DNA from: a virus
Reading direction: 5' to 3' (one strand)
IMG/VR virus record: IMGVR_UViG_3300049830_000142
Coordinates: 1-64,000 of that record
Length of the DNA stretch: 64,000 bases
Part shown: piece by piece, positions 1 through 64,000 of the stretch
Layout: every line of letters begins with the position of its first letter
How positions within the stretch are numbered: position 1 is the stretch's first letter
Notes under the pieces: generated by a model
Database searches by the model: none
Seen by the model: the letters and a program-made list of their open reading frames with translations, nothing else
What the model was told of the DNA's origin: nothing
Program-made: the position numbers and the translations under genes

Positions 1-91
1 GAGTAGGATTGCCCGGTGTCCATTCCGAGCCAGTCCTAAACTTGTCGATTGCGAATCCCGTTGCTTTTTTCTTTTGGGGAATAGGAATCAT
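1..91 (-). CDS. Hypothetical protein, N-terminal part (runs off left edge)
   Basis: An open frame reads leftward from an ATG at 91-89 and is still open at base 1. It begins MIPIPQKKKATGFAIDK. It starts five bases after the stop of the DUF1257-like gene, so it is probably the next gene of the same minus-strand operon. Only 30 residues are visible; I recognise no family. Confidence 0.45.
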   Translation of the reverse strand, partial: MIPIPQKKKATGFAIDKFRTGSEWTPGNPT

Positions 92-96
92 GTTGA

Positions 97-492
97 TTAT
101 TGTTCGAAGTTGACTGTGACTTCGCCAGTTTCCTGGTTAACTGCACGAGAGGTGGAGTAACCCATGTAGGCGAGCTGATCTTCCGCAACGCAGCAGCTAT
201 ACTCCTGCTTGAGTTTGTCAATGTTGTTGCCCAGGCTCTTCTGGATGCTGCCATCGAAGAAGTCACCGTAGAGTTCGATCTCACCCGTCTGTTCATTGAA
301 CAACAGACCGATGTCATATCCCTTAGGATTTTGCATGATCATCGGGTAAACTTTGTTACGGCCGGGATCGCTAGGATATGTGTTGATTTTGCTGTTTTCC
401 TTCAAGCTCCAACCGAAGTTTTCGAGTGCGCGCTTGAGGGCGTTAGTGTGCTCCGTTTTGAAGCTAGAATTGATTTTGACTGTATGGCTCAT
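97..492 (-). CDS. DUF1257 / Ycf35-like protein
   Basis: 131 residues. It opens MSHTVKINSSFK and carries the central motif NPKGYDIGLLFN with downstream YGDFFDG, the pattern of the DUF1257 family (Ycf35 of plastids and cyanobacteria). The family is usually about 120-150 residues, so this looks full length. Its biochemical function is unknown to me. In bacteria and phages DUF1257 genes often sit beside a Ycf46-like AAA+ ATPase, and one is encoded 1.4 kb upstream in the same operon (1915-3579), which supports the call. The start overlaps the stop of the 489-854 gene (ATGA), so translation is probably coupled. Confidence 0.75.
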   Translation of the reverse strand: MSHTVKINSSFKTEHTNALKRALENFGWSLKENSKINTYPSDPGRNKVYPMIMQNPKGYDIGLLFNEQTGEIELYGDFFDGSIQKSLGNNIDKLKQEYSCCVAEDQLAYMGYSTSRAVNQETGEVTVNFEQ

Positions 493-854
493 ATTGCAAT
501 GAATTTTTCGACTTCATCGGTTACCAGTTCATCCATAGGTTGGATGACTAGATCGACGATTCTTTGTTTGTCTTCGTAAATGTCCAGCTGAAGCCTTTTG
601 ATAAGGTCTTGCTTAGATACTACAAAGGTTTTGTTTTTTTCCTTCTCTGTGTCACCTGTTATAACGTATTGAACTTCAGCTGATTCGATTGTCTTGGCTC
701 TACTAGCCCTGTAATCGAATGTAACGTTATTAAGGATACCAAGTGCCTCAACGAAGGGGATGCTAAGTAGTGTAAGTTCTGTCTTGCTACCTTCAGGTTT
801 GACCTTAAGGTAAATGACGTCAAGCAGAAATGGTTCGCCCTCGAATGTGATCAT
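489..854 (-). CDS. Hypothetical protein in the AAA/DUF1257 operon
   Basis: 121 residues, mixed alpha/beta by composition, with an acidic C-terminus (DELVTDEVEKF). No recognised motif, signal peptide or membrane segment. It is packed between the DUF1257-like gene (4-bp overlap) and the 334-residue gene (2-bp gap), so it is surely co-transcribed and may be a subunit or substrate adaptor of the ATPase module. That role is inference from position only. Confidence 0.7.
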   Translation of the reverse strand: MITFEGEPFLLDVIYLKVKPEGSKTELTLLSIPFVEALGILNNVTFDYRASRAKTIESAEVQYVITGDTEKEKNKTFVVSKQDLIKRLQLDIYEDKQRIVDLVIQPMDELVTDEVEKFIAI

Positions 855-856
855 GA

Positions 857-1861
857 TCAGATTCCTTCAGTATCAAGTCTCCTAGTGTATTCACCTGTCA
901 AGGCGTCAACGTCAGTCATAGACTTGGCTGTAGTTAGAGTAGTGTTAATCGCTGTGCTAAGACGCACCAATGCTTCGGCGTCAGACTTGAAGTCTGCACC
1001 AGAGCCGATCACCTTCTTAACGAGTGCCAGGTTCTCTTTGACTTTTTTGTCATCGAGGAAATCCAAGGCATCGAAGCTGTCGATCGTGTTCTTGAGCGTT
1101 TTCAGGTTAGCGGTAGACACCACCTCACGGTTCTGGATCTTTTGCGCGATGACTTCAAAGGTCTTGATAATCTCGCCGCGCATACCAGTTGCTGTTTCTT
1201 TAAGGAAGTCCTGCATCTGCTGAAGATGGTGATGGTACTGTCCTTCCATTAGTTTCTCGTATTTGGCCTTAGCAGCTTCTGCAGCAATGTTCTGGGCCTT
1301 GATTTCAGCAACGGAGATCTGCTGCATCCTCTTAGGAAAAGCAATCTCGTAGATGCTGACCGTGAAACCGAATTTCGACCTAACGTCCTGAGCTTCAGGA
1401 TAGTAAGGTTCAAGCAAGGTCTTGAAGTCAGGATAGGCATCCAACATCTTCTGTTTGTAAACAGTGTAGTTGGTGACAAACTTCTCAACCTCGGTCAAGT
1501 AGGCAACGCGGAACTTCTCAAGTTCAGTTATCACGTGCTCCATGTTTTTAGCAGGAACAAAGTGAGCGTCAGCTACAGGGAAACGGTGTGAGTTGTTAAG
1601 CAAGAATGCCCTGGCGTTAGACTCGATGCGTCCAAAGACGAGGCGAACTTCATCGGTAAACAAGGCCTTCTTCCCTAATGTAACGAACGGCGGTAGCTTC
1701 TTTTGCTCCACCCCTTCAGCTGGTTTGTTGTCCAGCCCCAAGTCCTTTTCAGTAGCAGAGACAGTCATGCCCCATTTACTTACGTGAACCTGTACTAAGT
1801 TACCAGCTTGGAACAATTTCTTAAAACGCTTGTCCAAGTCAGGTTGTGTCATGGTATCCAT
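857..1861 (-). CDS. Helical protein of the AAA/DUF1257 operon (possibly DUF3150-like)
   Basis: 334 residues, largely helical and charged. An N-terminal part (1-100) ends in a hydrophobic stretch with ARAFLLNNSHRFPVADAHFVP. Long amphipathic helices follow (about 110-250, rich in K, E, Q) with a HHH run near residue 212. The layout recalls DUF3150 proteins that accompany phage AAA+ ATPases, but I cannot confirm the family. It lies between the ATPase and the two small partners in one tightly spaced operon. A partner or regulator of the ATPase is the likeliest role. Confidence 0.65.
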   Translation of the reverse strand: MDTMTQPDLDKRFKKLFQAGNLVQVHVSKWGMTVSATEKDLGLDNKPAEGVEQKKLPPFVTLGKKALFTDEVRLVFGRIESNARAFLLNNSHRFPVADAHFVPAKNMEHVITELEKFRVAYLTEVEKFVTNYTVYKQKMLDAYPDFKTLLEPYYPEAQDVRSKFGFTVSIYEIAFPKRMQQISVAEIKAQNIAAEAAKAKYEKLMEGQYHHHLQQMQDFLKETATGMRGEIIKTFEVIAQKIQNREVVSTANLKTLKNTIDSFDALDFLDDKKVKENLALVKKVIGSGADFKSDAEALVRLSTAINTTLTTAKSMTDVDALTGEYTRRLDTEGI

Positions 1862-1879
1862 TATTTTAATTTTGAAAGA

Positions 1880-1905
1880 GGGCTGGCCATATTTCAGGCC
1901 AGCCC
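1880..1905 (-). terminator. Strong intergenic hairpin
   Basis: A perfect 9-bp GC-rich inverted repeat (GGGCTGGCC / GGCCAGCCC, 8-base loop) fills the 53-base gap between the ATPase stop and the next gene. On the minus strand it is followed by CTCTTTC, not a clean U-tract, so it may be a partial terminator, an attenuator or an mRNA-stability element that lowers expression of the downstream genes. Confidence 0.5.
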
Positions 1906-1914
1906 ATGATTAGT

Positions 1915-3579
1915 TTACGAGAACTTTTCGTCAAGACGGCGGTTGAGACCATCGTCATCCGAACGTTTCCCTTCACCTTCCAGCTGATAGATGCGGCTAG
2001 CACCGCTGGAGTTGACAACACGCAATTTGCCTGCAGCTTTATTGCGCATTTGTTCGATGTCCTCTTTAGCAGTTACGCTGATAGGGACGACTGCTTTGAT
2101 TTCATCAATGATATCGGTCTGCGTGAACTCCTTACCGTCCTTGTCGAAGCGAGTTGACATAGTGCCGATGATGACCTGCTCGATTTCTGCACCGGTGAAG
2201 CCGACCGTCTCTTCAGCCAGTTTCTTGAGGTTACCGCCCTTGATGTCTTCGATCTTACGACCGTAGCGCAACAGGAGCACCTCGAAGATCTTCTCACGCT
2301 CAGCCGGCGAGGGCAGGTCGAGCCAGAAGATTTCATCGAAACGACCTTTACGCACGAACTCTGTGGGGAGACGTGTATGGTCGTTAGAAGTTCCGATCAC
2401 GAACACCGGAGACTTGTGATCACTCAACCAAGTCAGCAACGTAGCAAACGCACGTGAGCTAGTGCCAGTATCACCTGCACCAGAAGTTGCATTGCGGTTC
2501 AAGGACTTCTCGATTTCATCAATGAAGAGCACGCAACGGCCAATACTTTCCACCACTTCGATGACTTTGCGGAAGTTTTCTTCCGATTCACCGACGAACT
2601 TGCCGAACAAGGCACCGATGTCTAACTGGAAGAGCGGGAAACCGAACTCGTTAGCGATAGCTTTGGCGAACTCAGTCTTACCACAACCAGGAATACCGCA
2701 CAGCAAGATGCCCTTAGGATAAGGAAGCTTGTATGCGCGCGCAGCCGTTGAATAAGCTTTACCACGAGCACGAGCCCATTTCTTCAAGCCTTCCATACCA
2801 CCGATGTTGTCGAAGCGTCCACCAGTCTTGATGTATTGCAGCAAGCCGTTACGCTTGACCTGTTTCACTTTCTCCTCGAACACGCTCAAAACGAATTCAT
2901 TGTTGAACTCGTGATTTTCGATGATAGCCAGTGAGAAGGCATCGTGTGCTTCACCAAAGGTCAGACCCTTGGCTGCTTCAATTGACGCCTGTTTGACGTC
3001 TTCCGAGAGCACCTGTTCCGGGCGACCCTTATCTTTCTGCTTCTTGTTGAAGATAGTCATGACGGATGTAAGGATGCCTTCCAGCTGCTTGTCATCGGGG
3101 AGATGATAGTCCAGGATCTGGATGTCTTTCTCCAATTCAACCGGGATCTTGATGATAGGTGAAATGAAGACGATCATGTTACCCTTGCACTTCAGTTCCT
3201 CAATCGCGTTACGAATCGGACGAATCTGACCAGGAGCTTCGATAAAGGAATGGAAATCCTTCATGATGATAACGTTACGACCAGAGGTGCTGCCGATGCC
3301 TTTGATGTTGTCAATGACGTTGGCCAGACCATAGTCTTTGCCAGGAGTGCCTTTGACCTGTTCCCAAGAACCGCCTTGAGCGCCGTTAGCAGACTTGTTA
3401 TGTTTCTCAAGCAAACGTTTGCTATCCCAGCTATAGATCGAGATGGGAATAGTGGCGTCGTTGAGGGAGTTGATGATGGAGCGGGTTACGCGTCCTTCTT
3501 CGTGCGTGCGGATGTAAAGAAGCGGGTAACTAGCGCGCAGGTAGTTTTTGAACTTCTCTTCGAATGATAAGTTTTGCAT
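1915..3579 (-). CDS. Ycf46-like AAA+ ATPase
   Basis: 554 residues. The N-terminal region (1-240) has the Ycf46-type opening [20 protein letters not shown], a degenerate RecA-like fold. The C-terminal AAA+ module has Walker [14 protein letters not shown] (about 295), Walker [11 protein letters not shown] (about 350), sensor 1 VIGTSND (about 393) and an arginine-finger segment RKGRFDE (about 410), so it should hydrolyse ATP as a ring. Function of Ycf46 proteins is not established; a chaperone or remodelling role for the neighbouring DUF1257 protein is plausible. First large gene of a minus-strand operon with three partners. Confidence 0.85.
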
Positions 3580-3587
3580 TTTGTTGG

Positions 3588-3938
3588 TTAGTTTACGTTG
3601 AGGAGCTCAGTCAGTTCATGGTCCAATTTAGGATCACCTTCTTGAGCAATTAGTTTGTGGGCTATCAGTTGTGCACGGCTCATCCCGGAACACTCATGAT
3701 CGTCAATAAGTGTAATGGTGTCGGTTCCAGGAGCTGGCAGTTCATCGGACTCTTCTGCAGACTCAATGTCTGCTAAATTGACAGTAACGGCAGCGTGATC
3801 AAAGTCAACGATTGCGCTGTTACCTTGCATTTCCAGGACTATGCCTGTATGCCCGTGTAGACGGGACAGTGGATCTTCAGGTTGATAGCGCTGTGTGAAG
3901 ACAACGCTATCTCCTGCATTAATTGTTTGGTTTTGCAT
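3588..3938 (-). CDS. Small SH3/KOW-like protein
   Basis: 116 residues from the ATG at 3938; a longer in-frame start at 3989 is less likely. The first half (INAGDSVVFTQR, then HGHTGIVLEMQGNSAIVDF) has the five-strand SH3/KOW-like pattern of many small phage proteins; the second half is acidic. The start is preceded by an unstructured CA-rich leader (CAAACCAAAAAACAAAAG) with no Shine-Dalgarno, like the leaders at 13545, 39431, 41508 and 45442. A TATACT box about 55 bases upstream could be its promoter. It lies 8 bases before the ATPase start and probably heads that operon. Confidence 0.65.
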   Translation of the reverse strand: MQNQTINAGDSVVFTQRYQPEDPLSRLHGHTGIVLEMQGNSAIVDFDHAAVTVNLADIESAEESDELPAPGTDTITLIDDHECSGMSRAQLIAHKLIAQEGDPKLDHELTELLNVN

Positions 3939-4046
3939 CTTTTGTTTTTTGGTTTGTTGTTTTGGTGATGTCCGAAGTATAACTCCCACGAACCTTTTTC
4001 TCGGTATCTTGGGGTTTAGCTTTAGATTTGTATTTTTTTGCCGTTC

Positions 4047-4075
4047 TTGACATAAGGTCTTGAATTGGTTAGAAT
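4047..4075 (+). promoter_or_regulatory. Sigma70-like promoter upstream of the terminase
   Basis: TTGACA at 4047-4052 and TAGAAT at 4070-4075 with a 17-base spacer. Unlike the leaderless promoters elsewhere, it leaves a leader of about 105 bases before the ATG at 4189. That leader contains a perfect 7-bp hairpin (TCTAGGC / GCCTAGA, about 4151-4168). Confidence 0.55.
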
Positions 4076-4188
4076 TGTGATTACTTAAAGATTAGCGTGA
4101 TTAGGTTGAAGATTTGTGATAAGCATTGAAAAAATTGATCAGCCGCGAGTTCTAGGCCATAGCCTAGATCATCACGTTCCGAATTCCT

Positions 4189-5895
4189 ATGCTTTCTCTC
4201 CATGATTCCTTTGAAAGGGCTACTCAGCTGCTAAAACAGAAAGATCAAAAGTCACGATTTTTAGCAAGACAACTGCTATTCCTGCACAATCCTTTGAGCA
4301 GGCTCGTAGAACTCTATCTGTATAACAACGAGGGGCAACCGCAGAAATTGGATAAGTTTCCAATGATGCGTGCCATTTACGACGGTGTGCCGAGAAAATT
4401 ACTGCTTAAGTGTTCACGTAAAACTTTGAAATCGACGTTGATTAGTAACATAATCGCCTTGAATCTTATTAGGTATAATTATTATAAGATGATGTACATC
4501 GCACCTAATGAGCAGGCTACCAAACGCTTTTCCCACGACTATTTGAGCGCACGCTTTCAGAGTCCTCCATTGAAGGACATCTTAAGCAAACTATCAAAGA
4601 ACGATGTATACGTTAAGGAAGTCGAGGACTCCCACAGCAACATCATTCTAACCTACGCTAGTGAAGACGCTAATCGTACCCGTGGTCCGGCTACAGATCA
4701 TAACGTATTCGACGAGGTGCAGGGTATGAACCTGGACATCTTACCCATTATCAATGAGACAATGGCTATCAGTCAGGTTAAACGCGAGGTCTACGCAGGT
4801 ACGCCACTTACTACAGACAACACTATTAGCTGTCTATGGAAGAAGGCGCACCAAATTGAATGGATAACTAAGTGTTCAGGCTGCAATCACTGGAACATGC
4901 TTACAGAAGCCAATGAGCCTCTGAAGATGATTCTTAAAGCAGGGTTGAGCTGCAGCAAATGCAGCAAGCTGTTAGACACTAGTGCTGGCCAATGGGTTGA
5001 TATGAATCCAGGAGACAGGGAAATCTACGGGTTTCATATGGCTCAGCCTATCCTACCTTACTACAACCAGACTGAAAGAGGTTGGAAGGAAATTTATAAC
5101 AAGGTACACAACATTGACAGTAGCTACAGTGTGCTACAGGTCTATAACGAAGTCTTTGGACTTCCTTACGACGTTGGTACTAAACCGATCACGGAAGAGC
5201 ATCTGAAGTCATTGTGCGTGCTTGGCGACATTAGGACTGTGTATGGCAGGAACATGAGCAGATACGTCTACACTGCGATGGGTGTTGACTGGGGTGTTAA
5301 TCCAGAAAGCTCTAGAACAGTTTGCACTATACTAGGATTTAGACCAGACGGTATCATTGAAGTCTTTTATATCAAGATCTTCAAGAACGTGGACTATGAA
5401 CAGCAGATAAGAGAGATAGCTGATTTAGCCAGGGCATTTAATTGTAACGTGTTTGCTGACTCAGGACCAGATCCGTTAAGAGCAAAGATGTTAGGTAATC
5501 TATATGAGCCATCCAGAACTCAGCTTATCTCTTATCGTGAAACTAATTTAACTCAGTACACTGATATACCGGCTAATGCTTTGGATTGGAGTCAGACTAG
5601 GTGGTGCTTGAACAGAAGTGAAACTATGAGCTTCACTATGGACTTGCTCAAGAAGAACAGAATCCTATTTCCTGCTTGGGATAGTGGTGATACCGCCGAA
5701 GCTATGCAAGACATCCTCAACATCTTCATTGAGGTTAAGGAAGATAACTTAAGAAGCAAAGTGTTTTATAGGCATCGTGATACTGATCCTGATGACTTCT
5801 ATCATACACTAAATTACGCTGCTTGTTCTGCGCATTTGTGGGCCGGTAACAGTTTCTTTACGACTCACAATATTAGTAGTATGGATGATAACTAA
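4189..5895 (+). CDS. terL: Terminase large subunit (ATPase and nuclease)
   Basis: 568 residues. DNA-packaging motor that translocates and cuts genomic DNA at the prohead portal. ATPase domain: Walker-A-like CSRKTLKST (about 81), Walker B VFDEVQ (about 174), coupling motif AGTPLTT (about 203). A zinc-finger insertion follows with two CxxC pairs (KCSGC near 228, SCSKCS near 260). The RNase H-like nuclease has acidic residues in GVDWG (about 365), FADSGPD (about 425) and DPDDFYH (about 532). The zinc-finger insert and FHMAQPILPYY segment resemble GpA-like terminases. No small terminase is adjacent. No Shine-Dalgarno precedes the ATG. Confidence 0.88.
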   Translation: MLSLHDSFERATQLLKQKDQKSRFLARQLLFLHNPLSRLVELYLYNNEGQPQKLDKFPMMRAIYDGVPRKLLLKCSRKTLKSTLISNIIALNLIRYNYYKMMYIAPNEQATKRFSHDYLSARFQSPPLKDILSKLSKNDVYVKEVEDSHSNIILTYASEDANRTRGPATDHNVFDEVQGMNLDILPIINETMAISQVKREVYAGTPLTTDNTISCLWKKAHQIEWITKCSGCNHWNMLTEANEPLKMILKAGLSCSKCSKLLDTSAGQWVDMNPGDREIYGFHMAQPILPYYNQTERGWKEIYNKVHNIDSSYSVLQVYNEVFGLPYDVGTKPITEEHLKSLCVLGDIRTVYGRNMSRYVYTAMGVDWGVNPESSRTVCTILGFRPDGIIEVFYIKIFKNVDYEQQIREIADLARAFNCNVFADSGPDPLRAKMLGNLYEPSRTQLISYRETNLTQYTDIPANALDWSQTRWCLNRSETMSFTMDLLKKNRILFPAWDSGDTAEAMQDILNIFIEVKEDNLRSKVFYRHRDTDPDDFYHTLNYAACSAHLWAGNSFFTTHNISSMDDN

Positions 5896-5897
5896 TC

Positions 5898-5975
5898 TGC
5901 GCTGTGGTAGACTGGAATACACAGCTAAAGTGAAATACCTTTAGCTGCACGGAGGTTCAAATCCTTTCAGCGCAA
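5898..5975 (+). tRNA. tRNA-like element with enlarged anticodon arm
   Basis: A 7-bp acceptor-like stem (TGCGCTG / CAGCGCA), a D-like arm containing GACTGGAA, a T-arm with the classic TTCAAAT loop, and a 4-base variable region add up to a tRNA fold. The anticodon arm is wrong: AGCTAAAG pairs with CTTTAGCT around the 8-base loop TGAAATAC, about seven bases more than normal, so no standard anticodon can be assigned. No CCA is encoded. It starts two bases after the terminase stop. It may be a decayed tRNA, a processing signal or a tRNA mimic. Confidence 0.4.
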
Positions 5976-5976
5976 A

Positions 5977-6372
5977 TTACAAATAATGTAACTCTTTGTG
6001 ACAGTTTGAGCACAGTAGTATACACTTTTTTGTTTCTTCTAAAACTTCTTTTCTAGTTTTTAAGTTTACCATTTGCCTGATAGAGATAGCTTTACCATTA
6101 TGCTTATATTTAGTAGAAGGATCAGTATGATGAAATTCTAAAGCTTGTAGGCATTTGTCATAACCACATTTTGTACACTTACCACCTCGGTCATTTTTGA
6201 TTGTAATCATGTAGTAGTTTCTCGATTTGTTTTGTCGAGCGTGTTGTTTATTTTTTACATCAGAAGAACAATGATATGCTATATTACCTTTGCTACAGCC
6301 TACTATTTTACTAATTTCCGCATAAGATTTCTTATTTTTACGTAATACTAAAATTCTTTGTTTAAGTGTCAT
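5977..6372 (-). CDS. HNH homing endonuclease with N-terminal HTH
   Basis: 131 residues. The N-terminus (residues 1-35) reads as a helix-turn-helix (SYAEISKIVGCSKGNIAYHC). The nuclease part has CTKCG (about 65), the LEFHHTDP core (about 78) and a closing CSNCHKELH (about 120), a zinc-braced HNH fold that makes site-specific double-strand breaks for gene homing. It is a free-standing gene inserted between the terminase/tRNA-like element and the 6420-8038 operon, with its own leaderless promoter. AT-rich codon use differs from its neighbours, which fits recent mobility. Confidence 0.85.
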   Translation of the reverse strand: MTLKQRILVLRKNKKSYAEISKIVGCSKGNIAYHCSSDVKNKQHARQNKSRNYYMITIKNDRGGKCTKCGYDKCLQALEFHHTDPSTKYKHNGKAISIRQMVNLKTRKEVLEETKKCILLCSNCHKELHYL

Positions 6373-6378
6373 AGTTCA

Positions 6379-6407
6379 ATTCTACTCAATAGAGTTGAAC
6401 TAGTCAA
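6379..6407 (-). promoter_or_regulatory. Leaderless promoter of the HNH gene
   Basis: On the minus strand TTGACT (6407-6402), 17-base spacer, TAGAAT (6384-6379), then six bases to the ATG at 6372. A start site about seven bases past the -10 box would fall on the ATG itself. Confidence 0.65.
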
Positions 6408-6419
6408 ATTTTATTTAGC

Positions 6420-7001
6420 TTACTGGAATTTTGCAAGGTACTCATTAATCTTTTCCTTCTTCTTATTGTAGACCTCTGCCAAAGCTTCTTGCTTTTCTAT
6501 TTGGCTATCAGAGTTATGCTCACCAGGCAAAGAAGGCATGATGGCGGAAGGGAATTCATTAGGAGCGAAGAAGAGGCCATATTCTGAAAAGATCATACCA
6601 GCATAGGCTTTGATCTCATCAGTAAATTGCAAACCTTCTTCAAGGAACTTAGAGCGTAACACTTCTATCTCCGGCATTGCTGCAGCTATCTGTTCAGCGT
6701 CAATAGGTTCTAGAGTGTCGTAATCGAAAGGTTCACCATTGAGTGCATGGATGCAATTGTTAAATGCATGCCAGTCAGTCTCAAAAGCGTCGGTATTGAG
6801 AATAGTAATAGCAGCCTGAAGCTTGTCAGACTGTTCTTCTGAGAGAGTGATGTTGTATTCTTCCAACAACTCAATCCTCAGGATATGTGGGTCCCAGGCA
6901 AAGCAATCAACACCGAACTCTGCTACTACTGCTAAGAGTAGTGCGCAAGCCGGTGCTGATTTGTCTTTGAGGACGATTGGGGAAAAATCGTGCATTAGCA
7001 A
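6420..7001 (-). CDS. Hypothetical acidic helical protein
   Basis: 193 residues, rich in E, D, A and L with a lysine-rich coiled-coil-like tail (KQEALAEVYNKKKEKINEYLAKF). No catalytic motif or membrane segment. The start (ATG at 7001, or the second ATG at 6995) overlaps the stop of the 6995-8038 gene, so the two form a translationally coupled pair. I recognise neither; a virion or virion-assembly role is possible because similar helical pairs occur near terminase genes. Confidence 0.65.
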   Translation of the reverse strand: MLMHDFSPIVLKDKSAPACALLLAVVAEFGVDCFAWDPHILRIELLEEYNITLSEEQSDKLQAAITILNTDAFETDWHAFNNCIHALNGEPFDYDTLEPIDAEQIAAAMPEIEVLRSKFLEEGLQFTDEIKAYAGMIFSEYGLFFAPNEFPSAIMPSLPGEHNSDSQIEKQEALAEVYNKKKEKINEYLAKFQ

Positions 7002-8038
7002 GCAGATATATTGCTCAGCTCTCTAAACAACGCCACATCAGAACCAGGCATAGTCGGGAGAACATCGCGTAGTTCAGTGGCATTGGCAGGATCGATGTCG
7101 CAACCAAAAGCTTGTTTGAAAATGTCTTTGCTGACTTTCTGGAGATCATCCATCTTGTAATAGTCTCCATCCATCTTGACGACGTTCATGATGTCGGCAA
7201 GCTTAGTCATGCTCAATGTCATGGTGCGGTCAACGATATCACCGAATTCACGATAAACCAAAGGCTTGTCGTAAACACCGGCAGATTTTTCAATCTTATA
7301 TGCTTCGGCACAGACACTATAAGCGTCTTCCCTACAAGTAATAGCAGCAGCCTTCTCTAGAAGGGGCTGGTACTCTTTCTGATAAACTTCACTCAATTTA
7401 CGCATGCGCCTAGAGAGTGTGTCTTCAAATTCTCGAACATCAGGGAAGAACATACCGCCATACTTGCAGATTAAGTCAGGCAGTTCAGTGATACCGGCTT
7501 CAGCAGCCTTATCAATGAACGCATGAGCAATTTTGTTTCTCCAAGCGAAAGGGTAATTCTTGATGTTGTTAACGAACTGTTCAGCTTGGAACTTAATGTC
7601 TTCGGCTGTCTTGTAAGGAAATAAATCGTAAGTCGTATCGTTCATCTCTACAGATGCGATAGATTGTTCTGTGTAGTCAGCAGCTGATTTTTCCATAATG
7701 TTAGTGTTATATTTGTCGAGGTCGCCCTTGATAGAAAACACTTCAGCTGCTTTGTTAATTCTGGTCTCCACGTCTTTGACGTAGTTGTGACCCCAAAGCT
7801 TTGCTAACTCAGCCTTCTTGTTTATAAAGTAGGCGTTACTAACATAAACATCAGGTGCTGAATTGATAGGGAAAGCGCGATGGTACTTGTCAGCAAAGGC
7901 ATCGTCTAGCAGTTCATTTGCTGCCAACTTTGTCATACATTCTCCTTGCTTCACGAAGTCAGGAGTGGTATTGATATTCAAGTAGCTATAAAGCTCTCGG
8001 TATGAATAGTCACTGGTTACATCTAGGCTATATTTCAT
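6995..8038 (-). CDS. Hypothetical helical protein, likely structural
   Basis: 347 residues from the ATG at 8038. A TTG-initiated extension to 8209 is open but overlaps the divergent 8082 gene, and a leaderless promoter (TTGCTG-17-TATACT-6-ATG) points to 8038. The protein is helical, with repeated A/E/K-rich segments (DKAAEAGITELPDLICKYGG, YQKEYQPLLEKAAAITC), no signal peptide and no known motif. It is coupled to the downstream 6420 gene. Composition resembles virion internal proteins, but no assignment is possible. Confidence 0.65.
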   Translation of the reverse strand: MKYSLDVTSDYSYRELYSYLNINTTPDFVKQGECMTKLAANELLDDAFADKYHRAFPINSAPDVYVSNAYFINKKAELAKLWGHNYVKDVETRINKAAEVFSIKGDLDKYNTNIMEKSAADYTEQSIASVEMNDTTYDLFPYKTAEDIKFQAEQFVNNIKNYPFAWRNKIAHAFIDKAAEAGITELPDLICKYGGMFFPDVREFEDTLSRRMRKLSEVYQKEYQPLLEKAAAITCREDAYSVCAEAYKIEKSAGVYDKPLVYREFGDIVDRTMTLSMTKLADIMNVVKMDGDYYKMDDLQKVSKDIFKQAFGCDIDPANATELRDVLPTMPGSDVALFRELSNISAC

Positions 8039-8044
8039 AGTATT

Positions 8045-8073
8045 AGTATAACCACGGGCATCCAGATCAGCAA
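8045..8073 (-). promoter_or_regulatory. Leaderless promoter that fixes the 8038 start
   Basis: Minus strand: TTGCTG (8073-8068), 17 bases, TATACT (8050-8045), six bases, ATG at 8038. The spacing matches eight other genes in the window, and it is the reason for choosing 8038 over the longer TTG frame. Confidence 0.55.
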
Positions 8074-8081
8074 GATATTTT

Positions 8082-9422
8082 ATGACAGTCAACGAATTTT
8101 GTACTAGGTTAAACTTACAATCAGTTTTGGTGCATTTTGCCTGCGAAAGGCCTAAATCCACCCACAAAGTCCCTAGGTTAGGACAGCTAGCCTTAGCCCA
8201 AGATGACAATGCTTATAACGCCATTGATCTCTTCTTCTTTACACAGCCGCATAAGATAAAGAGAGATGATTATGAGTTTGGTAGGAAATGCTATAGCTAC
8301 TTTGTACAGGAGCATCCGGAGCTCTTTGATATACCGCCAAAGTATACTGAAACGGACGAACTTAGCTTTGCGCAGGACTATACCTTACATAGAAGTCAGG
8401 AGAGGTTCTGGCTAGCTTGTAGGACTGCTGGCAAGGAGATGCCAATGTATTACAACGGAAAGCCTATCATGATGGGTAAACTGCTGAATGAACTTGGTAT
8501 GCCTAAGTTTACACAGACTGAAATAGGTGTAGTCACTGCTAAGCACATCAGTGATCCTGTCTTCCGTCCACTGTTGTTAAATGAAGCTTACTCTAACAAG
8601 TTACTGTTACCTACGTTTTATGCGCCAGGTAAATTAGCTTCATTAGAGATCATTCTTAATCCTAAGGACATTGCTGACCGAAAGATGATCTACCGTAACC
8701 CCGAACCTGGCTGGTATGGTAGGTTAGGTGGAAGTGTAGTTGGAGATATACGAAACTTGTTTGAGATCGAAGGTTGTACTTGGTCTCAGAAAATTGTTGG
8801 TTGGTCTGATAAAGTATTGAATCTTCATCATTCCTTGAAGCCGCAGCAGTGTATCGAGATTTGGCAACATACTGAAGAGATAGCTTCTAACTGTAATCCA
8901 TTGTCGCTAATAAAAACACCTGATCTGCATAAAGAGATCAAAGGTACGCTAGGAAAGCTGACAATTAAAAAAATGAAGGAGTTAGAAGCGATTACCGGCA
9001 TTCCCTTAAAACAGGCCTGGATTAAGGAGAAGACATCTGAAGTCAATATCAGTGGTACAAAGTTTCTTAGGATCGATGATAGGTACTATTATACTATTGG
9101 AAAAAATACCTATGAGTTCACTAACTTTGCGATGGAACTCTCTGAAATCAAGAAAGTGGGTGATGTCTACTATCAATTCGGTAGCATCATAAAAGACGGT
9201 GAGATTGCAGCATTCAAGATAAAATGCAAAGCTTTCATTAGCCAGTACTCATTGCTAAAAGAAATGACTGACATTATGTTAGATGCAGGCCTGGGCACTC
9301 CTAGAGTTACTCCAAACTATAAGAACTATCTACCAAATGTGATAGAAGCCTTTAATCCGGAGAACGACCAAGAGATGCCCAAGCCCGCTGCAAAGGAACT
9401 TACTGTGCCTGACCTTGACTAA
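8082..9422 (+). CDS. Hypothetical protein, possibly primase-related
   Basis: 446 residues. No firm family. The segment LLLPTFYAPGKLASLEIIL followed by PEPGWYGRLGG resembles a recurrent motif region of phage primase-type proteins, in which a beta-strand and PG turn precede a Trp-Gly motif. I see no complete Toprim motif and no zinc finger, so this is weak. The C-terminal third is charged and soluble. Transcribed divergently from the 8038 gene with 43 bases between starts and followed by a convergent hairpin. The first 40 codons overlap an open minus frame, so the true start could be downstream. Confidence 0.55.
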   Translation: MTVNEFCTRLNLQSVLVHFACERPKSTHKVPRLGQLALAQDDNAYNAIDLFFFTQPHKIKRDDYEFGRKCYSYFVQEHPELFDIPPKYTETDELSFAQDYTLHRSQERFWLACRTAGKEMPMYYNGKPIMMGKLLNELGMPKFTQTEIGVVTAKHISDPVFRPLLLNEAYSNKLLLPTFYAPGKLASLEIILNPKDIADRKMIYRNPEPGWYGRLGGSVVGDIRNLFEIEGCTWSQKIVGWSDKVLNLHHSLKPQQCIEIWQHTEEIASNCNPLSLIKTPDLHKEIKGTLGKLTIKKMKELEAITGIPLKQAWIKEKTSEVNISGTKFLRIDDRYYYTIGKNTYEFTNFAMELSEIKKVGDVYYQFGSIIKDGEIAAFKIKCKAFISQYSLLKEMTDIMLDAGLGTPRVTPNYKNYLPNVIEAFNPENDQEMPKPAAKELTVPDLD

Positions 9423-9436
9423 TCAGCACTCGTCAA

Positions 9437-9481
9437 GGGCCAAGTGTATTTTGTTTTAATTTGTGTTTGAGACGTTGGCCC
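9437..9481. terminator. Hairpin between convergent genes
   Basis: GGGCCAA (9437-9443) pairs with TTGGCCC (9475-9481) across a T-rich 31-base loop. The motif CAAGGGCCAAG recurs at 9508-9518, and a GGATA/TATCC mini-hairpin lies between. The convergent placement suggests a bidirectional termination region. Confidence 0.4.
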
Positions 9482-9521
9482 CTGAAGGATACTGACTATC
9501 CTATCAAGGGCCAAGACACAA

Positions 9522-11933
9522 TTATGCCAAAGCCTTAGCACGGGCTTCAGCGACGATACCGCGGATTTCTTTCAAAGTCTGGAAACGTTTGAGCTGGCCG
9601 TCAACGAAGACGACCTCCAGCTCACTCTTAGCTTCCTCACCCCAAGTCACCTTCTCTTGGACTTGCAGACGACCCTTGTCATCTTTGTAGACTTTGAGCA
9701 GACCGCAGTTGCTCTTCTTTGTGCCATCGTCGGTAACCGGATCTTTGAAGATGTCGACCGATTTACCGTTGATTTCCACATAAGTGGCTTTCATAGCCAG
9801 ACCGAATGTGTCGCGAGTGTTGCACTGATAGGTATATGAACCAATACCTAGCACAACTTGTGAAGCGAATCCTTTCGCAGCCAATCCTTCGCAGATAGCA
9901 CGGGCGCGCTCTAAGGTAATGCTATCCCCATAGATGACGCCGATGTGTGAGTCAAGAAGCTTGTAGCCTTTGTCTGTAGTAGTCCCTCCGAAGATTTCCC
10001 ACAAACATTGAACTACGCCCTTACGTTCAGCTTCGCTTGCACCATCCGGATTACCACAGATGATTAACTCAGGGTCACCGCTATCAGGGCGGATGACCAC
10101 TTTACCGTCACGAGCCAGCACGTCAGCTTTGAGAGCTAACAGGTATTCGGTGACGACTTTCCAAAGGTCCCAGGTATCACTGACGATTGAAACGATGCCC
10201 TTGGGATAGACTTTGGTGATGAGACGACGGAAGGTTTCAATTTCCGTGCCTTTACCACCGCTACACATAACGCTGTGTTCAGTAGCGGGAACAGAGCCGC
10301 CAACCAATTCCTTGGTCACGTCAGCTCCATAGTAGTATTCCAAACCAGTGATGGCAGGAATCGTATCAGTGCCAGTAAAGCTCAACAAGTGAGCCATGCC
10401 AGATCTTTGAGCGCTGTCCCACCCATCCATGCCTCGGAAGCTGAAGTCGTGCCCTTGCCATTGCACGAACTCCGGAGACATGCCAGTTTCCTTGGCATAT
10501 TTATCCAGGATCAGCCTGTATTGGAATGCGATGGTTGCGCTTGTGCTCATCTTCCAAACCTCTGCGCTAAACAAGCTTTCTACCCAGTTAGTCACCCAAT
10601 AGAACTCAGGCAACGTATTCAAGACAGTGAGGCAAGGAACACGCATAGGAACTAGCGTACCCTCTTTCACAGCCTTGATCTTGATAGGCAGATAACCGAG
10701 CTTGTGCAAATCTTCGACGTGCTTGTATGAAGCCAGGTCTCCAGTTGTGTTGGAGATGATTCGCTTATACTCGCCTAACACTTCAGCAAGAGGTTTCTTG
10801 AAGAAATGTTTGTTGAAGTAGTCAATGAGGACACGTTGGCAGAACATTTGCAAACCAAAGAACATCATACTATCCACTCCAGCTATACGACTCTTACGAG
10901 CAGTCCAGTTAGAATAGACGTATTCAGTTCCTTCCGGATACTGAAAGACGTGACCAACTTTATAGAAGTCAGTCAAGAGCAGTGGATTCGGTTCCTTTTT
11001 AACGAAATGCTCTTTCTTCGGAATGATGATGTCATTCGTCTTGTATTGCAGGTTACCGGCTTTTGCATCGAGAGCAGCGAAGACAGGAACGACAGTAACA
11101 ATCTTGCTACTATAGTTATTGCTGAAGCTATCGCTCGTGATGATGTTGTCGAAATACTTTTCCAACTCCATGAACCCTTTGGAAAAGATGCCGTGCGAAA
11201 CGATCAACGTCATCGTCTTGGGAGGCAAGGCCGAGCCGTCTTTGCAGTCAGCCGAGTATTCCTTGAGCTGTTGAGCAATGGCGGTGAAGGTTGCACCACC
11301 GTCACAAATGTCATCAATGATGACGCAGTTTCTTCCAGAACAGATAGCTGCCACCTCATTCGGAACTTTGAGCGTGATGGCACCAGTTGCAAGGTTACGA
11401 TCTTTCGAGCAATAGACGATCTCTTTGATGTTGGTATTCCAGCCAAGATAGCTCTTCACTTTCTTAGCAGCGCCAGCATCAGGCACTATCAGGACAGCGT
11501 CTTCCTGTTTATATGCCTGGACCAGTTTACTGTTGTTGTGAGCTTTGCTGTGCTTGATTAGAGCTGGAGCGACGTCGCTGTGTGGATCGAAAAGGTTGAC
11601 GACCTTGAAACCGCATTGATTGATTAGATCAGCAACGACTTCGAGGAAGACAGGACCTCCAGGGACCATTACACGGTCAGACCTGGCACCGAGCAAGTAA
11701 GGTATTACGAGCTCAGCTTTTTCGATAAACATATGATCGAGGGCGTTCGAGAGCTGAAGTAAGTTCATTACGTCTAAGCTAGAGCGTAAACGAGCAACAA
11801 CCCGCACACCGTCTTTCGCAGAGTCAACAGAAACCTCTTTCGTGTTGACCGTCAAATTTGGTTGGTTATCCGGAAACATTCCCAGTCCTACTCCAGACTG
11901 TGTATCCAGGTTTAGTGTTTGTAGTATTTTCAT
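9522..11933 (-). CDS. Fused PRPP-synthetase-like / NAMPT-like NAD+ salvage enzyme (NARP1-type candidate)
   Basis: 803 residues in one frame. Residues 1-310 form a ribose-phosphate pyrophosphokinase-like domain: ATP-site PYLLGARSDR (about 78), FDPHSDVAP (about 115) and the PRPP loop CVIIDDICDGGATF (about 203). Residues 316-803 form a nicotinamide phosphoribosyltransferase-like domain (PLLLTDFYKVGH, ATEHSVM, SIVSDTWDLWKV, IRPDSGDP). Phage NARP1 uses exactly these two relatives, Adps and Namat, to rebuild NAD+ from ADP-ribose and nicotinamide after NAD+-depleting defences fire; there they are separate genes. A conventional PRPP-to-NMN route is the alternative. It overlaps the 11930 gene by four bases, so the two are translationally coupled. 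Confidence 0.9.
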   Translation of the reverse strand: MKILQTLNLDTQSGVGLGMFPDNQPNLTVNTKEVSVDSAKDGVRVVARLRSSLDVMNLLQLSNALDHMFIEKAELVIPYLLGARSDRVMVPGGPVFLEVVADLINQCGFKVVNLFDPHSDVAPALIKHSKAHNNSKLVQAYKQEDAVLIVPDAGAAKKVKSYLGWNTNIKEIVYCSKDRNLATGAITLKVPNEVAAICSGRNCVIIDDICDGGATFTAIAQQLKEYSADCKDGSALPPKTMTLIVSHGIFSKGFMELEKYFDNIITSDSFSNNYSSKIVTVVPVFAALDAKAGNLQYKTNDIIIPKKEHFVKKEPNPLLLTDFYKVGHVFQYPEGTEYVYSNWTARKSRIAGVDSMMFFGLQMFCQRVLIDYFNKHFFKKPLAEVLGEYKRIISNTTGDLASYKHVEDLHKLGYLPIKIKAVKEGTLVPMRVPCLTVLNTLPEFYWVTNWVESLFSAEVWKMSTSATIAFQYRLILDKYAKETGMSPEFVQWQGHDFSFRGMDGWDSAQRSGMAHLLSFTGTDTIPAITGLEYYYGADVTKELVGGSVPATEHSVMCSGGKGTEIETFRRLITKVYPKGIVSIVSDTWDLWKVVTEYLLALKADVLARDGKVVIRPDSGDPELIICGNPDGASEAERKGVVQCLWEIFGGTTTDKGYKLLDSHIGVIYGDSITLERARAICEGLAAKGFASQVVLGIGSYTYQCNTRDTFGLAMKATYVEINGKSVDIFKDPVTDDGTKKSNCGLLKVYKDDKGRLQVQEKVTWGEEAKSELEVVFVDGQLKRFQTLKEIRGIVAEARAKALA

Positions 11934-12505
11934 TTTATTGGTTTAACGTAAGGCTCCTGGTTTTCACGCCAGCAGATGTTTAGTTGAGCTAGTATTTTGT
12001 CGAGCGCAGGCGATAGGCCTAACGCAGGCTCGTGCGCGTTCATTAGTGATACAAGTGTACGCTTCTGCATACCTGTGCAGTACTCTCGCTCCATGATAGT
12101 GCTAAGCAGATCACGGATATCACTGATTGTGCCACAACAAGGAGCTAACTCGCATTCCTCGTCATACTGCAATCGATCGCTATCTTTCTTAAGACCAATG
12201 GCCTTAAACCACTCGTCTTGTGTTGCTACAACAGGATATGTGACTGCCATTTCTTTAGCCTCCTGATAGCTAAGAAAAAATTCGTCTGCTTTCCAGGCAT
12301 CCAAGAATGTCCCTCGGTCCATGTTGACAATACGCAACCTATAGTCAGTGGCATACAGTATGTCGCCTTTTTCTTTGTCTTTGCCTAGTATACAGAAGTA
12401 GCCTAGGATTTCATCTTCATGCACGTCTTTTACAACAGGCCTGGGGATGAAAACTTTGGTACCGATCGGTAACAAGTCATCCGCAATTTCACAAGTAATC
12501 TTCAT
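11930..12505 (-). CDS. Hypothetical protein coupled to the NAD+ salvage enzyme
   Basis: 191 residues from the ATG at 12505 (a frame open to 12553 has no supporting start). Opens MKITCEIADDLLPIGTKVF with a beta-rich N-terminal half, then CELAPCC and helical segments (DLLSTIMEREYC). No recognised family. Its stop overlaps the start of the fused NAD+ enzyme, so the pair is co-translated. Upstream lies about 800 bases of structured, apparently untranslated sequence reaching back to the minus-strand promoters at 13.3-13.4 kb. Confidence 0.65.
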   Translation of the reverse strand: MKITCEIADDLLPIGTKVFIPRPVVKDVHEDEILGYFCILGKDKEKGDILYATDYRLRIVNMDRGTFLDAWKADEFFLSYQEAKEMAVTYPVVATQDEWFKAIGLKKDSDRLQYDEECELAPCCGTISDIRDLLSTIMEREYCTGMQKRTLVSLMNAHEPALGLSPALDKILAQLNICWRENQEPYVKPIK

Positions 12506-12537
12506 AGCTAAAAAGTTGGTTAGTTTAACTGACAGAC

Positions 12538-12693
12538 GAGCCCACAGCACCAATCTTCCTTTGCAGGTTGAATGGTGCTGTGGGGCTCTGATGGATTGAC
12601 ACTAAGCTTGCGCTCAGTCCATCTTTTGGGCTGTCGGAGGGTTGGTCTATAATGAGGATGACCAACCACGTTCCATTAAGCTTGCGCTCAACG
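12538..12693 (-). ncRNA. Structured RNA A with GCAA-tetraloop hairpins, upstream of the NAD+ operon
   Basis: Four hairpins in tandem: 12538-12588 (15-bp arms GAGCCCACAGCACCA / TGGTGCTGTGGGGCTC with one bulge), 12590-12623, 12640-12667 (GGTTGGTC / GACCAACC) and 12669-12693. Read on the minus strand, hairpins two and four both have the core TGAGC-GCAA-GCTTA, a GNRA tetraloop, and their closing pair changes from C-G to T-A, which is covariation. The minus-strand reading agrees with upstream promoters at 13.3-13.4 kb. It could be a leader, attenuator or independent small RNA; I do not recognise a riboswitch class. Confidence 0.5.
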
Positions 12694-13316
12694 AAAGGGG
12701 GATGTTGGGACAAAGTTCGGCCTTGTATCTGGCCAACCGTAGTAATGTATTGTGATATCACACAAGTAATGGGCGTCATTCCCATACCAGCTCCGAAGAG
12801 GTCCGACGATGACCACCACCACCATAGCTCAACGTATCGAAGTCACCCAACATAAAGTTTTACCTCAGTGAAATTAGTTACCAGCCAACTGATGAGCCTG
12901 TACATTGACGCCTTCCGCTCATCAGCAAACCTTAAGTCGAGCGTCTGACTACAAGGTCTAGTAAATTGGTTTAGGGGGTGTCGATTCGAGGTTAGGCCGC
13001 TAAGCCTTGTCTCCTCTAACAGTATTATTTTTGGCGTATACTGCTCGTCCAAAACCTAGGATAAAGCCTTGAATTGTGGTACACCCTAGAACACCTGAAG
13101 CGCTGCCAGCACTTTTGATGTTCTACTTAAGACTCTCCACAAAGACCTTTTCAGGCAACCGGACCCCTTCCTAGGGGGTGTCCGAGGAAGAAACGACAAC
13201 CTCAAGCATCAGCTGGATGAAGAGGTAGCGCCACCATTGGGGGCTCATGTCCCATGGATTTTGTGATCGAACCTTTCCAGCATGGAGGCAACATACGGTC
13301 ACCTTTGGCCAAAACA
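12694..13316 (-). other. Region without a convincing gene; hairpins and G/C-tract repeats
   Basis: About 620 bases with only short open frames. Contents: a perfect 8-bp hairpin (CTGATGAG / CTCATCAG, 12889-12925), a hairpin around GGACCCC / GGGGTGTCC (about 13160-13183) and repeated AGGGGGTG(T) tracts (about 12973 and 13172; another at 13361 lies in a promoter). Probably the long leader of the minus-strand transcript ending in the NAD+ operon. Open frames at 12525-12785 and 12843-13052 (minus) and 12652-12855 (plus) look incidental. Confidence 0.5.
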
Positions 13317-13317
13317 T
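13171..13317 (-). CDS. Possible 48-residue leader peptide
   Basis: ATG at 13317 to TAG at 13171 (MFWPKVTVCC...). Its ATG lies about seven bases from the predicted start site of the minus promoter at 13323-13369, which is the only reason to consider it. Its 3' end runs into the GGACCCC hairpin. The protein has no recognisable features, so it could be chance. Confidence 0.25.
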   Translation of the reverse strand: MFWPKVTVCCLHAGKVRSQNPWDMSPQWWRYLFIQLMLEVVVSSSDTP

Positions 13318-13322
13318 CGTGG

Positions 13323-13369
13323 TTCAATACATTATACCCTAATAGGGGCTATTCTGGCCTAGGGGGTGC
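13323..13369 (-). promoter_or_regulatory. Hub A promoter, minus, proximal
   Basis: On the minus strand: CACCCCCTAGGCCAGAATAG, about 11 bases, then GGGTATAATGTATTGA. It aligns closely with the hub B minus element at 38811-38860, where the same CACCCCC, GGCCAGAA, TAG and GGTATAATGT blocks recur. No TTGACA is present; the C-rich box appears to replace a -35. Confidence 0.55.
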
Positions 13370-13397
13370 TAAAAGATACGGATAGGGTTTATGCTAT

Positions 13398-13446
13398 CCA
13401 AGTTATTATACCATACAAACTAAGTTATAGCTTAGGGGGAGGGGGC
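13398..13446 (-). promoter_or_regulatory. Hub A promoter, minus, distal
   Basis: On the minus strand: CCCCTCCCCCTAAGCTATAA, 13 bases, GGTATAATAACTTGG. The C-rich box plus TAAGCT is almost identical to the hub B plus-strand element at 38892-38940, here in opposite orientation. It would give a second minus transcript across the 12.5-13.3 kb region. Confidence 0.55.
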
Positions 13447-13490
13447 CCGTACTAGCTTACATGCTTATTTAGGGTATGATAAATTGAGAG
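13447..13490 (+). promoter_or_regulatory. Hub A promoter, plus
   Basis: GGGTATGATAAATTGAGAG at 13472-13490 matches the 3' half of the hub B (38924) and 44523 elements (GGTATNATRAAnTGAG). Immediately upstream is a polypurine AGGGGGAGGGGG tract (13434-13445) shared with the divergent minus promoter. A short hairpin (GACTC / GAGTC) follows at about 13491-13508. Drives the 13545-14887 gene set. Confidence 0.5.
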
Positions 13491-13544
13491 AGACTCTATC
13501 AATGGAGTCCCCGTAAACTGCAACAAATAACTACAATAAACAAC

Positions 13545-13916
13545 ATGATACATCATACATTCGAAATTAGCCTATTCTGGCTTACCGTCATCATCCTCGC
13601 CGCCCTAGGGGTGGGGGTGTTACTACATCAACGGTATTACAATCGTAAGCTGCCTTGGGACCGCTGGACAACCTTGACTTTCTTCACCGACCCGAACCTG
13701 GGTTTGGAGGGGTGGGTTGACGAGGGTGGAAATGTGGATGATTCTTGGTTTACTACCGAGTTCTCCAACAAGCCGATCTACGCTGGCCGGATACCTCATG
13801 GCACCAAGATCAGGGTTGTCATCAAAGGCATTTCCGGTATGGGTGGTTACGTCTCATATGATATGGATGAGCTCGTGGCTATCGCACGGAAAAACCAGCT
13901 ACCTGTCAAGGCATGA
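13545..13916 (+). CDS. Hypothetical single-pass membrane protein
   Basis: 123 residues. One N-terminal membrane segment (about 8-28, ISLFWLTVIILAALGVGVLL) followed by a basic stretch and a soluble domain (30-123) with many G, W and D residues. It is probably anchored in the inner membrane with the domain cytoplasmic. No family recognised. First gene of a four-gene plus operon; the start follows a CA-rich leader (CTACAATAAACAAC) without Shine-Dalgarno and overlaps the next gene by four bases. Confidence 0.65.
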   Translation: MIHHTFEISLFWLTVIILAALGVGVLLHQRYYNRKLPWDRWTTLTFFTDPNLGLEGWVDEGGNVDDSWFTTEFSNKPIYAGRIPHGTKIRVVIKGISGMGGYVSYDMDELVAIARKNQLPVKA

Positions 13917-14332
13917 GCACCTTCAAAGCCTTGACAGGTGAGATGGACGCACTCCTTTTTGAGGTTGGTTTGAATGTGTCAGGCATGGAGAATGCACATT
14001 CATCTATTTATGCGACGGAAAAGAAAGAGCGTGTCATGGCAGGTTTGACTAGACTGCGGGAGATCCGTGAATTGTTCGTCCAGCTACCTTACTCCCAGAT
14101 CAGCCAAGCTACAATCAAAATCGAGATCATGGAGTCTATGCCGGCTGCACGGTCTCCAGAAACAAATATCAATCCATTTCACCATGACGCCTATCACATG
14201 GGAATGAGCTTTTCAAAAAACGTGTTGATCATGATGGCAAATCATGATACGGAATCTGCAAAATACATGATTTTGATCAACACTAAAACAGGGGAACGAG
14301 TTAAGCTGTTGTTCCCTGAAGACTGGCAATGA
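13913..14332 (+). CDS. Hypothetical soluble protein
   Basis: 139 residues, helical N-terminal half (MDALLFEVGLN, VMAGLTRLREIRELF) and a beta-strand C-terminal half (SAKYMILINTKTGERVKLLF). No motif recognised. ATGA overlap with the genes on both sides marks it as the second gene of a coupled operon. Confidence 0.65.
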   Translation: MSTFKALTGEMDALLFEVGLNVSGMENAHSSIYATEKKERVMAGLTRLREIRELFVQLPYSQISQATIKIEIMESMPAARSPETNINPFHHDAYHMGMSFSKNVLIMMANHDTESAKYMILINTKTGERVKLLFPEDWQ

Positions 14333-14598
14333 ACTATCCCTGCAAACACGGCGTTACCAATTACTGCGGCGTGTGTGAGGTGTTTGATAAGCCGCCTAAT
14401 TGGACGGTTGACGATCCCAGGATGTGGAAGGAACAATGCAGGATTGGTGACGTTGCGTTTCAGCACTTGTTCGTCACTACTCATGGATTGCCTGTGCCTG
14501 ACTGGGTTACTGAAGGATTGCCTCAAGTGTATAAACTACTTGAGACGATAAAACATCTGCAACAACAATTAAAAGAAAGAGACGGAAATGAGTCCTAA
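14329..14598 (+). CDS. Small cysteine-bearing hypothetical protein
   Basis: 89 residues. The N-terminus CKHGVTNYCGVCEVF has C-x7-C-x2-C plus His and could bind zinc; a Trp-rich middle and a C-terminal amphipathic helix (LLETIKHLQQQLKERD) follow. No known family. Overlaps its upstream neighbour by four bases and its downstream one by eleven. Confidence 0.6.
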   Translation: MNYPCKHGVTNYCGVCEVFDKPPNWTVDDPRMWKEQCRIGDVAFQHLFVTTHGLPVPDWVTEGLPQVYKLLETIKHLQQQLKERDGNES

Positions 14599-14887
14599 GC
14601 TGCAGCAAGCGGTCCAGGATAACGAATACTTCGACCCTAAGGAATTTCCTGATGGTAGGGTAGCTTGTTTAATGGGATTGCTTTACACTTGTGCCATTAT
14701 CGTCCTGAGCGAAAAAAACTGCGAGCATAGCTACGATGACCGTTGGTGCTACTGCAGTCCGGAAAAAGCGAAGTTAGCGTTGGCTGCTTGGGATGGTATG
14801 GGTGAACCTACTGGCTGGCATCGTCATCCTACAACAGGACGTAGACGAGAAAATGGAGATCCAACCAAAGAAACAATAAACCACTGA
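14588..14887 (+). CDS. Small phage protein with WxGxGEPTGWHRHP motif
   Basis: 99 residues. The C-terminal segment AAWDGMGEPTGWHRHPTTGR is a recurrent signature in small phage hypothetical proteins; upstream is a cysteine-containing patch (CEHSYDDRWCYC). No assigned function. Last gene of the 13.5 kb operon; a terminator follows at 14937. It begins inside the previous gene, so translation is probably coupled. Confidence 0.6.
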   Translation: MSPKLQQAVQDNEYFDPKEFPDGRVACLMGLLYTCAIIVLSEKNCEHSYDDRWCYCSPEKAKLALAAWDGMGEPTGWHRHPTTGRRRENGDPTKETINH

Positions 14888-14936
14888 GTTCTGGAGGAAA
14901 CGAAGTAAACCAAAAAGAAAAGGAGGACTTATGATG

Positions 14937-14984
14937 AATGCATAGCCTGGGATGGTGGTCCTGGGCTATGCATTCTTTTCTTTA
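14937..14984 (+). terminator. Rho-independent terminator
   Basis: AATGCATAGCC pairs with GGGCTATGCATT (11 bp), followed by CTTTTCTTT. It closes the plus operon and separates it from the convergent thyA gene. Just before it is AGGAGG, the best Shine-Dalgarno in the window, leading only to a four-codon frame. Confidence 0.75.
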
Positions 14985-14988
14985 GCTA

Positions 14989-15846
14989 TTAGACTGACAC
15001 TTCGTACTTGATAGGGTCACTGTACTTATAGCCGGTCAACCCAGTGTGACCATATTCCCAATCAAAGATACTAGTGAAGTCATCTGTATGTATCTCAGGC
15101 AACTCATGTGTAGCTTGAGTCAATTGCTGCTTAACTCCATCCATGTGGTTAGCATAGATATGAGTATCCATCAAGAACCCGATTAGCTTGCCTTCCTTCA
15201 AATTAGCCTCTTTAGCTAATAGATGAAGTAAGAGAGCGTAACTAGCGATGTTCTGAGGTAAACCACAGCAAGTATCTACACTACGCTGGTTCCAAGCTAA
15301 GTTTAGCTTATCACCTATTACTGTAACTTGAAAACCGTAATGGCAACTAGGTAATGCTGCGTAAGGAAGTACTAAAGGATTCCAGGCAGACACAATCATA
15401 CGTCTGTCACTAGGATTCTTCTTTAAGGTGTCCACTAATACCTTAAGCTGGTCTATCTTATCACCACAGTTATGGCAACCGAATCCTCTCCACTGTGTTC
15501 CATAGATTAGGCCTAGATCGTCTTCAGCAGCCATCTTAGCTTTGGTAGCGTCGTCATTAGCATAGGGAACTAACTTAGGATTACACCAACCATCCCAGTA
15601 ATGACATCCCCTATCCTGCAACCACTTCTTGCTACGTAAGCCCTTGATGAAGAACTCTAACTCAACTTTCGTAGACTTGAACGGAAGCTTTCGACTAGTG
15701 AGTAGTGGAAAGCCATCCGCCATATCGTGCTCAAACATGAAACCGGCAATGGTTAAGCAATCGACACCAGTCCTATTGCCCTTCCATTGCCCTTCAGTAA
15801 GTATCTTGTTGAGTAAGTCTAAGTATTGTTTGTCTGCGTTATTCAT
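14989..15846 (-). CDS. thyA: Thymidylate synthase (ThyA type)
   Basis: 285 residues from the ATG at 15846. Converts dUMP to dTMP using methylene-tetrahydrofolate. Visible signatures: GNRTG near the N-terminus, RRMIVSAWNP, the catalytic cysteine in ALPSCHYGFQV (about 170), NQRSVDTCCGLPQNIASYALL, and DTHIYANHMDGV. Length and motif order match bacterial ThyA (about 264 residues). Last gene of a minus-strand dNTP operon with dTMP kinase upstream; convergent with the 13.5 kb operon. Confidence 0.95.
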   Translation of the reverse strand: MNNADKQYLDLLNKILTEGQWKGNRTGVDCLTIAGFMFEHDMADGFPLLTSRKLPFKSTKVELEFFIKGLRSKKWLQDRGCHYWDGWCNPKLVPYANDDATKAKMAAEDDLGLIYGTQWRGFGCHNCGDKIDQLKVLVDTLKKNPSDRRMIVSAWNPLVLPYAALPSCHYGFQVTVIGDKLNLAWNQRSVDTCCGLPQNIASYALLLHLLAKEANLKEGKLIGFLMDTHIYANHMDGVKQQLTQATHELPEIHTDDFTSIFDWEYGHTGLTGYKYSDPIKYEVSV

Positions 15847-16036
15847 GACGCAGAGCCAACTGATTCTCACTAAAGATATGTAGCATACCTTCGCCATTAG
15901 CTGTAGTAAGCTCTGCCACAACCCTAGCGTTACCAGTCAAGGTTTTGAATATGCTAACTACTGTACCGTCAAATGCGTATCCTTTAGGTTTACAGATCTT
16001 ATCGCCTACTTTGAATGGAGGTTCAGGGTAATTCAC
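15839..16036 (-). CDS. SH3-like small phage protein
   Basis: 65 residues from a GTG at 16036 that overlaps the stop of the upstream gene (GTGA); an ATG further up at 16066 would overlap more. The pattern FKVGDKICKPKGYAFDGTVVSIFKT..NARVV..LHIFSENQL is a small beta-barrel (KOW/SH3-like) family common next to phage nucleotide genes. Function unknown. Overlaps thyA by eight bases. Confidence 0.65.
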   Translation of the reverse strand: MNYPEPPFKVGDKICKPKGYAFDGTVVSIFKTLTGNARVVAELTTANGEGMLHIFSENQLALRHE

Positions 16037-16404
16037 TTTTCCTCCTCTAAGAATTGCGTTGCCCACTTCTCAGTATCTTCAGCCTGCTTCTTGACCTGAG
16101 CTTCTGTCAAAGCATCAAGTACTGGCTTATCTTTGCGAGGGTCATTTACTGCAGGTCTGTTACCTTCAACCTCAGTCATATACTTAACTGGGTCTGTACC
16201 TTTAGGTAACGTAATGACTCCTGAGTCTGTAGCCATCTGCCAAACTGCGTCTTTTATATCAGTCTTAGGCTGGGTGCTTGCTAAAGCATTGATAATGATC
16301 TGATGTTGAACGAGCTCTGCTTGTGCAGCTGCTTTCTTTCTCTCTGCGTCTACTTTGCGAAATACTGCGGCTTCACTGTTTGTGTCTTGTGTTGGTTGTC
16401 CCAT
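16033..16404 (-). CDS. Hypothetical charged helical protein
   Basis: 123 residues, soluble and highly charged, with helical ends (DAERKKAAAQAELVQHQ, EAQVKKQAEDTEKWATQFLEEE) around a proline-containing middle. No motif known to me. Sits between dTMP kinase and the SH3-like gene in the dNTP operon with one-base or overlapping junctions. Confidence 0.6.
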   Translation of the reverse strand: MGQPTQDTNSEAAVFRKVDAERKKAAAQAELVQHQIIINALASTQPKTDIKDAVWQMATDSGVITLPKGTDPVKYMTEVEGNRPAVNDPRKDKPVLDALTEAQVKKQAEDTEKWATQFLEEEK

Positions 16405-16405
16405 A

Positions 16406-17164
16406 TTATGTAATTATTTTGTTACCTGCGTCTACTGTTAGCTGGCCTTCTTTAAGTTTACCAACTCTAAAAGCTGTGCAACGATAAATCTCGTTGTGAA
16501 CATCTTCTATAGAGCCTGAAGAATCAATGTTAAGTATCTTACCATTGCTCTCCTTCTCCTTACTCTTTAACCAATCGAAACCTTGAGCTATCCTAGTTTG
16601 GTAAGCTAGAGCCTCGCCCTCAAATCTATCCGTGCCGCCTCTATTAGCTTTGCGCTTAGCTGACTCTTCTGGGCTAATATCCATGACGAAGGTTAGATCA
16701 GGTACGGTTGGGCCTACTGTAAACTGTAGTAGAGCATTGATGATGTTCATGTCAGTCTGTCTACCAAACCCTTGATAGATGATAGTACTATACAAGAACC
16801 TGTCACAAATGCAAATACCGCCCGCTTCAAGAGCAGGTCTAATCTTTTCTTCTACTAACTGAGCTCTGTCAGCATTCATTAGTAATAGTTCAGCTGCATC
16901 ACAAATCTTAGAGCTAGGGTTCTTAACGATTTCCCTGAGTGATTCTCCTAAGCTAGATGAGCCTGGTGATCTGAATTGATGGACATGAAAGCCTAGTTGT
17001 TGGAGAGCCTTAGCTAGTAAATCTACTTGCGTAGTCTTACCTGCGCCATCTACTCCTTCAAAGCTAATCAAATAGCCCTTCTTCAATCCTACCGTAGGAT
17101 ATTGAATACCATCCCTGGCAATCGTATCCTGCATATTCTTTAGAAAGTCTGCATGCTTATTCAT
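16406..17164 (-). CDS. tmk: Thymidylate kinase
   Basis: 252 residues. Phosphorylates dTMP to dTDP. P-loop FEGVDGAGKTTQ (about 36), the DR(F) signature CICDRFLYSTIIYQG (about 115), and a lid-type RKANRGGTDRFEG (about 185). Slightly longer than typical Tmk (about 210) because of an N-terminal extension of about 28 residues before the first strand. Overlaps the Nudix gene start by eight bases. With thyA, RNR and dCMP deaminase it makes a pathway to dTTP. Confidence 0.92.
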   Translation of the reverse strand: MNKHADFLKNMQDTIARDGIQYPTVGLKKGYLISFEGVDGAGKTTQVDLLAKALQQLGFHVHQFRSPGSSSLGESLREIVKNPSSKICDAAELLLMNADRAQLVEEKIRPALEAGGICICDRFLYSTIIYQGFGRQTDMNIINALLQFTVGPTVPDLTFVMDISPEESAKRKANRGGTDRFEGEALAYQTRIAQGFDWLKSKEKESNGKILNIDSSGSIEDVHNEIYRCTAFRVGKLKEGQLTVDAGNKIIT

Positions 17165-17588
17165 AAATTGCTTCTAATGCTATAGGGTGTCCTGGGTTGT
17201 AGATATGGTCCAAAGCCAAGTTCACTAACCAAGGGATATTAGGAATTGTCTTTTCTTTACGGGTGATAATATCATTCACTTCGTATATGCCAACGATCTC
17301 AGACTCAACTGTAGTGACATCTAAGATACAGTCCACGGCATAGAAACAAGCGACTACGAAGTTCTCTTCATTCAAGTCGCGTAACGTACAAATCTCTTTC
17401 CAATCAGCTTTGATGTTTGCTTCTTCCTTAGCTTCTCTAGTCATGGCTTGTAGATAAGTTTCGCCATCCTCAACCTTACCACCTACACCATTAAGCAAAC
17501 CTAGCTGCCATTCCGGCTTCTGTTTTCTAATCAACGCTATCTTAGAGCAGTCCTTAGAAAACAGTAAGCCCATTACATATTTAGTCAT
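17157..17588 (-). CDS. Nudix hydrolase
   Basis: 143 residues with a complete Nudix box, GGKVEDGETYLQAM followed by TREAKEEANI (residues about 35-58; Gx5Ex7REUXEExGU), binding the Mg ions that hydrolyse nucleoside diphosphate-X substrates. It could sanitise oxidised nucleotides or trim ADP-ribose or NAD-type compounds; the NAD+ salvage enzyme at 9.5 kb makes the second idea worth noting. Overlaps the HNH gene upstream. Confidence 0.88.
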   Translation of the reverse strand: MTKYVMGLLFSKDCSKIALIRKQKPEWQLGLLNGVGGKVEDGETYLQAMTREAKEEANIKADWKEICTLRDLNEENFVVACFYAVDCILDVTTVESEIVGIYEVNDIITRKEKTIPNIPWLVNLALDHIYNPGHPIALEAIYE

Positions 17589-18129
17589 TATTATACCTTG
17601 CTACTAGCTTACATAAGCTAATAAATTCTTTTTCGTCTAAGTCTTGTTTCATTAAATTAATATTTTTTAACACCCATTGACAGTTATCCTTAGTGTAACC
17701 TTTTGATGAGTCAATTCGGTCTAAAGATGCATTACTAGTCGTGTCTTCACCATACTTACGCAGTGATATTGGAACGTTAGTCAATGCACATAACTTATCC
17801 TGGCGTATAAATAGTTTCCAGCCGTCTTTGATCGTGATCTTAAACGGAATTCCTCGTTTTTTAGCACAATAACGGATACAACTCCATTCTGTGCCACCTA
17901 ATTCCTCGCATCCTAACCATTTCGAGTTTGTCTTGCCACGACGGTTAGTGCACCCACATGATTTTGAAGCACCACTTCTTAAATGATAACCAATCATGCT
18001 CTTGACCTTACCACAATCGCATTGACATTCGAACCTAGATTCATGTCTAGGATTGTGGTTGCCTAAGTCTCTTAAAACCGTTAGTTTACCAAATTTGGCA
18101 CCTTGCTTTATAATAATTTTACTACCCAT
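17581..18129 (-). CDS. HNH homing endonuclease (zinc-ribbon type)
   Basis: 182 residues. An N-terminal zinc-ribbon-like DNA-binding part (FGKLTVLRDLG, CQCDCGK, SCGCTNRRGKTNS) and an HNH-type core (CALTNVPISL, NASLDRIDSSKGYTKDNCQWV). A free-standing mobile gene inserted in the dNTP operon between ribonucleotide reductase and the Nudix gene, with its own leaderless promoter and AT-rich codons. The same architecture recurs at 43149-43724. Confidence 0.85.
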   Translation of the reverse strand: MGSKIIIKQGAKFGKLTVLRDLGNHNPRHESRFECQCDCGKVKSMIGYHLRSGASKSCGCTNRRGKTNSKWLGCEELGGTEWSCIRYCAKKRGIPFKITIKDGWKLFIRQDKLCALTNVPISLRKYGEDTTSNASLDRIDSSKGYTKDNCQWVLKNINLMKQDLDEKEFISLCKLVARYNND

Positions 18130-18135
18130 ATGTAA

Positions 18136-18164
18136 ATATTACACACAGGTAGTAAAAATGTCAA
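18136..18164 (-). promoter_or_regulatory. Leaderless promoter of the HNH gene
   Basis: Minus strand: TTGACA (18164-18159), 17 bases, TAATAT (18141-18136), six bases, ATG at 18129. Confidence 0.7.
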
Positions 18165-18174
18165 GACCAATAAG

Positions 18175-20157
18175 TTATTTCTTAGTAAACTTTATCTCGC
18201 AAGAATCATTACTACAAAATTTTTCAACATCAGCCTCTTCACCATGGATTCCTCTTAATTTTAGAGGTTTCAATTTTTCTAAAATCTCATCGTATTTTTT
18301 AGCAGTTATAGTTTCATAGGGCATTTGTCTATAAGTTGTACCAGACTCTAACATAGGAAGAAATGAAACACCTTTAAGCTGATATTGATAAAGGTCCAAT
18401 GCGAACTTAATTTGATCTGCTTCATGTTTCTTAAATGTAACTGTGCAACTAACTTGGTTATCCGCCCAATAACGCTGCATAAAGGCTGCCATACCCAGTT
18501 GTTCCCACATTGAAACATCTTTTAACGTTCGAATGTTTGTGCCTAAGCTAACAGGAATTTCAACCACCATAGTACTATCTTCCGAGCCATAGCAAGGTTC
18601 TATCTTGTACCCTGCGTCTTTTAGGGGTTGGATTAATTCGCTGTGTTTGCTCAATCGCATTCTACGAATATAGTGTGTGTTTTCTGGAAAATGCACACCT
18701 GGGGTAGCTCCAGCCAAAAGACTTACAGTACCTGATGGTTTAATCGATGTCTTCTTGATGCTTTTTGGAATAGCCAACCAGTCAGAATAAACTTCATCAT
18801 ATCTTTCAATAGCTTTATAGCCTTCCTCACACCAAACTTTGAGCTCATGTATTCCTTTAACCGCAAGAAATTGAGCGATACCACTCATACTGCAGCCTAT
18901 TCTACGGTTTCTAAGCATTACACGATTCGTGTCACTCCAGTGTGTCTCGCCTAAAGTAACGGTCTTAGCATATAGATAAGCGTACTTAAGCGTAACAAGA
19001 TAGTCTGCCATACTATCGTGATTCGATGGGAATGTCTCGACCAAGTTGCAAACTTCATAACTTTCCAAACTCTGTTCTAGACAAGGATTACCTCCAGATA
19101 CTCTAGAGTCTTTGTTGTCCTTGCCGTTATTCATTCTAGAGTAACCTTGCATATTCTCTAACCAAGCAAAACCAGGCTCACCGTTGATACGAGTCCTTTC
19201 AGCTGCGTTGGTATAGTCCATGCCGAGGTCACAAAAGATGCTGTTGTTACTAGTCCAACCAAAGCTCTCTCTCCTAGGGTTGACTTTGTAGTTCTTCAAA
19301 TCCAAATACTCGTTAGAGTTGTAATCACCGAATACTATTTCAGCGGTTCTTCTTACGTTACCAGCTACGACACATTTACCTACTAAGTTCATGATGTCGA
19401 CGATGGTTGTGATTGTGATCGGAGTACCTGCGTTCCTATCTAGAACTGCACGAATCACTTCATGCATCTCTTGTAAAGGACCAGGACCACTAGATACACC
19501 ACCGAAACCTTTGATAGGTAGTCCGGCTACTCTGACTTTGCCATAGTCAAAGACAATCTTTTTAGAACCGTTGAAGTAAGACTCAAGCAATACTTTGAGA
19601 GACTCTACCCAAGCTTCACGAGTGTCTTCTATGACAAATGTCTCGACGTTAGTCTTGTTTGGAGCGTAAATCTGAACCTGACCTGCACCTTTAGTGTCAA
19701 AGCCACATCCTACACCTACCATAGACACGTCCATCAAGAAACAGAAAGGCTTGGACCTATCTTCCTTTAGAGAAGAAGTAGATACGAATGCACAGTTGTT
19801 CAGAGCCATGTAGATGTTACGCTCTTCAGTGATAGGAGAACCCATAGCCCAAAGACCACGACCTGGAGGTAGGAACTTCATACTGAAGATTCGCTCATAC
19901 ATTTCTTGTGCAGACTTTTGGGCTTTCTGTGGTTGCCATCCTAACCTATGCTCTTCAATCCACTTCTTCTGCATATTGAACGTTCCCTCTACTACTCTAG
20001 CTACAGTCTCCCACCAACGTTCGTTCTCACCATTTTCCTTAATGCGGCTGTAAGTACGCATGTAGACTAACTCACCCAAGCCATTGAAACCAAATGGTGG
20101 CTTCTTATGTTTATAGCTAGAAAGAAAGTTGTCTGTTAATCTAAATTTATTTTCCAT
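18175..20157 (-). CDS. nrdJ: Adenosylcobalamin-dependent ribonucleotide reductase (class II, monomeric)
   Basis: 660 residues. Reduces ribonucleotides to deoxyribonucleotides using B12. Signatures: FLPPGRGLWAMGS (about 95), LNNCAFVST with the first redox cysteine (about 122), NPCLEQSLESYEVCNLVETFP with the radical cysteine and glutamate (about 375), KPSGTVSLLAGATPGVHFP (about 490), and a C-terminal cysteine pair FCSNDSC. Size fits the monomeric RtpR type. Oxygen-independent, so usable in aerobic or anaerobic hosts that supply cobalamin. No B12 riboswitch seen. Two bases separate it from dCMP deaminase. Confidence 0.93.
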   Translation of the reverse strand: MENKFRLTDNFLSSYKHKKPPFGFNGLGELVYMRTYSRIKENGENERWWETVARVVEGTFNMQKKWIEEHRLGWQPQKAQKSAQEMYERIFSMKFLPPGRGLWAMGSPITEERNIYMALNNCAFVSTSSLKEDRSKPFCFLMDVSMVGVGCGFDTKGAGQVQIYAPNKTNVETFVIEDTREAWVESLKVLLESYFNGSKKIVFDYGKVRVAGLPIKGFGGVSSGPGPLQEMHEVIRAVLDRNAGTPITITTIVDIMNLVGKCVVAGNVRRTAEIVFGDYNSNEYLDLKNYKVNPRRESFGWTSNNSIFCDLGMDYTNAAERTRINGEPGFAWLENMQGYSRMNNGKDNKDSRVSGGNPCLEQSLESYEVCNLVETFPSNHDSMADYLVTLKYAYLYAKTVTLGETHWSDTNRVMLRNRRIGCSMSGIAQFLAVKGIHELKVWCEEGYKAIERYDEVYSDWLAIPKSIKKTSIKPSGTVSLLAGATPGVHFPENTHYIRRMRLSKHSELIQPLKDAGYKIEPCYGSEDSTMVVEIPVSLGTNIRTLKDVSMWEQLGMAAFMQRYWADNQVSCTVTFKKHEADQIKFALDLYQYQLKGVSFLPMLESGTTYRQMPYETITAKKYDEILEKLKPLKLRGIHGEEADVEKFCSNDSCEIKFTKK

Positions 20158-20158
20158 A

Positions 20159-20647
20159 TCAAATGTGTATTTCCTTACCGTCTAGCATCCCAGTTAAACC
20201 TAGCTTTCCATCAAAGTAATCTAGGGTAATGCCTGCCTCTGTCATCATCATTTCTGCAACTTTGAATGACTCTACCCACTTCGGAGAGTGAGTTAGATTA
20301 GGCCACTGTTTGTGAACGACTATCTTGACTATTCCAGCCTGAATGATTGATTTCATGCATTCAGAACAAGGAATGCCTTGTGTATAAAGTGTTGAATCTT
20401 GTGTGCTATGTCCCATCAAAGCACCTTGTAGTACTGCATTAGCCTCAGCATGTACCACTAACTGATGCTTAAGAGTGCGGTCTTTATAACGGTCTTCTGT
20501 ATCTCTGACGCCATAAGGAAAACCGTTAAAGCCTGATGCTATAAGACGGTTGTTCTTTTCTAAAATAGCTCCTATCCTAGTTGTAGGGTCTTTGGACTTT
20601 GAAGCAGCGAGATAAACGTGCCTCATATAAAATTCTTGCCAATTCAT
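20159..20647 (-). CDS. dCMP deaminase
   Basis: 162 residues. Converts dCMP to dUMP for ThyA. Zinc site HAEANAVLQGA (His and the catalytic Glu, about 70) and PCSECMKSI (about 102), the ComEB/T4 Cd-type arrangement. N-terminal SKSKDPTTRIGAILE and SGFNGFPYGV fit the family. Stop-start overlap with the MazG gene and a 1-base gap to nrdJ. Confidence 0.93.
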   Translation of the reverse strand: MNWQEFYMRHVYLAASKSKDPTTRIGAILEKNNRLIASGFNGFPYGVRDTEDRYKDRTLKHQLVVHAEANAVLQGALMGHSTQDSTLYTQGIPCSECMKSIIQAGIVKIVVHKQWPNLTHSPKWVESFKVAEMMMTEAGITLDYFDGKLGLTGMLDGKEIHI

Positions 20648-20988
20648 TATCGGTTGTCTCCACTTCCACCTATCACGCCTCTTTCTTTACGAGAAGATAG
20701 CTTGCGGTAGTTGTGTTCCAAAAGCTCGGTCAAAGATAGTCCTAGTGCATCGCATAGTCTAGTCAAGTACCATGCTACATCAGAAGTCTCATCAGTTAAG
20801 GTGAGCTTAGTTGCTGGTGTAAGTACGCCACCGTTATCTCTGATTACTTTCTTTAGCTTACCGCATACTTCGCCAGCTTCGCTAGCTAAGCCTAGAGCTA
20901 AGTACTCTAGTTCTCTTTCCTTAGGATAGATTGCGGTTGATCGTGTAAACTCTAAATATTGTTCGTTGGTTATTGGTTGTTTGGTCAT
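20647..20988 (-). CDS. MazG-like nucleotide pyrophosphohydrolase
   Basis: 113 residues from the ATG at 20988. All-alpha NTP pyrophosphohydrolase: ALGLASEAGEVCGKLKKV supplies the ExxE part and DETSDVAWYLTRLCDALG the ExxD part of the Mg site. It may degrade dUTP, (p)ppGpp or damaged dNTPs. First gene of the dNTP operon; its leader contains a perfect 8-bp hairpin. Confidence 0.85.
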   Translation of the reverse strand: MTKQPITNEQYLEFTRSTAIYPKERELEYLALGLASEAGEVCGKLKKVIRDNGGVLTPATKLTLTDETSDVAWYLTRLCDALGLSLTELLEHNYRKLSSRKERGVIGGSGDNR

Positions 20989-20998
20989 AAAAAATAAG

Positions 20999-21026
20999 TT
21001 TCGCGTAAACAATTAGTCACGCGAAA
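20999..21026 (-). promoter_or_regulatory. Leader hairpin of the dNTP operon
   Basis: TTTCGCGT / ACGCGAAA, 8 bp perfect, loop of 12, ending ten bases before the mazG ATG. It could be an operator or a translational control hairpin. No TTGACA promoter is evident next to it. Confidence 0.45.
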
Positions 21027-21039
21027 TAACAGACTAGCA

Positions 21040-21069
21040 CAAAAATCGTCCGCTGGAAATAGGGACGAT
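21040..21069 (-). terminator. Rho-independent terminator
   Basis: Minus strand: ATCGTCC, 11-base loop, GGACGAT, then TTTTTG. It ends the 21123-21374 transcript before the dNTP operon. A second hairpin (AGGCAA..TTGCCT, 21078-21098) lies just upstream. Confidence 0.65.
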
Positions 21070-21122
21070 GAAGATTTAGGCAACTTTTTAACTTGCCTAC
21101 TTTACGTGAAATTGAGGAACTG

Positions 21123-21374
21123 TTAAGCGTCCTTCAATTCAAGTAATGATAAGACAATGGAACGTAACGTCTTGTACACTTCTGGGTTCTCGTCCTCGAG
21201 ATTTACGAAGTTGTTGTTCAAGACTAAGGTGTTCTTGTCTCCTAATGTTGCTTTAAGCACTATAGAGTCGTCCAATGTCATTACGACTTGTTCGTCCTCT
21301 GGTTCATAATCGATCTCTAATCTCATATGAGTTAACTTTATTGAATTAGCCATAGGCTTGTCAATTCCATTCAT
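21123..21374 (-). CDS. Hypothetical small protein
   Basis: 83 residues from the ATG at 21374 (alternative ATG at 21353). Beta-rich, acidic: LEIDYEPEDEQVVMTLDDSIVLKATL, then a C-terminal helix. No family. Monocistronic, divergent from the papain-like protease gene. Confidence 0.6.
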   Translation of the reverse strand: MNGIDKPMANSIKLTHMRLEIDYEPEDEQVVMTLDDSIVLKATLGDKNTLVLNNNFVNLEDENPEVYKTLRSIVLSLLELKDA

Positions 21375-21438
21375 AAAAATATTTTGTTTGCTTCTTCTAA
21401 AGGTTAAAACTAGAATAGTACTATACCAAAGGCACACT

Positions 21439-22176
21439 ATGATTAAGTATCGTCTAGGCCGTAAAGCGGCTAAATTTGATAAGCGTACACTACGCCTCGC
21501 CCGTTACCTCGCTCCAAATCTCAAGCCTCCACATAGCATAGCTTGGCAAGGAAAAGTGCAGGACTGGGGTATGATGAAGAACGATGAACTAGGTGACTGT
21601 ACTTGTGCAGCTGCCGGACATTGTATCATGAACTGGACTGCTAACGCTGGTGTGCTTGTCAGACCTTCTGATGAATCAATCTTAACAGCTTATAAGGCAG
21701 TTGGTGGTTATGTGCCTGGCGATCCATCTACTGATAACGGTGCTATTGAACTTGATGTTCTCAAGTATTGGCAGAAGGTTGGTGTTGCAGGTCATAAGAT
21801 TGGTGCATATGTATCAATCAATCCTAAGAACATCCAGCATATGAAGGTTGCTACTTGGTTGTTCGGTGCAGTGTATACTGGTGTTATGCTTACACAAGCT
21901 GACATGGACGCTATTCAATCAGGCAATACTACTTGGAACTACACTAAAGGTTCTTCTATTGGTGGTCATGCTATTCCAGCTTTCGGTTATAATAGCAAAG
22001 GATTTCAATACGTTACATGGGGTGCGGTACAAACCGGTACCTACGAATGGACGTACAATCAGATGGAAGAGGCCTATGCTATCATTAGCACTGACTGGTT
22101 CAATAATCAAGGCAACGCTCCTTCTGGGTTCAACGTCAAACAATTAATGCTAGACTTAGGAGCTATACAACACTAA
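21439..22176 (+). CDS. Papain-like cysteine peptidase family protein
   Basis: 245 residues from the ATG at 21439. Pattern of papain-fold (C1/C39-like) proteins: LGDCTCAAAGHCIMNW provides the candidate nucleophile (about 52-57), GGHAIPAFGYNSKGF the histidine (about 176), and VTWGAVQTGTYEWT the segment where the third residue sits. No signal peptide, so it acts inside the cell or virion. Its stop overlaps the ATG of the RNA polymerase beta fragment (TAATG), so the two are translated together. It could process virion or RNA polymerase polypeptides. Confidence 0.7.
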   Translation: MIKYRLGRKAAKFDKRTLRLARYLAPNLKPPHSIAWQGKVQDWGMMKNDELGDCTCAAAGHCIMNWTANAGVLVRPSDESILTAYKAVGGYVPGDPSTDNGAIELDVLKYWQKVGVAGHKIGAYVSINPKNIQHMKVATWLFGAVYTGVMLTQADMDAIQSGNTTWNYTKGSSIGGHAIPAFGYNSKGFQYVTWGAVQTGTYEWTYNQMEEAYAIISTDWFNNQGNAPSGFNVKQLMLDLGAIQH

Positions 22177-22859
22177 TGCTAAGTAGACCTGAAAAGATTT
22201 CGAAGCTAAAACAATGGCTTAACCACACTAAGTTGGATAAGGACATTGTTAAGAGTAATGTAGGAGTTGAGGACGATAAGATTAGTCCTCAAGTGTTACT
22301 TGCTAGCTCAGCTAAGCTAATCAAGATCAACAAAGGTGAAGCAGAACCTGATGATCGTGATAACTTGAAGTTCAGTAAATTCATGGGTATTGAAGATTTC
22401 GTAGAGGAACATATCCAACGTGACGCTTCCAAGATACAACAGAAGGCTGCTTACAAGATGCAGATGAAGAAGAATCTTAGCTGGCTTACACCAGGCTTTT
22501 TCACTCCTCAGATCAGGTCAGTTATCATTGGTAACTCTTTAGCTAACAACGTAGACGGTATTAACCCTCTAGAACATTGGGATAATAGTCACAAAGTCAC
22601 TAAGATGGGTCCTGGTGGTATTCCTAGCACTGACGCTATTCCTCCAGAGTCTCGTAACGTAGCACCATCCTCATTCGGTTTCTTTGATCCAGTACACATC
22701 TCTGAGTCTGAAAAGATCGGTGTCACTAGCTATATCAATCACAACGTAGCTAAAGGTGACGATTGCAAGCTATACCGAGTCATGAAGACTAAGCATGGCT
22801 TGAAGTGGATGGACCATGAAGACGTTTTAAGTAAACAAGTACACATTCCAGAATACTAA
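22176..22859 (+). CDS. RNA polymerase beta subunit, middle fragment (betaM)
   Basis: 227 residues. The diagnostic stretch NPLEHWDNSHKVTKMGPGGI (about 130-149) corresponds to bacterial beta NPLSEltHKRRlSALGPGGL (fork loop and rifampicin region), followed by RNVAPSSFGFFDPVHISESEKIGVTSYI, matching [28 protein letters not shown]. The N-terminal part (AEPDDRDNLKF) matches the DDIDHLGNRR region. It therefore covers roughly E. coli beta 340-640. The other pieces are at 29367-30065, 48509-51466 and 53801-55711. An endonuclease VII-type gene abuts its 3' end. Confidence 0.82.
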   Translation: MLSRPEKISKLKQWLNHTKLDKDIVKSNVGVEDDKISPQVLLASSAKLIKINKGEAEPDDRDNLKFSKFMGIEDFVEEHIQRDASKIQQKAAYKMQMKKNLSWLTPGFFTPQIRSVIIGNSLANNVDGINPLEHWDNSHKVTKMGPGGIPSTDAIPPESRNVAPSSFGFFDPVHISESEKIGVTSYINHNVAKGDDCKLYRVMKTKHGLKWMDHEDVLSKQVHIPEY

Positions 22860-23248
22860 CCAGCTTGTAAATAGTTGATCATGCTTTTTAGAATACATAC
22901 GTTATCTTTAGCGTATCCTAGTCCTAAATTACAAGGTTTACAAAGCAATCCCCTTACTTTTCCTGTTGTGTGATCATGGTCTACGTTTAATTTATATCTT
23001 TCACCTACGTTGCCACAAATTTTACATTTACCTAGTTGTAAATCAAACAATTTATCGTAATCTTCAATAGATAATCCATAACTTGTCTTTAGTTCATAAG
23101 CACGGGTAATTTTCTTAACTTTTTCAGGATTTTTAACTCGCCAATTTTTGCTATTACGAATTTTTTGTTTTGAATTAAGCTTATAATACTGTTTCCACTT
23201 TAGCTTATTCTTACTGTAGTAATCTTTATTATATTCTCTAGTGTTCAT
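22856..23248 (-). CDS. Endonuclease VII-type HNH nuclease
   Basis: 130 residues. Basic N-terminal half, then the recombination endonuclease VII pattern: CKICGNVG (about 78), LNVDHDHTTGKVRGLLCKPCNLGLGYAKDN (about 90-119). Zinc-braced HNH that cuts branched or specific DNA; free-standing copies behave as homing endonucleases. Placed tail-to-tail with betaM (4-bp overlap) and downstream of the fibre genes. Confidence 0.85.
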   Translation of the reverse strand: MNTREYNKDYYSKNKLKWKQYYKLNSKQKIRNSKNWRVKNPEKVKKITRAYELKTSYGLSIEDYDKLFDLQLGKCKICGNVGERYKLNVDHDHTTGKVRGLLCKPCNLGLGYAKDNVCILKSMINYLQAG

Positions 23249-23253
23249 AAGTA

Positions 23254-24219
23254 TTAAAGCGCTATCAAAGGTCTTACTGAAGTAAAGTAGTCCTTCTTAG
23301 TAATATCCGCTACATCTGTAAAGTAGAACTGCACTAATCCTGTAGTAGCTCCTGAAGGCATTAGAAATGTGGCTATGTCTTTTACGGCATCTGTTCCAGT
23401 TCTGGATGATGTCAGTACAAACTTCGTATCACTTGCTACAGTACCCTTTGTAATTGGTGCTGAAACTCCGGCTATCAAGATCTGAGATAAATCAGCAAAT
23501 CCAGTTCTATGGGCTGTGCTGTCATAGGTTGAACTAACTGCAGGACAAGTGATGCTAACGCTATCTCCTGCGTAAGCACCGTCTACTGAGAAGTAGATGC
23601 TGTCTATGCGCTCTGTCAATCTTAGCGATGATCCTAAGTCAGATACATTGCTAATACTGTATTGAGGAGAGCTAGCTACTCCATGGTAACCTATAGATGG
23701 TAATGCACCTGACTTAAAGGACGGAAATCCCTGTAACACTATTCTACCATCAGCACCAGTGTTTACAGCTTGAGCTAAGTAAGCTGTAGCTGAACCAGAG
23801 CCTGCAACTCTAAATTGTGTTTGAGGTAAGAATGCATAAAGCTTTCTACCTGCTACAGTAGTGATGCCTGGTGTCCCTTTACTCATATCTGTAGTAAACT
23901 GTACCGTAGCTCCACCTGCTTGAACAGCATCGAATCTGACTGGACAGATATTATTCTCTTCTACTTGTCTCCTTTTAATCAAGTTATGCGCTGTGACAGA
24001 ACCGAAGTCTATCAAGAAGCCATCTGTAGTCTCATAAAAGCAGAGCAGGCTAAAGTACATCGACTTAACACATCTTCCAAAGAAGAACGCTTGATCTGCA
24101 TATAGAGCTGGTTGTCTAACTGGATTAGTGTCAGAGGTAGTGCTCAATGCTAAGTGTAAAGGATCGATGTTCGACCCGTCAAACGGAGCATACTGAGATT
24201 CGTGGATTACTTCCTGCAT
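23254..24219 (-). CDS. Virion-associated protein, possibly fibre-linked
   Basis: 321 residues from the ATG at 24219, which overlaps the stop of the large fibre gene (TAATG). Beta-rich, G/S/T/A-rich and neutral, with few charged residues in the middle, typical of tail or fibre components. No enzymatic motif. A partner or tip of the 1051-residue protein is a reasonable inference from the coupling. Confidence 0.6.
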   Translation of the reverse strand: MQEVIHESQYAPFDGSNIDPLHLALSTTSDTNPVRQPALYADQAFFFGRCVKSMYFSLLCFYETTDGFLIDFGSVTAHNLIKRRQVEENNICPVRFDAVQAGGATVQFTTDMSKGTPGITTVAGRKLYAFLPQTQFRVAGSGSATAYLAQAVNTGADGRIVLQGFPSFKSGALPSIGYHGVASSPQYSISNVSDLGSSLRLTERIDSIYFSVDGAYAGDSVSITCPAVSSTYDSTAHRTGFADLSQILIAGVSAPITKGTVASDTKFVLTSSRTGTDAVKDIATFLMPSGATTGLVQFYFTDVADITKKDYFTSVRPLIAL

Positions 24220-27200
24220 TAGAATAGAGGAGTGTTGATCGTACAATACGGTGCAGTACTAAACTCCGGATAAATAGCCATCCAGTTGATACGAGGGTTA
24301 GCAGTCCTATTTATGTTTGCTGGAGGATTAGCTGGGTCATACCTAAAGCTATTTTGGTTCTCATGAGTATTGACAGTAGGGATTGAACCATCCAATGTAT
24401 AGTAGATATGAATGTTGTTTGATTTGACACCTATAGCTAGCTCAGTTGTAATACCTACTGGAGTGTAGGTTGGTGCCAACTGAGTCAATAAAGTAATCAA
24501 ACTCTGTTGTAAAGCTGAGTTAGGGGCAGTAGAGTATGCGAATGCATCAACTTTAGCGTTGTGACTACCTGGAGCGGCGGCAGAAAACGTAGGTGTTGAA
24601 TTACTTTGTATAGCATCAGTACTAATCATGTTACCAATCGTCGTATCAATAGCGGGAACTATAATCTTCAAAGGTACTGAGTTATTGTTTGTAGCCCTCA
24701 AAGTTAAGTGAGAGTGTGTCATCTGTTTTACAGCGTAGCTTGTGCTAGCTGCGTTGACTAACGAGACATGGCTACCTAAACTTTTACTAACTGTCACACC
24801 ATTCAAAGGAGCTGTAGGAATGTTGTATTCGGCATAAGCAATAGGTATGTAAGCCTTGAATTGATAATTAGTCGTATCAGATGATCCTCTAGCTTTGATA
24901 GCGTTTAGAGCTGCCTTCTGCAACTGTATTAAGTCTTGTGCTACGTTATTATCGATGCCTACGATTTGAGCTACAGAACTGTTGTAGTAGTTTTGCAAAT
25001 CTGTTGTGCTAGCTGCTGATGCTTGAGCAGGTGTCAAAAGCTTGTAAGTCGTAGTTGTGGCCGGTATGTAGTTTCTGCTACTACTCTGTCCTATATCAAA
25101 GTCTTTGGCTAATCCACGGCATACGGCAGCATAAACAACATTAGTCTCACCAAAGTAATTAGTAGGAGCGAATACTACTTCAAGGTAAACGACATGACCT
25201 GGACTCATCTTGAATGGGGTATCGAGACCAAAGACATGATAACGACCTATTGAAGCTTCACCGTTAAATAGATAAGACTGCGGTACAACCTTGACGTATT
25301 CAGTAGAGTCAGTAGCTGTGAAAGCTGTATTGACTGTTGTGAACTGCGCTGGATCGATTGTTTCCTTGCACTTGACTACGCCGAAAGGAGGGATGATAGC
25401 TCCAGGCACGCTCAAGAACTGTTCTTTCCATTTACCTTCAGCATCGGCAGTTCCTGGTTCAGTAGTAGTATTGGCTAGTGCATTGAAACTAGCTTTATCA
25501 CCTTCAGGGTAAACCATGGTGACGGAACTGTTACTATTGTATCCACTATTACTGTTGTTACCATTGTTACTCCAAGATGCGCTGCCAATACCTGTTCCAC
25601 TTCCTCCTCCACCTCCTCCACCTCCACTAAAGGAAGTCAAGTCTAGTACACCGGAGATAGCTAATGAACAGAAAGGTTTAGTAGGATCAGCAGAGACTAA
25701 CTTAAGATTATTTTGCTGTATTGCTCCACTAGCCGTAGCAACTGTCAGTGTAATCGGCTGTCCTGCGAAAGGTCCTGCAGTGTAAGTTGTCGGGTTAAGA
25801 CTAAAACTATCGCAGTTCAAAGCAGGTATGTGAATCTGTGAAGATGTAAATTCGTAATCACATAAGCTAGCTGCGTGCATCTGTAATGTTGCAGTGCTCC
25901 AAGTACTAGGATTATTTGTAGGACCAATACTGATCGTGACTGGGTTTTGTCCTATTGTGAGGTTAGCACAAGAGGCTATCGGAGGTAGTCCTAAGTTTAG
26001 TTCACCGCTTAGTTCAAATCCGCATTGAGTCTTACCGCTAGTTACGGTTGTGACTTTCTTTAACTCAATCGCGTTGTAGCGAGTCAAGTTATTCGGATTA
26101 TCTGGAGTAGTAATGGGTAAGCTATAGTTACTGTTCAACTTTACGTTGACTGAGTTACTAGCTACAAATCCACCATCGCAAACTGGTATAGGTAGGTTAA
26201 CAGTCGTACCATTCCAAGAACATGGGGCAGCAGGGTCACGCATACCGCCTGCATCAGTTAAGTCAATGTTAGAGCTGATTGCTGCTGGAGTATTGCCTGA
26301 GTCATCTGCAAAAGCGTAACCTGCAAAAGAAATTGGATCATTGAATTGAATACCGTTAGGGTAACAAGGAATGTCTATTGGTGGCGGTGTAAGTGTAATG
26401 TGACACAAATCTGGCTTTGTTACCGAAGTAGTTAAACTATGAGTGCCTCCAAAATATGGATCGCTGATTACCCAAGGAGCTACAGTTAGTACTGGACCAG
26501 TGTCTTTACAAGGGATGTCAATTAGTATTGGTCCACCACCAAAGTTGAATTGACAAGGTACTGAGTTTGATTGTGTAACCGAGATTGATGATGTGTGCGT
26601 AGAACTGTTGACTGAATCAGTAATTGTGAAGTCAACACTACCACTTACATTAGGTCCATCTGGGTAACAAGGGATGGTCAACGGAGGTAAGGTCAGATCA
26701 AAGGAACAGCTATTATCTGGATCTGGGGCTAAAGTAACAATTGACCTGTCTACGACTGGACCTGTAGGGCTTGTCCTAATGTCTAGAGGTGCGTTCTTAA
26801 AGGATATACCATCTGGGCACGGTATCTGAGGTAAATTGATTACAGGGTCGCCAACAAACTGCCAGTTACAAGGAACGTCATGGTCTTTGACAATAGCTAG
26901 GCTAGTAGTGACGACAGTACTTTGGTTTGGGTCTACGACAGTAATCGTTGCAGTACTACTTAACTGCGGACCAGTAGGAAAGCATGGTATGACAACGGGT
27001 GGAAAGTCTATGTTAAAGTTACAGACTGAATCTGCTTGAGATGCTCCGACAGTAATAGAACCTGCTGGTGTATTACTAACAATATCGCTTACTTGCGCGA
27101 AGATACTAACAGGAGTCGGGTTAAAGCTAATACCATTTGGGCAGTTCTCAGGCAAAGGAAATGGGTCAACAACTAAAGGAAACTCAATAAAGAGTGGTAA

Positions 27201-27374
27201 ACAAGTTTTTACATTGTTTGGTGGTGTGATTGACCCTAATGGAGTGGGAGGCGCAACTAATGTAGGTAGCGCACAGTTGATAGTCGGCTTATCAGAAACC
27301 GAAGTTGAGATGTACTGAGCTTGACGATTCGCTTCATTGACGATCGTGATCAAACTGGCAATTGGATTACTCAT
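24219..27374 (-). CDS. Large repeat-built fibre or appendage protein
   Basis: 1051 residues. The first 560 are at least eight degenerate repeats of about 55-70 residues, each with a hydrophobic-Pro strand ending in a cysteine motif: FPPVVIPCFPTGP, LPQIPCPDGI, LPPLTIPCYPDGP, IDIPCKDTGP, IDIPCYPNGI, LPIPVCDGGF, LPPIASC, IPALNCDSF. An eight-glycine linker at about 585 separates them from a mixed C-terminal half. Probably a beta-sandwich fibre for host attachment; one Cys per repeat could form disulphides or bind metal. No signal peptide. Start overlaps the upstream membrane-protein gene by eight bases. Confidence 0.7.
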   Translation of the reverse strand: MSNPIASLITIVNEANRQAQYISTSVSDKPTINCALPTLVAPPTPLGSITPPNNVKTCLPLFIEFPLVVDPFPLPENCPNGISFNPTPVSIFAQVSDIVSNTPAGSITVGASQADSVCNFNIDFPPVVIPCFPTGPQLSSTATITVVDPNQSTVVTTSLAIVKDHDVPCNWQFVGDPVINLPQIPCPDGISFKNAPLDIRTSPTGPVVDRSIVTLAPDPDNSCSFDLTLPPLTIPCYPDGPNVSGSVDFTITDSVNSSTHTSSISVTQSNSVPCQFNFGGGPILIDIPCKDTGPVLTVAPWVISDPYFGGTHSLTTSVTKPDLCHITLTPPPIDIPCYPNGIQFNDPISFAGYAFADDSGNTPAAISSNIDLTDAGGMRDPAAPCSWNGTTVNLPIPVCDGGFVASNSVNVKLNSNYSLPITTPDNPNNLTRYNAIELKKVTTVTSGKTQCGFELSGELNLGLPPIASCANLTIGQNPVTISIGPTNNPSTWSTATLQMHAASLCDYEFTSSQIHIPALNCDSFSLNPTTYTAGPFAGQPITLTVATASGAIQQNNLKLVSADPTKPFCSLAISGVLDLTSFSGGGGGGGGSGTGIGSASWSNNGNNSNSGYNSNSSVTMVYPEGDKASFNALANTTTEPGTADAEGKWKEQFLSVPGAIIPPFGVVKCKETIDPAQFTTVNTAFTATDSTEYVKVVPQSYLFNGEASIGRYHVFGLDTPFKMSPGHVVYLEVVFAPTNYFGETNVVYAAVCRGLAKDFDIGQSSSRNYIPATTTTYKLLTPAQASAASTTDLQNYYNSSVAQIVGIDNNVAQDLIQLQKAALNAIKARGSSDTTNYQFKAYIPIAYAEYNIPTAPLNGVTVSKSLGSHVSLVNAASTSYAVKQMTHSHLTLRATNNNSVPLKIIVPAIDTTIGNMISTDAIQSNSTPTFSAAAPGSHNAKVDAFAYSTAPNSALQQSLITLLTQLAPTYTPVGITTELAIGVKSNNIHIYYTLDGSIPTVNTHENQNSFRYDPANPPANINRTANPRINWMAIYPEFSTAPYCTINTPLF

Positions 27375-27762
27375 GTTTCAATTTAACTAAAATACCGTAG
27401 CAAACTAAGCTGAAGAACATAGTCAATAGTATAGCTGGTACTACGAAAAGTACAGGCCATAAATATAGCAATGTAAAAATGAACATGATAGGTACCGTCA
27501 GAAATGCTGAAGTCCAAACACAGATACATTTAGGGCATACAAACAATTTTGTAAGAAAACTGTTGTAGTTGGCGCTAAGGTACTGGGTGTAATGTAATGT
27601 CTGATCGTCTACTGTAGCTTCCTTGTACTCATTTACATGAAAGAATTTACCTAGACTAAACAAACTGACGTATTCTACGAAAGCGTTTGTCTTGAACCAG
27701 ATATACAGGAGCGATGAATTGATGGCCCCAAGTAGAAAGAAAAGTATGAGTAAGTCGCACAT
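27367..27762 (-). CDS. Membrane protein with CPKC motif
   Basis: 131 residues with an N-terminal membrane segment (1-25) and two or three in the C-terminal half (about 75-125). FVCPKCICVWTSAFL sits at the entrance of the second segment; CPxC-x-x-W before a helix recalls DUF1360-type phage and bacterial membrane proteins. Function unknown. Overlaps the fibre gene. Confidence 0.65.
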   Translation of the reverse strand: MCDLLILFFLLGAINSSLLYIWFKTNAFVEYVSLFSLGKFFHVNEYKEATVDDQTLHYTQYLSANYNSFLTKLFVCPKCICVWTSAFLTVPIMFIFTLLYLWPVLFVVPAILLTMFFSLVCYGILVKLKHE

Positions 27763-27822
27763 AAATAGCGAGCCGGCATATCTTAATGATACACCGGCTC
27801 TAGGTCTGGTTAAAGGCTAAAC

Positions 27823-28020
27823 TTAAGCCTCTTTCTGAGCACTAGCAGTATCAGCATCTTCTTCATCCATGACTGCTTTGATCTCTTCATCGATGCGTTT
27901 AACGTTCTCACTGTGTAGTTTAGCTGCCTCTTTCTTTTCAGTTAAGGCTTCCAGGCGTTCCTGGGTTAGGTTAAATACACGTGTCTTACGGTCTGCTCCT
28001 TGCTTAGGTATTGTTGGCAT
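27823..28020 (-). CDS. Small charged coiled-coil-like protein
   Basis: 65 residues, almost entirely helical: NLTQERLEALTEKKEAAKLHSENVKRIDEEIKAVM, acidic tail. Two bases downstream of the 28023 gene. No family; may be a chaperone or scaffold-like accessory for fibre genes. Confidence 0.6.
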   Translation of the reverse strand: MPTIPKQGADRKTRVFNLTQERLEALTEKKEAAKLHSENVKRIDEEIKAVMDEEDADTASAQKEA

Positions 28021-28022
28021 GA

Positions 28023-28289
28023 TTATTTAGTTGATTCAGACTTCTCTTCGACTTTAGGGGCTTCTACTGTCTTGTTGAGCAGGTCTAGGATGAGCTGCTT
28101 CTGTCCAATCAAGATCAATTGCATGCGTTTAGCTTCGTTTGTTTTGCTAGTCAAGTCGTCAATGGTAGACTGAAGATTTGCCAATGACGAGTCTGCTTGA
28201 CCTAGGTAGGTTTGAAGCGTCTTTACAGTGTCTGCAATTGTCATCTTGAAGACTGGGGCTTGCGCCGTATCGGTTGTTGATTCACTCAT
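28023..28289 (-). CDS. Small coiled-coil protein
   Basis: 88 residues, with a heptad-patterned centre (VKTLQTYLGQADSSLANLQSTIDDLTS) and acidic ends. No family. First gene after a clear sigma70-like promoter at 28313-28340. Confidence 0.6.
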   Translation of the reverse strand: MSESTTDTAQAPVFKMTIADTVKTLQTYLGQADSSLANLQSTIDDLTSKTNEAKRMQLILIGQKQLILDLLNKTVEAPKVEEKSESTK

Positions 28290-28312
28290 AATTTGTGGTT
28301 ACTGTATTTGGA

Positions 28313-28340
28313 ATATTACACAACATATTGGTTGTGTCAA
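28313..28340 (-). promoter_or_regulatory. Sigma70-like promoter
   Basis: Minus strand: TTGACA (28340-28335), 16 bases, TAATAT (28318-28313). A leader of about 16 bases precedes the ATG at 28289, so this one is not leaderless. It starts the 28289-to-23254 transcription unit. Confidence 0.65.
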
Positions 28341-28343
28341 ATG

Positions 28344-28378
28344 AAAAAAAGAGAGCGACCTATTTCTAGATCGCTCTC
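28344..28378 (-). terminator. Rho-independent terminator
   Basis: Minus strand: GAGAGCGA, 12-base loop, TCGCTCTC, then seven T. A textbook terminator for the 28395-28892 gene, directly abutting the next promoter. Confidence 0.85.
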
Positions 28379-28394
28379 AGAGTTAAGGGTTGAA

Positions 28395-28892
28395 TTACGC
28401 TGGTGTTAGCACAACAGTTACAACCGCACCAGTCAGTGCAGTCTGTACACCAGTAAAGTCTAGTGCTAGACGATCACCAGCAGCCAAAGTTTTGTTAGCT
28501 GTAGTAGCAGTCAAAGTTGCTGTTACGCTAGTATTAGCAGTGGACTTGAGGTTGAAAGCAGCAGTAGTTACGGCTACACCAGCAGAAGCTGCTTGAGTAC
28601 CTGTGCATTTCATGAGCGCAGCAGTTACAGCACCTGCATCGGTACCTGCAGTACTATGTACTTCAGTTACAGAAGTTACAGTGTATGCCTTATCAGCAAC
28701 AAAGATGTTCTGGTCAACTGCTTCGTTAATAGAAGCGATCTGAGTAACAATAGTCACGTTACCAAGTGGTAACCATTGAGTACCTGTGTTAACATAAACT
28801 TGGTTACCGACGAATCGGATTGCACCTTTGTAAAAAGGTGTGGTTGCTGTTCCTAGGGAACTAGCTTTGCGTATACTTGAGGCGTCTGCCAT
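28395..28892 (-). CDS. Probable virion decoration or structural protein
   Basis: 165 residues, very rich in T, A and V with few charges. NIFVADKAYTVTSVTEVHSTAG is a signature I associate with small phage structural proteins having a jelly-roll-like fold. It stands alone between a hairpin-containing leader and a strong terminator, as expected of an abundantly expressed virion protein. Specific role (head decoration, fibre) cannot be told. Confidence 0.65.
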   Translation of the reverse strand: MADASSIRKASSLGTATTPFYKGAIRFVGNQVYVNTGTQWLPLGNVTIVTQIASINEAVDQNIFVADKAYTVTSVTEVHSTAGTDAGAVTAALMKCTGTQAASAGVAVTTAAFNLKSTANTSVTATLTATTANKTLAAGDRLALDFTGVQTALTGAVVTVVLTPA

Positions 28893-28972
28893 AATAATTA
28901 AATTTGGTTAGTCGAGACGGAATTGTCTCTAACTCTTAGATCAATTTACCAGCTAGTTTAGAAGTCGTCAAC

Positions 28973-29004
28973 AATATTGTAGCGAATATTGTAGCGAATA
29001 TTGT
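28973..29004. repeat. 12-bp direct repeats
   Basis: AATATTGTAGCG twice in tandem plus a partial third copy (AATATTGT), in the 119-base gap between two minus-strand genes. May be an operator or chance. Confidence 0.5.
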
Positions 29005-29011
29005 TTGAAGC

Positions 29012-29308
29012 TTACTTTCCGTGGAAAATAACGTACTCAACTACTACACTCAATATTGCATTAATTGCTATAGTGATGCCGATGAGTTTGTACTTAAAGG
29101 CATTAAGCGAGTCGATCTTGTCTCTAAGATGCTCCAGCTCATTGCGATAAGTAACACGTAAGTCTTCTAATGCTTGTTGTTTCACAAATGATGTCTTAAT
29201 GTCGACGATGTCACTGCGTATCTTAGATTGACCATCTTCCAATGTTGATAGTTTTTCTAACACAATAGCTCGCCATTCTTTCTGAAGTTCATTGATCTCG
29301 TCTGCCAT
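29012..29308 (-). CDS. Coiled-coil protein with C-terminal membrane anchor (holin-like candidate)
   Basis: 98 residues. Residues 1-70 form a coiled coil (EDGQSKIRSDIVDIKTSFVKQQ); 71-95 a single membrane helix (KLIGITIAINAILSVVVEYVIF). This layout matches XhlA-type and other small phage membrane proteins involved in lysis or anchoring. The lysozyme is 19 kb away, so a lysis role is only a suggestion. Upstream is a perfect palindrome CTTACTATAGTAAG near a TTGTTT-17-TACTAT promoter-like pair. Confidence 0.6.
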   Translation of the reverse strand: MADEINELQKEWRAIVLEKLSTLEDGQSKIRSDIVDIKTSFVKQQALEDLRVTYRNELEHLRDKIDSLNAFKYKLIGITIAINAILSVVVEYVIFHGK

Positions 29309-29366
29309 AAAATTTCGTATATGTTGATACTTACTATAGTAAGTTAAATTAACTATTAAAACAATC

Positions 29367-30065
29367 TTATTCTTCTTCAGCGCCTATTACTTTATGGTAA
29401 AACTTATCTAACTCACCACCAGAGTAGTGTTCTTTGTTCTTCAGCAAGATTTCTTTCCCCCATACTTCTTCCATATCTTTGTCTGGAATACCCATGTCCC
29501 TTAGCAATCCGTAGAGTTTGATTTCAGTTGTGCCTACTCTATAAACGAAAAGAGCTCGATCTGGGTAAAAAATTACTTTGCCACCAACTCCAGTACCAGG
29601 TACTACGTTAACGTGGGCTTCAGCTTCTCCTGATTCCTTAATACGAGTATAAACACCAGGCTTTAGTCTTTGCTGAGCTGATACTACATACTCTGAACCG
29701 TTCAAAATAGTCGTGTTGCGATCGGTCAACCAAGGTATATGAGCTATTGTAGTGGTCTTAGTATCAAGAACTTTACCCGTCTTTTTGTCGATCATCTCAA
29801 ACGTACCTCTTAAAGGGTTGGAGATGTCACGCTTTTCCATGATAGCTTTGTTTTGTTCTTTGTAGGTTGGAGCATGTTCAGGAAAATTAAAATGCAGATC
29901 AGTGACCTTAAGTCTGTACGCCGGGCTTTCGACTTTGTTCAGATGCTTTTGAAAGGCAGCTAAAGCTTTGTCATGCAGCCAACCTCTAGTCTTCTCAGGG
30001 TCAAAGAAGCCTCTAGCATTCTTAGGCAAAGGTAGACTGTAAAGAGGGTTGATGTTCGTATTCAT
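29367..30065 (-). CDS. RNA polymerase beta subunit, N-terminal fragment (betaN)
   Basis: 232 residues. IPWLTDRNTTILNGSEYVVS (about 111-130) followed by AQQRLKPGVYTRI is the bacterial beta signature IPLMTerGTFIINGaErVvvSQLhRSPGVyf. Upstream NPLRGTFEMIDKKTGKV matches the aPLrvklrlinKeTGev strand, and the C-terminal LYGLLRDMGIPDKDMEEVWG matches aTillrALGys.eeilelf. It covers about E. coli beta 1-235. Encoded on the strand opposite to the other three fragments, within a virion-protein operon (1-base overlap with the 30065 gene). Confidence 0.83.
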   Translation of the reverse strand: MNTNINPLYSLPLPKNARGFFDPEKTRGWLHDKALAAFQKHLNKVESPAYRLKVTDLHFNFPEHAPTYKEQNKAIMEKRDISNPLRGTFEMIDKKTGKVLDTKTTTIAHIPWLTDRNTTILNGSEYVVSAQQRLKPGVYTRIKESGEAEAHVNVVPGTGVGGKVIFYPDRALFVYRVGTTEIKLYGLLRDMGIPDKDMEEVWGKEILLKNKEHYSGGELDKFYHKVIGAEEE

Positions 30066-31048
30066 TAGAACGATTGTGGAGCATTGACTCTTCTTTGTAC
30101 AGGCTGATTTGATCGAGAGCCATCCTCACCACCACCCATGATTTGAGAAAGTAGTGCGATAAGTAATCCACCGCCACCTACACCAGCTGCTAACTTACCC
30201 CAGTTATTTTTTAACCAATCACCAGTTAAGCTTCCAGCTCTTCCTATAGCTGAATTAGTGGCATAGTCTTTTAACTCAGGAAATTGCTGACCCATAGCGT
30301 CTACATTAGGATCTGTAGGACCAGTGGCCTTATTCCATAGATCACCGAAGCCCATCTTACCTGTAGTCTCATCGATATAGCGCTTAGCATCTTGTTGAAA
30401 CGCTGGAGCTAATTTAGCTGGGTAAGCTTCGGTTAATGCTTTAATGAAGCTAGCTTTTTCAGTAGGAGCTAGTTGTTGAAATTTAGGAACGATAGCTTTG
30501 ACATACTCACCAGCCTCATAAGTCTTCTTTAGTCCGTCCATTAAAGCGCTACCACCTGATGACTCGGAGTTTTGAGCGTAGTATTTGCTAACATCCATCG
30601 TTGCTTTAGTAAAAGGATTATTAGCGTCAGGCTTACCACCTGTAAAGTTTTTGTAAGCATCCTCGAAAGTGTCTACCATCTTACCTTGTGGAGCAGCCTC
30701 TAAAGCAGGCTGAAAATCATCAGTGACTAAAGTATTGATAAGTTGTTCAGGAAATTTACCTTTGAACTCATTAGCTAACTGCATACCAGTAGATTGAGGT
30801 GCGCTATTTACACCAGCTACAACTGGAGCACCGGCAGCTGGTGAAGGAGGAGCTGTTGGTGGAGGCAGAGCTGGGGCAGGATCTTGCATAGGCGCAGGAC
30901 CTGGAGATGCCAGAGGTGCTGTCGGAGTAGTTATCGCAGCTGGAATGGGTGCTGGTTTAATAGCAGGAGGAGGTGTAGTTCCTTCTCCTATTTTTTGGAT
31001 ACACCCTAATTCAAACAGAACACCACGATAGAACTCATTATTTTGCAT
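30065..31048 (-). CDS. Tagged proline/alanine-rich protein
   Basis: 327 residues. N-terminal tag NNEFYRGVLFELG like that of the 35000-36085 protein, then a P/A-rich low-complexity linker (about 25-95), a helical domain (100-260) and a C-terminal glycine-rich hydrophobic segment (LAAGVGGGGLLIALLSQIMGGG). No family. Likely a virion or ejected protein. Overlaps both neighbours. Confidence 0.6.
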   Translation of the reverse strand: MQNNEFYRGVLFELGCIQKIGEGTTPPPAIKPAPIPAAITTPTAPLASPGPAPMQDPAPALPPPTAPPSPAAGAPVVAGVNSAPQSTGMQLANEFKGKFPEQLINTLVTDDFQPALEAAPQGKMVDTFEDAYKNFTGGKPDANNPFTKATMDVSKYYAQNSESSGGSALMDGLKKTYEAGEYVKAIVPKFQQLAPTEKASFIKALTEAYPAKLAPAFQQDAKRYIDETTGKMGFGDLWNKATGPTDPNVDAMGQQFPELKDYATNSAIGRAGSLTGDWLKNNWGKLAAGVGGGGLLIALLSQIMGGGEDGSRSNQPVQRRVNAPQSF

Positions 31049-31991
31049 ATTCGACGCCAGTAGGATACTGGGCCTTCTGTTCGCGTTCTTTCTTCTTGTT
31101 GTGATTATGGATTAGCATAGCTAGCGTACCTAAGCCTACTGCACCAGCACCACCAACCCAAAGATCTTCCATACCACCTGTCATACCACCTGTAGCTTGG
31201 TTAACTGCTTCGTTAAAAGCGTGAGTGCCTCTAGATGCAACATCAGAATGGGCTGAAGCTAATTCACTAGGATTAGCATGGCTAGCAACCTGAGCAATTT
31301 CTTTAGGAGAAACGTTTGGGATGTTTGAGTTTTCTGCACCAAAAAGTGTAGGAGCATATTTGAAACCAGCATTAGCAATTTCAGGTGCGTAGCTAGCAGT
31401 TAAGCCGGCACCACCCAAAGCACCACCAAGGCCTAGCATCTTTTTCCAAGATGGGCCTAAGTTTTGAGCGGCAGTAGTTGCGGCCGCAGGTAACCCTGTG
31501 CTAGCGGACTTTTGAAATTCAATACTTACAGCTTCACAGAACTTATCGACTAATGGAGTCTCAGCGCTAAGTTTATTCATCTGTTGAGCGGCCGCCAACT
31601 GTTCCATGTATTTCTTTTTAGCGTCGGCGATCTGCTTGTTACCTTGGTTTTCTTGGTAATGATCGTAAATAGTTTTAGCTCCGAGGAAACCTACTGGAGC
31701 ACCAGCGATGGCAGCAAGATAAGGAGCATAAGAATCCATGTTACCCATTGCTGATTTAGCTAGCGCAGGCAGCCCAGTACCAGGAGAAGGAGTAGCAGAC
31801 TCAGGCATATGACTATTTGGGTCTTTCATCATTAGCTGAATCTTATTCTGTTCTCGTTTAGGTGGTGCGACTTTATGGCTCATATCCGTCAATAGACGCA
31901 TACCGCCAAATGCACTACCGCCTCCCAATGCACTGAGAAGCATGATCTCAGCTGGTGTTAACTGTGCAACTTTTTCTAGAGCTTGACTCAT
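31038..31991 (-). CDS. Virion-type protein with glycine-zipper membrane segments
   Basis: 317 residues with hydrophobic G/A-rich segments near residues 14-30, 80-100, 190-215 and 280-300 (the last followed by HNHNKKKERE). Such alternating glycine-zipper helices are seen in phage ejection or tape-related proteins that enter membranes. No catalytic motif. The stop overlaps the next gene. Confidence 0.6.
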   Translation of the reverse strand: MSQALEKVAQLTPAEIMLLSALGGGSAFGGMRLLTDMSHKVAPPKREQNKIQLMMKDPNSHMPESATPSPGTGLPALAKSAMGNMDSYAPYLAAIAGAPVGFLGAKTIYDHYQENQGNKQIADAKKKYMEQLAAAQQMNKLSAETPLVDKFCEAVSIEFQKSASTGLPAAATTAAQNLGPSWKKMLGLGGALGGAGLTASYAPEIANAGFKYAPTLFGAENSNIPNVSPKEIAQVASHANPSELASAHSDVASRGTHAFNEAVNQATGGMTGGMEDLWVGGAGAVGLGTLAMLIHNHNKKKEREQKAQYPTGVEYAK

Positions 31992-31994
31992 AAA

Positions 31995-32381
31995 TTAGAC
32001 TTGTGGTTGTTCTTCGCGCTCATCCATATTCTCAAAGTATTCGAGAAAGATTACCAAATCTCCTCGTTGTGTCCAGTTGTCATTTCTATTGATAACTTGG
32101 TAGCGCTTAGTGTTATTGTAAAATTCTTGTAAGAGAGTGCGATCTTCGTCGTCAGCACATGGTTTCAGGAATACACACTTATAGACCTGAGTCTTCTCTT
32201 CTGCAACTTGATGCTGCCTAATACCCAGCTGAGTCTCGTAAGCATCTATCATCTTCTCAGGGTCAGTGCCTTTGAAAAGATCTCTGACTACTTCGGCTTC
32301 AGTCCTAGGCTTCCATTCTAGTTCACTCAATGAACCAGTTAGCATGAAATTTTCTCTTTGTTTGATGTCTTTTGCTTTCAT
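31995..32381 (-). CDS. Hypothetical soluble protein
   Basis: 128 residues, acidic and soluble; central EKTQVYKCVFLKPCADDEDRT with two cysteines; C-terminal aromatic strand GDLVIFLEYFENMDE. No family. Its start overlaps the stop of the 32381 gene by one base. Confidence 0.6.
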   Translation of the reverse strand: MKAKDIKQRENFMLTGSLSELEWKPRTEAEVVRDLFKGTDPEKMIDAYETQLGIRQHQVAEEKTQVYKCVFLKPCADDEDRTLLQEFYNNTKRYQVINRNDNWTQRGDLVIFLEYFENMDEREEQPQV

Positions 32382-32737
32382 TAGAGTGTGTTCGGATGTT
32401 CAACCTTACCTTGCAAAGACTTGGCAGCTTCCAAATACTGGTCGCGTTCCCTCTGCTTCTTCAGCTGTTGGTTAGTACTATCCTCGTTAGCTAAGTGCCC
32501 GGCATACAAACCTGTACCGGCTAGCATACCTACGCCAGCTAATGAAGCTCCATATGCATTAAAAGTATTCTTCAGAGCATTAGGAATGTTAGTGGTCCAC
32601 CATGCTAAGTCAGCAGCGCCGCCAGCAGTCTTTTGAAGCTTACCACCTAAATGGTCTTCAAAGTCAGCCAATGACTTTCCGCTCTTAGCCAACTCAATCA
32701 TGAGTGCTGTCTTAACTAGTTGTGCACGATCGTTCAT
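32381..32737 (-). CDS. Hypothetical protein with one membrane segment
   Basis: 118 residues. N-terminal amphipathic tag-like helix (MNDRAQLVKTALMIELAKSG), a G/A-rich hydrophobic segment at about 60-80 (YGASLAGVGMLAGTGLYAGHLA), then a charged C-terminus (KKQRERDQYLEAAKSL). Part of the 29-36 kb virion-type operon. Confidence 0.58.
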   Translation of the reverse strand: MNDRAQLVKTALMIELAKSGKSLADFEDHLGGKLQKTAGGAADLAWWTTNIPNALKNTFNAYGASLAGVGMLAGTGLYAGHLANEDSTNQQLKKQRERDQYLEAAKSLQGKVEHPNTL

Positions 32738-32751
32738 ATTAGTATCTTACC

Positions 32752-33054
32752 TTAAAATTTGTTTGTGTCAATTTGGTAACTCTTTGATTTATCATCATAG
32801 TTAGCAAATCTAGGCCTATTGATATAGTCGTAAATCAATACTCCAATACCAAACCCTGCTGCAGACAATAGTGTCTGGGCCATTTTACTTAGCTTAGCAT
32901 ATTTGGCTGCCGCCAAACCAAGAGCTGCACCACCTACGCCAGACAAAGCCTTTTCCAACTTTCTTTTATTTTCTTCCTTAGAAAGTTCCTGCTTTTGTGA
33001 GCTACCTAGGCCAGTATCACTGTGCGCTAAGTTGATGATTGATTCAATATCCAT
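32752..33054 (-). CDS. Small membrane-associated hypothetical protein
   Basis: 100 residues: charged N-terminal half, glycine-rich hydrophobic segments at about 35-50 and 60-80 (LLSAAGFGIGVLIYDYINRP), polar tail. Overlaps the 33054 gene by one base. No family. Confidence 0.58.
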   Translation of the reverse strand: MDIESIINLAHSDTGLGSSQKQELSKEENKRKLEKALSGVGGAALGLAAAKYAKLSKMAQTLLSAAGFGIGVLIYDYINRPRFANYDDKSKSYQIDTNKF

Positions 33055-34004
33055 TATTTACCTGGAAACATTACTGCTTCTGGGTTGTTGATAGCTTTAG
33101 GCATTACACTACGACCTAGTACATTCATACCAGCCATTAGTCCGCCTGGCAACAACATCCTTTGCGATAGTTTTCCACCCTCTTCATCTTCCTGAGCATT
33201 CTCTTCAGAAGTGTTGATTAGGTTACGCTTAGCTAAGTGGTATAACCCACCCGCACCAGCACCTACAGCGCCAGCACTAAGCATATTAGATAGACCAGGT
33301 CCTATTGCATTCTTTAGACCACCAGACATTTCACCTGTACCTAAGAATGGTTCTGCTGCATTTGGATTTGCGTCGCCGTATTCAGTCACAGCACCGCCTA
33401 TCCTACCCGGAGCAGTCAATAGTTTACCTGGGGCATTAGCCAACCACTGCGCGCCTTGTCCTAAAGCGTGGTTGGCATTATCGAAAAAACCGTCAGCTTC
33501 CTTACTCATATCTTCCAACTCTTGAAGCATGCCTTCTTTGACACTTTCAATGTTGACGTTGATAGGAGCGTGAGGTTGCTTTAACATCGCCTTTGCTTTC
33601 CTTGGTTTAGGAATAGCCTTCCACTTAGCATCACCTTCGTGCCTTAGTGTATAGGTCGGGTTGTCTCTACCTTCTTGTAGAGTAAAATAAATGCTGCCTG
33701 GGTCAGACCTATGAACCTGAGCCTTACCTCTTGAGCTTGCATTAGTATACATGTCTGGCAATGGCACATCAGGCATCTTTTCTAGCTCAGTATCCATGTC
33801 TTGCAGATTCCCTTTGAAGCTGTAAGTGTTGGTACCATCAGAAAGATGTACATGTCCGTCACCCTTAGCAAAGTGCCAAGTAGACTGTGATGTAGTATGC
33901 GGAAATAAATTTCCGTTCTTCATGTCGAAGATGTTTGCTCCCTGCTTGTGCAGTCTAAGCATATCTTCTACACCCTTTGCAAATTCGTCGAGGTGGAGTT
34001 CCAT
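33054..34004 (-). CDS. Virion-type protein, beta N-terminal domain and hydrophobic C-terminus
   Basis: 316 residues. Beta-rich N-terminal domain (about 40-125, WHFAKGDGHVHLSDGTNTYSF, IYFTLQEGRDNPTYTLRH), helical middle, and a C-terminal hydrophobic G/A-rich stretch (about 225-250). The opening HLDEFAKGVEDMLRLHKQ resembles the N-terminal tags of its neighbours. No enzymatic motif. Confidence 0.58.
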   Translation of the reverse strand: MELHLDEFAKGVEDMLRLHKQGANIFDMKNGNLFPHTTSQSTWHFAKGDGHVHLSDGTNTYSFKGNLQDMDTELEKMPDVPLPDMYTNASSRGKAQVHRSDPGSIYFTLQEGRDNPTYTLRHEGDAKWKAIPKPRKAKAMLKQPHAPINVNIESVKEGMLQELEDMSKEADGFFDNANHALGQGAQWLANAPGKLLTAPGRIGGAVTEYGDANPNAAEPFLGTGEMSGGLKNAIGPGLSNMLSAGAVGAGAGGLYHLAKRNLINTSEENAQEDEEGGKLSQRMLLPGGLMAGMNVLGRSVMPKAINNPEAVMFPGK

Positions 34005-34005
34005 A

Positions 34006-34245
34006 TTAAATAGTAGGTGTAAGCTTTGGAGTACTCAAGTCAAGTTGTTGTCCCATCATACCACCAGCACCTGGCATCATCATACCAGTAGGTGCGCCTA
34101 GAGAGTTACCGGGCATAGCTGGTGTCATTGATGGTGCTGAGCCCATTTGTACGGGTGGAGCAGCTTGACTGAATGACGTATTGGGTTGTTGTGAAAAACC
34201 CATAGCATTAGCTTCCTTCAAAATTTGTGATAAATAGAGCTTCAT
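34006..34245 (-). CDS. Low-complexity M/P/G/Q-rich small protein
   Basis: 79 residues, with a short N-terminal helix (MKLYLSQILKEANAMGF) then disordered P, M, G, Q and S-rich sequence. Similar in kind to the 59474-59776 protein. One-base gaps to both neighbours. Function unknown. Confidence 0.55.
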   Translation of the reverse strand: MKLYLSQILKEANAMGFSQQPNTSFSQAAPPVQMGSAPSMTPAMPGNSLGAPTGMMMPGAGGMMGQQLDLSTPKLTPTI

Positions 34246-34246
34246 A

Positions 34247-34957
34247 TTACTTAGGCATTTGTGGTGGTTTTACTACAGGGCCTGTTGGTGGGTTAGCAAC
34301 TGGAGCTACAGGAGGTTCAACATGTGGAGGAGGCTCAACTGGAGCAGCACCTGGAGCTGGGCTTGCAGAGGTCGGAGCCGGTTCTGCTTTAGGAGGTGTT
34401 CCACCCGCAGGCTTGTTAAACTGACTCATGAAGTTTTGGTTAGTTCCCATAGCACCTAGACCGGCACCACCTAAACCACCAAGCATCATACCCATCATAG
34501 GGTGTTTCATTAGAGCACCGAGCAATAGCCCAATCAATCCACCACCTACACCACCAGTAGCCATGCCGGACAAAGCGTTCGGATTGGATTTTAAGTAACC
34601 GGAAATACCTTCAGGCATCCACTTCTGCCCTTGTAGCCAATTCTGTGCTTCACCCATACCGCCACCAGTCATACCACTCATATAACTGTTAATGCCACCA
34701 AGCAAACCTTCAGCACCAGCCTTCTTATAGAGTTGGTCACGCATCTGGGATAGACGAATCAATTCCATCGCTACTTTAGTTTTGTAGAGAGGATCCTTAG
34801 ATTCTTCGGCTAACTCATCCCAAGCCGCTGCCCATTTCTCAACGATGTCATCCGCCTCTTTAATGTAGCCCCTCAAAAATGGAATATCGCAGCCGTGTTC
34901 AGCTGCTACTTTAAGGAAGCCTTCCTCAAATTGAATGTACTCTGCTGTCTTGATCAT
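34247..34957 (-). CDS. Tagged virion-type protein with glycine-zipper and proline-rich tail
   Basis: 236 residues. N-terminal tag FEEGFLKVAAEHG (about 11-23), helical region, glycine-rich hydrophobic segment (about 125-165, GVGGGLIGLLLGALMKHPM) and a P/A-rich C-terminal 55 residues. Same three-part plan as the 30065 protein. No known family. Confidence 0.58.
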   Translation of the reverse strand: MIKTAEYIQFEEGFLKVAAEHGCDIPFLRGYIKEADDIVEKWAAAWDELAEESKDPLYKTKVAMELIRLSQMRDQLYKKAGAEGLLGGINSYMSGMTGGGMGEAQNWLQGQKWMPEGISGYLKSNPNALSGMATGGVGGGLIGLLLGALMKHPMMGMMLGGLGGAGLGAMGTNQNFMSQFNKPAGGTPPKAEPAPTSASPAPGAAPVEPPPHVEPPVAPVANPPTGPVVKPPQMPK

Positions 34958-34999
34958 AGTTATATGTTATCTTAAATTATTCTTGCTGCCTAGCTTAAA

Positions 35000-36085
35000 T
35001 TAGTTCCAACCCATGGTGTCGTAAATACCAGGTATTTCTTGCGTAGGTGCTGGTTTAGGCTCCTGGTAAACAGGTTCCTTGATCCCTAGCTCTTTGATCT
35101 TAGCCATGTATTCTTGGTAAGCTCGGTCATTCAGATGCTTGTAGACTGGAGTAGCTAGATCACCAGCACCTGCATTGTTTTTCCAGAAATGAGTGTTACC
35201 ACCTAAAGCAGCCCAACCTGAAGGACTAGTCATAGCTTGCTGAGCTTGAGCGCCAGTATTACTTCTATACCAGCTATACAAATTGTCTAGGCTAGAGTTA
35301 CGAGTCTCAGGATTCATACTCTTGATACCTTCCCTGTTATTCTCTAACCAAGCTGCGTTACCACCGGATTCGTTTACAAAGTCTTGTGCACTTTGAGTTC
35401 CGTGGTTAAGTGCAACCTGACCTGCGGTACCCACGGCTGTTGCTGCTAAAGCTGGACCACCTAACAACATACTTGCCGCTCTACCTCCAACCACTTCAGG
35501 AGCGGCGGTAGCGGCTCCTCTTAACAGACTCTTTCCTAAGATAGGATTACTTGCTGCTGAGGTTAGACCTTTCTGCAACATGTTTTTACCTAGCGTAGGA
35601 ACAGAGCCGAGGAGTTGAGAACCTGAGTCAAGAGCACCACCACCAAATTGTAAAGCTTTGTAACCAGCACCTGCCTGGTTATTAGGATCAAGGGCATCTG
35701 ACATCATGCTTAATCCATTTACTCCTAACATACCACGGTTTAGCCAAGGAGCGACTTTAGAGACACCTGGTAAAGCTTTCATAGAGTTAGCCGCTGCCCA
35801 AGGAACCATTAGCTTCTCTGCACCTTGGTTAGCAAGCTGTGTAGTCTTACCCATAACTGAGTCGGATGGGGCTTCACTGAAATCTGTAGGCTTAGGATCG
35901 TAAGGAGCTTTTGGCATTCCTTTGTTAGCCATAGCATTCAAACCATAACCAGCTAAGCCCAGACCACCAGCCATAGCACCCATTCCTAACGGAGTGGAGT
36001 ACCATGGTTTCTTTTTTTGGGGTTCTACGTTTGCCTGTTTATTCAGCTCAAACAATATACCTTGGTAGAAAGCCGTGTTATTCAT
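35000..36085 (-). CDS. Tagged virion-type protein
   Basis: 361 residues. Tag NNTAFYQGILFELNKQ, then KKPWYSTPLGMGAMAGGLGLAGYG and further A/G/L-rich hydrophobic helices to about residue 230, ending in a soluble charged domain with PEPKPAP near the C-terminus. Probably membrane-interacting. ATGA overlap with the HUH-like gene upstream. Confidence 0.58.
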   Translation of the reverse strand: MNNTAFYQGILFELNKQANVEPQKKKPWYSTPLGMGAMAGGLGLAGYGLNAMANKGMPKAPYDPKPTDFSEAPSDSVMGKTTQLANQGAEKLMVPWAAANSMKALPGVSKVAPWLNRGMLGVNGLSMMSDALDPNNQAGAGYKALQFGGGALDSGSQLLGSVPTLGKNMLQKGLTSAASNPILGKSLLRGAATAAPEVVGGRAASMLLGGPALAATAVGTAGQVALNHGTQSAQDFVNESGGNAAWLENNREGIKSMNPETRNSSLDNLYSWYRSNTGAQAQQAMTSPSGWAALGGNTHFWKNNAGAGDLATPVYKHLNDRAYQEYMAKIKELGIKEPVYQEPKPAPTQEIPGIYDTMGWN

Positions 36086-36891
36086 GAACGCAATACGTGT
36101 AATGCAACTGCTGACTTAAGCTCTTTATACTTAGTTTCTAGCTCTGGTGGCAAGTTATCAGCGAATTGGATTAGTTCCTTGATTCGATAGTACCATCTGT
36201 CGCCAAGCATAGCTCTTAACGTCATTCTAAAGGTTTCGTCACTTAATTGCAAGCCCTCAACTATCTTCTTTAATCTACGTCTATAACTGTTGGTGTACTG
36301 ATCTATTGTCATACATTTGCCTTGAGTCGGTAATTTCCAGGAATAGAAGAAACGGATATACTTATCTCTGGCTTGTCTAGATAATGGGATATTGCCGATC
36401 AAGTAGTACATATAGGCGTCTTGAGTCTTACGTACTGGTGTCATGAAGATTCGTCCTAAGCCCAGTTCTTCTCCGATAGCCATAAGCTGCTCATTAGATG
36501 TACGCCAAGATTCAGGCAAGGAGTCTTCGTACTTAGCTTTGTATTGTCGGTGGAAGTCGAGGTCAGCTCTCTTCTTAGTTTTGCAATATAACTTGTAATA
36601 GAACTCAGATTGGTCAAAGGCTATCCAATCGAAGGACAAGCTCATCTCAGGCATTTCTACGGCTACGTGAGCGTGCATCTTTCCTTCATCGGCTCTAGTC
36701 ACGACATATACGCCTTTAGGATATAGCAGCTTCAATGTTGAATGTAACTTTGTGATCTTATCACCAAACGCTTTGCTGTCGTAACTTTCCTTTCTAACAG
36801 CCGTGATTAGTATATCACCGATCTGGGCTGGACAGGAAAGTCCCGTGAAGGCTGTTTTTAATTTTTCGACATACTCTTTCCTGTTGTACAT
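36082..36891 (-). CDS. Rep-like protein with HUH motif (candidate)
   Basis: 269 residues. GKMHAHVAVEMP (about 70-80) is an HUH (H-hydrophobic-H) metal motif after a predicted strand VYVVTRADE. Further on GLGRIFMTPVRKTQDAYMYYLIGN resembles the rolling-circle Rep region around the nucleophilic tyrosine, but the lysine of the usual YxxK is absent. It could be a relaxase or Rep-type nicking enzyme, a transposase relative, or an inactive derivative. First gene of the 36.9-29.4 kb minus operon, with a leaderless promoter. Confidence 0.5.
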   Translation of the reverse strand: MYNRKEYVEKLKTAFTGLSCPAQIGDILITAVRKESYDSKAFGDKITKLHSTLKLLYPKGVYVVTRADEGKMHAHVAVEMPEMSLSFDWIAFDQSEFYYKLYCKTKKRADLDFHRQYKAKYEDSLPESWRTSNEQLMAIGEELGLGRIFMTPVRKTQDAYMYYLIGNIPLSRQARDKYIRFFYSWKLPTQGKCMTIDQYTNSYRRRLKKIVEGLQLSDETFRMTLRAMLGDRWYYRIKELIQFADNLPPELETKYKELKSAVALHVLRS

Positions 36892-36899
36892 GATTGGTT

Positions 36900-36927
36900 A
36901 ATATACGCTATCTGTTTTTGTTGTCAA
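36900..36927 (-). promoter_or_regulatory. Near-leaderless promoter of the virion-type operon
   Basis: Minus strand: TTGACA (36927-36922), 16 bases, TATATT (36905-36900), eight bases, ATG at 36891. It directly follows the terminator at 36940-36969 with AGCTATTAGAAT between; the same order (T-run, AGCTA, TTGACAACAAA) occurs before rnhA at 42.66 kb. Confidence 0.75.
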
Positions 36928-36939
36928 ATTCTAATAGCT

Positions 36940-36969
36940 AAAAAAAAGGAAAACGGGTAAGGTTTTCCT
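36940..36969 (-). terminator. Rho-independent terminator
   Basis: Minus strand: AGGAAAAC, 7-base loop, GTTTTCCT followed by eight or nine T. Ends the 38270-37004 gene set. Confidence 0.8.
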
Positions 36970-37003
36970 AGTTAGGTTCTCGGCATTGGGAAGTGCAGAG
37001 AGC

Positions 37004-37339
37004 TTAGAGCAGAAGCTGCCTAAGCAAGTCGTCAGAACTATCGGCTTCACCGGTTCTCTTCTTTATTCCTTTTAGGTGTTTGATAACACCCGACATCGGA
37101 CTAAACATGAGATCATCAGGATAATTCCATCTCTTAGCATTCTCAGCATGCCTAATACGGAATGCTGGGTCTACTATGAGCTGGGTTAGCTTGAGGAAAT
37201 CATCACGAGTCCAACAGCTGCCTTTTACACTTAGGTTCTCTAAAGTGTAATTGTTCAGTTGTTGGATGAGTTTTAGTTTAGTAAGAGAGTCAGAATTAAA
37301 GAGGAGAGTAGTGTTAAGTTTAGGAGTGGTCTTGGCCAT
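37004..37339 (-). CDS. Hypothetical protein, paralogue-set member
   Basis: 111 residues from the ATG at 37339. Helical; LTKLKLIQQLNNY, DDFLKLTQLIVDPAFRI and a KGIKKRT segment align loosely with the two upstream genes (37472, 37818): a leucine-rich N-terminal helix, an 'xxDP' turn and a central basic helix. Function unknown. Last gene before the terminator. Confidence 0.6.
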   Translation of the reverse strand: MAKTTPKLNTTLLFNSDSLTKLKLIQQLNNYTLENLSVKGSCWTRDDFLKLTQLIVDPAFRIRHAENAKRWNYPDDLMFSPMSGVIKHLKGIKKRTGEADSSDDLLRQLLL

Positions 37340-37340
37340 G

Positions 37341-37475
37341 TTAGATGTCGTCGAATACGTGTTTGTCTCCCGTAGCATCCTTTTCAGAATACACAGGTCT
37401 TTTGGAGCCGAAGAAGTAGAGACATAGATAGACTATGACTACGACGGCGATAGTGATAACCAGTATTGTTTTCAT
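37341..37475 (-). CDS. 44-residue single-pass membrane protein
   Basis: ATG at 37475 overlaps the stop of the upstream gene (ATGA) and TAA lies at 37341. MKTILVITIAVVVIVYLCLYFFG is a clear membrane helix, followed by a polar tail. The overlaps on one side and one-base gap on the other show that it belongs to the operon despite its size. Confidence 0.6.
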   Translation of the reverse strand: MKTILVITIAVVVIVYLCLYFFGSKRPVYSEKDATGDKHVFDDI

Positions 37476-37843
37476 TTCATCAATTGTTTGATTAGTTGTA
37501 GATCGTCTAGGCTAATAGACAATCTTAGTTGTTCAGTGCGAGAGTTGTTGTGATAATAAGTAGCGCAGTAATCTTGGACAACCATGCATTCTTTGATAGT
37601 GTTGCATTGCTTCAGCTTAGTTAAGAAGCGTACCATAGCTAGTCCTCGACCGTCAGGTATCTCAAAGGCCCAGGAGGCAGCTTTAGGATCCATTATGAAC
37701 GCGTTTAGTCTCAAGAAGTCATACAGGATGCTCCAGCTATACAAGAAGCTCTGAGAAGCTTTGGTGACAGCATGGATAGTCCTAAGCTTCATCTCAGGAC
37801 TAAGATTCTGGATGTACTCAATGTTGAAGGTTTCGTTGTTCAT
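37472..37843 (-). CDS. Hypothetical protein, paralogue-set member
   Basis: 123 residues. NLSPEMKLRTIHAVTK, LNAFIMDP, MVRFLTKLKQCNTIKE and a closing LDDLQLIKQLM match positions in the 37818 protein (SLSFDERMRLISTLTK, FLIKLRQLKRAKD, DLQRLQTII). This indicates tandem duplication. Function unknown. Overlaps the upstream gene by 26 bases. Confidence 0.62.
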   Translation of the reverse strand: MNNETFNIEYIQNLSPEMKLRTIHAVTKASQSFLYSWSILYDFLRLNAFIMDPKAASWAFEIPDGRGLAMVRFLTKLKQCNTIKECMVVQDYCATYYHNNSRTEQLRLSISLDDLQLIKQLMK

Positions 37844-38270
37844 CGGTTAGGATTATGGTTTGAAGACGTTGCAGATCTATCTCTGAAGGAAAGATGTATG
37901 TGAGCTGGGCTTTCTCCCATTCCTGGTCCTTAGAGACGGCTTTGAGATCCTTAGCTCTCTTTAGTTGTCGGAGCTTGATTAGGAAGCGATTGCCTTGTAA
38001 TGAGTCGTCTAATGTTATTCCATTAGGATCGTCATAGAAGTCCTGAGCATCTCTACTATTGAAATCATCCTCATCATCAAAAGAGTAGGTACGGATGTCA
38101 GAGTCAGGAGTGGAAAGAGCTCTGATAAGGTTTAGACATGAGGAATAGGCAGTATGGGTATTGATGTAACTGTCTATGGAACTCAGTTTGGTTAGGGTGC
38201 TGATAAGTCTCATTCTTTCATCAAAGGAAAGGGACTTGATAGAGGGGATATTGAAGAATGGTTTTGGCAT
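37818..38270 (-). CDS. Hypothetical protein, paralogue-set member
   Basis: 150 residues; longest of three tandem relatives, with an acidic insert (DDEDDFNSRDAQDFYDD) in the middle. First protein gene downstream of hub B's minus promoter; the roughly 540 bases in between hold structured RNA and a 51-codon frame. No known family. Confidence 0.6.
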   Translation of the reverse strand: MPKPFFNIPSIKSLSFDERMRLISTLTKLSSIDSYINTHTAYSSCLNLIRALSTPDSDIRTYSFDDEDDFNSRDAQDFYDDPNGITLDDSLQGNRFLIKLRQLKRAKDLKAVSKDQEWEKAQLTYIFPSEIDLQRLQTIILTDEQRNLQH

Positions 38271-38363
38271 GAGATTAGTACTGGGAAGGGGAATGTGGTA
38301 ATAAAGGTAAAGACGAATCCTCTACTACTAATATCTAAAAAATTGGACTTATACGACTCATCA

Positions 38364-38549
38364 CCTCTCCCAACGACTGGGTAAGCAACCATTGCTGGTC
38401 GCCTACCCTTTATCGTCGGGATACTTGGTTAGACTGAGGAACCGTAGCAGGAGATGGTGGACAGAGGTTTTGACACCCCCGCCCACCAATCCCTTCTGCA
38501 ACGCAGAACTCAAGGCTTGCGCCGAGCTCTGCTAGGAGGTCTAACCAAG
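38364..38549 (-). ncRNA. Structured RNA B (two closed domains, GCAA tetraloop)
   Basis: Domain 1 (about 38364-38421): outer CCCAACGA / TCGTCGGG (7 of 8 pairs) enclosing GGGTA / TACCC and ACC / GGT. Domain 2 (38424-38549): a perfect 11-bp closing stem CTTGGTTAGAC / GTCTAACCAAG around inner hairpins, including 38503-38532, which on the minus strand is capped by GGC-GCAA-GCC. The same GCAA-capped hairpin occurs twice in RNA A, there with AGC / GCT, a compensatory change. Lies on the presumed transcript from the minus promoter of hub B. No known RNA family recognised. Confidence 0.55.
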
Positions 38550-38573
38550 GACTGTGAGGACTCCCCGGTAAAT

Positions 38574-38729
38574 TTACTTCGCAGAAGGAGTTACCGTATG
38601 TGCCGTATGGGTCTTGATGATCCCAGGCTGCGCGTCGTTTTGGGGGTTCAGATTGCCCGGATTACGAATAACCCAGCCACCGGCGAACCCACACAGGAGC
38701 ATTATTGAGGCGATAACCGTGAATTTCAT
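38574..38729 (-). CDS. 51-residue protein with signal-like N-terminus (candidate)
   Basis: ATG at 38729, TAA at 38574. MKFTVIASIMLLCGFAGGW reads as a signal peptide or membrane anchor; the remainder is polar (DAQPGIIKTHTAHTV). It is the first open frame downstream of the hub B minus promoter (leader about 83 bases). The same stretch can form hairpins (GGGTTC / GAACCC), so it might be RNA instead. Confidence 0.42.
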   Translation of the reverse strand: MKFTVIASIMLLCGFAGGWVIRNPGNLNPQNDAQPGIIKTHTAHTVTPSAK

Positions 38730-38810
38730 GGTCTTAATATTTTCTTACATTGTTTATGTTGCAGTTGGCAGAATACCTTCCCCCGGGCTTGTGAAGGCCC
38801 AGAATACTCT

Positions 38811-38860
38811 GTCAAGACATTATACCGTGTATTAGCCTAGTTCTGGCCCGGGGGTGTCTA
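38811..38860 (-). promoter_or_regulatory. Hub B promoter, minus
   Basis: Minus strand: ACACCCCCGGGCCAGAACTAG, 11 bases, CGGTATAATGTCTTGAC. Block-by-block match to 13323-13369. Predicted to start the RNA that carries structured RNA B and the 38270-37004 genes. Confidence 0.55.
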
Positions 38861-38890
38861 AACCACATATATGTACGCGATAGGCGATAT

Positions 38891-38940
38891 ACCCCTCCCC
38901 CTAAGCTTATAATCGGAAATCAAGGTATAATGAATTGAGA
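38891..38940 (+). promoter_or_regulatory. Hub B promoter, plus
   Basis: CCCCTCCCCCTAAGCTTATAA, 11 bases, AAGGTATAATGAATTGAG. Near-identical C-rich box to the minus element at 13398-13446. A small hairpin (AGGGCT / AGCCT) follows. About 30 bases separate the start site from the ATG at 38970. Confidence 0.6.
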
Positions 38941-38969
38941 AGGGCTTTTATAGCCTAGAAAATTAAAGT

Positions 38970-39131
38970 ATGTCAAATACCCCTCCCCCTGCAAAGGTGG
39001 CCTCGTCCGATCCTTTGTTTGGTCTACGCCCCGACGAAATTAACATCTGCATGATAGACCCTAAGTTACGGGAGAAGGTCTTTCATGCTCTAAACAATCC
39101 CCCTCCCGTAGAAAGCAAAAAAACGACATGA
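38970..39131 (+). CDS. 53-residue hypothetical protein
   Basis: ATG at 38970 to TGA at 39129-39131, overlapping the next gene by ATGA. Proline-rich ends (NTPPPAK, NNPPPVESKK) around LRPDEINICMIDPKLREKVF. First gene after the hub B plus promoter. Coupling to the next gene and position argue that it is real. Confidence 0.6.
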   Translation: MSNTPPPAKVASSDPLFGLRPDEINICMIDPKLREKVFHALNNPPPVESKKTT

Positions 39132-39406
39132 ATAAACTAATGCGGAGGTTAGCGAGACCTTCAACATATTTCATACTCGCAGCAGTATTAATGATTATGC
39201 TGCTTACTCCTCACAGCGACTATACGCACTCCTATCCTCATACCTTGTCCGGGTTGATAGGTTTGTGGTTATCTATAGTCTTACTGCTCTCCGGTATTTG
39301 GTTGGACAACAGCCTGAACATCACTCCTAAACATAAATTGCCTCATATGACATGCTTATTTGTGGGATTTGCTGTCATCGAAACAATCCTCCACTACTGC
39401 AACTAA
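39128..39406 (+). CDS. Three-helix membrane protein
   Basis: 92 residues; membrane segments at about 12-28, 41-60 and 72-90, a short N-terminal basic stretch (MNKLMRRLARP) placing the N-terminus inside. No family. Possibly acts on the host envelope (exclusion or lysis control). Translationally coupled to the 38970 gene. Confidence 0.65.
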   Translation: MNKLMRRLARPSTYFILAAVLMIMLLTPHSDYTHSYPHTLSGLIGLWLSIVLLLSGIWLDNSLNITPKHKLPHMTCLFVGFAVIETILHYCN

Positions 39407-39430
39407 ACAACAACCAAAAAAACTAAACTT

Positions 39431-39781
39431 ATGTCTGCATATCAGTTCAATTATAATGGTCATCTCCTTCCAATCAATCAACGCGACGTTGGCCGCCGCC
39501 CGCTTAGCAACAGTGCTACTGTTAACAACTTACCTGTTCACGCAGTTCCTAACCGGCCTGTCTTAAAGCTGTCATCCATTACAATGTATGGACTTTCGGT
39601 TCGTGAAGGTAAGGTTACACGATACGTTGCAGTAGTCATTGGCCACTACGAGCAAGGTGTTCATATTGAAAAACGTTACGCCGATGATGTTCCGGCTGGG
39701 AATGACCTTCCGCAAGAAATCCTCATGCCATTACAGTTTCATGAAACTGTGCCAGTAGCTGTGCAAGTTCGCCGCGCTTAA
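39431..39781 (+). CDS. Hypothetical beta-rich protein
   Basis: 116 residues, soluble, beta-rich (SITMYGLSVREGKVTRYVAVVIGHY). No family. Starts after a CA-rich leader (CAACCAAAAAAACTAAACTT) without Shine-Dalgarno. Followed immediately by a strong hairpin. Confidence 0.62.
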   Translation: MSAYQFNYNGHLLPINQRDVGRRPLSNSATVNNLPVHAVPNRPVLKLSSITMYGLSVREGKVTRYVAVVIGHYEQGVHIEKRYADDVPAGNDLPQEILMPLQFHETVPVAVQVRRA

Positions 39782-39785
39782 ACAA

Positions 39786-39815
39786 TTGGAAGGATGGCTG
39801 ACACCATCCTTCCAA
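39786..39815 (+). terminator. Perfect 12-bp intergenic hairpin
   Basis: TTGGAAGGATGG / CCATCCTTCCAA with a 6-base loop, five bases after the previous stop. No U-tract follows, so it may be a partial terminator or an RNA-stability element rather than a true terminator. Confidence 0.5.
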
Positions 39816-39834
39816 CAACCTAAAAAAATTAATT

Positions 39835-40029
39835 ATGAAAGCAATCTTACTTCTACTAAAAATTGTTGGTGTCGTGTTAATGGCTTGAGGTTTTGTGGCT
39901 TTTGTGTATGGCCTAAACGCTGTTTTGGGCCTACCTAAACTGCCACTTGATACCTGTGTGTTCTATCTCGGCCAAGGGTTTGTCCTAATACTGTTTGGTT
40001 GCCTTTGTTGGGGACGAGGCCAACCTAAA
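39835..40029 (+). pseudogene. 64-codon membrane protein frame interrupted by TGA
   Basis: ATG at 39835, TAA at 40027-40029, with one in-frame TGA at 39886-39888 (codon 18). On both sides the frame encodes membrane-type sequence: MKAILLLLKIVGVVLMA before, GFVAFVYGLNAVLGL and FYLGQGFVLILFG after. A TGG-to-TGA change would explain it; readthrough or a sequencing error are alternatives. TGA ends several other genes here, so the code is not reassigned. Confidence 0.55.
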
Positions 40030-40037
40030 AATAAGTT

Positions 40038-40463
40038 ATGATCAACATCCGACTGAAGTTCTCGGCAGAAGATTTGCGCCGCATTCAACAGGCTGTCAAG
40101 ACTGACAATCCTGCCTTAATACCGTTCAACCAGAATTACGTGACTCTAGTGCACGCAGCTACGGAGGAAGATTTGGCAAAATGGAAACCGCTCCTACAGC
40201 CTTCACGAATGGTTGTCATGTTTCTGTGCAATGTTCACTGGAATCCTGCTTTGCAATGTGTTTCAGTTTCATGGCATGGTCAGGACTTGCATGACATGTT
40301 TGCACCAGGCGCTAATCACATTCTTCCTTTACGTGGTGTTAAAGGCACCTATATCACCGACTGTCAGACGATGGTCGAAACTCCAGGCGGCTTTGACACA
40401 GCAGAAGCGTTTCATGTAACGTTCATGGGATATGTCATTGCTGAAGCCACTAACCTCAACTAA
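40038..40463 (+). CDS. Hypothetical soluble protein
   Basis: 141 residues. Opens MINIRLKFSAEDLRRIQQAV; a middle hydrophobic strand RMVVMFLCNVHWNP; His/Asp-containing SWHGQDLHDMF. Alpha/beta by appearance, no family recognised. Part of the 39-42 kb accessory operon. Confidence 0.62.
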   Translation: MINIRLKFSAEDLRRIQQAVKTDNPALIPFNQNYVTLVHAATEEDLAKWKPLLQPSRMVVMFLCNVHWNPALQCVSVSWHGQDLHDMFAPGANHILPLRGVKGTYITDCQTMVETPGGFDTAEAFHVTFMGYVIAEATNLN

Positions 40464-40470
40464 ACAAAAA

Positions 40471-40545
40471 ATGAAAATCATCGGATTCGCGGTGCTTACG
40501 GCGTTCTTCCTTTTATGGGTCGTCGTAAACCACGCATCACATTAA
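40471..40545 (+). CDS. 24-residue membrane microprotein
   Basis: ATG at 40471 to TAA at 40545. MKIIGFAVLTAFFLLWVVVN is a single membrane helix with a short polar tail. Fills the gap between two genes exactly (7 bases on each side) and has the same A-rich upstream (CAAAAA) as its neighbours. Confidence 0.5.
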   Translation: MKIIGFAVLTAFFLLWVVVNHASH

Positions 40546-40552
40546 CAAAACT

Positions 40553-41185
40553 ATGATCCCGGACAAAGAGTTCGATCTGGTCTATGGTAAAGAATCTTCT
40601 GGCAGTTTGGGGTATTACGGAATTAAAATCTCTGTGTGTGCCTTCAGACCGTTGACCGACGCTGAAAAAGCGGAACAGAAGAAAGATCATGGCTTCCTGA
40701 AGTTGGAAGTCAAAAAATTGGAACACGTTTCAGACTCTACTTACAAGGCTCTGCAACTTGTTGAAGACGAAGTCATGGCGGCGTTGGCCGCTTCAAACCC
40801 TGACGAAATGCATAGTGCAGCCCAAGATAAGGCGAATCTCTTCGCACTGTTTCCTGGGTTGATTTTCGGTCAGGACATCCCAAATGGGTATTGTAGTCAA
40901 GGTTGCTGCCGGCACAAACCTTGGTTTAGAATCACAACAGCGATCGGCACGTTCAAGATTGGTTGGCGTAAGCGCGTCATCAACCTTGATTGGTCTGAAA
41001 CAGTCTGCACTAAGTCTGGTGAAGAGCTGTTTCCAAACGAAGATGTAACTAAGAGTGGTTGTGGCGAACACTACATCCATGCCTACGGTTACGACAAAGC
41101 CAGGGAGTATATCAAAGCAATCTTCGCAAGCGTCGTTGTTGCCCCTTCCCTCCCTGAACAACCACCAACCAAAAAACTGGAGTAG
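40553..41185 (+). CDS. Hypothetical protein with Cys cluster
   Basis: 210 residues. Soluble; two strands of alpha/beta character, then YCSQGCCRHKPWFRI (about 118) and a further CTKSGEELF..KSGCGEHY segment (about 150), which could bind a metal. No family. Ends TAG two bases before the next ATG. Confidence 0.6.
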   Translation: MIPDKEFDLVYGKESSGSLGYYGIKISVCAFRPLTDAEKAEQKKDHGFLKLEVKKLEHVSDSTYKALQLVEDEVMAALAASNPDEMHSAAQDKANLFALFPGLIFGQDIPNGYCSQGCCRHKPWFRITTAIGTFKIGWRKRVINLDWSETVCTKSGEELFPNEDVTKSGCGEHYIHAYGYDKAREYIKAIFASVVVAPSLPEQPPTKKLE

Positions 41186-41187
41186 CT

Positions 41188-41490
41188 ATGGACGAAAACA
41201 TTGGCAAAAAACTACTCAGCTATCTCGTCCTGTTCATCGCGATAATTGTAATGGCTTTTGGGTTAACGATGCTCTTGGAGAACCTTAGGCAGCGTAAACA
41301 CGATGAAGTTTGGCGGGCGGAAGCAGCTGAGTCGCAGACTTATACTGAAGGATTTTGCGCAGGTATGAGAGCGACCTTAAACAACGTTAAACTCGCAAAC
41401 ACTAATGTAGAATTGGCACCTATATTGGATGAAATGAACCGCCAGTACACGCTATACCATTCAAATAGTTTGGCGCGTGTAAAACCGTAA
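41188..41490 (+). CDS. Single-pass membrane protein
   Basis: 100 residues: short N-terminal cytoplasmic segment, membrane helix at about 10-31 (LLSYLVLFIAIIVMAFGLTML), charged helical C-terminal domain. No family. Follows the Cys-cluster gene by two bases. Confidence 0.62.
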   Translation: MDENIGKKLLSYLVLFIAIIVMAFGLTMLLENLRQRKHDEVWRAEAAESQTYTEGFCAGMRATLNNVKLANTNVELAPILDEMNRQYTLYHSNSLARVKP

Positions 41491-41507
41491 AACATCTGCA
41501 ACAAAAC

Positions 41508-41969
41508 ATGAAAATACTCAAACTCGGAAAAAAAGCACATTGCCGGCGCATCAACGGCAAGGCCACACCCACTCACATGATCATTGACCGCGATGGTGGT
41601 CGTCGTTATGTGGTGCAGCCTGAAGGTCTGAAAGCGGACAAGACACCTTATGACCGGATGAACTCTGTGGCTGAATCGGAATTCACGGATGCAAACAAGA
41701 TGGACGTGCCAGATATTGATCCGGCTTACTTCGACATGGAAGTCGAAGACACCATGACTGGCTACAAAGGTGTTATCACGCACTTCATTTTCCATCTCGG
41801 CGGCTGTGTCCACGCTGCGGTCCAAAGCCAGAAGCCTAGCAAGACTGGGCCTACCTGGAACATCGAGGAAGTGGACGTCCGGAAGTTGAAAGGCAAGGGC
41901 ATCAAAAAGCTGCTTGACGCCGTCACTAAGGCTGACCGGCCTAGCCCGGACATGAACTTCGTGCTCTGA
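41508..41969 (+). CDS. Small phage family protein (DxxTGxKGVIT motif)
   Basis: 153 residues. VEDTMTGYKGVITHFIFHLGGCVHAAVQ (about 79-106) followed by WNIEEVDVRKL resembles a small beta-barrel domain common in phages and plasmids, in which a ligand-like strand pair precedes a 'GC' and 'vQ' strand. An N-terminal basic extension of about 60 residues is extra. Function unknown. CA-rich leader with CTGCAACAAAAC before the ATG. Confidence 0.62.
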   Translation: MKILKLGKKAHCRRINGKATPTHMIIDRDGGRRYVVQPEGLKADKTPYDRMNSVAESEFTDANKMDVPDIDPAYFDMEVEDTMTGYKGVITHFIFHLGGCVHAAVQSQKPSKTGPTWNIEEVDVRKLKGKGIKKLLDAVTKADRPSPDMNFVL

Positions 41970-42012
41970 TTCGTAACAAGGTTGGTGGCACCTGGAAGCC
42001 ACCTCTCCATTT

Positions 42013-42618
42013 ATGGAAAATAAACCAACAGCCAGCGTGTCTGACTTAGTTGATCAGCTTGCGAGTAGCCTAGTAATTACACCTAGGTTGATTGGACAAT
42101 CTTGTGTTAACTCCAAAGTGTCGCGTGGTAAACGAATGGGACTATATTTTGTTCAAAGCGGTAAGTGTCATTATTGTCGTAACTTTACAAAGCTTGATAA
42201 GTGGACTGTTGACCATAAAATACCACTTATCAGAGGTGGAACTAACGATGTAAGTAATCTCGTTGGGTGCTGCAGTTCTTGCAACCACTTAAAAGACTGG
42301 TTAACAGATGTGGAGTTCTCCACAATACCTCATGAGCTTATTGTGGAGGTTACGTCAGAAATTGATAGGCGCGAACCTGTATTCAGAACTATCAATGACA
42401 ACGTGCTTCTTGACACAGCTCGCAGGTTAGAGACGGCGGTGAGTAAAAACGATATGACCGCGGTGAAACATCTAAACAATTACCTGGTAAGCTGCATACA
42501 ACAACGACAGCAACAACGACAGAAATATGGTAAGGAGGTCCCCTCAATAATCGGACCTATCCTTAAGAGTGCCTCGGAAAAATTGGCAGAATGCAAACAG
42601 CTGTCTACAAGTGTGTGA
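42013..42618 (+). CDS. HNH endonuclease
   Basis: 201 residues. Classic HNH: CHYCRNF (about 51), TVDHKIPLIRGGTNDVSNLV (about 65-84), CCSSCNHLK (about 85-93). Longer than the minimal nuclease, with helical N- and C-terminal extensions, the latter containing a Gln/Arg run (QQRQQQRQK). Likely a free-standing homing nuclease. A GGTGGC / GCCACC hairpin (41984-42003) ends ten bases before the start. Confidence 0.82.
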   Translation: MENKPTASVSDLVDQLASSLVITPRLIGQSCVNSKVSRGKRMGLYFVQSGKCHYCRNFTKLDKWTVDHKIPLIRGGTNDVSNLVGCCSSCNHLKDWLTDVEFSTIPHELIVEVTSEIDRREPVFRTINDNVLLDTARRLETAVSKNDMTAVKHLNNYLVSCIQQRQQQRQKYGKEVPSIIGPILKSASEKLAECKQLSTSV

Positions 42619-42642
42619 GGGAATATGGCACTGCCAAACTAA

Positions 42643-42668
42643 GGGAGGCTTCGGCCTCTCTTTTTTTA
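42643..42668 (+). terminator. Rho-independent terminator (UUCG loop)
   Basis: GGGAGGC-TTCG-GCCTCTC followed by a run of seven T and then AGCTAA. It ends the 39-42.6 kb operon; the rnhA promoter begins 13 bases later. Confidence 0.88.
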
Positions 42669-42680
42669 GCTAACAATAAT

Positions 42681-42708
42681 TTGACAACAAACAAGCATGG
42701 AGTATATT
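42681..42708 (+). promoter_or_regulatory. Leaderless promoter of rnhA
   Basis: TTGACA (42681-42686), 16 bases, TATATT (42703-42708), five bases, ATG at 42714. It fixes the start: the longer frame from 42591 would run through the terminator. Confidence 0.78.
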
Positions 42709-42713
42709 ACATT

Positions 42714-43154
42714 ATGATAGAGATTTACACGGATGGTGGCAACAGCTCTAAGAAGAAGGCAGGTGGTTGTAGCGCTGTCATCTGTAAAGGACCTGAGATC
42801 TTAAAGGAGCTCTCTCAAGGTTATGATAACAACCCTACTAATAACATGATGGAGTTGGGTGGAGTTATCTTAGGATTGACCTATATGCTCGAGCATCCTG
42901 AGCTAGGTAAGGAAGTCACTGTCATTAGTGATAGTGAGTATATTGTTAAAGGAGCCTCTACTTGGTTAGAGAACTGGAAGAAGAAAGACTGGAAAGGTAT
43001 GGGTGGTCCAGTTAAGAATAAGCCTCTCTGGGAAGCTGTAGACTATCTTAAGTCACAGCTCACTATAACCTGGAAATGGGTGAGAGGACATGACGGTAAT
43101 GCCAGAAATGAAATAGCCGATAAGTTGGCAGTCAAAGCATACAAAGATTTATAA
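42714..43154 (+). CDS. rnhA: Ribonuclease HI
   Basis: 146 residues. Cleaves RNA in RNA-DNA hybrids (primer removal, R-loops). Motifs: IYTDGG (first Asp, residue 6), NNMMELGGVI (Glu, about 47), VISDSEYIVKGA (Asp, about 75) and GHDGNARNEIADKLA (His, and last Asp about 137). Length matches E. coli RNase HI (155). Has its own terminator-promoter boundary upstream and is convergent with an HNH gene. Confidence 0.95.
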   Translation: MIEIYTDGGNSSKKKAGGCSAVICKGPEILKELSQGYDNNPTNNMMELGGVILGLTYMLEHPELGKEVTVISDSEYIVKGASTWLENWKKKDWKGMGGPVKNKPLWEAVDYLKSQLTITWKWVRGHDGNARNEIADKLAVKAYKDL

Positions 43155-43724
43155 GAGTTTACAGTTCTCTTGTATCTTTTTAACTTGATTGTAAAATTCA
43201 GTACTGGTTAAAGTACCTTTCATCTTATTACAAATCCAGCAGCAGGCTACACAATTGCTAACTGTGTAGCCTATGGTGTTGTTAACTCTATCAATACCAT
43301 TATGTAAGTAAGTACCATTTGCACTACGATTTTTATATTCTTGTGTAGGCAATTGGTTGCAATAATGACAATTTTCTTTTGTAATTTTTTCGAATAGTTC
43401 CATATCTATGTCAAAGGCTAAACCACGTTTTAATGCGCCTTGACGATATTTAGAATACAACGCATTTTTTGAAGCCTGACCCACTGCTATTTTATTACTT
43501 TCTCCTAATTTTTTTGTAAGTTCCGCATGGAAACATCCACAAGACGTTGCATGTCCTGTTCTTACTGAATTAAACCTAGTTGTATGTGTTTTACCGCAGT
43601 CACATTTGAATAAACCTATCCTATGTTGGCTCTTTTTAACGCATACTGGTGGGTTAACCTCTCGAATATAGGTAAGTCTCCCGAATCTTTCGCCTTTAGC
43701 TATCTTAATTCTATTTATACTCAT
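43149..43724 (-). CDS. HNH homing endonuclease (zinc-ribbon type)
   Basis: 191 residues from the ATG at 43724; the upstream ATG at 43730 abuts the -10 box directly, whereas 43724 keeps the six-base spacing seen at other genes. FGRLTYIREV, FKCDCGKTHTTRF and SCGCFHAEL form an N-terminal zinc-ribbon; CHYCNQLP, NGIDRVNNTIGYTVSNCV and CCWICNKMKG form the HNH. Same architecture as 17581-18129. Free-standing mobile gene, AT-rich. Confidence 0.85.
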   Translation of the reverse strand: MSINRIKIAKGERFGRLTYIREVNPPVCVKKSQHRIGLFKCDCGKTHTTRFNSVRTGHATSCGCFHAELTKKLGESNKIAVGQASKNALYSKYRQGALKRGLAFDIDMELFEKITKENCHYCNQLPTQEYKNRSANGTYLHNGIDRVNNTIGYTVSNCVACCWICNKMKGTLTSTEFYNQVKKIQENCKLL

Positions 43725-43730
43725 ATTCAT

Positions 43731-43759
43731 ATTCTAGACAACACTAATATAGGCGTCAA
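43731..43759 (-). promoter_or_regulatory. Leaderless promoter of the HNH gene
   Basis: Minus strand: TTGACG (43759-43754), 17 bases, TAGAAT (43736-43731), six bases, ATG at 43724. It diverges from the promoter of the 43802 gene. Confidence 0.68.
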
Positions 43760-43767
43760 TTAATAAT

Positions 43768-43795
43768 TTGACATCTATGTATAATGAGGTATATT
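43768..43795 (+). promoter_or_regulatory. Leaderless promoter of the 43802 gene
   Basis: TTGACA (43768-43773), 16 bases, TATATT (43790-43795), six bases, ATG at 43802. Same hexamers and spacing as the rnhA promoter. Confidence 0.75.
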
Positions 43796-43801
43796 TAATT
43801 T

Positions 43802-44059
43802 ATGAATATCCAAGAATATCCTATTGTTGAAAAATCTGTGTATAGCGGTGTAGCGTTAGGTGTGCAGCATCTTCTCAAAGATGTGTCTAATTTTAATAAA
43901 CCAGAAGTTGTTGTAGATACTATTGTCTATCATGTTATGAGCGAACTATGTGACGTAATAGACTTTGGTCAGACTGCTCTAAAGTTTTCTCCAGCGTTAA
44001 TGACAAAGATGTGGCAGGCGGCTCAAGAACAGGCTGAGAAAGAAGCACCGAAAGCTTAA
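43802..44059 (+). CDS. Hypothetical small protein
   Basis: 85 residues, helical and soluble (YSGVALGVQHLLKDV, VVDTIVYHVMSELCDVID), acidic tail. No family. Stands alone between two leaderless promoters, so it is probably a separately regulated, possibly early gene. Confidence 0.6.
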   Translation: MNIQEYPIVEKSVYSGVALGVQHLLKDVSNFNKPEVVVDTIVYHVMSELCDVIDFGQTALKFSPALMTKMWQAAQEQAEKEAPKA

Positions 44060-44060
44060 A

Positions 44061-44088
44061 TTGACGACAGCTACAGATTTGCTATCAT
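44061..44088 (+). promoter_or_regulatory. Leaderless promoter of the 44095 gene
   Basis: TTGACG (44061-44066), 16 bases, TATCAT (44083-44088), six bases, ATG at 44095. Confidence 0.65.
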
Positions 44089-44094
44089 TAGTAT

Positions 44095-44484
44095 ATGAGT
44101 AAGCACAAACACGTAGAGAAGCCTAAGATTGCTTCCAAGGTTCTAACTATCGCAGCCGTAGCCATTGTCACTTTTGCCCTAGGCTTTGGTTGTAGGAAAC
44201 CAGCCAAGCCTAGCTTACCCGACCCAATCGTCGTTACTAACACCGTTACGTTAACTAACATCATAACGGCTACTAATCTAGTCACTAGTTTAGTTACTGT
44301 AACAAACACTATTGTTAAAGCAGATTTAGTGACACATGTACGCAACATCACTAATGAGACAACTCTCTACAAGTATGTTAGTGTTACCAATAGTGTAGTA
44401 CCTAAGACTTCCCCTTGGTGGGCCTATCGCCCTCACACCAATCCACCTCCTAAGAAGATGTACCCGGTGTTGATTAAGGAGTAA
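44095..44484 (+). CDS. Putative lipoprotein with VTNT-type repeats
   Basis: 129 residues. After a basic start, a hydrophobic segment (17-32, VLTIAAVAIVTFALGFG) ends at Cys33, a plausible lipidation site. Then T/V/N-rich short repeats (VVTNTVTLTN, ATNLVTSLVTVTNTIV) and a proline-rich tail (HTNPPPKKMYP). Such repeats suggest an extended beta or coiled shaft outside the membrane; an Rz1-like spanin is conceivable but unproven. No family known. Confidence 0.6.
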   Translation: MSKHKHVEKPKIASKVLTIAAVAIVTFALGFGCRKPAKPSLPDPIVVTNTVTLTNIITATNLVTSLVTVTNTIVKADLVTHVRNITNETTLYKYVSVTNSVVPKTSPWWAYRPHTNPPPKKMYPVLIKE

Positions 44485-44540
44485 CCCTCCCCTCCCCCTC
44501 CTCTAATTTCGGGTTATTCCATGGTATTATGAAATGAGGG
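44485..44540 (+). promoter_or_regulatory. C-rich-box promoter (third copy)
   Basis: CCCTCCCCTCCCCCTCCTC, 19 bases, then TGGTATTATGAAATGAG. Same arrangement as the hub A and B elements. It drives the 44707-45856 genes after a leader of about 170 bases containing a hairpin at 44578. Confidence 0.55.
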
Positions 44541-44577
44541 TGTAATAGCCTTCGCTGAAAAGCACTGAAGAAACGTG

Positions 44578-44612
44578 GGTGAGCTAGGATCATAACCTGG
44601 CTCACCTTTCTC
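44578..44612 (+). terminator. Leader hairpin with T-rich tail (attenuator candidate)
   Basis: GGTGAGCTAGG / CCTGGCTCACC (11 bp with one G-U), 7-base loop, followed by TTTCTCT. Lies between the C-rich-box promoter and the first gene, so it could terminate a short RNA of about 75 bases or attenuate the operon. Confidence 0.55.
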
Positions 44613-44706
44613 TATTGTGGAGAACTTCTTAAGCTAAGTAAGCCATATACACTACCTCGGGTGTATATGATAATAGTCGTTTGAAAGCGGCAAGAGGTCT
44701 TCAGTT

Positions 44707-45009
44707 ATGTCAAACATACAATTCGAAAATTTCATAAGGCTCGCTTTGACTATGCGGGCTGTAAAAAGTGTCGTTAACGGTAAGGCCGACTTCAAAGAGA
44801 TCTCTCGCGTCGCTAGCAGCCTTGTGCGCCATTCGATATCTTTAGATAAACCAGTCATTGAGCTAATTAGCTACTTTCACTATTTTTATAGTCGTGGGCG
44901 CGACACCCGTATCGCCTCATTGATGGCTGTCATGCATGCGCTTCACCCTTTTAATGCTGATGGCAAACCGTTACATATTAGCATAATACCTTTTCAGGAA
45001 TTTGACTAA
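44707..45009 (+). CDS. Hypothetical helical protein
   Basis: 100 residues. ENFIRLALTMRAVKSVVNG and ISYFHYFYSRGRDTRIASLMAVMHAL; helical and basic, resembling in length and style the 37-38 kb paralogues, though I see no clear alignment. First gene of its operon. Confidence 0.58.
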   Translation: MSNIQFENFIRLALTMRAVKSVVNGKADFKEISRVASSLVRHSISLDKPVIELISYFHYFYSRGRDTRIASLMAVMHALHPFNADGKPLHISIIPFQEFD

Positions 45010-45050
45010 TAACTTACACAGAATTTGAAATTTCAAAACAAAATCAAAAA

Positions 45051-45410
45051 ATGAAAACTTCAAGAGTGCTGTATGACCCAACATACACTCCAGTCAACTA
45101 TCAAGCCGCTTGTCTACTGTCACGGTCCAAGAATCCTGACGAAGACATTGCTGGCCTCTTTAATTCTGTAATGTCGAACATTCCACCCGAGTATCGTCTA
45201 CAAATGATTAAACGGGCTTTCACCTTGCAGTTACAGAGACATCCCATTCCTCCTGGAACGACATTGTTGACGCTGACTGATGTTTTGCCACAACCTGTTG
45301 TTGTGGACATTCTTCGAAAAACACTGGCATCGCTGCACCATTACAACGCCCGATTCCTAAGAGTGGGTGTTGTTCGTGCATATGCCTATTACTCACAATC
45401 GCTAGACTAA
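45051..45410 (+). CDS. Hypothetical protein
   Basis: 119 residues. MSNIPPEYRLQMIKRAFTLQLQ and LRKTLASLHHYNARFLRVGVVRAY are helical; related in style to the 37472 and 37818 proteins (PEyrLqmIkra versus PEMKLRTIHAV). A-rich leader (AAAACAAAATCAAAAA) before the ATG. Function unknown. Confidence 0.58.
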   Translation: MKTSRVLYDPTYTPVNYQAACLLSRSKNPDEDIAGLFNSVMSNIPPEYRLQMIKRAFTLQLQRHPIPPGTTLLTLTDVLPQPVVVDILRKTLASLHHYNARFLRVGVVRAYAYYSQSLD

Positions 45411-45441
45411 ACAAATAACCTCTGCAAACAAAAATAAAACT

Positions 45442-45856
45442 ATGAAAACAATATCATTAGAAATATGCCAGAAAACGGAGTTTCAATTCGTCGGACGGTG
45501 GTTACAGCACGACGACGAGCTAGTCAAGTTTAAGCTCGACTTACTAAAATCATGGGATAAGCTTGTGGCAGGACTGGCTTTAATAACTGACTTACACCCA
45601 ACTGAGGAGATTATTAACAAACATCTTTTTACGTTGGTTTTTGAAAAAAAATGGTAAACCTATTCAAATCAAGGATAACGATAACTATTTAGTCATCGTG
45701 TTCAATGTGATTACAGCTGCCTCCGAATTTTTAGCGAATGACGAGGTGATAGTTTGTAGTAAGAAACACCCTGGGCAAATCCCGCCAGGCAGCATTGTAT
45801 GGCCTGACTGTGAAGTTAGTGAAGAGCTATTCGAGTTGCTGTTTAAGCCAAATTAA
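45442..45856 (+). CDS. Hypothetical protein in two frames joined at an A8 run
   Basis: Frame one (45442-45657, 71 residues) ends just after a run of eight A at 45643-45650. Frame two continues in the +1 phase to 45856 (NGKPIQIKDNDNYLVIVFNVIT...). Losing one A merges them into one protein of about 137 residues. Frame two has only a TTG start and no separate leader, so it is probably the second half of one gene expressed by slippage, or a frameshifted gene. No family recognised. Confidence 0.55.
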
Positions 45857-45863
45857 CAATCAC

Positions 45864-45889
45864 AAAGGGGACTGCAAACCCTTTTTTTT
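45864..45889 (+). terminator. Rho-independent terminator
   Basis: AAAGGG, short loop, CCC plus a run of eight or nine T, then AGCTAA. It ends the 44.7-45.9 kb operon. The convergent helicase gene's stop codon lies in its T-run. Confidence 0.65.
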
Positions 45890-47696
45890 AGCTAAGAGGA
45901 TTCCTAGACCAGTAGTTCTGATCTCCCTCAGTCATCATGTGGAGGATCTCGTCATTCATCTGCTCTTTACGATTAGCCAAAGCTCTGATGTATTGATCAA
46001 CACCACCCGGCTGTTTATTAAACGTCATTCTATCCCAGAAAGAAGGCTGTGGTTGGGCTAAGTAACGTTGCACTAGTAGATTCTGTTTATCGGCTGGCAA
46101 GTCGTCATGAGAGTGGAAACGAGCACCTCTACCAATGATCTGCTTTTCCTTAGCTACATTAAAGTGTGGGTCAAGCATCTGGATTAATCTAGTACCTCTA
46201 AGATCCAATCCTTCTGCACCAGCTGAGCTAATTAGCAAAGCCCTTATCTTATTAGCATTGTAATCCCTGACCATCTGCTCACGTTGTGCTGGGTTAACAG
46301 CACCTGAGAACTCGCCATAAGGAATGTTGTTCTTTTGCAACAGCTGTTCATAAGGCTTTAGACCACTCTGCAAATAGTTACTATAGACCACACCTTTATA
46401 ACTAGGGTCTTTAGCCATCTGTTGTTTAAGGAAACGGAAAGCATTGTCAATCTTAGGCTGCTGTAACTCATTCTTTCTAGTAGTGAAACCAGAGGTAGTA
46501 TTACTAACCTGTCTCACACCTCCTAAGAATGCTCGCATAGGCTCGAGCTCACCTTTACCTGGGGGCAAACCATTCCTGACTTTCCATCTCACCCACCAAG
46601 GAGCTTTACCCATGATAGAGTTGTAGATGTCTTGTTGATGCTGACCCATAGGCACAGCAACTTCTTTTTCAGTTACACTAGGGTAGCCTTCGTGTGGCGC
46701 GGCGTAGTAGTCTACGTACTTATCTAAAACTTTCTTCAACTCATCTCTGTTTTGAAGATGTTGTTCAACACCAGGCTTAACACCCATGAGCTTTCCTAAG
46801 ATACCTGGACTGACTTCCTCTTGCTTAAAGTACTTTTGATTGAAAGCTCCGGGAGAAGAAGGCAACACATCTTTACCAGCCGCTAAGTTAACTATGTTAG
46901 CTAAATCTGCTGGATTGTTATAGAGTGGTGTGCCTGAGAGTAGTAGACGTTTCTTAGGATGAGTCCTCTGAAGAGCTTGGTAAAGCTGGCTATTAGGATT
47001 ACGAGCTTTCTGCACTTCATCTACAATCTGTAATCCTTTATCATACATCGGAGTCTTGAGAGTGGGGTTCGCCAATCTCTGCTGACTTACGATGTTGACG
47101 TCTCTCGGAACACTACCTGTCCACTTCCTAAGCTCTTTACGATAGTTTTCTTGTAGAGCTGCTGGAACAACTACGTCAGTCGGCATCTTCAAAGACTTAT
47201 AGGCTTCGATACTAGACTTAGTTTTACCTGAACCAGTAGAATGAAATAGTACTAAACCTCTAGTACCTGGCTGATTAATCTTACGGACTACTCTAGCTTG
47301 TTGAGGAGGCATGTTAGCATCCCTCTCCTTGTCAAACTCAGTCCAGTCAGCTTTCTTTATAGCTCTATTACTTAACTGACGGTTACCTCCAATTACGGGG
47401 TAACCTTGGCGTCTCAATTTTTTAGCTAACAGTTCTTCAGCCTTCTCAGCTTCAAAGAAACTTAGTCTATTCTTATGAAATTCAGGTCTTAGCTTCAGAC
47501 CATGATTCTTCACCCAAGTGTTAGCTTTCAAGCCTTCCTTATGTTTCTTAAACCTTTCTTCAGCAGAAAGGCCGGACATACCTACGTAGAGCGGAGGTTT
47601 GTCTGGGTTATAGCTAGGATTAAGATCTCGTACTTTTTTTCTGTCTAGTACTTTCTTATCCAACTCAACCACATAAACGTTGTGAATTCCTGCCAT
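45888..47696 (-). CDS. GIY-YIG nuclease fused to SF2 (SNF2/NPH-I-like) helicase
   Basis: 602 residues. Residues 1-110 look like a GIY-YIG nuclease: NVYVVELD, PPLYVGMSGLSAEERFKKH with the conserved Arg, a FFEAEKAEE glutamate and YPVIGGN. Residues 135-570 form an SF2 helicase: motif I VLFHSTGSGKT, II IVDEVQKARN, III LLLSGTPLYNNP, V SSAGAEGLDLRG, VI QIIGRGARFHSH. The helicase resembles virus transcription-termination or remodelling ATPases. Joining the two could target nicking to moving or stalled complexes. Overlaps the lysozyme gene by one base. Confidence 0.82.
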   Translation of the reverse strand: MAGIHNVYVVELDKKVLDRKKVRDLNPSYNPDKPPLYVGMSGLSAEERFKKHKEGLKANTWVKNHGLKLRPEFHKNRLSFFEAEKAEELLAKKLRRQGYPVIGGNRQLSNRAIKKADWTEFDKERDANMPPQQARVVRKINQPGTRGLVLFHSTGSGKTKSSIEAYKSLKMPTDVVVPAALQENYRKELRKWTGSVPRDVNIVSQQRLANPTLKTPMYDKGLQIVDEVQKARNPNSQLYQALQRTHPKKRLLLSGTPLYNNPADLANIVNLAAGKDVLPSSPGAFNQKYFKQEEVSPGILGKLMGVKPGVEQHLQNRDELKKVLDKYVDYYAAPHEGYPSVTEKEVAVPMGQHQQDIYNSIMGKAPWWVRWKVRNGLPPGKGELEPMRAFLGGVRQVSNTTSGFTTRKNELQQPKIDNAFRFLKQQMAKDPSYKGVVYSNYLQSGLKPYEQLLQKNNIPYGEFSGAVNPAQREQMVRDYNANKIRALLISSAGAEGLDLRGTRLIQMLDPHFNVAKEKQIIGRGARFHSHDDLPADKQNLLVQRYLAQPQPSFWDRMTFNKQPGGVDQYIRALANRKEQMNDEILHMMTEGDQNYWSRNPLS

Positions 47697-48391
47697 TATT
47701 GTTTAGCCATATTTTGGCTTTTCAAAAATTGTTCTATCAGACTAATCCTACCTGCATTTCTCTCAGGTGTTTGTTGGTTAACTAAAGAATTTTGCATTTC
47801 TTTTGCTGTATTCTCATAGTTGTTTGCCTTTAATGATTCTAGTAGTTTTGGCCACTTTGTCAAACTACCTGTTTGATAGCCTAAGTCAACTACTGAATCT
47901 TTGACTGGTTGTGGAGTTGAACCCCAATTATTACCAACCAACTTCCCAATACTAGCATCTACATTGTTAACTTTATTAGTCAAGGCGCTGGCAGCTTCAG
48001 GTTCAGTTACCTTACCTAACTGCAGCATTTTAGGATCAGTTGAGCCATAGCCTATTGTCTTATGTCCTAAAGTGTCATTGTAAGGTTCACTACGAAATCC
48101 TTCTTCCTGTTTTAACCTAGCATAAATATCAGGGCTTGAAGCAACTCTTGGTGCTGTAGACACGGGTGGAATAGAGACAGGTTGTGCTCTATGTAATGGT
48201 GTCATAGTACCATCTGAATGCCTGGTAACCGGATTCTGGATAGACTTGGCAACGTCACCGGCTATCCTAGTTTGCGCAGGTTGTAATCCTACTTTAGGCG
48301 CTTGCTGCACATTTACTCCTGTACTAACTGAATTAGTCAGGACAGCTGCTTTGATCATGCCAGTCAAGAATGCATTAAAGACTTTACTCAT
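47696..48391 (-). CDS. T4-type lysozyme (GH24) with N-terminal tag
   Basis: 231 residues. Muramidase that cleaves peptidoglycan. Catalytic region LKQEEGFRSEPYNDTLGHKTIGYGS (about 91-115) has the E-8-D/T-type GH24 pattern, followed by helices typical of the family. The N-terminus (SKVFNAFLTGMIKAAVLTN) is the tag seen on other virion-type proteins and is followed by an 65-residue linker, so it may be a virion-borne lysozyme rather than a free endolysin. Confidence 0.83.
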   Translation of the reverse strand: MSKVFNAFLTGMIKAAVLTNSVSTGVNVQQAPKVGLQPAQTRIAGDVAKSIQNPVTRHSDGTMTPLHRAQPVSIPPVSTAPRVASSPDIYARLKQEEGFRSEPYNDTLGHKTIGYGSTDPKMLQLGKVTEPEAASALTNKVNNVDASIGKLVGNNWGSTPQPVKDSVVDLGYQTGSLTKWPKLLESLKANNYENTAKEMQNSLVNQQTPERNAGRISLIEQFLKSQNMAKQ

Positions 48392-48508
48392 AATAGATCT
48401 TCACTTATGTTAGCTTAATATAACCGACATTGCAAACCGTAAGTTAGTCAGGTACACTATTTATATGCCAAATGACAAGGAATATTTCAAAGACTCATAA
48501 ACGTTAAT

Positions 48509-51466
48509 ATGCGCTATACTGTATTAGACAAAGGCAACTTCAAGAAAGTAGATAAGCTGGACGACGACCATCTATCATTTCCTAGTTCCCGAGACCTATT
48601 TTCCATGCCCAGTAACCTTATCACAGGATTGGGTGGTGTGTCTGGTGGTCGTATTTTGCTAGGTGCCAAGGCTTCACTACAAAGCATTCCTCTAGTCAAC
48701 CCAGAAAGACCTTTAGTAGAAAGCTCAGATGACAATGACAAAGAGAGTACTCAAGAAAAGTTTGGTAAGCATTATCTGTCAGTCACGGCTACAAAACCTG
48801 GTATAGTTGATGAAGTGACTGATGAGCATATCAAAGTAAAGAATAAGGATGGTAGTCACAGTACTTATCAGCTTTACAAGAATTTTAACTTAGGACGTAA
48901 AAGCTTCATTACTAACACTGCGATAGTGAAGGCTGGTCATCAAGTGAAGACAGACGAGGTGTTGGCTCACTCCAACTACACCGACCCTAAAGGTAACATG
49001 GCATTAGGTGTTAATTTGACTACCGCTATCATGCCATTTAGATCCGACAACTTCGAGGATGCTTATGCTGTGACTGAGTCAGGTGCTAAAAAGTTGGCAG
49101 CGGAACAGATGCTAAAATATCATCTAGAAAAGAAATTTGGTGTTGATGCAGACAAGAATAAATTTATTGCGCTATTCCCAAACAAGTATACCAATGATCA
49201 AATCAAAGGTATTGACTCTGATGGTGTAATCAAACCTGGTACTGTAGTTCATGCAGGTGACCCAGTTCTATTAGCTTTTTCTCCTAGAGCACTTAAAAGC
49301 ACAGACTTAGCATTAGGTAAACTAAGCAAAGTATTGAAGCACGCTTTCAAAGATAACTCTGAGATCTGGGACTATGAACATCCTGGTACAGTCGTAGATG
49401 TATCTAAGCACGGTGAGTTGATTACAGTTCACATTAAAACTGAGCGTAGTCTATTACCTGGTGATAAGATTGGTAGTATCTTCGGTGCAAAAGGTGTAGC
49501 CACAATTATACCAGACTCACAATCTCCGACTACTCCTGATGGCAAGCCTGTGGATATTATGCTTAACTCAATGAGCATTACATCTAGAGTAGCCCCAGCT
49601 CTAGCCGTTACACTAGGACTAGGCAAACTAGCTCAAAAGAAAAAGGAAGTGATCAAGATGGACCAGTTCACTAAAGAATCGTCAATTGGTAAAGTTCTTA
49701 AAGTACTGGCCAAGAATGACATTTCAGATACCGAGACTGGTAGGAATATTGAGGCTGTTGTTGGACCTCTTTATTATAATCGTCTTACTCACATCTCTGA
49801 GGACAAGCTCAGTACGAGGTCGCAGGGTACAGGCTACTCGTTCGACATGCAGCCTAGCAAAACGACTGGCGAATCTAGTAAAAGGATCGGTAACCTTGGT
49901 ACTACTGCCTTGCTTAGCCATGATGTTAAACATGTATTGGAAGACATTGGTACCGTTAAAGGTACAAAGAACGATGATTTCTGGAGAGCCCTTAAACTAG
50001 GCCAGACTCCACCACCACCTAAAGTACCTTTCATTTTCAACAAGTTTATTGCTAGCTTACAGTCTGCTGGGGTAAACGTGAAACGAGATGGCAGTGTATT
50101 TAACATCATGCCAATGACCGACAAGGATACGTTGGCTATCAGTAATGGTGAAATCAAAAAGCCTACGATGTTCAAACCTCATCAAGATGAACTAGTGCAT
50201 GAACCAGGTGGTCTATTCGATCCTAATACAGTCGGTATCTTGGGTGACAAGTTCAATCATATTAGTCTTAACCATTCCGTACCTAATCCTATCAGCGAAG
50301 ACTATCTTCGTAAATTGTTAGGAGTCACTAAACTCAAGTTTAATGCTATGGTGGTAGATGGTACGATGGAAAAAGAATTAGGCAAGATGAACCTCGACAA
50401 CAAGATTACTGAAATGCGTCAGTATATCGAGGGCGGTAAAAAGACTAAACGTGATGATGCTGTAAAGATTTTGGAATTTTTGACTACGTTAAAGAAGAAG
50501 GGTATCAAGATTAGCGATTTGATGTTGACCAAGATTCCTATCTTACCAGCACAGTTCAGACCAGCTAGTAAGATGGGTGACGTTGTATTGACTAGCGATG
50601 TAAACAACCTTTACAAAGATCTTATCCTAAATAACAATTCTTTGAAAGATACGGCACATATACCTGAAGAGTTGATCAGCAAACTAAAGCAAGATCAGTA
50701 TGACGGTGTAAAGGCTGTGTTTGGTTTGGGTGATCCTATTAATAAGAAGCATGCTGATAAGAATGTAAAAGGTATCTTAGCTACTATGCTAGGTCTAAAA
50801 GGCGGTACTGCTAAATCAACGATGTTCCAGAGCAAGGTCGTTAATAAATCATTGGACTTAGTAGGTAGAGCAGTTTTGACTCCTGACACTAGGCTAGACG
50901 TGGATCAAGCTAGCGTCCCTCAAGATTTGCTGTGGCAGGTATACAAACCTTTCGTAATTCGTAGATTAGTCATGAAAGGCGTCCCAGCTGTATCTGCTGT
51001 AGACTATGTCAAAAAGCACAGTTCGTTGGCAGTTCAAGCTTTGAAAGAAGAGATGGCTGAGAGACCTGGTATTGTAACTCGTGACCCAGCTTGGCACAAA
51101 TTTAACTTGATGGGTTTTCATCTCATCCCTAATCCTAATCCTAAGGACAAGACACTAAAACTAAACCCATTAGTGTTCAAAGGATTCGGTGCTGACAACG
51201 ACGGTGACCAGCTAAACATCCACGTACCGGCTACTGAAGAAGCTAGGAAAGAAGTATTGGCAAAAATGTTACCTAGCAAGAACTTGTTATCAGCCAAGTC
51301 ATTTAGCCCAGTACTCATTCCATCAAACGAATCAGCTCTAGGTTTATATTCGCTTAGCACTGAGAAGAATACTAAAGCAGCCCGTAAATATAAGACGGAG
51401 GCGGAGGTGGTGAAAGCCTATAACTCAGGTCACTTAGAAGAGGGTGACCAGATAGAAATAGGATAA
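48509..51466 (+). CDS. RNA polymerase beta C-terminal / beta' N-terminal fusion
   Basis: 985 residues. 1-527 is C-terminal beta: SLQSIPLVNPERPLV, GVNLTTAIMPFRSDNFEDAY, the barrel lysines in PGDKIGSIFGAKGV (about 317-328), LNSMSITSRVAPALAVTLG, ending LQSAGVNVK. From about 535 it is N-terminal beta': AISNGEIKKPTMFK, then the catalytic FGADNDGDQLNIHVP (about 893-907; three Asp of NADFDGD kept, Phe to Asn). The beta' zinc domain is reduced. Both active-site barrels thus lie on one chain. It needs betaN, betaM and beta'C encoded elsewhere in the window. Confidence 0.9.
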   Translation: MRYTVLDKGNFKKVDKLDDDHLSFPSSRDLFSMPSNLITGLGGVSGGRILLGAKASLQSIPLVNPERPLVESSDDNDKESTQEKFGKHYLSVTATKPGIVDEVTDEHIKVKNKDGSHSTYQLYKNFNLGRKSFITNTAIVKAGHQVKTDEVLAHSNYTDPKGNMALGVNLTTAIMPFRSDNFEDAYAVTESGAKKLAAEQMLKYHLEKKFGVDADKNKFIALFPNKYTNDQIKGIDSDGVIKPGTVVHAGDPVLLAFSPRALKSTDLALGKLSKVLKHAFKDNSEIWDYEHPGTVVDVSKHGELITVHIKTERSLLPGDKIGSIFGAKGVATIIPDSQSPTTPDGKPVDIMLNSMSITSRVAPALAVTLGLGKLAQKKKEVIKMDQFTKESSIGKVLKVLAKNDISDTETGRNIEAVVGPLYYNRLTHISEDKLSTRSQGTGYSFDMQPSKTTGESSKRIGNLGTTALLSHDVKHVLEDIGTVKGTKNDDFWRALKLGQTPPPPKVPFIFNKFIASLQSAGVNVKRDGSVFNIMPMTDKDTLAISNGEIKKPTMFKPHQDELVHEPGGLFDPNTVGILGDKFNHISLNHSVPNPISEDYLRKLLGVTKLKFNAMVVDGTMEKELGKMNLDNKITEMRQYIEGGKKTKRDDAVKILEFLTTLKKKGIKISDLMLTKIPILPAQFRPASKMGDVVLTSDVNNLYKDLILNNNSLKDTAHIPEELISKLKQDQYDGVKAVFGLGDPINKKHADKNVKGILATMLGLKGGTAKSTMFQSKVVNKSLDLVGRAVLTPDTRLDVDQASVPQDLLWQVYKPFVIRRLVMKGVPAVSAVDYVKKHSSLAVQALKEEMAERPGIVTRDPAWHKFNLMGFHLIPNPNPKDKTLKLNPLVFKGFGADNDGDQLNIHVPATEEARKEVLAKMLPSKNLLSAKSFSPVLIPSNESALGLYSLSTEKNTKAARKYKTEAEVVKAYNSGHLEEGDQIEIG

Positions 51467-51496
51467 TTGTAGACTACGACAAATTTCCCTGGTATT

Positions 51497-51721
51497 ATGA
51501 TTGTAACTAAAGACTTGTGGCTCACGCTCACTCCAAAACAAAGGTTGGAGAAGTTAACGGAAGCCCTCTCACAATTGAAAGAAATTGGCACAAAGAATAG
51601 TAGACTCAAGGTAAAAGTTGACCAAGGAAGATTGGCCAACGCTAAGAAAGACCTCGAAGCTTTTGTGATTAACGTCGTGACCTGGGAATCTGATAGACAG
51701 CTACAAAAATATCATGGATAA
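51497..51721 (+). CDS. Small hypothetical protein between RNAP fragments
   Basis: 74 residues, basic and helical (LTPKQRLEKLTEALSQLKEIG). No family. ATG lies within a GGTATTATGATTG sequence resembling the C-rich-box promoter core but without the C-tract. Overlaps the HNH gene by eight bases, which suggests co-insertion. Confidence 0.55.
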   Translation: MIVTKDLWLTLTPKQRLEKLTEALSQLKEIGTKNSRLKVKVDQGRLANAKKDLEAFVINVVTWESDRQLQKYHG

Positions 51722-52217
51722 AGTTTGCCATAAGTGCGATGAATCAAAACCAACGACAGAATTTCGTAATAGAAAATCTGCAGCGGATGGCTTATCCTAT
51801 TATTGTAAGAGTTGCCTACAAACTAATGACAAGGGTTACTACAAGAAAAACCATGCAAAGTGTATACAAGCTGGTGTGAAATATACACGTAATCGTAGAA
51901 AAACAGATATAACCTTTAGATTACGTGCATTACTGAATAACAGAACTAGAATAGCAATAACGTCCAATTTGAAACAATCAAGTACAATTAAACTGCTTGG
52001 ATGTACCATCCTACAAGCAAGAAAATACATAGAGTCGCAATTTAAGCCTGGTATGAATTGGAGTAACCATTCATTAACAGGTTGGCACATTGATCATAAA
52101 TTACCTTGTGCAGCCTTCGATTTAACGAAAGAATCAGAGCAAAGAAAGTGTTTTCATTACACTAATCTCCAACCTCTTTGGGCTCATGAAAATCTTTCAA
52201 AAAGTGATAATATTTAA
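51714..52217 (+). CDS. HNH endonuclease between beta' fragments
   Basis: 167 residues. N-terminal zinc motif CHKCDESKPTTEF with CKSC; core GWHIDHKLPCAAFDL and CFHYTNLQPLWAHENLSKSD, a DHxLP-type HNH. AT-rich compared with its neighbours. It lies in the 2.3-kb stretch that separates beta'N (ends 51466) from beta'C (starts 53801), which suggests homing linked to the split. Confidence 0.83.
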   Translation: MDKVCHKCDESKPTTEFRNRKSAADGLSYYCKSCLQTNDKGYYKKNHAKCIQAGVKYTRNRRKTDITFRLRALLNNRTRIAITSNLKQSSTIKLLGCTILQARKYIESQFKPGMNWSNHSLTGWHIDHKLPCAAFDLTKESEQRKCFHYTNLQPLWAHENLSKSDNI

Positions 52218-52219
52218 TT

Positions 52220-52849
52220 ATGCCAACATACGGACAAATTCTACAAGATTTAGATTGCTCACTTACTAAGCGAGCTTTCATTCCTTCTCCAACTGGTGGA
52301 GGCGGTGGACAACCTGGACAGCAACCACAAGGTGGACAGCCTCCTGGTCAAGGCGATCCAGCACAGCAACAGGAGATGCAACAATTTGCACAACAAATAC
52401 AACAACAGCAAGCGGCTCAAGGTGGGCAAGGCGGTCAACAACCACAAGGTCAGCCAGGTCAAGGTGACCCTTCTCAAGGCAAGCCTCAAGATCCTAATGC
52501 ACCTCCTGGAGGCGATCTATCTCCTAAGGGTATGGCTCAGAGTTTGAAGAACACTGCAGTAACAGTTACTGTAGCGGACTTGCTCGACCTCGTATCTGGT
52601 GGCAAGGCAAGTCAAGCACATCTCAAGACTGAATCAATGAAAGTCCAACACGGCTTTAAGCACAGGGAGATGTTGCAGAAGGAACAGGACAAACAGCAGC
52701 AGAAAGAACAGGAACGCCAGCAGCAGGCTCAGATGCAGGCTCAACAGCAGCAAGGCATGATGGGCGGCGGTATTTATGGCGGCGGCCCAATGGACGGGCA
52801 AAATGCTCCTGGACAACCAGGTCAACCACCTCAACAAGGAGGCATGTAA
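52220..52849 (+). CDS. Low-complexity Q/G/P-rich protein
   Basis: 209 residues. Short N-terminal helix (GQILQDLDCSLTKRAF), then a long disordered Q/G/P tract (residues 25-105), a small helical block (SLKNTAVTVTVADLLDLV), a Q-rich coiled coil and a G/P tail. No enzyme motif. Belongs to the same class as the 34006 and 59474 proteins; may be a scaffold, condensate-forming or virion-packaged factor. Confidence 0.6.
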   Translation: MPTYGQILQDLDCSLTKRAFIPSPTGGGGGQPGQQPQGGQPPGQGDPAQQQEMQQFAQQIQQQQAAQGGQGGQQPQGQPGQGDPSQGKPQDPNAPPGGDLSPKGMAQSLKNTAVTVTVADLLDLVSGGKASQAHLKTESMKVQHGFKHREMLQKEQDKQQQKEQERQQQAQMQAQQQQGMMGGGIYGGGPMDGQNAPGQPGQPPQQGGM

Positions 52850-52852
52850 TTT

Positions 52853-53479
52853 ATGGATAAGCTAGAACAAGGATACATCGACGGATTTGTTAAAGCTGCA
52901 AATGCACTTAGCGCAGGTATTGTGGCCGGCGTTAAACAACCTATGGAAAGCGCTGAGTCAGCTATAGCTAGGCTACAAAGTCAGAAAACAAAAGATTTCG
53001 TTATGCCTAATAGGAAAAACTTGCTAGGCCAACCTTTAAGTGGTGGTCCTGGATTAAATGCTCCTAACGGTATCAAAGATAAGTTGCATAGCCTATGGAA
53101 TGACCCTAAGAGCAATACTATAGGTGACATGTCATTAAGGAAAGCTACTGGATTAGGTGCAGGATTAGGTGCAGGAACAATTGCAGCTAGCCAAGGTGCA
53201 GGTGCTCTAACCTCAGGTATGGGTGGACATCCTTCTGACTTAGCCCAACGTACTCAAGAAGCTACGCAAGGTCCTTCTATTGATCCTAGTGGTCTTTATG
53301 AAATGCTAAAGCAACATCTGTCTAAACATGAAGTAGGTTACGGTGTAGGTGGTGCAGCTCTTGGTTTAGGTGGCTTAGGCTACTACTTGAGCAAGCATAA
53401 AAATAAAAAGAAAATAGACGAAGGTCAAATACCTTTTAGCTCAGGCGAAGACGAACCAGGCGTAGAGACCAATGAATAA
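52853..53479 (+). CDS. Tagged virion-type protein
   Basis: 208 residues. N-terminal tag LEQGYIDGFVKAANALSAG, a soluble middle, glycine-rich hydrophobic stretches at about 98-125 and 160-185 (VGYGVGGAALGLGGLGYYLSKHK) and an acidic tail. Resembles the 30-36 kb virion-type proteins. Overlaps the next gene start (TAATGA). Confidence 0.6.
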   Translation: MDKLEQGYIDGFVKAANALSAGIVAGVKQPMESAESAIARLQSQKTKDFVMPNRKNLLGQPLSGGPGLNAPNGIKDKLHSLWNDPKSNTIGDMSLRKATGLGAGLGAGTIAASQGAGALTSGMGGHPSDLAQRTQEATQGPSIDPSGLYEMLKQHLSKHEVGYGVGGAALGLGGLGYYLSKHKNKKKIDEGQIPFSSGEDEPGVETNE

Positions 53480-53826
53480 TGAACTTCACTTTACTACAGT
53501 CTTTCTTGGAGCAGTCTTACAACTCAGCCAATCCTAAGATTAAAAGAGCAGCTGAGACTTTGACTGACCAGATGGTGGCCGCTAAAGAGACGGAAGAGAT
53601 TGAGCAGCCGACACTACATTCTGAGGAACGTAATCAGCCGTTGAATAACAGACCTAAGGACGAGATCGATAAACATCTATCTACTTGGATGCCTGATATC
53701 GTAAAACCTGATCCTGAAGTATCTGAATTCGGTAAAGCGGCTTCTATGTTTGACTTATACAGTAAAAAGTTGAATACTAAGCCTACACTATTTCAAAGAT
53801 ATGGCTTACACAACAACGGTAGGTAA
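53479..53826 (+). CDS. Hypothetical acidic protein
   Basis: 115 residues, helical, acidic (ETEEIEQPTLHSEE). LQSFLEQSYNSANPKIKRAAETL opens it. Overlaps the beta'C gene by 26 bases, so it is translated together with it. No family; an RNA polymerase accessory factor is possible from position only. Confidence 0.58.
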   Translation: MNFTLLQSFLEQSYNSANPKIKRAAETLTDQMVAAKETEEIEQPTLHSEERNQPLNNRPKDEIDKHLSTWMPDIVKPDPEVSEFGKAASMFDLYSKKLNTKPTLFQRYGLHNNGR

Positions 53827-55711
53827 AATCCTACTGAAACATTACAGTCCGGCGGCGACACACGCATTCCTAGATAGTAAGGAGCTTGACAAAAAGAACA
53901 TCGGAGCTTTCTTTGCTAACTTAGCTGAGAAGCATCCGGAGGAGTACATGAAGACTGTCTCTGACCTAACGAGACTAGGCTTCGAGTCAGCTACTAGATT
54001 AGGTAGCACAGTTAGACTAGGCGACCTTGCTCCCCCAGATTTCAAGGACGAGGAGTTCAAAAAACTTCACGCCGAGATCGCAGGTATTCAGGCTAAGAAA
54101 CTTACTAAGGTAAAACAGAATGACGAAATCATTACTGCCCTTAACAAGTTCTCAGGCGACATTGACAAAAGGTTAGTTGAGCATGGTGTCAAAGAAGGTA
54201 AGACATTGGCGAAGGTTGTTAGGGCCGGTGCTCGTGGTAGCCCATCCCAGTATCGTCAAACTATTTTTTCTCCCGTAGCTGTCAATGATAACAAGGGCAG
54301 CGTTCTTACTGATTTCGTAATCGACAGGTCTTTTGCTGAAGGCCTCACCTTACCACAATACTTGGCGCATACCTTCGGTGCTCGTCAAGCTTCTGCAGCT
54401 ACTAAACTAGCTGTTGCTGACGCTGGTTACTTAGGTAAACAATTGGCCAGAGCTGGTATGACGATGAAAGTCGAGATGCATGACTGTGGTACTGATAGTG
54501 GTATTGCAATCAAAGTCGAAGACAAAGATTACCTCGGTACTTATTTAGCCAAGGCGGTTGATAAATATAATCATAACAACGAAGTCACTTCTTCGATGTT
54601 AGCTGACCTCAAAACAAAAGGGGTTGCTGACATTATTGTCCGTAGTCCTATCACTTGCCAAGCTAGTCACGACTCTCATCCAGGTGCAGTATGCCAACTA
54701 TGCGCAGGTAGACGTGAAAAAGGATTACCTGAGATTGGATCTTTCTTAGGAGTTGTGGCTGGAACTACTTTAGCTGAACCGCTATCACAAGGTATGTTAA
54801 ACTCCAAACACTCTGGTGGTTCAGCGAGAACTGCTACGTCATTTGGCGGTTTCAAATACGTTAACCAACTATTCAACATACCTGACTCTTTTGTACATGA
54901 GGCTCCGCTAGCTAACCATGACGGTGTTATTGAAGAAGTCAGACCAGCTCCTCAAGGTGGTAACTATGTCGTAGTCAAACATGTTAACGGCAAGACTGAA
55001 GAACACTACGTTCATCCTGACCTCAACGTATTCATCAAACCTGGCACTGCTGTCGAAGCCGGTGATGTATTAAGTGATGGTATTCCTAATCCAGCCAAGA
55101 TCGTTAAACACAAAGGTATTGGTGAGGGTAGAGTCTACTTTGCTAACGCAGTAAAGAATACATTTGAAAACAGCCAGCTAGGTGGTATCAACAAACGTAA
55201 CTTTGACATCATCAGCAAAGGTATCATTACGCACGTCAAAATTACCAACCCTAAAGGGTTGGGCGACCACTTGCCAGATACTATCGTCAATTACCATAGT
55301 TTAGAGAAGGCTTATACTCCTAGACACGATAGCCGCAAAGTTAGAGTAGACCAGGCAAAGGGATTATACTTGGAAATTCCTGCATTACACTATACAATAG
55401 GTACTAAGCTAACAAGCCATATGATGGACAACCTAAAGAAGCATGGTGTATCATATGTGACAGTACACGATGACAGTCCTGGGTTTGAACCTGAGATGCA
55501 ACGTTTGCTAGATGTTCCAGCCCACGAGCATGATTGGATGCACGCGCTGTACAGCACAAATTTGGAACGCAGATTAGTTAAAGCAGTTAATACTGGAGCT
55601 TCAAGCAGTATTGCTGGCCCTTCGCCTATACCTGGCCTGGCTTATGCCGTCGGCTTTGGTAAGAAGTCTGAGGAAGTCGAGCAAACTGAAGAAGCCTTAA
55701 GTTTCGAATAA
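53801..55711 (+). CDS. RNA polymerase beta' C-terminal fragment (beta'C)
   Basis: 636 residues. Opens with TTTVGKILL (bacterial TTvGRvl) and LGFESATRLGSTVRLGDL. The bridge-helix/trigger-loop region reads LPQYLAHTFGARQASAATKLAVADAGYL (about 186-213), then MHDCGTDSGI, and the zinc-type block SPITCQASHDSHPGAVCQLCAGR (about 285-307) with GVVAGTTLAEPLSQGMLNSKHSGG. It therefore holds the catalytic trigger loop missing from the 48509 chain. The split falls exactly between the 'aYxxG..lh..I' strand and TTvGR. Confidence 0.9.
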   Translation: MAYTTTVGKILLKHYSPAATHAFLDSKELDKKNIGAFFANLAEKHPEEYMKTVSDLTRLGFESATRLGSTVRLGDLAPPDFKDEEFKKLHAEIAGIQAKKLTKVKQNDEIITALNKFSGDIDKRLVEHGVKEGKTLAKVVRAGARGSPSQYRQTIFSPVAVNDNKGSVLTDFVIDRSFAEGLTLPQYLAHTFGARQASAATKLAVADAGYLGKQLARAGMTMKVEMHDCGTDSGIAIKVEDKDYLGTYLAKAVDKYNHNNEVTSSMLADLKTKGVADIIVRSPITCQASHDSHPGAVCQLCAGRREKGLPEIGSFLGVVAGTTLAEPLSQGMLNSKHSGGSARTATSFGGFKYVNQLFNIPDSFVHEAPLANHDGVIEEVRPAPQGGNYVVVKHVNGKTEEHYVHPDLNVFIKPGTAVEAGDVLSDGIPNPAKIVKHKGIGEGRVYFANAVKNTFENSQLGGINKRNFDIISKGIITHVKITNPKGLGDHLPDTIVNYHSLEKAYTPRHDSRKVRVDQAKGLYLEIPALHYTIGTKLTSHMMDNLKKHGVSYVTVHDDSPGFEPEMQRLLDVPAHEHDWMHALYSTNLERRLVKAVNTGASSSIAGPSPIPGLAYAVGFGKKSEEVEQTEEALSFE

Positions 55712-55712
55712 T

Positions 55713-57185
55713 ATGTCCTCAATCAACGATACTTGCAAGAACTGGTTAGATAAGCAAGGCTCAGCTTTTTCAGAAAGTTTCAAGGGCTTAGGCTCTCTCG
55801 CATTCAAGCATCTTAAGCAGTCACCTGGTTATGTTGCGAGCACAGCTAAGGTCGGTTTAGGCTTAGGCGTTGGAGCTGCGTTAGGTGAAACTGGTCTTAG
55901 AACTGCCAACAACTGGGCACATGGAGATCCTAGCTTAGGCGCACCAACTTCTACACAACATGCTTTAAGTAGCTTTTATGATAGTCTAGGTACTGGTGCT
56001 CATATTAATCCAGCCATTGCGGCTGTATCCAATAAAGTACTAGACTCAGTTGATGTAAATCCTAAAGCACAAGAATTTTTGTCAGCCGCAGCTAACATTA
56101 CCAATCCTGCTGTACGTAAAGTTTTGATGGGTGACGTTGTTAACGCAGCTGGGCAAGCCTCTGGAGCTGTTGCAGAAAATGTAGGCGGTACAGTAGGTAA
56201 CGCTTTAGGTCAAGGAGTGGGTCACGGTATGGCTGCTGGTTTCTGGGAGAACTTAAAGCATAATCCTATTCCTACTGTAACTGGTGCTGCAGCTGTTAGC
56301 GCAGGACCTTTGATAGCTTATGACATGTTGACTAAGAAGAGAAGACAACAAGAAGCTAAGCGTAATAAAGCAATTCTCCGTTATATCCTTCACCATGAAA
56401 AGGGTGGTTTACAAAAGTCCGGAAATATAGCGCAATCTATAGAATCTGGTGTGAAAGGAATAGCTAGTTCCCCTTTTTTCAAAAAGTTTGTTTATAGACC
56501 TACCGGCATCCCTGCTGATAAAGGTCATATAATGGATGCTTACATGGCCTTCAAAGGACACGTACCAGGTAAAGTAGCTGACAAACTTAAGGAATATCCT
56601 CAGACTCTTTTTAACAATACTGTAACGAGACATCCTATTTCAACTCTTGTAGGCGGTGGTGCAGGCGTTGGCTTTGCACAAACAATGGCTGAGTCTGCTA
56701 CTAAAGAGCGCGCCAATGATTACTCAACAGCTGGCGGTGCTTATGGGCATATGATTAAGAACATGACCGCTGTACCTGGATCGGTTGTTGAAGGTGTAGA
56801 GGGAGGCCTCATGCGTAGTTCAGCGTTACCTCGTGGAGATAAATCTCAATCAGTGGCTAAGATAAACGAGATAATTAGTAACTTTACTAATCCTAATAAA
56901 GATTACGCTTTACCACCGGTTGACCCTAGCTATCGCCCACCACACATGCAATTTTCTCCTGAGCAACTAGAACAGCTAAGAAATGCTGATTTAGGCTTAG
57001 GTGTTGATAAGGGTAAACCTTTAGGTTGGGGACCTTATGCTGCGCTCACCGGTTTGTTTGCAGCACCTGCAGCAGCTTACGGAACATACAAACACTTTGC
57101 AAACAAGAAGGTTGACAAAGCGGTTGACAAAGCTGATAGGATGCAAAATCAGTTAGAGCATGTTAACAAGCTAGTTGAAACATAA
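55713..57185 (+). CDS. Large membrane-interacting virion-type protein
   Basis: 490 residues. Repeated glycine-zipper hydrophobic segments (about 45-65 VGLGLGVGAALGETGL, 145-175, 190-210, 305-320, 430-450) separated by soluble loops; lysine-rich C-terminus. Resembles ejection or internal head proteins. No catalytic motif. Begins one base after beta'C, so it is in the same operon. Confidence 0.6.
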   Translation: MSSINDTCKNWLDKQGSAFSESFKGLGSLAFKHLKQSPGYVASTAKVGLGLGVGAALGETGLRTANNWAHGDPSLGAPTSTQHALSSFYDSLGTGAHINPAIAAVSNKVLDSVDVNPKAQEFLSAAANITNPAVRKVLMGDVVNAAGQASGAVAENVGGTVGNALGQGVGHGMAAGFWENLKHNPIPTVTGAAAVSAGPLIAYDMLTKKRRQQEAKRNKAILRYILHHEKGGLQKSGNIAQSIESGVKGIASSPFFKKFVYRPTGIPADKGHIMDAYMAFKGHVPGKVADKLKEYPQTLFNNTVTRHPISTLVGGGAGVGFAQTMAESATKERANDYSTAGGAYGHMIKNMTAVPGSVVEGVEGGLMRSSALPRGDKSQSVAKINEIISNFTNPNKDYALPPVDPSYRPPHMQFSPEQLEQLRNADLGLGVDKGKPLGWGPYAALTGLFAAPAAAYGTYKHFANKKVDKAVDKADRMQNQLEHVNKLVET

Positions 57186-57188
57186 CAA

Positions 57189-57217
57189 TTGCCTTACGTT
57201 CCATTATAATTTACTAT
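57189..57217 (+). promoter_or_regulatory. Leaderless promoter of the 57224 gene
   Basis: TTGCCT (57189-57194), 17 bases, TACTAT (57212-57217), six bases, ATG at 57224. A TATAAT at 57205 is too close to the -35 to fit. Confidence 0.6.
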
Positions 57218-57223
57218 TAGCAT

Positions 57224-59470
57224 ATGAACAGCCAGATTAAATTAGCTGCTGGAGATCAAGAGTTTGAGCAGGCCTTTTTTCAATTAGCCTATGACAAACT
57301 ACAAGGAAAACTAAGCAACCTAGTACCTTTCTTAGTAGGATTTCAGCTAGTCAAGAAGTCCGACAATGATACCAAAGCAGTCGGTGTATTCGGTTTTAAG
57401 AGCAACAATGGACAGATCCTATTTGTTCCTGCCTTCTTCGTGAATGGCAAGATCAAGGAGCTGGAAATCCTCTATAGCCGTAACAACAACCAGTTTTATC
57501 CGCTCAATGAAGATTTCGCTGAGCTCTTTTTGAAAGACGATGTTACCGGTATTGGTACTCCTAGTAACGAGAGAAAAGAAGATGTACAACGCGATATACC
57601 TAGCGCTAACATGCGCAAGATTATCTTCCCTCCTAGGACAGGTCGTGTTAGCTATGCTGAAGCCAAGGACTTGGATGAAAAGAATCCTGAAGTATTGTCT
57701 AAGGCTGCTGACTGTTTGTTAAGCAAGAAAAGCTATAACAAAGGTCCAGAGCTAATCGACTTCGTCAAATCAGCAGACAACAAGGTCAAGGAAGCGTTCT
57801 TCTTTATGTTAAACAAGAATGCTGAGTTTGCAGACGCTGTGCGCTCATTCTATCCTGACTCAGCTATCGCAGATTCTCTAACCGTAGCTCCTGTAATTAA
57901 GGAAGCCAAAGCTAAGAAGCTCAAAGTATATGACTTTGAAGCTGACACTGATCTCGACAAACTCCCAGCCTCTAATAAGAAAGAGTTAGTGACCAAAGGT
58001 GTTACTATCGTAGATAATAGGTTAGACGAGGATACTTCTAAGCTAGGTATCTTCAAAGTCAAAGAGTCATTTTCAAATCCTACTCAAACTGGATTCTATC
58101 CTTATATCACTGAGTTAGGAACTATCCGTTACGGTCTAGTATTAACAAATCTTTCAGCTTTCATGGGTGGCTATAACTATCCTAGAGCTATTGTAGTAGA
58201 CTTGCAATCTCCTCGCAAAGGCCAGGCTTACGAAGTTGAGTTATCAGGCATCTTCATCAAAGATCAGATCCACGTTAAAGATCTTTCAGACGCAATGAAG
58301 TTGTTAGAGGAGCCGGCTGAAGCATTGCCTAGTTACGAAGACTATATTCTCATTAACGAGAATTTGCATACTACAGAACCTTTCAGGATTATCGAGAACT
58401 ACAAAGACAGTTCAGGTGTCCGCAGAATCAAGATTGAACCTTCTTGGATGTGCGACGCTTCTCCTCGTCCTAATAGCTTTGATCCTAAGACTAAGGGTAA
58501 GCAGAACGAAGTAGTATTGGTTTTGACTAAGAAGGTTGGTGACAGACTTGAGCATCGTAACCATGCAGTCTACGTCCCTAAAAGTTTCAAGCTATTGAAG
58601 CTACACCTTAGCGACTACTACAGCCCTGAGATAGACTACAATCTCCCTAAAGATGAACGTGATAGGAAGCGTAGTACTATTGAAAAGGACAAGGCTGAAA
58701 TCAAAGCTGGTGCTCCTGGTGGCTTAAGCAGCCTAAATAGTTTCCTACACTCCAACAATACGTTCCCACTCACCATTCATACCAATGGTTCTGAGTACTT
58801 CCTTAACGTAAGTGGTGCTAAGGCTAAGTTTGAAAATCCTCTCGAAGCTAAGATCGCAATGGTCACTGAACTTGGTTTGAGAGAGAAGGATGCTGAAGCT
58901 GCTATCACTGATCTTATACCTAACAAAAAGAGAGACGGTATCGTTAAAGTTTCAGTAACTGGTGAAAATATTCTCAATTTACAAGACGAAACACCTGAGA
59001 ACAACGAGTTTGGACAACCCACTTACTACGGTACTCCTTGGGTAGACCAACATGACGCTTCAGATGGCTACGCTAAAGACCCGACAGAACAAGGTTTAGG
59101 TGTTAAACCAGATGACGCATCACTAAGCACTACTATTAGTCGTGCTGTTAACTTAGCACAACAAGGTCAGAAGGATGTGTTTGATACACAGACTATTGGT
59201 GCTTTGGCTAAGTATACAGACAGCAATAACAAGGTCTTGGAGTATGTACCTAGCTTCGTGTCTTCACTAGATAAACTTGGTCGTATGTTGTTTCTAGCTT
59301 ACTGGGACACTGATACTTTTGAAGACATGTATGGTAAAGACGAATTACCTGAGCTCATTGAGCTAGTCAAAAGCGTATTCAACAATTTAGGAGATCTCGT
59401 CATCTTCTTGAAACGTAAAGTTCCTGACTTGTCTATCAACGACAATGAACAGAGTAAGAACGACATCTAA
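57224..59470 (+). CDS. Large structural-type protein
   Basis: 748 residues, soluble, mixed alpha/beta. The N-terminal domain (AFFQLAYDKLQGKLSNLVPFLVGFQLV, PAFFVNGKIKELEILYSRNNNQFYPL) is a pattern I associate with conserved but unassigned large-phage virion proteins. The middle has FPPRTGRVSYAEAKD; the end is helical. No enzyme motif. It starts its own transcription unit, followed by more virion genes up to the prohead protease. Confidence 0.6.
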   Translation: MNSQIKLAAGDQEFEQAFFQLAYDKLQGKLSNLVPFLVGFQLVKKSDNDTKAVGVFGFKSNNGQILFVPAFFVNGKIKELEILYSRNNNQFYPLNEDFAELFLKDDVTGIGTPSNERKEDVQRDIPSANMRKIIFPPRTGRVSYAEAKDLDEKNPEVLSKAADCLLSKKSYNKGPELIDFVKSADNKVKEAFFFMLNKNAEFADAVRSFYPDSAIADSLTVAPVIKEAKAKKLKVYDFEADTDLDKLPASNKKELVTKGVTIVDNRLDEDTSKLGIFKVKESFSNPTQTGFYPYITELGTIRYGLVLTNLSAFMGGYNYPRAIVVDLQSPRKGQAYEVELSGIFIKDQIHVKDLSDAMKLLEEPAEALPSYEDYILINENLHTTEPFRIIENYKDSSGVRRIKIEPSWMCDASPRPNSFDPKTKGKQNEVVLVLTKKVGDRLEHRNHAVYVPKSFKLLKLHLSDYYSPEIDYNLPKDERDRKRSTIEKDKAEIKAGAPGGLSSLNSFLHSNNTFPLTIHTNGSEYFLNVSGAKAKFENPLEAKIAMVTELGLREKDAEAAITDLIPNKKRDGIVKVSVTGENILNLQDETPENNEFGQPTYYGTPWVDQHDASDGYAKDPTEQGLGVKPDDASLSTTISRAVNLAQQGQKDVFDTQTIGALAKYTDSNNKVLEYVPSFVSSLDKLGRMLFLAYWDTDTFEDMYGKDELPELIELVKSVFNNLGDLVIFLKRKVPDLSINDNEQSKNDI

Positions 59471-59473
59471 TTT

Positions 59474-59776
59474 ATGACAAAATTACAAGAAGCTTTTTTG
59501 AATGGGTTTATCAAGGCCGCTGCAGGTGCTGGACCAGCCCCAATGCCTCCGCTAGGCTCACCAAATCAGCAACCAGGTCAACCACAGCCTATGCCGCAAC
59601 AAGGACAACCTGCACAGATGCCACAACAAGGTGGAATTACACCTATGCAGCAACCACAGCAAGCGGGCGGAAACAAAATGTTCTATCAGCTATTGAGTCA
59701 ATTTAAGCAGCAGAATCCTGTACCACAAGCGCCGCAAGCAGTTCCAAACCAACATTTGCAGCCTCAGATGGTCTAA
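59474..59776 (+). CDS. Tagged low-complexity P/Q-rich protein
   Basis: 100 residues: N-terminal tag LQEAFLNGFIKAAAG (about 4-18) followed by a disordered P/Q/G/M tract and a short helix (KMFYQLLSQFKQQN). The tag matches the 52853 protein (YIDGFVKAANA) and the lysozyme (FLTGMIKAAVL). Function unknown. Confidence 0.6.
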   Translation: MTKLQEAFLNGFIKAAAGAGPAPMPPLGSPNQQPGQPQPMPQQGQPAQMPQQGGITPMQQPQQAGGNKMFYQLLSQFKQQNPVPQAPQAVPNQHLQPQMV

Positions 59777-59785
59777 TGAAAAATT

Positions 59786-60862
59786 ATGTCTGCTCCTATA
59801 GTGCCAATAAGCAAAGTTGGTACGCCATTCCAAAGTCCTAATTGGCGTTATCAAGCTACGCTTAATCCTGAGAAATTTGGCTTTGAAAAATATTGTTCAA
59901 AACCAGATGAAGCTAACGCAGGAAACTTAAAGAGGCTTATAGTAAATGGTGTACAGCCGGTTGACGTTTACAAGCTGCCTGTTTACATTAGGCAAATCGA
60001 AGATCAGTTAACACCTGAGTTAAAGCAGGAGTTAGTTAAAGTCTGGAACAAGCATTATTTTCGACGCAGGGAACGAAAAGTAACTTTTAACGTAGCCGGG
60101 CATCGTGGCTTGTTGAACTGGAACGTAAAGGGAATAAAAAAGATAAACGATGATTACTTTAGAAGGTTGATCGCTCATTGCTTTAACATTGAAGGCAACG
60201 AGTATATTTCGGATGCTATAAAATTTTACAAGAATCCGGGCAACGTCATGAACTGTAAGTGGATGAACTACAGTATCTATGGTGGTAAGACTGACGATGA
60301 ATTAGCGTTGCAATGGCACAAACCTAAGGCGTTCATAGAAGCTCTTAGGATGATCTTTTTTGATTACTCCGGTTGGCCTAAGGATAAGTTAGTACAATAC
60401 AGCTGCCTTAGACAATTGGTTTGTAACAAGGAAATTGATGACCAAGATTATCATGCTTTCAAGAGAATTTACGATTTAGGTGACTTAGGATTAAGAAGTA
60501 TCCTAGGCCATCAAGTCCTGGACGAAAAAGAACGTGAAACGGTGAAGCTGTATTTGTCTGGTGCTGGCATCGATAACTTGATGGATCAGCGTTTTGCTAT
60601 CACTAACTTGAAAGAGTCTATCAGCTTTAACAGGTCTGTGGCTGAATTGGCTAACGTAAGCATAAACAGGATTGAGGCTGAACAAAGAGCCAATATCATG
60701 AACTTGACCTCTCAACGTATGCAAAAGGAGTTGGGTATCAATGACAATGATAAGCTGGCATTCGAGGATACAGCTCTCTTAACCAGTATGCGAGAGATGA
60801 TGATGATTGACAAACCAGGCAGTTATCCTAAGTTTATCGACGTAATTGAAGTCAAGCCGTAA
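59786..60862 (+). CDS. Hypothetical structural-type protein
   Basis: 358 residues, soluble, aromatic-rich and basic in the first two thirds (KHYFRRRERKVTF, NCKWMNYSIYGGKT), helical at the end (ELANVSINRIEAEQRANIMNL). No known motif. In the virion block between the tagged P/Q-rich and 60922 genes. Confidence 0.6.
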   Translation: MSAPIVPISKVGTPFQSPNWRYQATLNPEKFGFEKYCSKPDEANAGNLKRLIVNGVQPVDVYKLPVYIRQIEDQLTPELKQELVKVWNKHYFRRRERKVTFNVAGHRGLLNWNVKGIKKINDDYFRRLIAHCFNIEGNEYISDAIKFYKNPGNVMNCKWMNYSIYGGKTDDELALQWHKPKAFIEALRMIFFDYSGWPKDKLVQYSCLRQLVCNKEIDDQDYHAFKRIYDLGDLGLRSILGHQVLDEKERETVKLYLSGAGIDNLMDQRFAITNLKESISFNRSVAELANVSINRIEAEQRANIMNLTSQRMQKELGINDNDKLAFEDTALLTSMREMMMIDKPGSYPKFIDVIEVKP

Positions 60863-60921
60863 CCTTAATGAATTGACTAGGATAGTCAGACATATTAACA
60901 TAGTAGTAATAAATACATTTT

Positions 60922-62310
60922 ATGGAAACACCAGACTCATTAGTAAAACACGCTGTTCAAGAGATTGTCCAGGAGATTAATAGTGGACTATCACCACAAG
61001 CAGCTACGACTAAGGTAGCCAAGGTTCTTGAGCTCAAGCCTAATTTTATTAAGCGCAGCTGCGAAGCTATCAACGTCGCGTTGCACCACAACCATTTTAA
61101 GAATCACCCGAACGAAAAAGCGGCCGATTTCGATACTGTTGACTCTCAGCAAATCATCGACGAAGTTTATTCCACTAAAGAGAAGACTGCTTCTGAATTC
61201 CGTTCAGAGTTATTTTCTTCTTTTCAAATACCTGAGACCGCTCCTAAGTTCTCCCGTTATTTAGAAGCCGGACCTCACAAAGAAGCTTTCGCCAAATTTG
61301 TGTCTGCACCAGATGCAGGCAAGACTCCTATGAGTGAAAAGGGAGTTTATAACAAAGCTGCTAACTACATCAAGGATTTGAAAAAGACGGCTTACGACGC
61401 TGAAGGTGCTAAGCTTGGAGCTAAGTTTGAGGTTGAACAAAGTTTCTGTAACATCTTGAGAAAGTTTGCCGAAGACCCAGCCTACCGTTCTAGTTGGGAT
61501 CAATTTGAGACTAGTGTATTTGCTAAGCACGGCAGTGTTTCCACAGGCTATCTAGATTTGCTTTACAAAACCGCTAAGCTAAATGAAGAGCGCGGTAAGC
61601 AAGATTCAACCATTAAGCTAGCATCACTCTGCAAAGAAGTTGAGCTATTTACGAAGTTCCTAGATAAGGTTGCAGCACTCAAGGAAGCTACCGCAGCTTC
61701 AGAAGATGCAGCATATAACCTTAAGTATGAAGAAGACTATCTTAGAGACGCATTTCATAATCGTGGCTGTGAGCTGAACAAGTCTGCGTTCTCTGATGAC
61801 TCTTTGCTTGAAAAGGTTGAGAAGTCAATAAAAGCTGAACGTAGAAAGATTGCTGAAGTAAACCAGCAAGATCCTGTACTCCTTTACATCGCTGAAAAGA
61901 AAGCTGGTGTCGAGACTGAGTTTGATGGCCGTATCAAGTCTGCCATTGATTTGGTGGACATGGTAAAAGGTCCTATAGGTGGCGTAGCTAAGCCAAACCT
62001 AAGCGCTAGCACAAACACACCTGACGCAAACCGTGAACGTGCTTTAATGTTGCAGGAGTTGGTATCTACCGATCCTATCATCAGTAAATTTCCTACACAT
62101 CACGTTGTAGATGCTTATCAGCAGATGCTAAGGATTGCTCCAGAACTAAGTAGTGAAAGAGAAGTCACTCGTGCATTCTTAAGGCAGGCTGGTGCTACAC
62201 AAGCTATCGATCCGTTCCAAGCTGAGCAGTTGATTAAGGCTAACACTTCATTGTTTAAGCAACATCAACTACAAAAAGGAATTCAACCGTCACCTGAGAA
62301 AATAAGCTAA
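60922..62310 (+). CDS. Helical virion-assembly-type protein
   Basis: 462 residues, almost all helical and strongly charged (long A/E/K segments). C-terminal DPIISKFPTHHVVDAYQQML and TRAFLRQAGATQAIDPFQAEQLIK resemble a motif region in large-phage internal or scaffold-like proteins. N-terminal SLVKHAVQEIVQEINSG. Located three genes before the prohead protease, a common place for core or scaffold genes. A TTGACT at 60873 could be part of its promoter. Confidence 0.6.
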   Translation: METPDSLVKHAVQEIVQEINSGLSPQAATTKVAKVLELKPNFIKRSCEAINVALHHNHFKNHPNEKAADFDTVDSQQIIDEVYSTKEKTASEFRSELFSSFQIPETAPKFSRYLEAGPHKEAFAKFVSAPDAGKTPMSEKGVYNKAANYIKDLKKTAYDAEGAKLGAKFEVEQSFCNILRKFAEDPAYRSSWDQFETSVFAKHGSVSTGYLDLLYKTAKLNEERGKQDSTIKLASLCKEVELFTKFLDKVAALKEATAASEDAAYNLKYEEDYLRDAFHNRGCELNKSAFSDDSLLEKVEKSIKAERRKIAEVNQQDPVLLYIAEKKAGVETEFDGRIKSAIDLVDMVKGPIGGVAKPNLSASTNTPDANRERALMLQELVSTDPIISKFPTHHVVDAYQQMLRIAPELSSEREVTRAFLRQAGATQAIDPFQAEQLIKANTSLFKQHQLQKGIQPSPEKIS

Positions 62311-62312
62311 TT

Positions 62313-62678
62313 ATGGCAAAGCTACGTATTTTACAGACAATAGTTAACGAGAACTTTAACTTCGTCTTTACTATCGACACTGATAGCATTGGCGATGATG
62401 ACTTTGCTCGTGTAAAGAAGTTTGGTGCACCTAGTATTAACTTTGGCGGTGCCTTCACTAACGGTACTCAGTCATATACTTTGCCTGATGCGTTCTACGA
62501 TTTCCCTGGTGACTTCCCTGTAAATGTATCATTCTCAGGTACTACACCATTTAACACTGCGGTAGAAGCTAACCTAGATTTGTACAGGACAACGATGACA
62601 ACTAGAATCACTACTGCTATCACTACACTAAGAGGTTTGTCAGATGGCTTCACTGGTGAATTTATTACCAATATTTAA
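62313..62678 (+). CDS. Hypothetical small virion protein
   Basis: 121 residues, beta-rich N-terminal part with F/D/G (FNFVFTIDTDSIGDDDF, GDFPVNVSFSGTTPF), then a T-rich helix (TTMTTRITTAITTLRGL). No family. Two-base gap to both neighbours, in the pre-capsid block. Confidence 0.6.
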   Translation: MAKLRILQTIVNENFNFVFTIDTDSIGDDDFARVKKFGAPSINFGGAFTNGTQSYTLPDAFYDFPGDFPVNVSFSGTTPFNTAVEANLDLYRTTMTTRITTAITTLRGLSDGFTGEFITNI

Positions 62679-62680
62679 TT

Positions 62681-63322
62681 ATGCCAATGGATCAATCAAC
62701 ACAACATTTACTAAGTGGCTTACTAACTGACGCTGGCATTGGTGCTGGTGTAGGTGCGGCAGGTATGGGTGCTGCTGAAGCACTTTCACCTGAACAAGAA
62801 GGTCACAAGAAGAGCATTCTAAAAAGCATGCTATTAGGTGGTGCAATGGGAGGTCTTACTGGTGCTGGTACAAGAGCTTTTGCCGATACTGTAAGCCCCG
62901 ATCTTCAACACGATCCTCGTACTATGCTAGCTTCAATGTTTGAAAACAAACAGGCTCCTGCTCCAGAAGAACACAGTATCATCGGTAACCTAGGTAATGC
63001 GGCAGCTGGACATCCGGCTATTGCAGGTTTAACTGGTGGTGTATTAGGCGGTGGTCTATCTGCTTATCGTAAGAGCGGTATTAACAAAGAAATGGTTGCA
63101 GGTGGTCAGGTGCCTAAGAGTTTACAAGACTACATCAACACTCCAAGAGGTTTACGCTTAGGGCGTTTCCCAACTATGCATCCAGCATCTCACGGTGCTT
63201 TAGCAGGTGTAGGTACTTATGCTGTAAGCAAGCTTCTAAACCAGAATGAAGTAAACAAAGATTTGTACAGCAAGGTAAACAATCCTAATGCTTTGAGTGA
63301 ACACCTCAGTCAACCACAGTAA
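62681..63322 (+). CDS. Glycine-zipper virion-type protein
   Basis: 213 residues; hydrophobic G/A-rich segments at about 14-35 (AGIGAGVGAAGMGAAEAL), 48-65 and 108-130 (AIAGLTGGVLGGGLSAYRKSG). Same class as the 31038 and 55713 proteins. No enzyme motif. Directly upstream of the prohead protease. Confidence 0.6.
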   Translation: MPMDQSTQHLLSGLLTDAGIGAGVGAAGMGAAEALSPEQEGHKKSILKSMLLGGAMGGLTGAGTRAFADTVSPDLQHDPRTMLASMFENKQAPAPEEHSIIGNLGNAAAGHPAIAGLTGGVLGGGLSAYRKSGINKEMVAGGQVPKSLQDYINTPRGLRLGRFPTMHPASHGALAGVGTYAVSKLLNQNEVNKDLYSKVNNPNALSEHLSQPQ

Positions 63323-63325
63323 CCT

Positions 63326-64000
63326 ATGATAAAGTTCACCAGCAACAACGACTGGGTATTCAATTGTGAGAGCGTAGCAATACTGCGTGATTTCTCCCGT
63401 GACCTAGTTAAAAGGGCCAGTGCTAAGAATCTTGCGAACTACGAAAAAGATCCTAAGCAAGAGCACCTTCACATTATTGCTGTAGGAGCTTACGAAGGAA
63501 CTGGTTTCAACCGTAATGGTGACGCTTTCCTAGAAGAGGACTGCAAAAAGAACCATCACTATTTTTCTAAGAGTAACAGAGCTGTCCATCGCCACCACAA
63601 GAACAAGCCTAACGATCCTAAGTATGGTAATATCAAAGCTGCATCATACAACGATAAGATGCGCAGAATTGAGTTAGTTGTAGGATTGGACAAAGGCGCT
63701 TGCGCAGACATTTTACATGAGCAGGAGACGACTGGTAACACTAACTGGTCTATGGCTTCTAAGCAAGCCGAAGACATCTGTTCATGGTGTGGTCATCATG
63801 CCAAGACTGACAATGACCGTTGTAACCACTTGCCTACTAACATAGGTGAGTTGAATAAGAAGGGTGAGATGTGCGGTATGATCAATCCAGACCCTAGGTG
63901 GTTTGAGATTAGTTATGTGCGCAGACCTGCTGACAGAATTGGTATGAGCTTAGGAAAGGTAGCTTCTGAGATCACTTACAAGTCAGCCGCTTCTTATCTT
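63326..64000 (+). CDS. Prohead protease-like protein, N-terminal 225 residues (runs off right edge)
   Basis: Open from the ATG at 63326 to the window end. HIIAVGAYEGTGFNRNGDAF (about 53-72), HHYFSKSNRAVHRHHKNK with the likely catalytic His (about 80-97), YNDKMRRIELVVGLDK, NWSMASKQAEDICSWCGHHAK (Ser and a zinc-type CxxC, about 135-155) and VRRPADRIGMSLGKVAS match the prohead core protease pattern of large phages. It would cleave scaffold and capsid precursors. Absent a stop, it is easily missed. Confidence 0.78.
   Translation, partial: MIKFTSNNDWVFNCESVAILRDFSRDLVKRASAKNLANYEKDPKQEHLHIIAVGAYEGTGFNRNGDAFLEEDCKKNHHYFSKSNRAVHRHHKNKPNDPKYGNIKAASYNDKMRRIELVVGLDKGACADILHEQETTGNTNWSMASKQAEDICSWCGHHAKTDNDRCNHLPTNIGELNKKGEMCGMINPDPRWFEISYVRRPADRIGMSLGKVASEITYKSAASYL

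What the first reader, a model, noticed from the sequence alone, without database searches (positions are those of the whole stretch)
9522..11933. Single-polypeptide NARP1-like NAD+ regeneration enzyme
A PRPP-synthetase-like domain and a NAMPT-like domain are fused in one 803-residue frame. The same two families act as Adps and Namat in the phage NARP1 pathway, which rebuilds NAD+ from ADP-ribose and nicotinamide and defeats NAD+-depleting defences. There they are two genes; a fusion would channel the pyrophosphorylated intermediate. A standard PRPP plus NMN route is the alternative.
Basis: partly seen in the sequence, partly recalled or inferred. Interest (0 to 1): 0.85.

Follow-up and report, generated by a model that had tools for sequence, protein, structure and literature searches.

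The report
Fused phage enzyme that rebuilds NAD+
A phage carries, as one continuous protein, two enzymes that other phages make separately to rebuild NAD+ after a bacterium destroys it in self-defence; both halves look complete, and the fusion was not seen in any other sequence I could search.

Summary
One 803-residue frame on the minus strand (11933 to 9522) joins a PRPP-synthetase-like domain (about residues 1-287) to a NAMPT-like domain (about 313-797) through a 23-residue linker predicted to be disordered. Domain 2 is a Namat: about 50-55% identical to the solved Namat of phage SPbetaL1, with the Namat signature helix (GSYTYQCNTRD, one aromatic replaced by Cys), and separate from NAMPTs in a tree (100/99). 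Domain 1 is an Adps: it separates from PRPP synthetases (100/100) and has the Adps form of four active-site motifs. The phage record has no NMN adenylyltransferase hit and no second PRPP synthetase. Best reading: a bifunctional NARP1 enzyme (ADP-ribose + ATP to ADPR-pyrophosphate; + nicotinamide to NAD+).

The fusion was unique in everything searched: none of 202 distinct gene pairs is fused, and the closest syntenic phage has two genes. A sequencing error is unlikely, because the linker codes well in the fused frame and the Namat part has no usable start codon of its own. No independent copy was found, and channelling is untested. The PRPP-to-NMN alternative is not favoured. This is a new architectural variant of a known system.

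The parts
9522..11933 (-). Adps-Namat fusion gene, 803 codons plus stop
   Evidence: Single open frame with ATG start; codon score positive in this frame through both domains and the linker
11073..11933 (-). Domain 1, Adps-type ADP-ribose pyrophosphokinase, about residues 1-287
   Evidence: phrog_619 8.6e-63; on the Adps side of the Adps/PRS split, 100/100; Adps motifs DPHSD, PDAGA, K177-x-R179, DDICDGGATF
11286..11315 (-). Loop DDICDGGATF (residues 207-216), Adps form of the PRPP-binding loop (PRS has DDxxDT[AG]GTL)
   Evidence: Alignment of 17 Adps rows and 7 PRS rows
10998..11066 (-). Linker, residues 290-312, predicted disordered, with no in-frame ATG/GTG/TTG
   Evidence: pLDDT below 50; start-codon and codon-score analysis
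9543..10997 (-). Domain 2, Namat-type nicotinamide ADP-ribose transferase, about residues 313-797
   Evidence: E 9e-184 to SPbetaL1 Namat 9w5x; Foldseek TMt 0.93-0.95 to 9w5x/9w5w; on the Namat side of the split, 100/99
10887..10889 (-). Arg349, equivalent of the selectivity-clamp loop residue Arg40 of SPbetaL1 Namat
   Evidence: Alignment; role from PMC12774641
9810..9842 (-). Selectivity-clamp helix motif GSYTYQCNTRD (residues 698-708); Cys704 stands where Tyr396 contacts adenine
   Evidence: consensus from PMC12774641
11930..12505 (-). Upstream gene of unknown function (ORF listed to 12553; ATG at 12505 fits the relative better), overlapping the fusion start as ATGA
   Evidence: 58% identical homologue directly upstream of Adps in the syntenic phage contig L001; no Pfam or PHROG match
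8082..9422 (+). Convergent downstream gene of unknown function, marking conserved synteny
   Evidence: 43% identical homologue in the same place in L001

Best explanation
The gene encodes a bifunctional NARP1 enzyme. Domain 1 (Adps) moves a pyrophosphate from ATP onto ADP-ribose to make ADPR-pyrophosphate. Domain 2 (Namat) then joins nicotinamide to it and releases NAD+. The products of host NADase defences (TIR, SIR2 and similar) would thereby be turned back into NAD+. Shown here: the fused frame, the family of each domain, conserved catalytic and most specificity residues, and the absence of an NMN adenylyltransferase hit or a second PRPP synthetase in the record. Inferred from characterised relatives: both reactions and the counter-defence role. 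Speculative: that the fusion gives fixed 1:1 stoichiometry or hands the intermediate from one active site to the other.
For: Domain 2: 9e-184 to SPbetaL1 Namat against 1.7e-65 to Xanthomonas NAMPT and about 2e-64 to mammalian NAMPT. Of 20 NAD+-contacting positions listed for SPbetaL1 Namat, 17 are identical, with A362S, F392Y and Y396C. Tree split Namat/NAMPT 100/99. Domain 1: Adps/PRS split 100/100, Adps forms of four active-site motifs, and Lys177 and Arg179 of the catalytic loop kept. Eight bacterial genomes that hold a Namat each have canonical PRPP synthetases scoring 340-421 bits with TIGR01251 plus a weaker match of 87-139 bits; the window's domain scores 85. In 199 genomes of one order, all nine with a Namat-like match at 58-65% identity also hold an Adps-like gene, while those with NAMPT-like matches at 36-39% do not. 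No nucleotidyltransferase (PF01467) hit in the 134,588-base record, with all 14 control genomes positive. The Adps + Namat reaction, the PRPP side activity and the clamp are published for SPbetaL1 (PMC12774641). Both domains show low dN with saturated dS against the nearest relatives.
Against: No enzyme assay. One clamp aromatic is lost (Cys704). HdNadV of Haemophilus ducreyi nests inside the Namat clade but has a degraded clamp (GAQTYQRNTRD) and was solved with NMN, so tree position alone does not prove ADPR-PP use. No structure of Adps exists, so its specificity residues are not known (PMC12774641). The fusion rests on one sequence record.
Confidence: 0.82

Rival explanations
1. The fusion is an assembly or sequencing error: the phage really has two adjacent genes, like its closest relative.
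For: Unique among 202 distinct gene pairs. The syntenic relative L001 has two ORFs in different frames, the Namat ATG 7 bases after the Adps stop.
Against: The linker scores as coding only in the fused frame (0.336 against -0.63 and -0.93). Adps homology runs to about residue 287 and Namat homology restarts with NPLLL (316-320), yet the first in-frame ATG/GTG/TTG after the Adps domain is TTG320, which would cut off conserved NPLL. A two-gene original would therefore need an indel error plus loss of a start codon.
Confidence: 0.07
2. A bifunctional PRPP synthetase-NAMPT: ribose-5-phosphate to PRPP to NMN, with NAD+ completed by host NMN adenylyltransferase.
For: The folds are shared. Namat keeps PRPP activity at about half the level of human NAMPT (PMC12774641). 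The HdNadV precedent lies inside the Namat clade. Cys704 may weaken the clamp.
Against: Domain 1 is Adps by tree and motifs. The HdNadV plasmid shows no annotated Adps gene, whereas here an Adps is fused on. Seven further distinct Namats also lack an aromatic at that position, among them the two-gene locus L142 with the same Cys. Single clamp mutants lose only 1.3-1.7 fold (PMC12774641). No NMN adenylyltransferase in the record.
Confidence: 0.06
3. The frame is continuous but cells contain separate enzymes, through proteolysis in the linker or internal initiation at TTG320 or CTG295.
For: The 23-residue linker is predicted disordered; an AAGGA-like stretch lies about 16 bases before TTG320.
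Against: TTG320 would remove conserved NPLL of the first strand; the spacing is long for a ribosome site, and only 6 of 48 genes in the window show a Shine-Dalgarno-like motif, so such a motif is weak evidence here.
Confidence: 0.08

Closest known systems
NARP1 of phage SPbetaL1 (Adps + Namat)
   Same: Same two enzyme families in the same order; Namat domain about 50-55% identical, catalytic residues kept
   Different: Two genes there, with no stable complex found by pull-down (PMC12774641); one polypeptide here; clamp Tyr396 replaced by Cys704
IMG/VR contig IMGVR_UViG_3300047552_000848 (L001)
   Same: Closest relative found: Namat 79-80% and Adps 59-61% identical; same upstream and downstream genes, TerL 80% identical
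   Different: Adps and Namat are separate ORFs in different frames
Chromosomal NARP1-like pairs of Bacteroidota (Terrimonas, Ferruginibacter, other Chitinophagaceae)
   Same: 65-67% identity in Namat and 49-52% in Adps; nearest cellular relatives
   Different: Two genes; on bacterial contigs rather than a phage
NrsAB of Vibrio phage ICP1
   Same: Same two families, reported as an NAD+-regenerating counter to a NAD-depleting defence (PMC11559045)
   Different: Two ORFs in the same frame separated by a stop
HdNadV of Haemophilus ducreyi pNAD1
   Same: 47% identical to domain 2 and nested in the Namat clade
   Different: No annotated Adps on the plasmid; clamp residues lost; solved with NMN
Phages with NAMPT + NMN adenylyltransferase (e.g. 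Vibrio phage VCPH nadV/natV)
   Same: Distant NAMPT fold, NAD+ synthesis
   Different: About 29-32% identity, GGGLLQ in place of the clamp helix, adenylyltransferase gene next door

Membership tests
Namat (nicotinamide ADP-ribose transferase) | Sequence grouping with Namat to the exclusion of NAMPT | tested here: met
   100/99 split, 36 Namat against 7 NAMPT rows
[quoted passage not shown]
   GSYTYQCNTRD: position 3 Tyr, position 7 Cys; Met, Cys and Val also occur at position 7 in a few of 233 distinct relatives
Namat (nicotinamide ADP-ribose transferase) | Stacking residue in the clamp loop (Arg40) | tested here: met
   Arg349
Namat (nicotinamide ADP-ribose transferase) | Catalytic core (Phe189, Asp215, Arg306, catalytic His) | tested here: met
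   Phe497, Asp523, Arg615; His553 invariant in the alignment
Namat (nicotinamide ADP-ribose transferase) | Makes NAD+ from ADPR-PP and nicotinamide | not testable with these tools
   Needs an enzyme assay
Adps (ADP-ribose pyrophosphate synthetase) | Groups with Adps of characterised NARP1, apart from PRPP synthetase | tested here: met
   100/100 split, 35 Adps against 7 PRS rows
Adps (ADP-ribose pyrophosphate synthetase) | Phosphorylates ADP-ribose | not testable with these tools
   No structure of Adps is available; assay needed
Ribose-phosphate pyrophosphokinase (TIGR01251) | Score over the curated cut-off of 113 bits | tested here: not met
   82.3 bits in hmmscan, 84.8 in the genome search
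Ribose-phosphate pyrophosphokinase (TIGR01251) | PRS motifs DLHAxQIQ, PDxG[GS], DT[AG]GTL | tested here: not met
   DPHSDV, PDAGA, DGGATF
NARP1 as described | Adps and Namat encoded as two separate genes | tested here: not met
   One frame; it should work like NARP1 but differs in architecture

The most novel reading that the evidence does not exclude
The first single-polypeptide NARP1: a natural fusion that physically couples Adps and Namat so that ADPR-pyrophosphate is passed between the two sites or kept from loss, with the clamp changed (Cys704) because the donor is delivered in cis.
Probability: 0.25. Interest if true: 0.75.

Novelty: new variant of a known kind. Interest (0 to 1): 0.52.

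Why it matters
NARP1 regenerates NAD+ in two steps through an unusual intermediate, and the two enzymes characterised so far show no stable complex. A natural fusion makes it possible to ask directly whether linking them speeds the pathway or protects the intermediate. It also gives a single-gene tool for NAD+ regeneration and a single-chain route to the still unsolved Adps structure.

Tried and rejected
A second fusion seemed to appear in the viral structure library (A0A449C383, 812 aa, aligned over 816 columns). The matching gene found, Stab23 g198 (also 812 aa), is a Namat carrying an intein-like Hint domain with a separate Adps gene, so this is not a fusion; the link between that accession and that gene is inferred from length and from the accession's likely source, not looked up. 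A first alignment of separate Adps and Namat rows placed Adps rows on the Namat half (A2) and was replaced by gene pairs read through their single stop (A3). One row (L288) was mis-framed in the tree and is disregarded. Replacement of the Adps part in the window lineage was considered because Adps is only about 60% identical to L001 while Namat is 79%; the best tree still pairs the two Adps domains, weakly (40/88). A search for the RyR-domain partner of NARP1 (PF02026) was silent in the record and in all controls, so it says nothing.

Full report
WHAT IS THERE. The window is bases 1-64000 of a 134,588-base virus record. The frame lies on the minus strand from ATG at 11933 to a stop at 9522, 803 codons. 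Its start overlaps the stop of the upstream gene as ATGA. HMM searches place a PRPP-synthetase-like domain at residues 15-286 and a NAMPT-like domain at 312-797. AlphaFold2, run on an alignment of 30 sequences, gives mean pLDDT 86.6 with one stretch below 50, residues 290-312; pTM is 0.63, so no fixed arrangement of the two domains is indicated. Foldseek matches the second domain best to crystal structures of Namat, 9w5x and 9w5w (TMt 0.93-0.95), then HdNadV (0.94, lower identity), then mammalian NAMPT (0.90-0.92).

DOMAIN 2 IS A NAMAT. It matches SPbetaL1 Namat at 9e-184 (615 bits), against 221-225 bits for most NAMPTs. The published clamp that selects ADPR-PP consists of Arg40 and of a helix motif GSX-Phi-X-Phi-X-Phi-TRD with aromatics at positions 3 and 7 (PMC12774641). 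The window has Arg349 and GSYTYQCNTRD: Tyr at position 3, Cys at position 7. The syntenic relative L001 has Val there. Among 233 distinct relatives position 7 is Tyr, Phe or His in 223; the rest have Met, Cys, Val or Arg, with two copies of the window itself among the Cys. Published single clamp mutants lose only 1.3-1.7 fold, so Cys704 probably weakens rather than abolishes ADPR-PP use; this is inference. In the tree Namat and NAMPT separate at 100/99 and the window pairs with L001 at 100/100. Caution: HdNadV falls inside the Namat clade yet has GAQTYQRNTRD and was crystallised with NMN, so clade membership alone does not settle the donor.

DOMAIN 1 IS AN ADPS. Against canonical PRPP synthetases from genomes that also hold Namat, the tree split is 100/100 with the window on the Adps side. 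Identity to the PRS rows is 19-23%, and to Adps rows 25-60%. Four motifs differ between the groups, and the window has the Adps form of each: [DE]xHS for DLHA, PDxGA for PDxGG, KxR[DN]xxxG for KxRxxAN, and xGxTF for DT[AG]GTL (the last with small exceptions among Adps rows). The catalytic Lys-x-Arg is kept. Which residues choose ADP-ribose over ribose-5-phosphate is not known, because no Adps structure exists (PMC12774641), so the substrate of domain 1 is inferred from family.

NO ALTERNATIVE NMN ROUTE IN THE RECORD. A search for nucleotidyltransferases (PF01467) found none, with 14 of 14 control genomes positive. TIGR01251 finds only this domain. The record may be incomplete.

IS THE FUSION REAL? 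None of 202 distinct loci with both genes is fused. The annotated phage records listed in two 60-row samples of 1946 matching records show separate features for the two genes wherever both lie under the match. Of 199 genomes of one bacterial order, none has a fused frame among the matches listed. The closest phage contig, L001, shares about ten genes in the same order, including TerL (80%), thymidylate synthase (83%) and the genes on both sides, and has two ORFs. The window linker differs: it codes well only in the fused frame, has no in-frame ATG, GTG or TTG before TTG320, and conserved NPLL of Namat lies upstream of TTG320. An error joining two genes would also have had to erase a start codon. 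I conclude that the fusion is most likely real and arose in this lineage after it split from L001.

SELECTION. Between the window and its nearest relatives dN is 0.16-0.32 for Namat and 0.35-0.47 for Adps with synonymous sites saturated, so both halves look constrained. The Adps half has the longer branch in the window (0.69 against 0.32 in L001), consistent with changed constraint after fusion, though this is only suggestive.

ORIGIN. The nearest cellular relatives are pairs in Chitinophagaceae and other Bacteroidota. Only 6 of 48 window genes have a Shine-Dalgarno-like motif, with A/T-rich leaders, which fits a Bacteroidota host but does not prove it.

MECHANISM. Most likely: ADP-ribose + ATP to ADPR-PP in domain 1, then + nicotinamide to NAD+ in domain 2, undoing NADase defences as shown for two-gene NARP1 (PMC12774641; PMC11559045 for ICP1; PMC13232231 for a mycobacteriophage). 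Because Namat is a dimer with the active site at the interface (PMC12774641) and PRPP synthetases are oligomers (own knowledge), the fusion may form larger assemblies. Channelling is a hypothesis: nothing here tests it.

LITERATURE. Searches of the held library found no description of an Adps-Namat fusion. The library lacks most subscription papers, and the original NARP1 report was not found in it, so this is weak evidence of novelty.

Noticed in passing
L289 (H. ducreyi plasmid pNAD1) 3828-5315: HdNadV, treated as a NAMPT, nests within the Namat clade next to Bacillus phage Namats but has lost the clamp aromatics (GAQTYQRNTRD) and has no annotated Adps beside it: a probable reversal from ADPR-PP to PRPP.
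   Followed up: partly
L374 1737-4175 and L372 11052-13442 (Staphylococcus phages Stab23, Stab20): Namat genes of 812 and 796 codons, about 300 codons longer than usual; the Stab23 record notes an intein-like Hint domain.
   Followed up: partly
L004-L008, L099, L174 and other loci listed: In 38 gene pairs Adps and Namat lie in the same frame separated by one stop codon, an arrangement from which fusion needs only one change.
   Followed up: partly
window 11930-12505 (-) and L001 5420-6001: An unknown gene directly upstream of the fusion, overlapping its start, is conserved (58%) in the same place in L001; no Pfam or PHROG match.
   Followed up: partly
window 14989-20157 (-): Nucleotide metabolism cluster: thymidylate synthase, thymidylate kinase-like, a Nudix hydrolase (17157-17588), HNH endonuclease, ribonucleotide reductase.
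   Followed up: no
window 48509-51466 and 53801-55711 (+): Two large proteins with matches to phage RNA polymerase beta subunits, possibly a divergent phage-encoded polymerase.
   Followed up: no
L290 127-2505 (Bacillus amyloliquefaciens plasmid) and G166:C55: Namat reading frame broken into two overlapping pieces beside an apparently intact Adps; real decay or sequence error.
   Followed up: no
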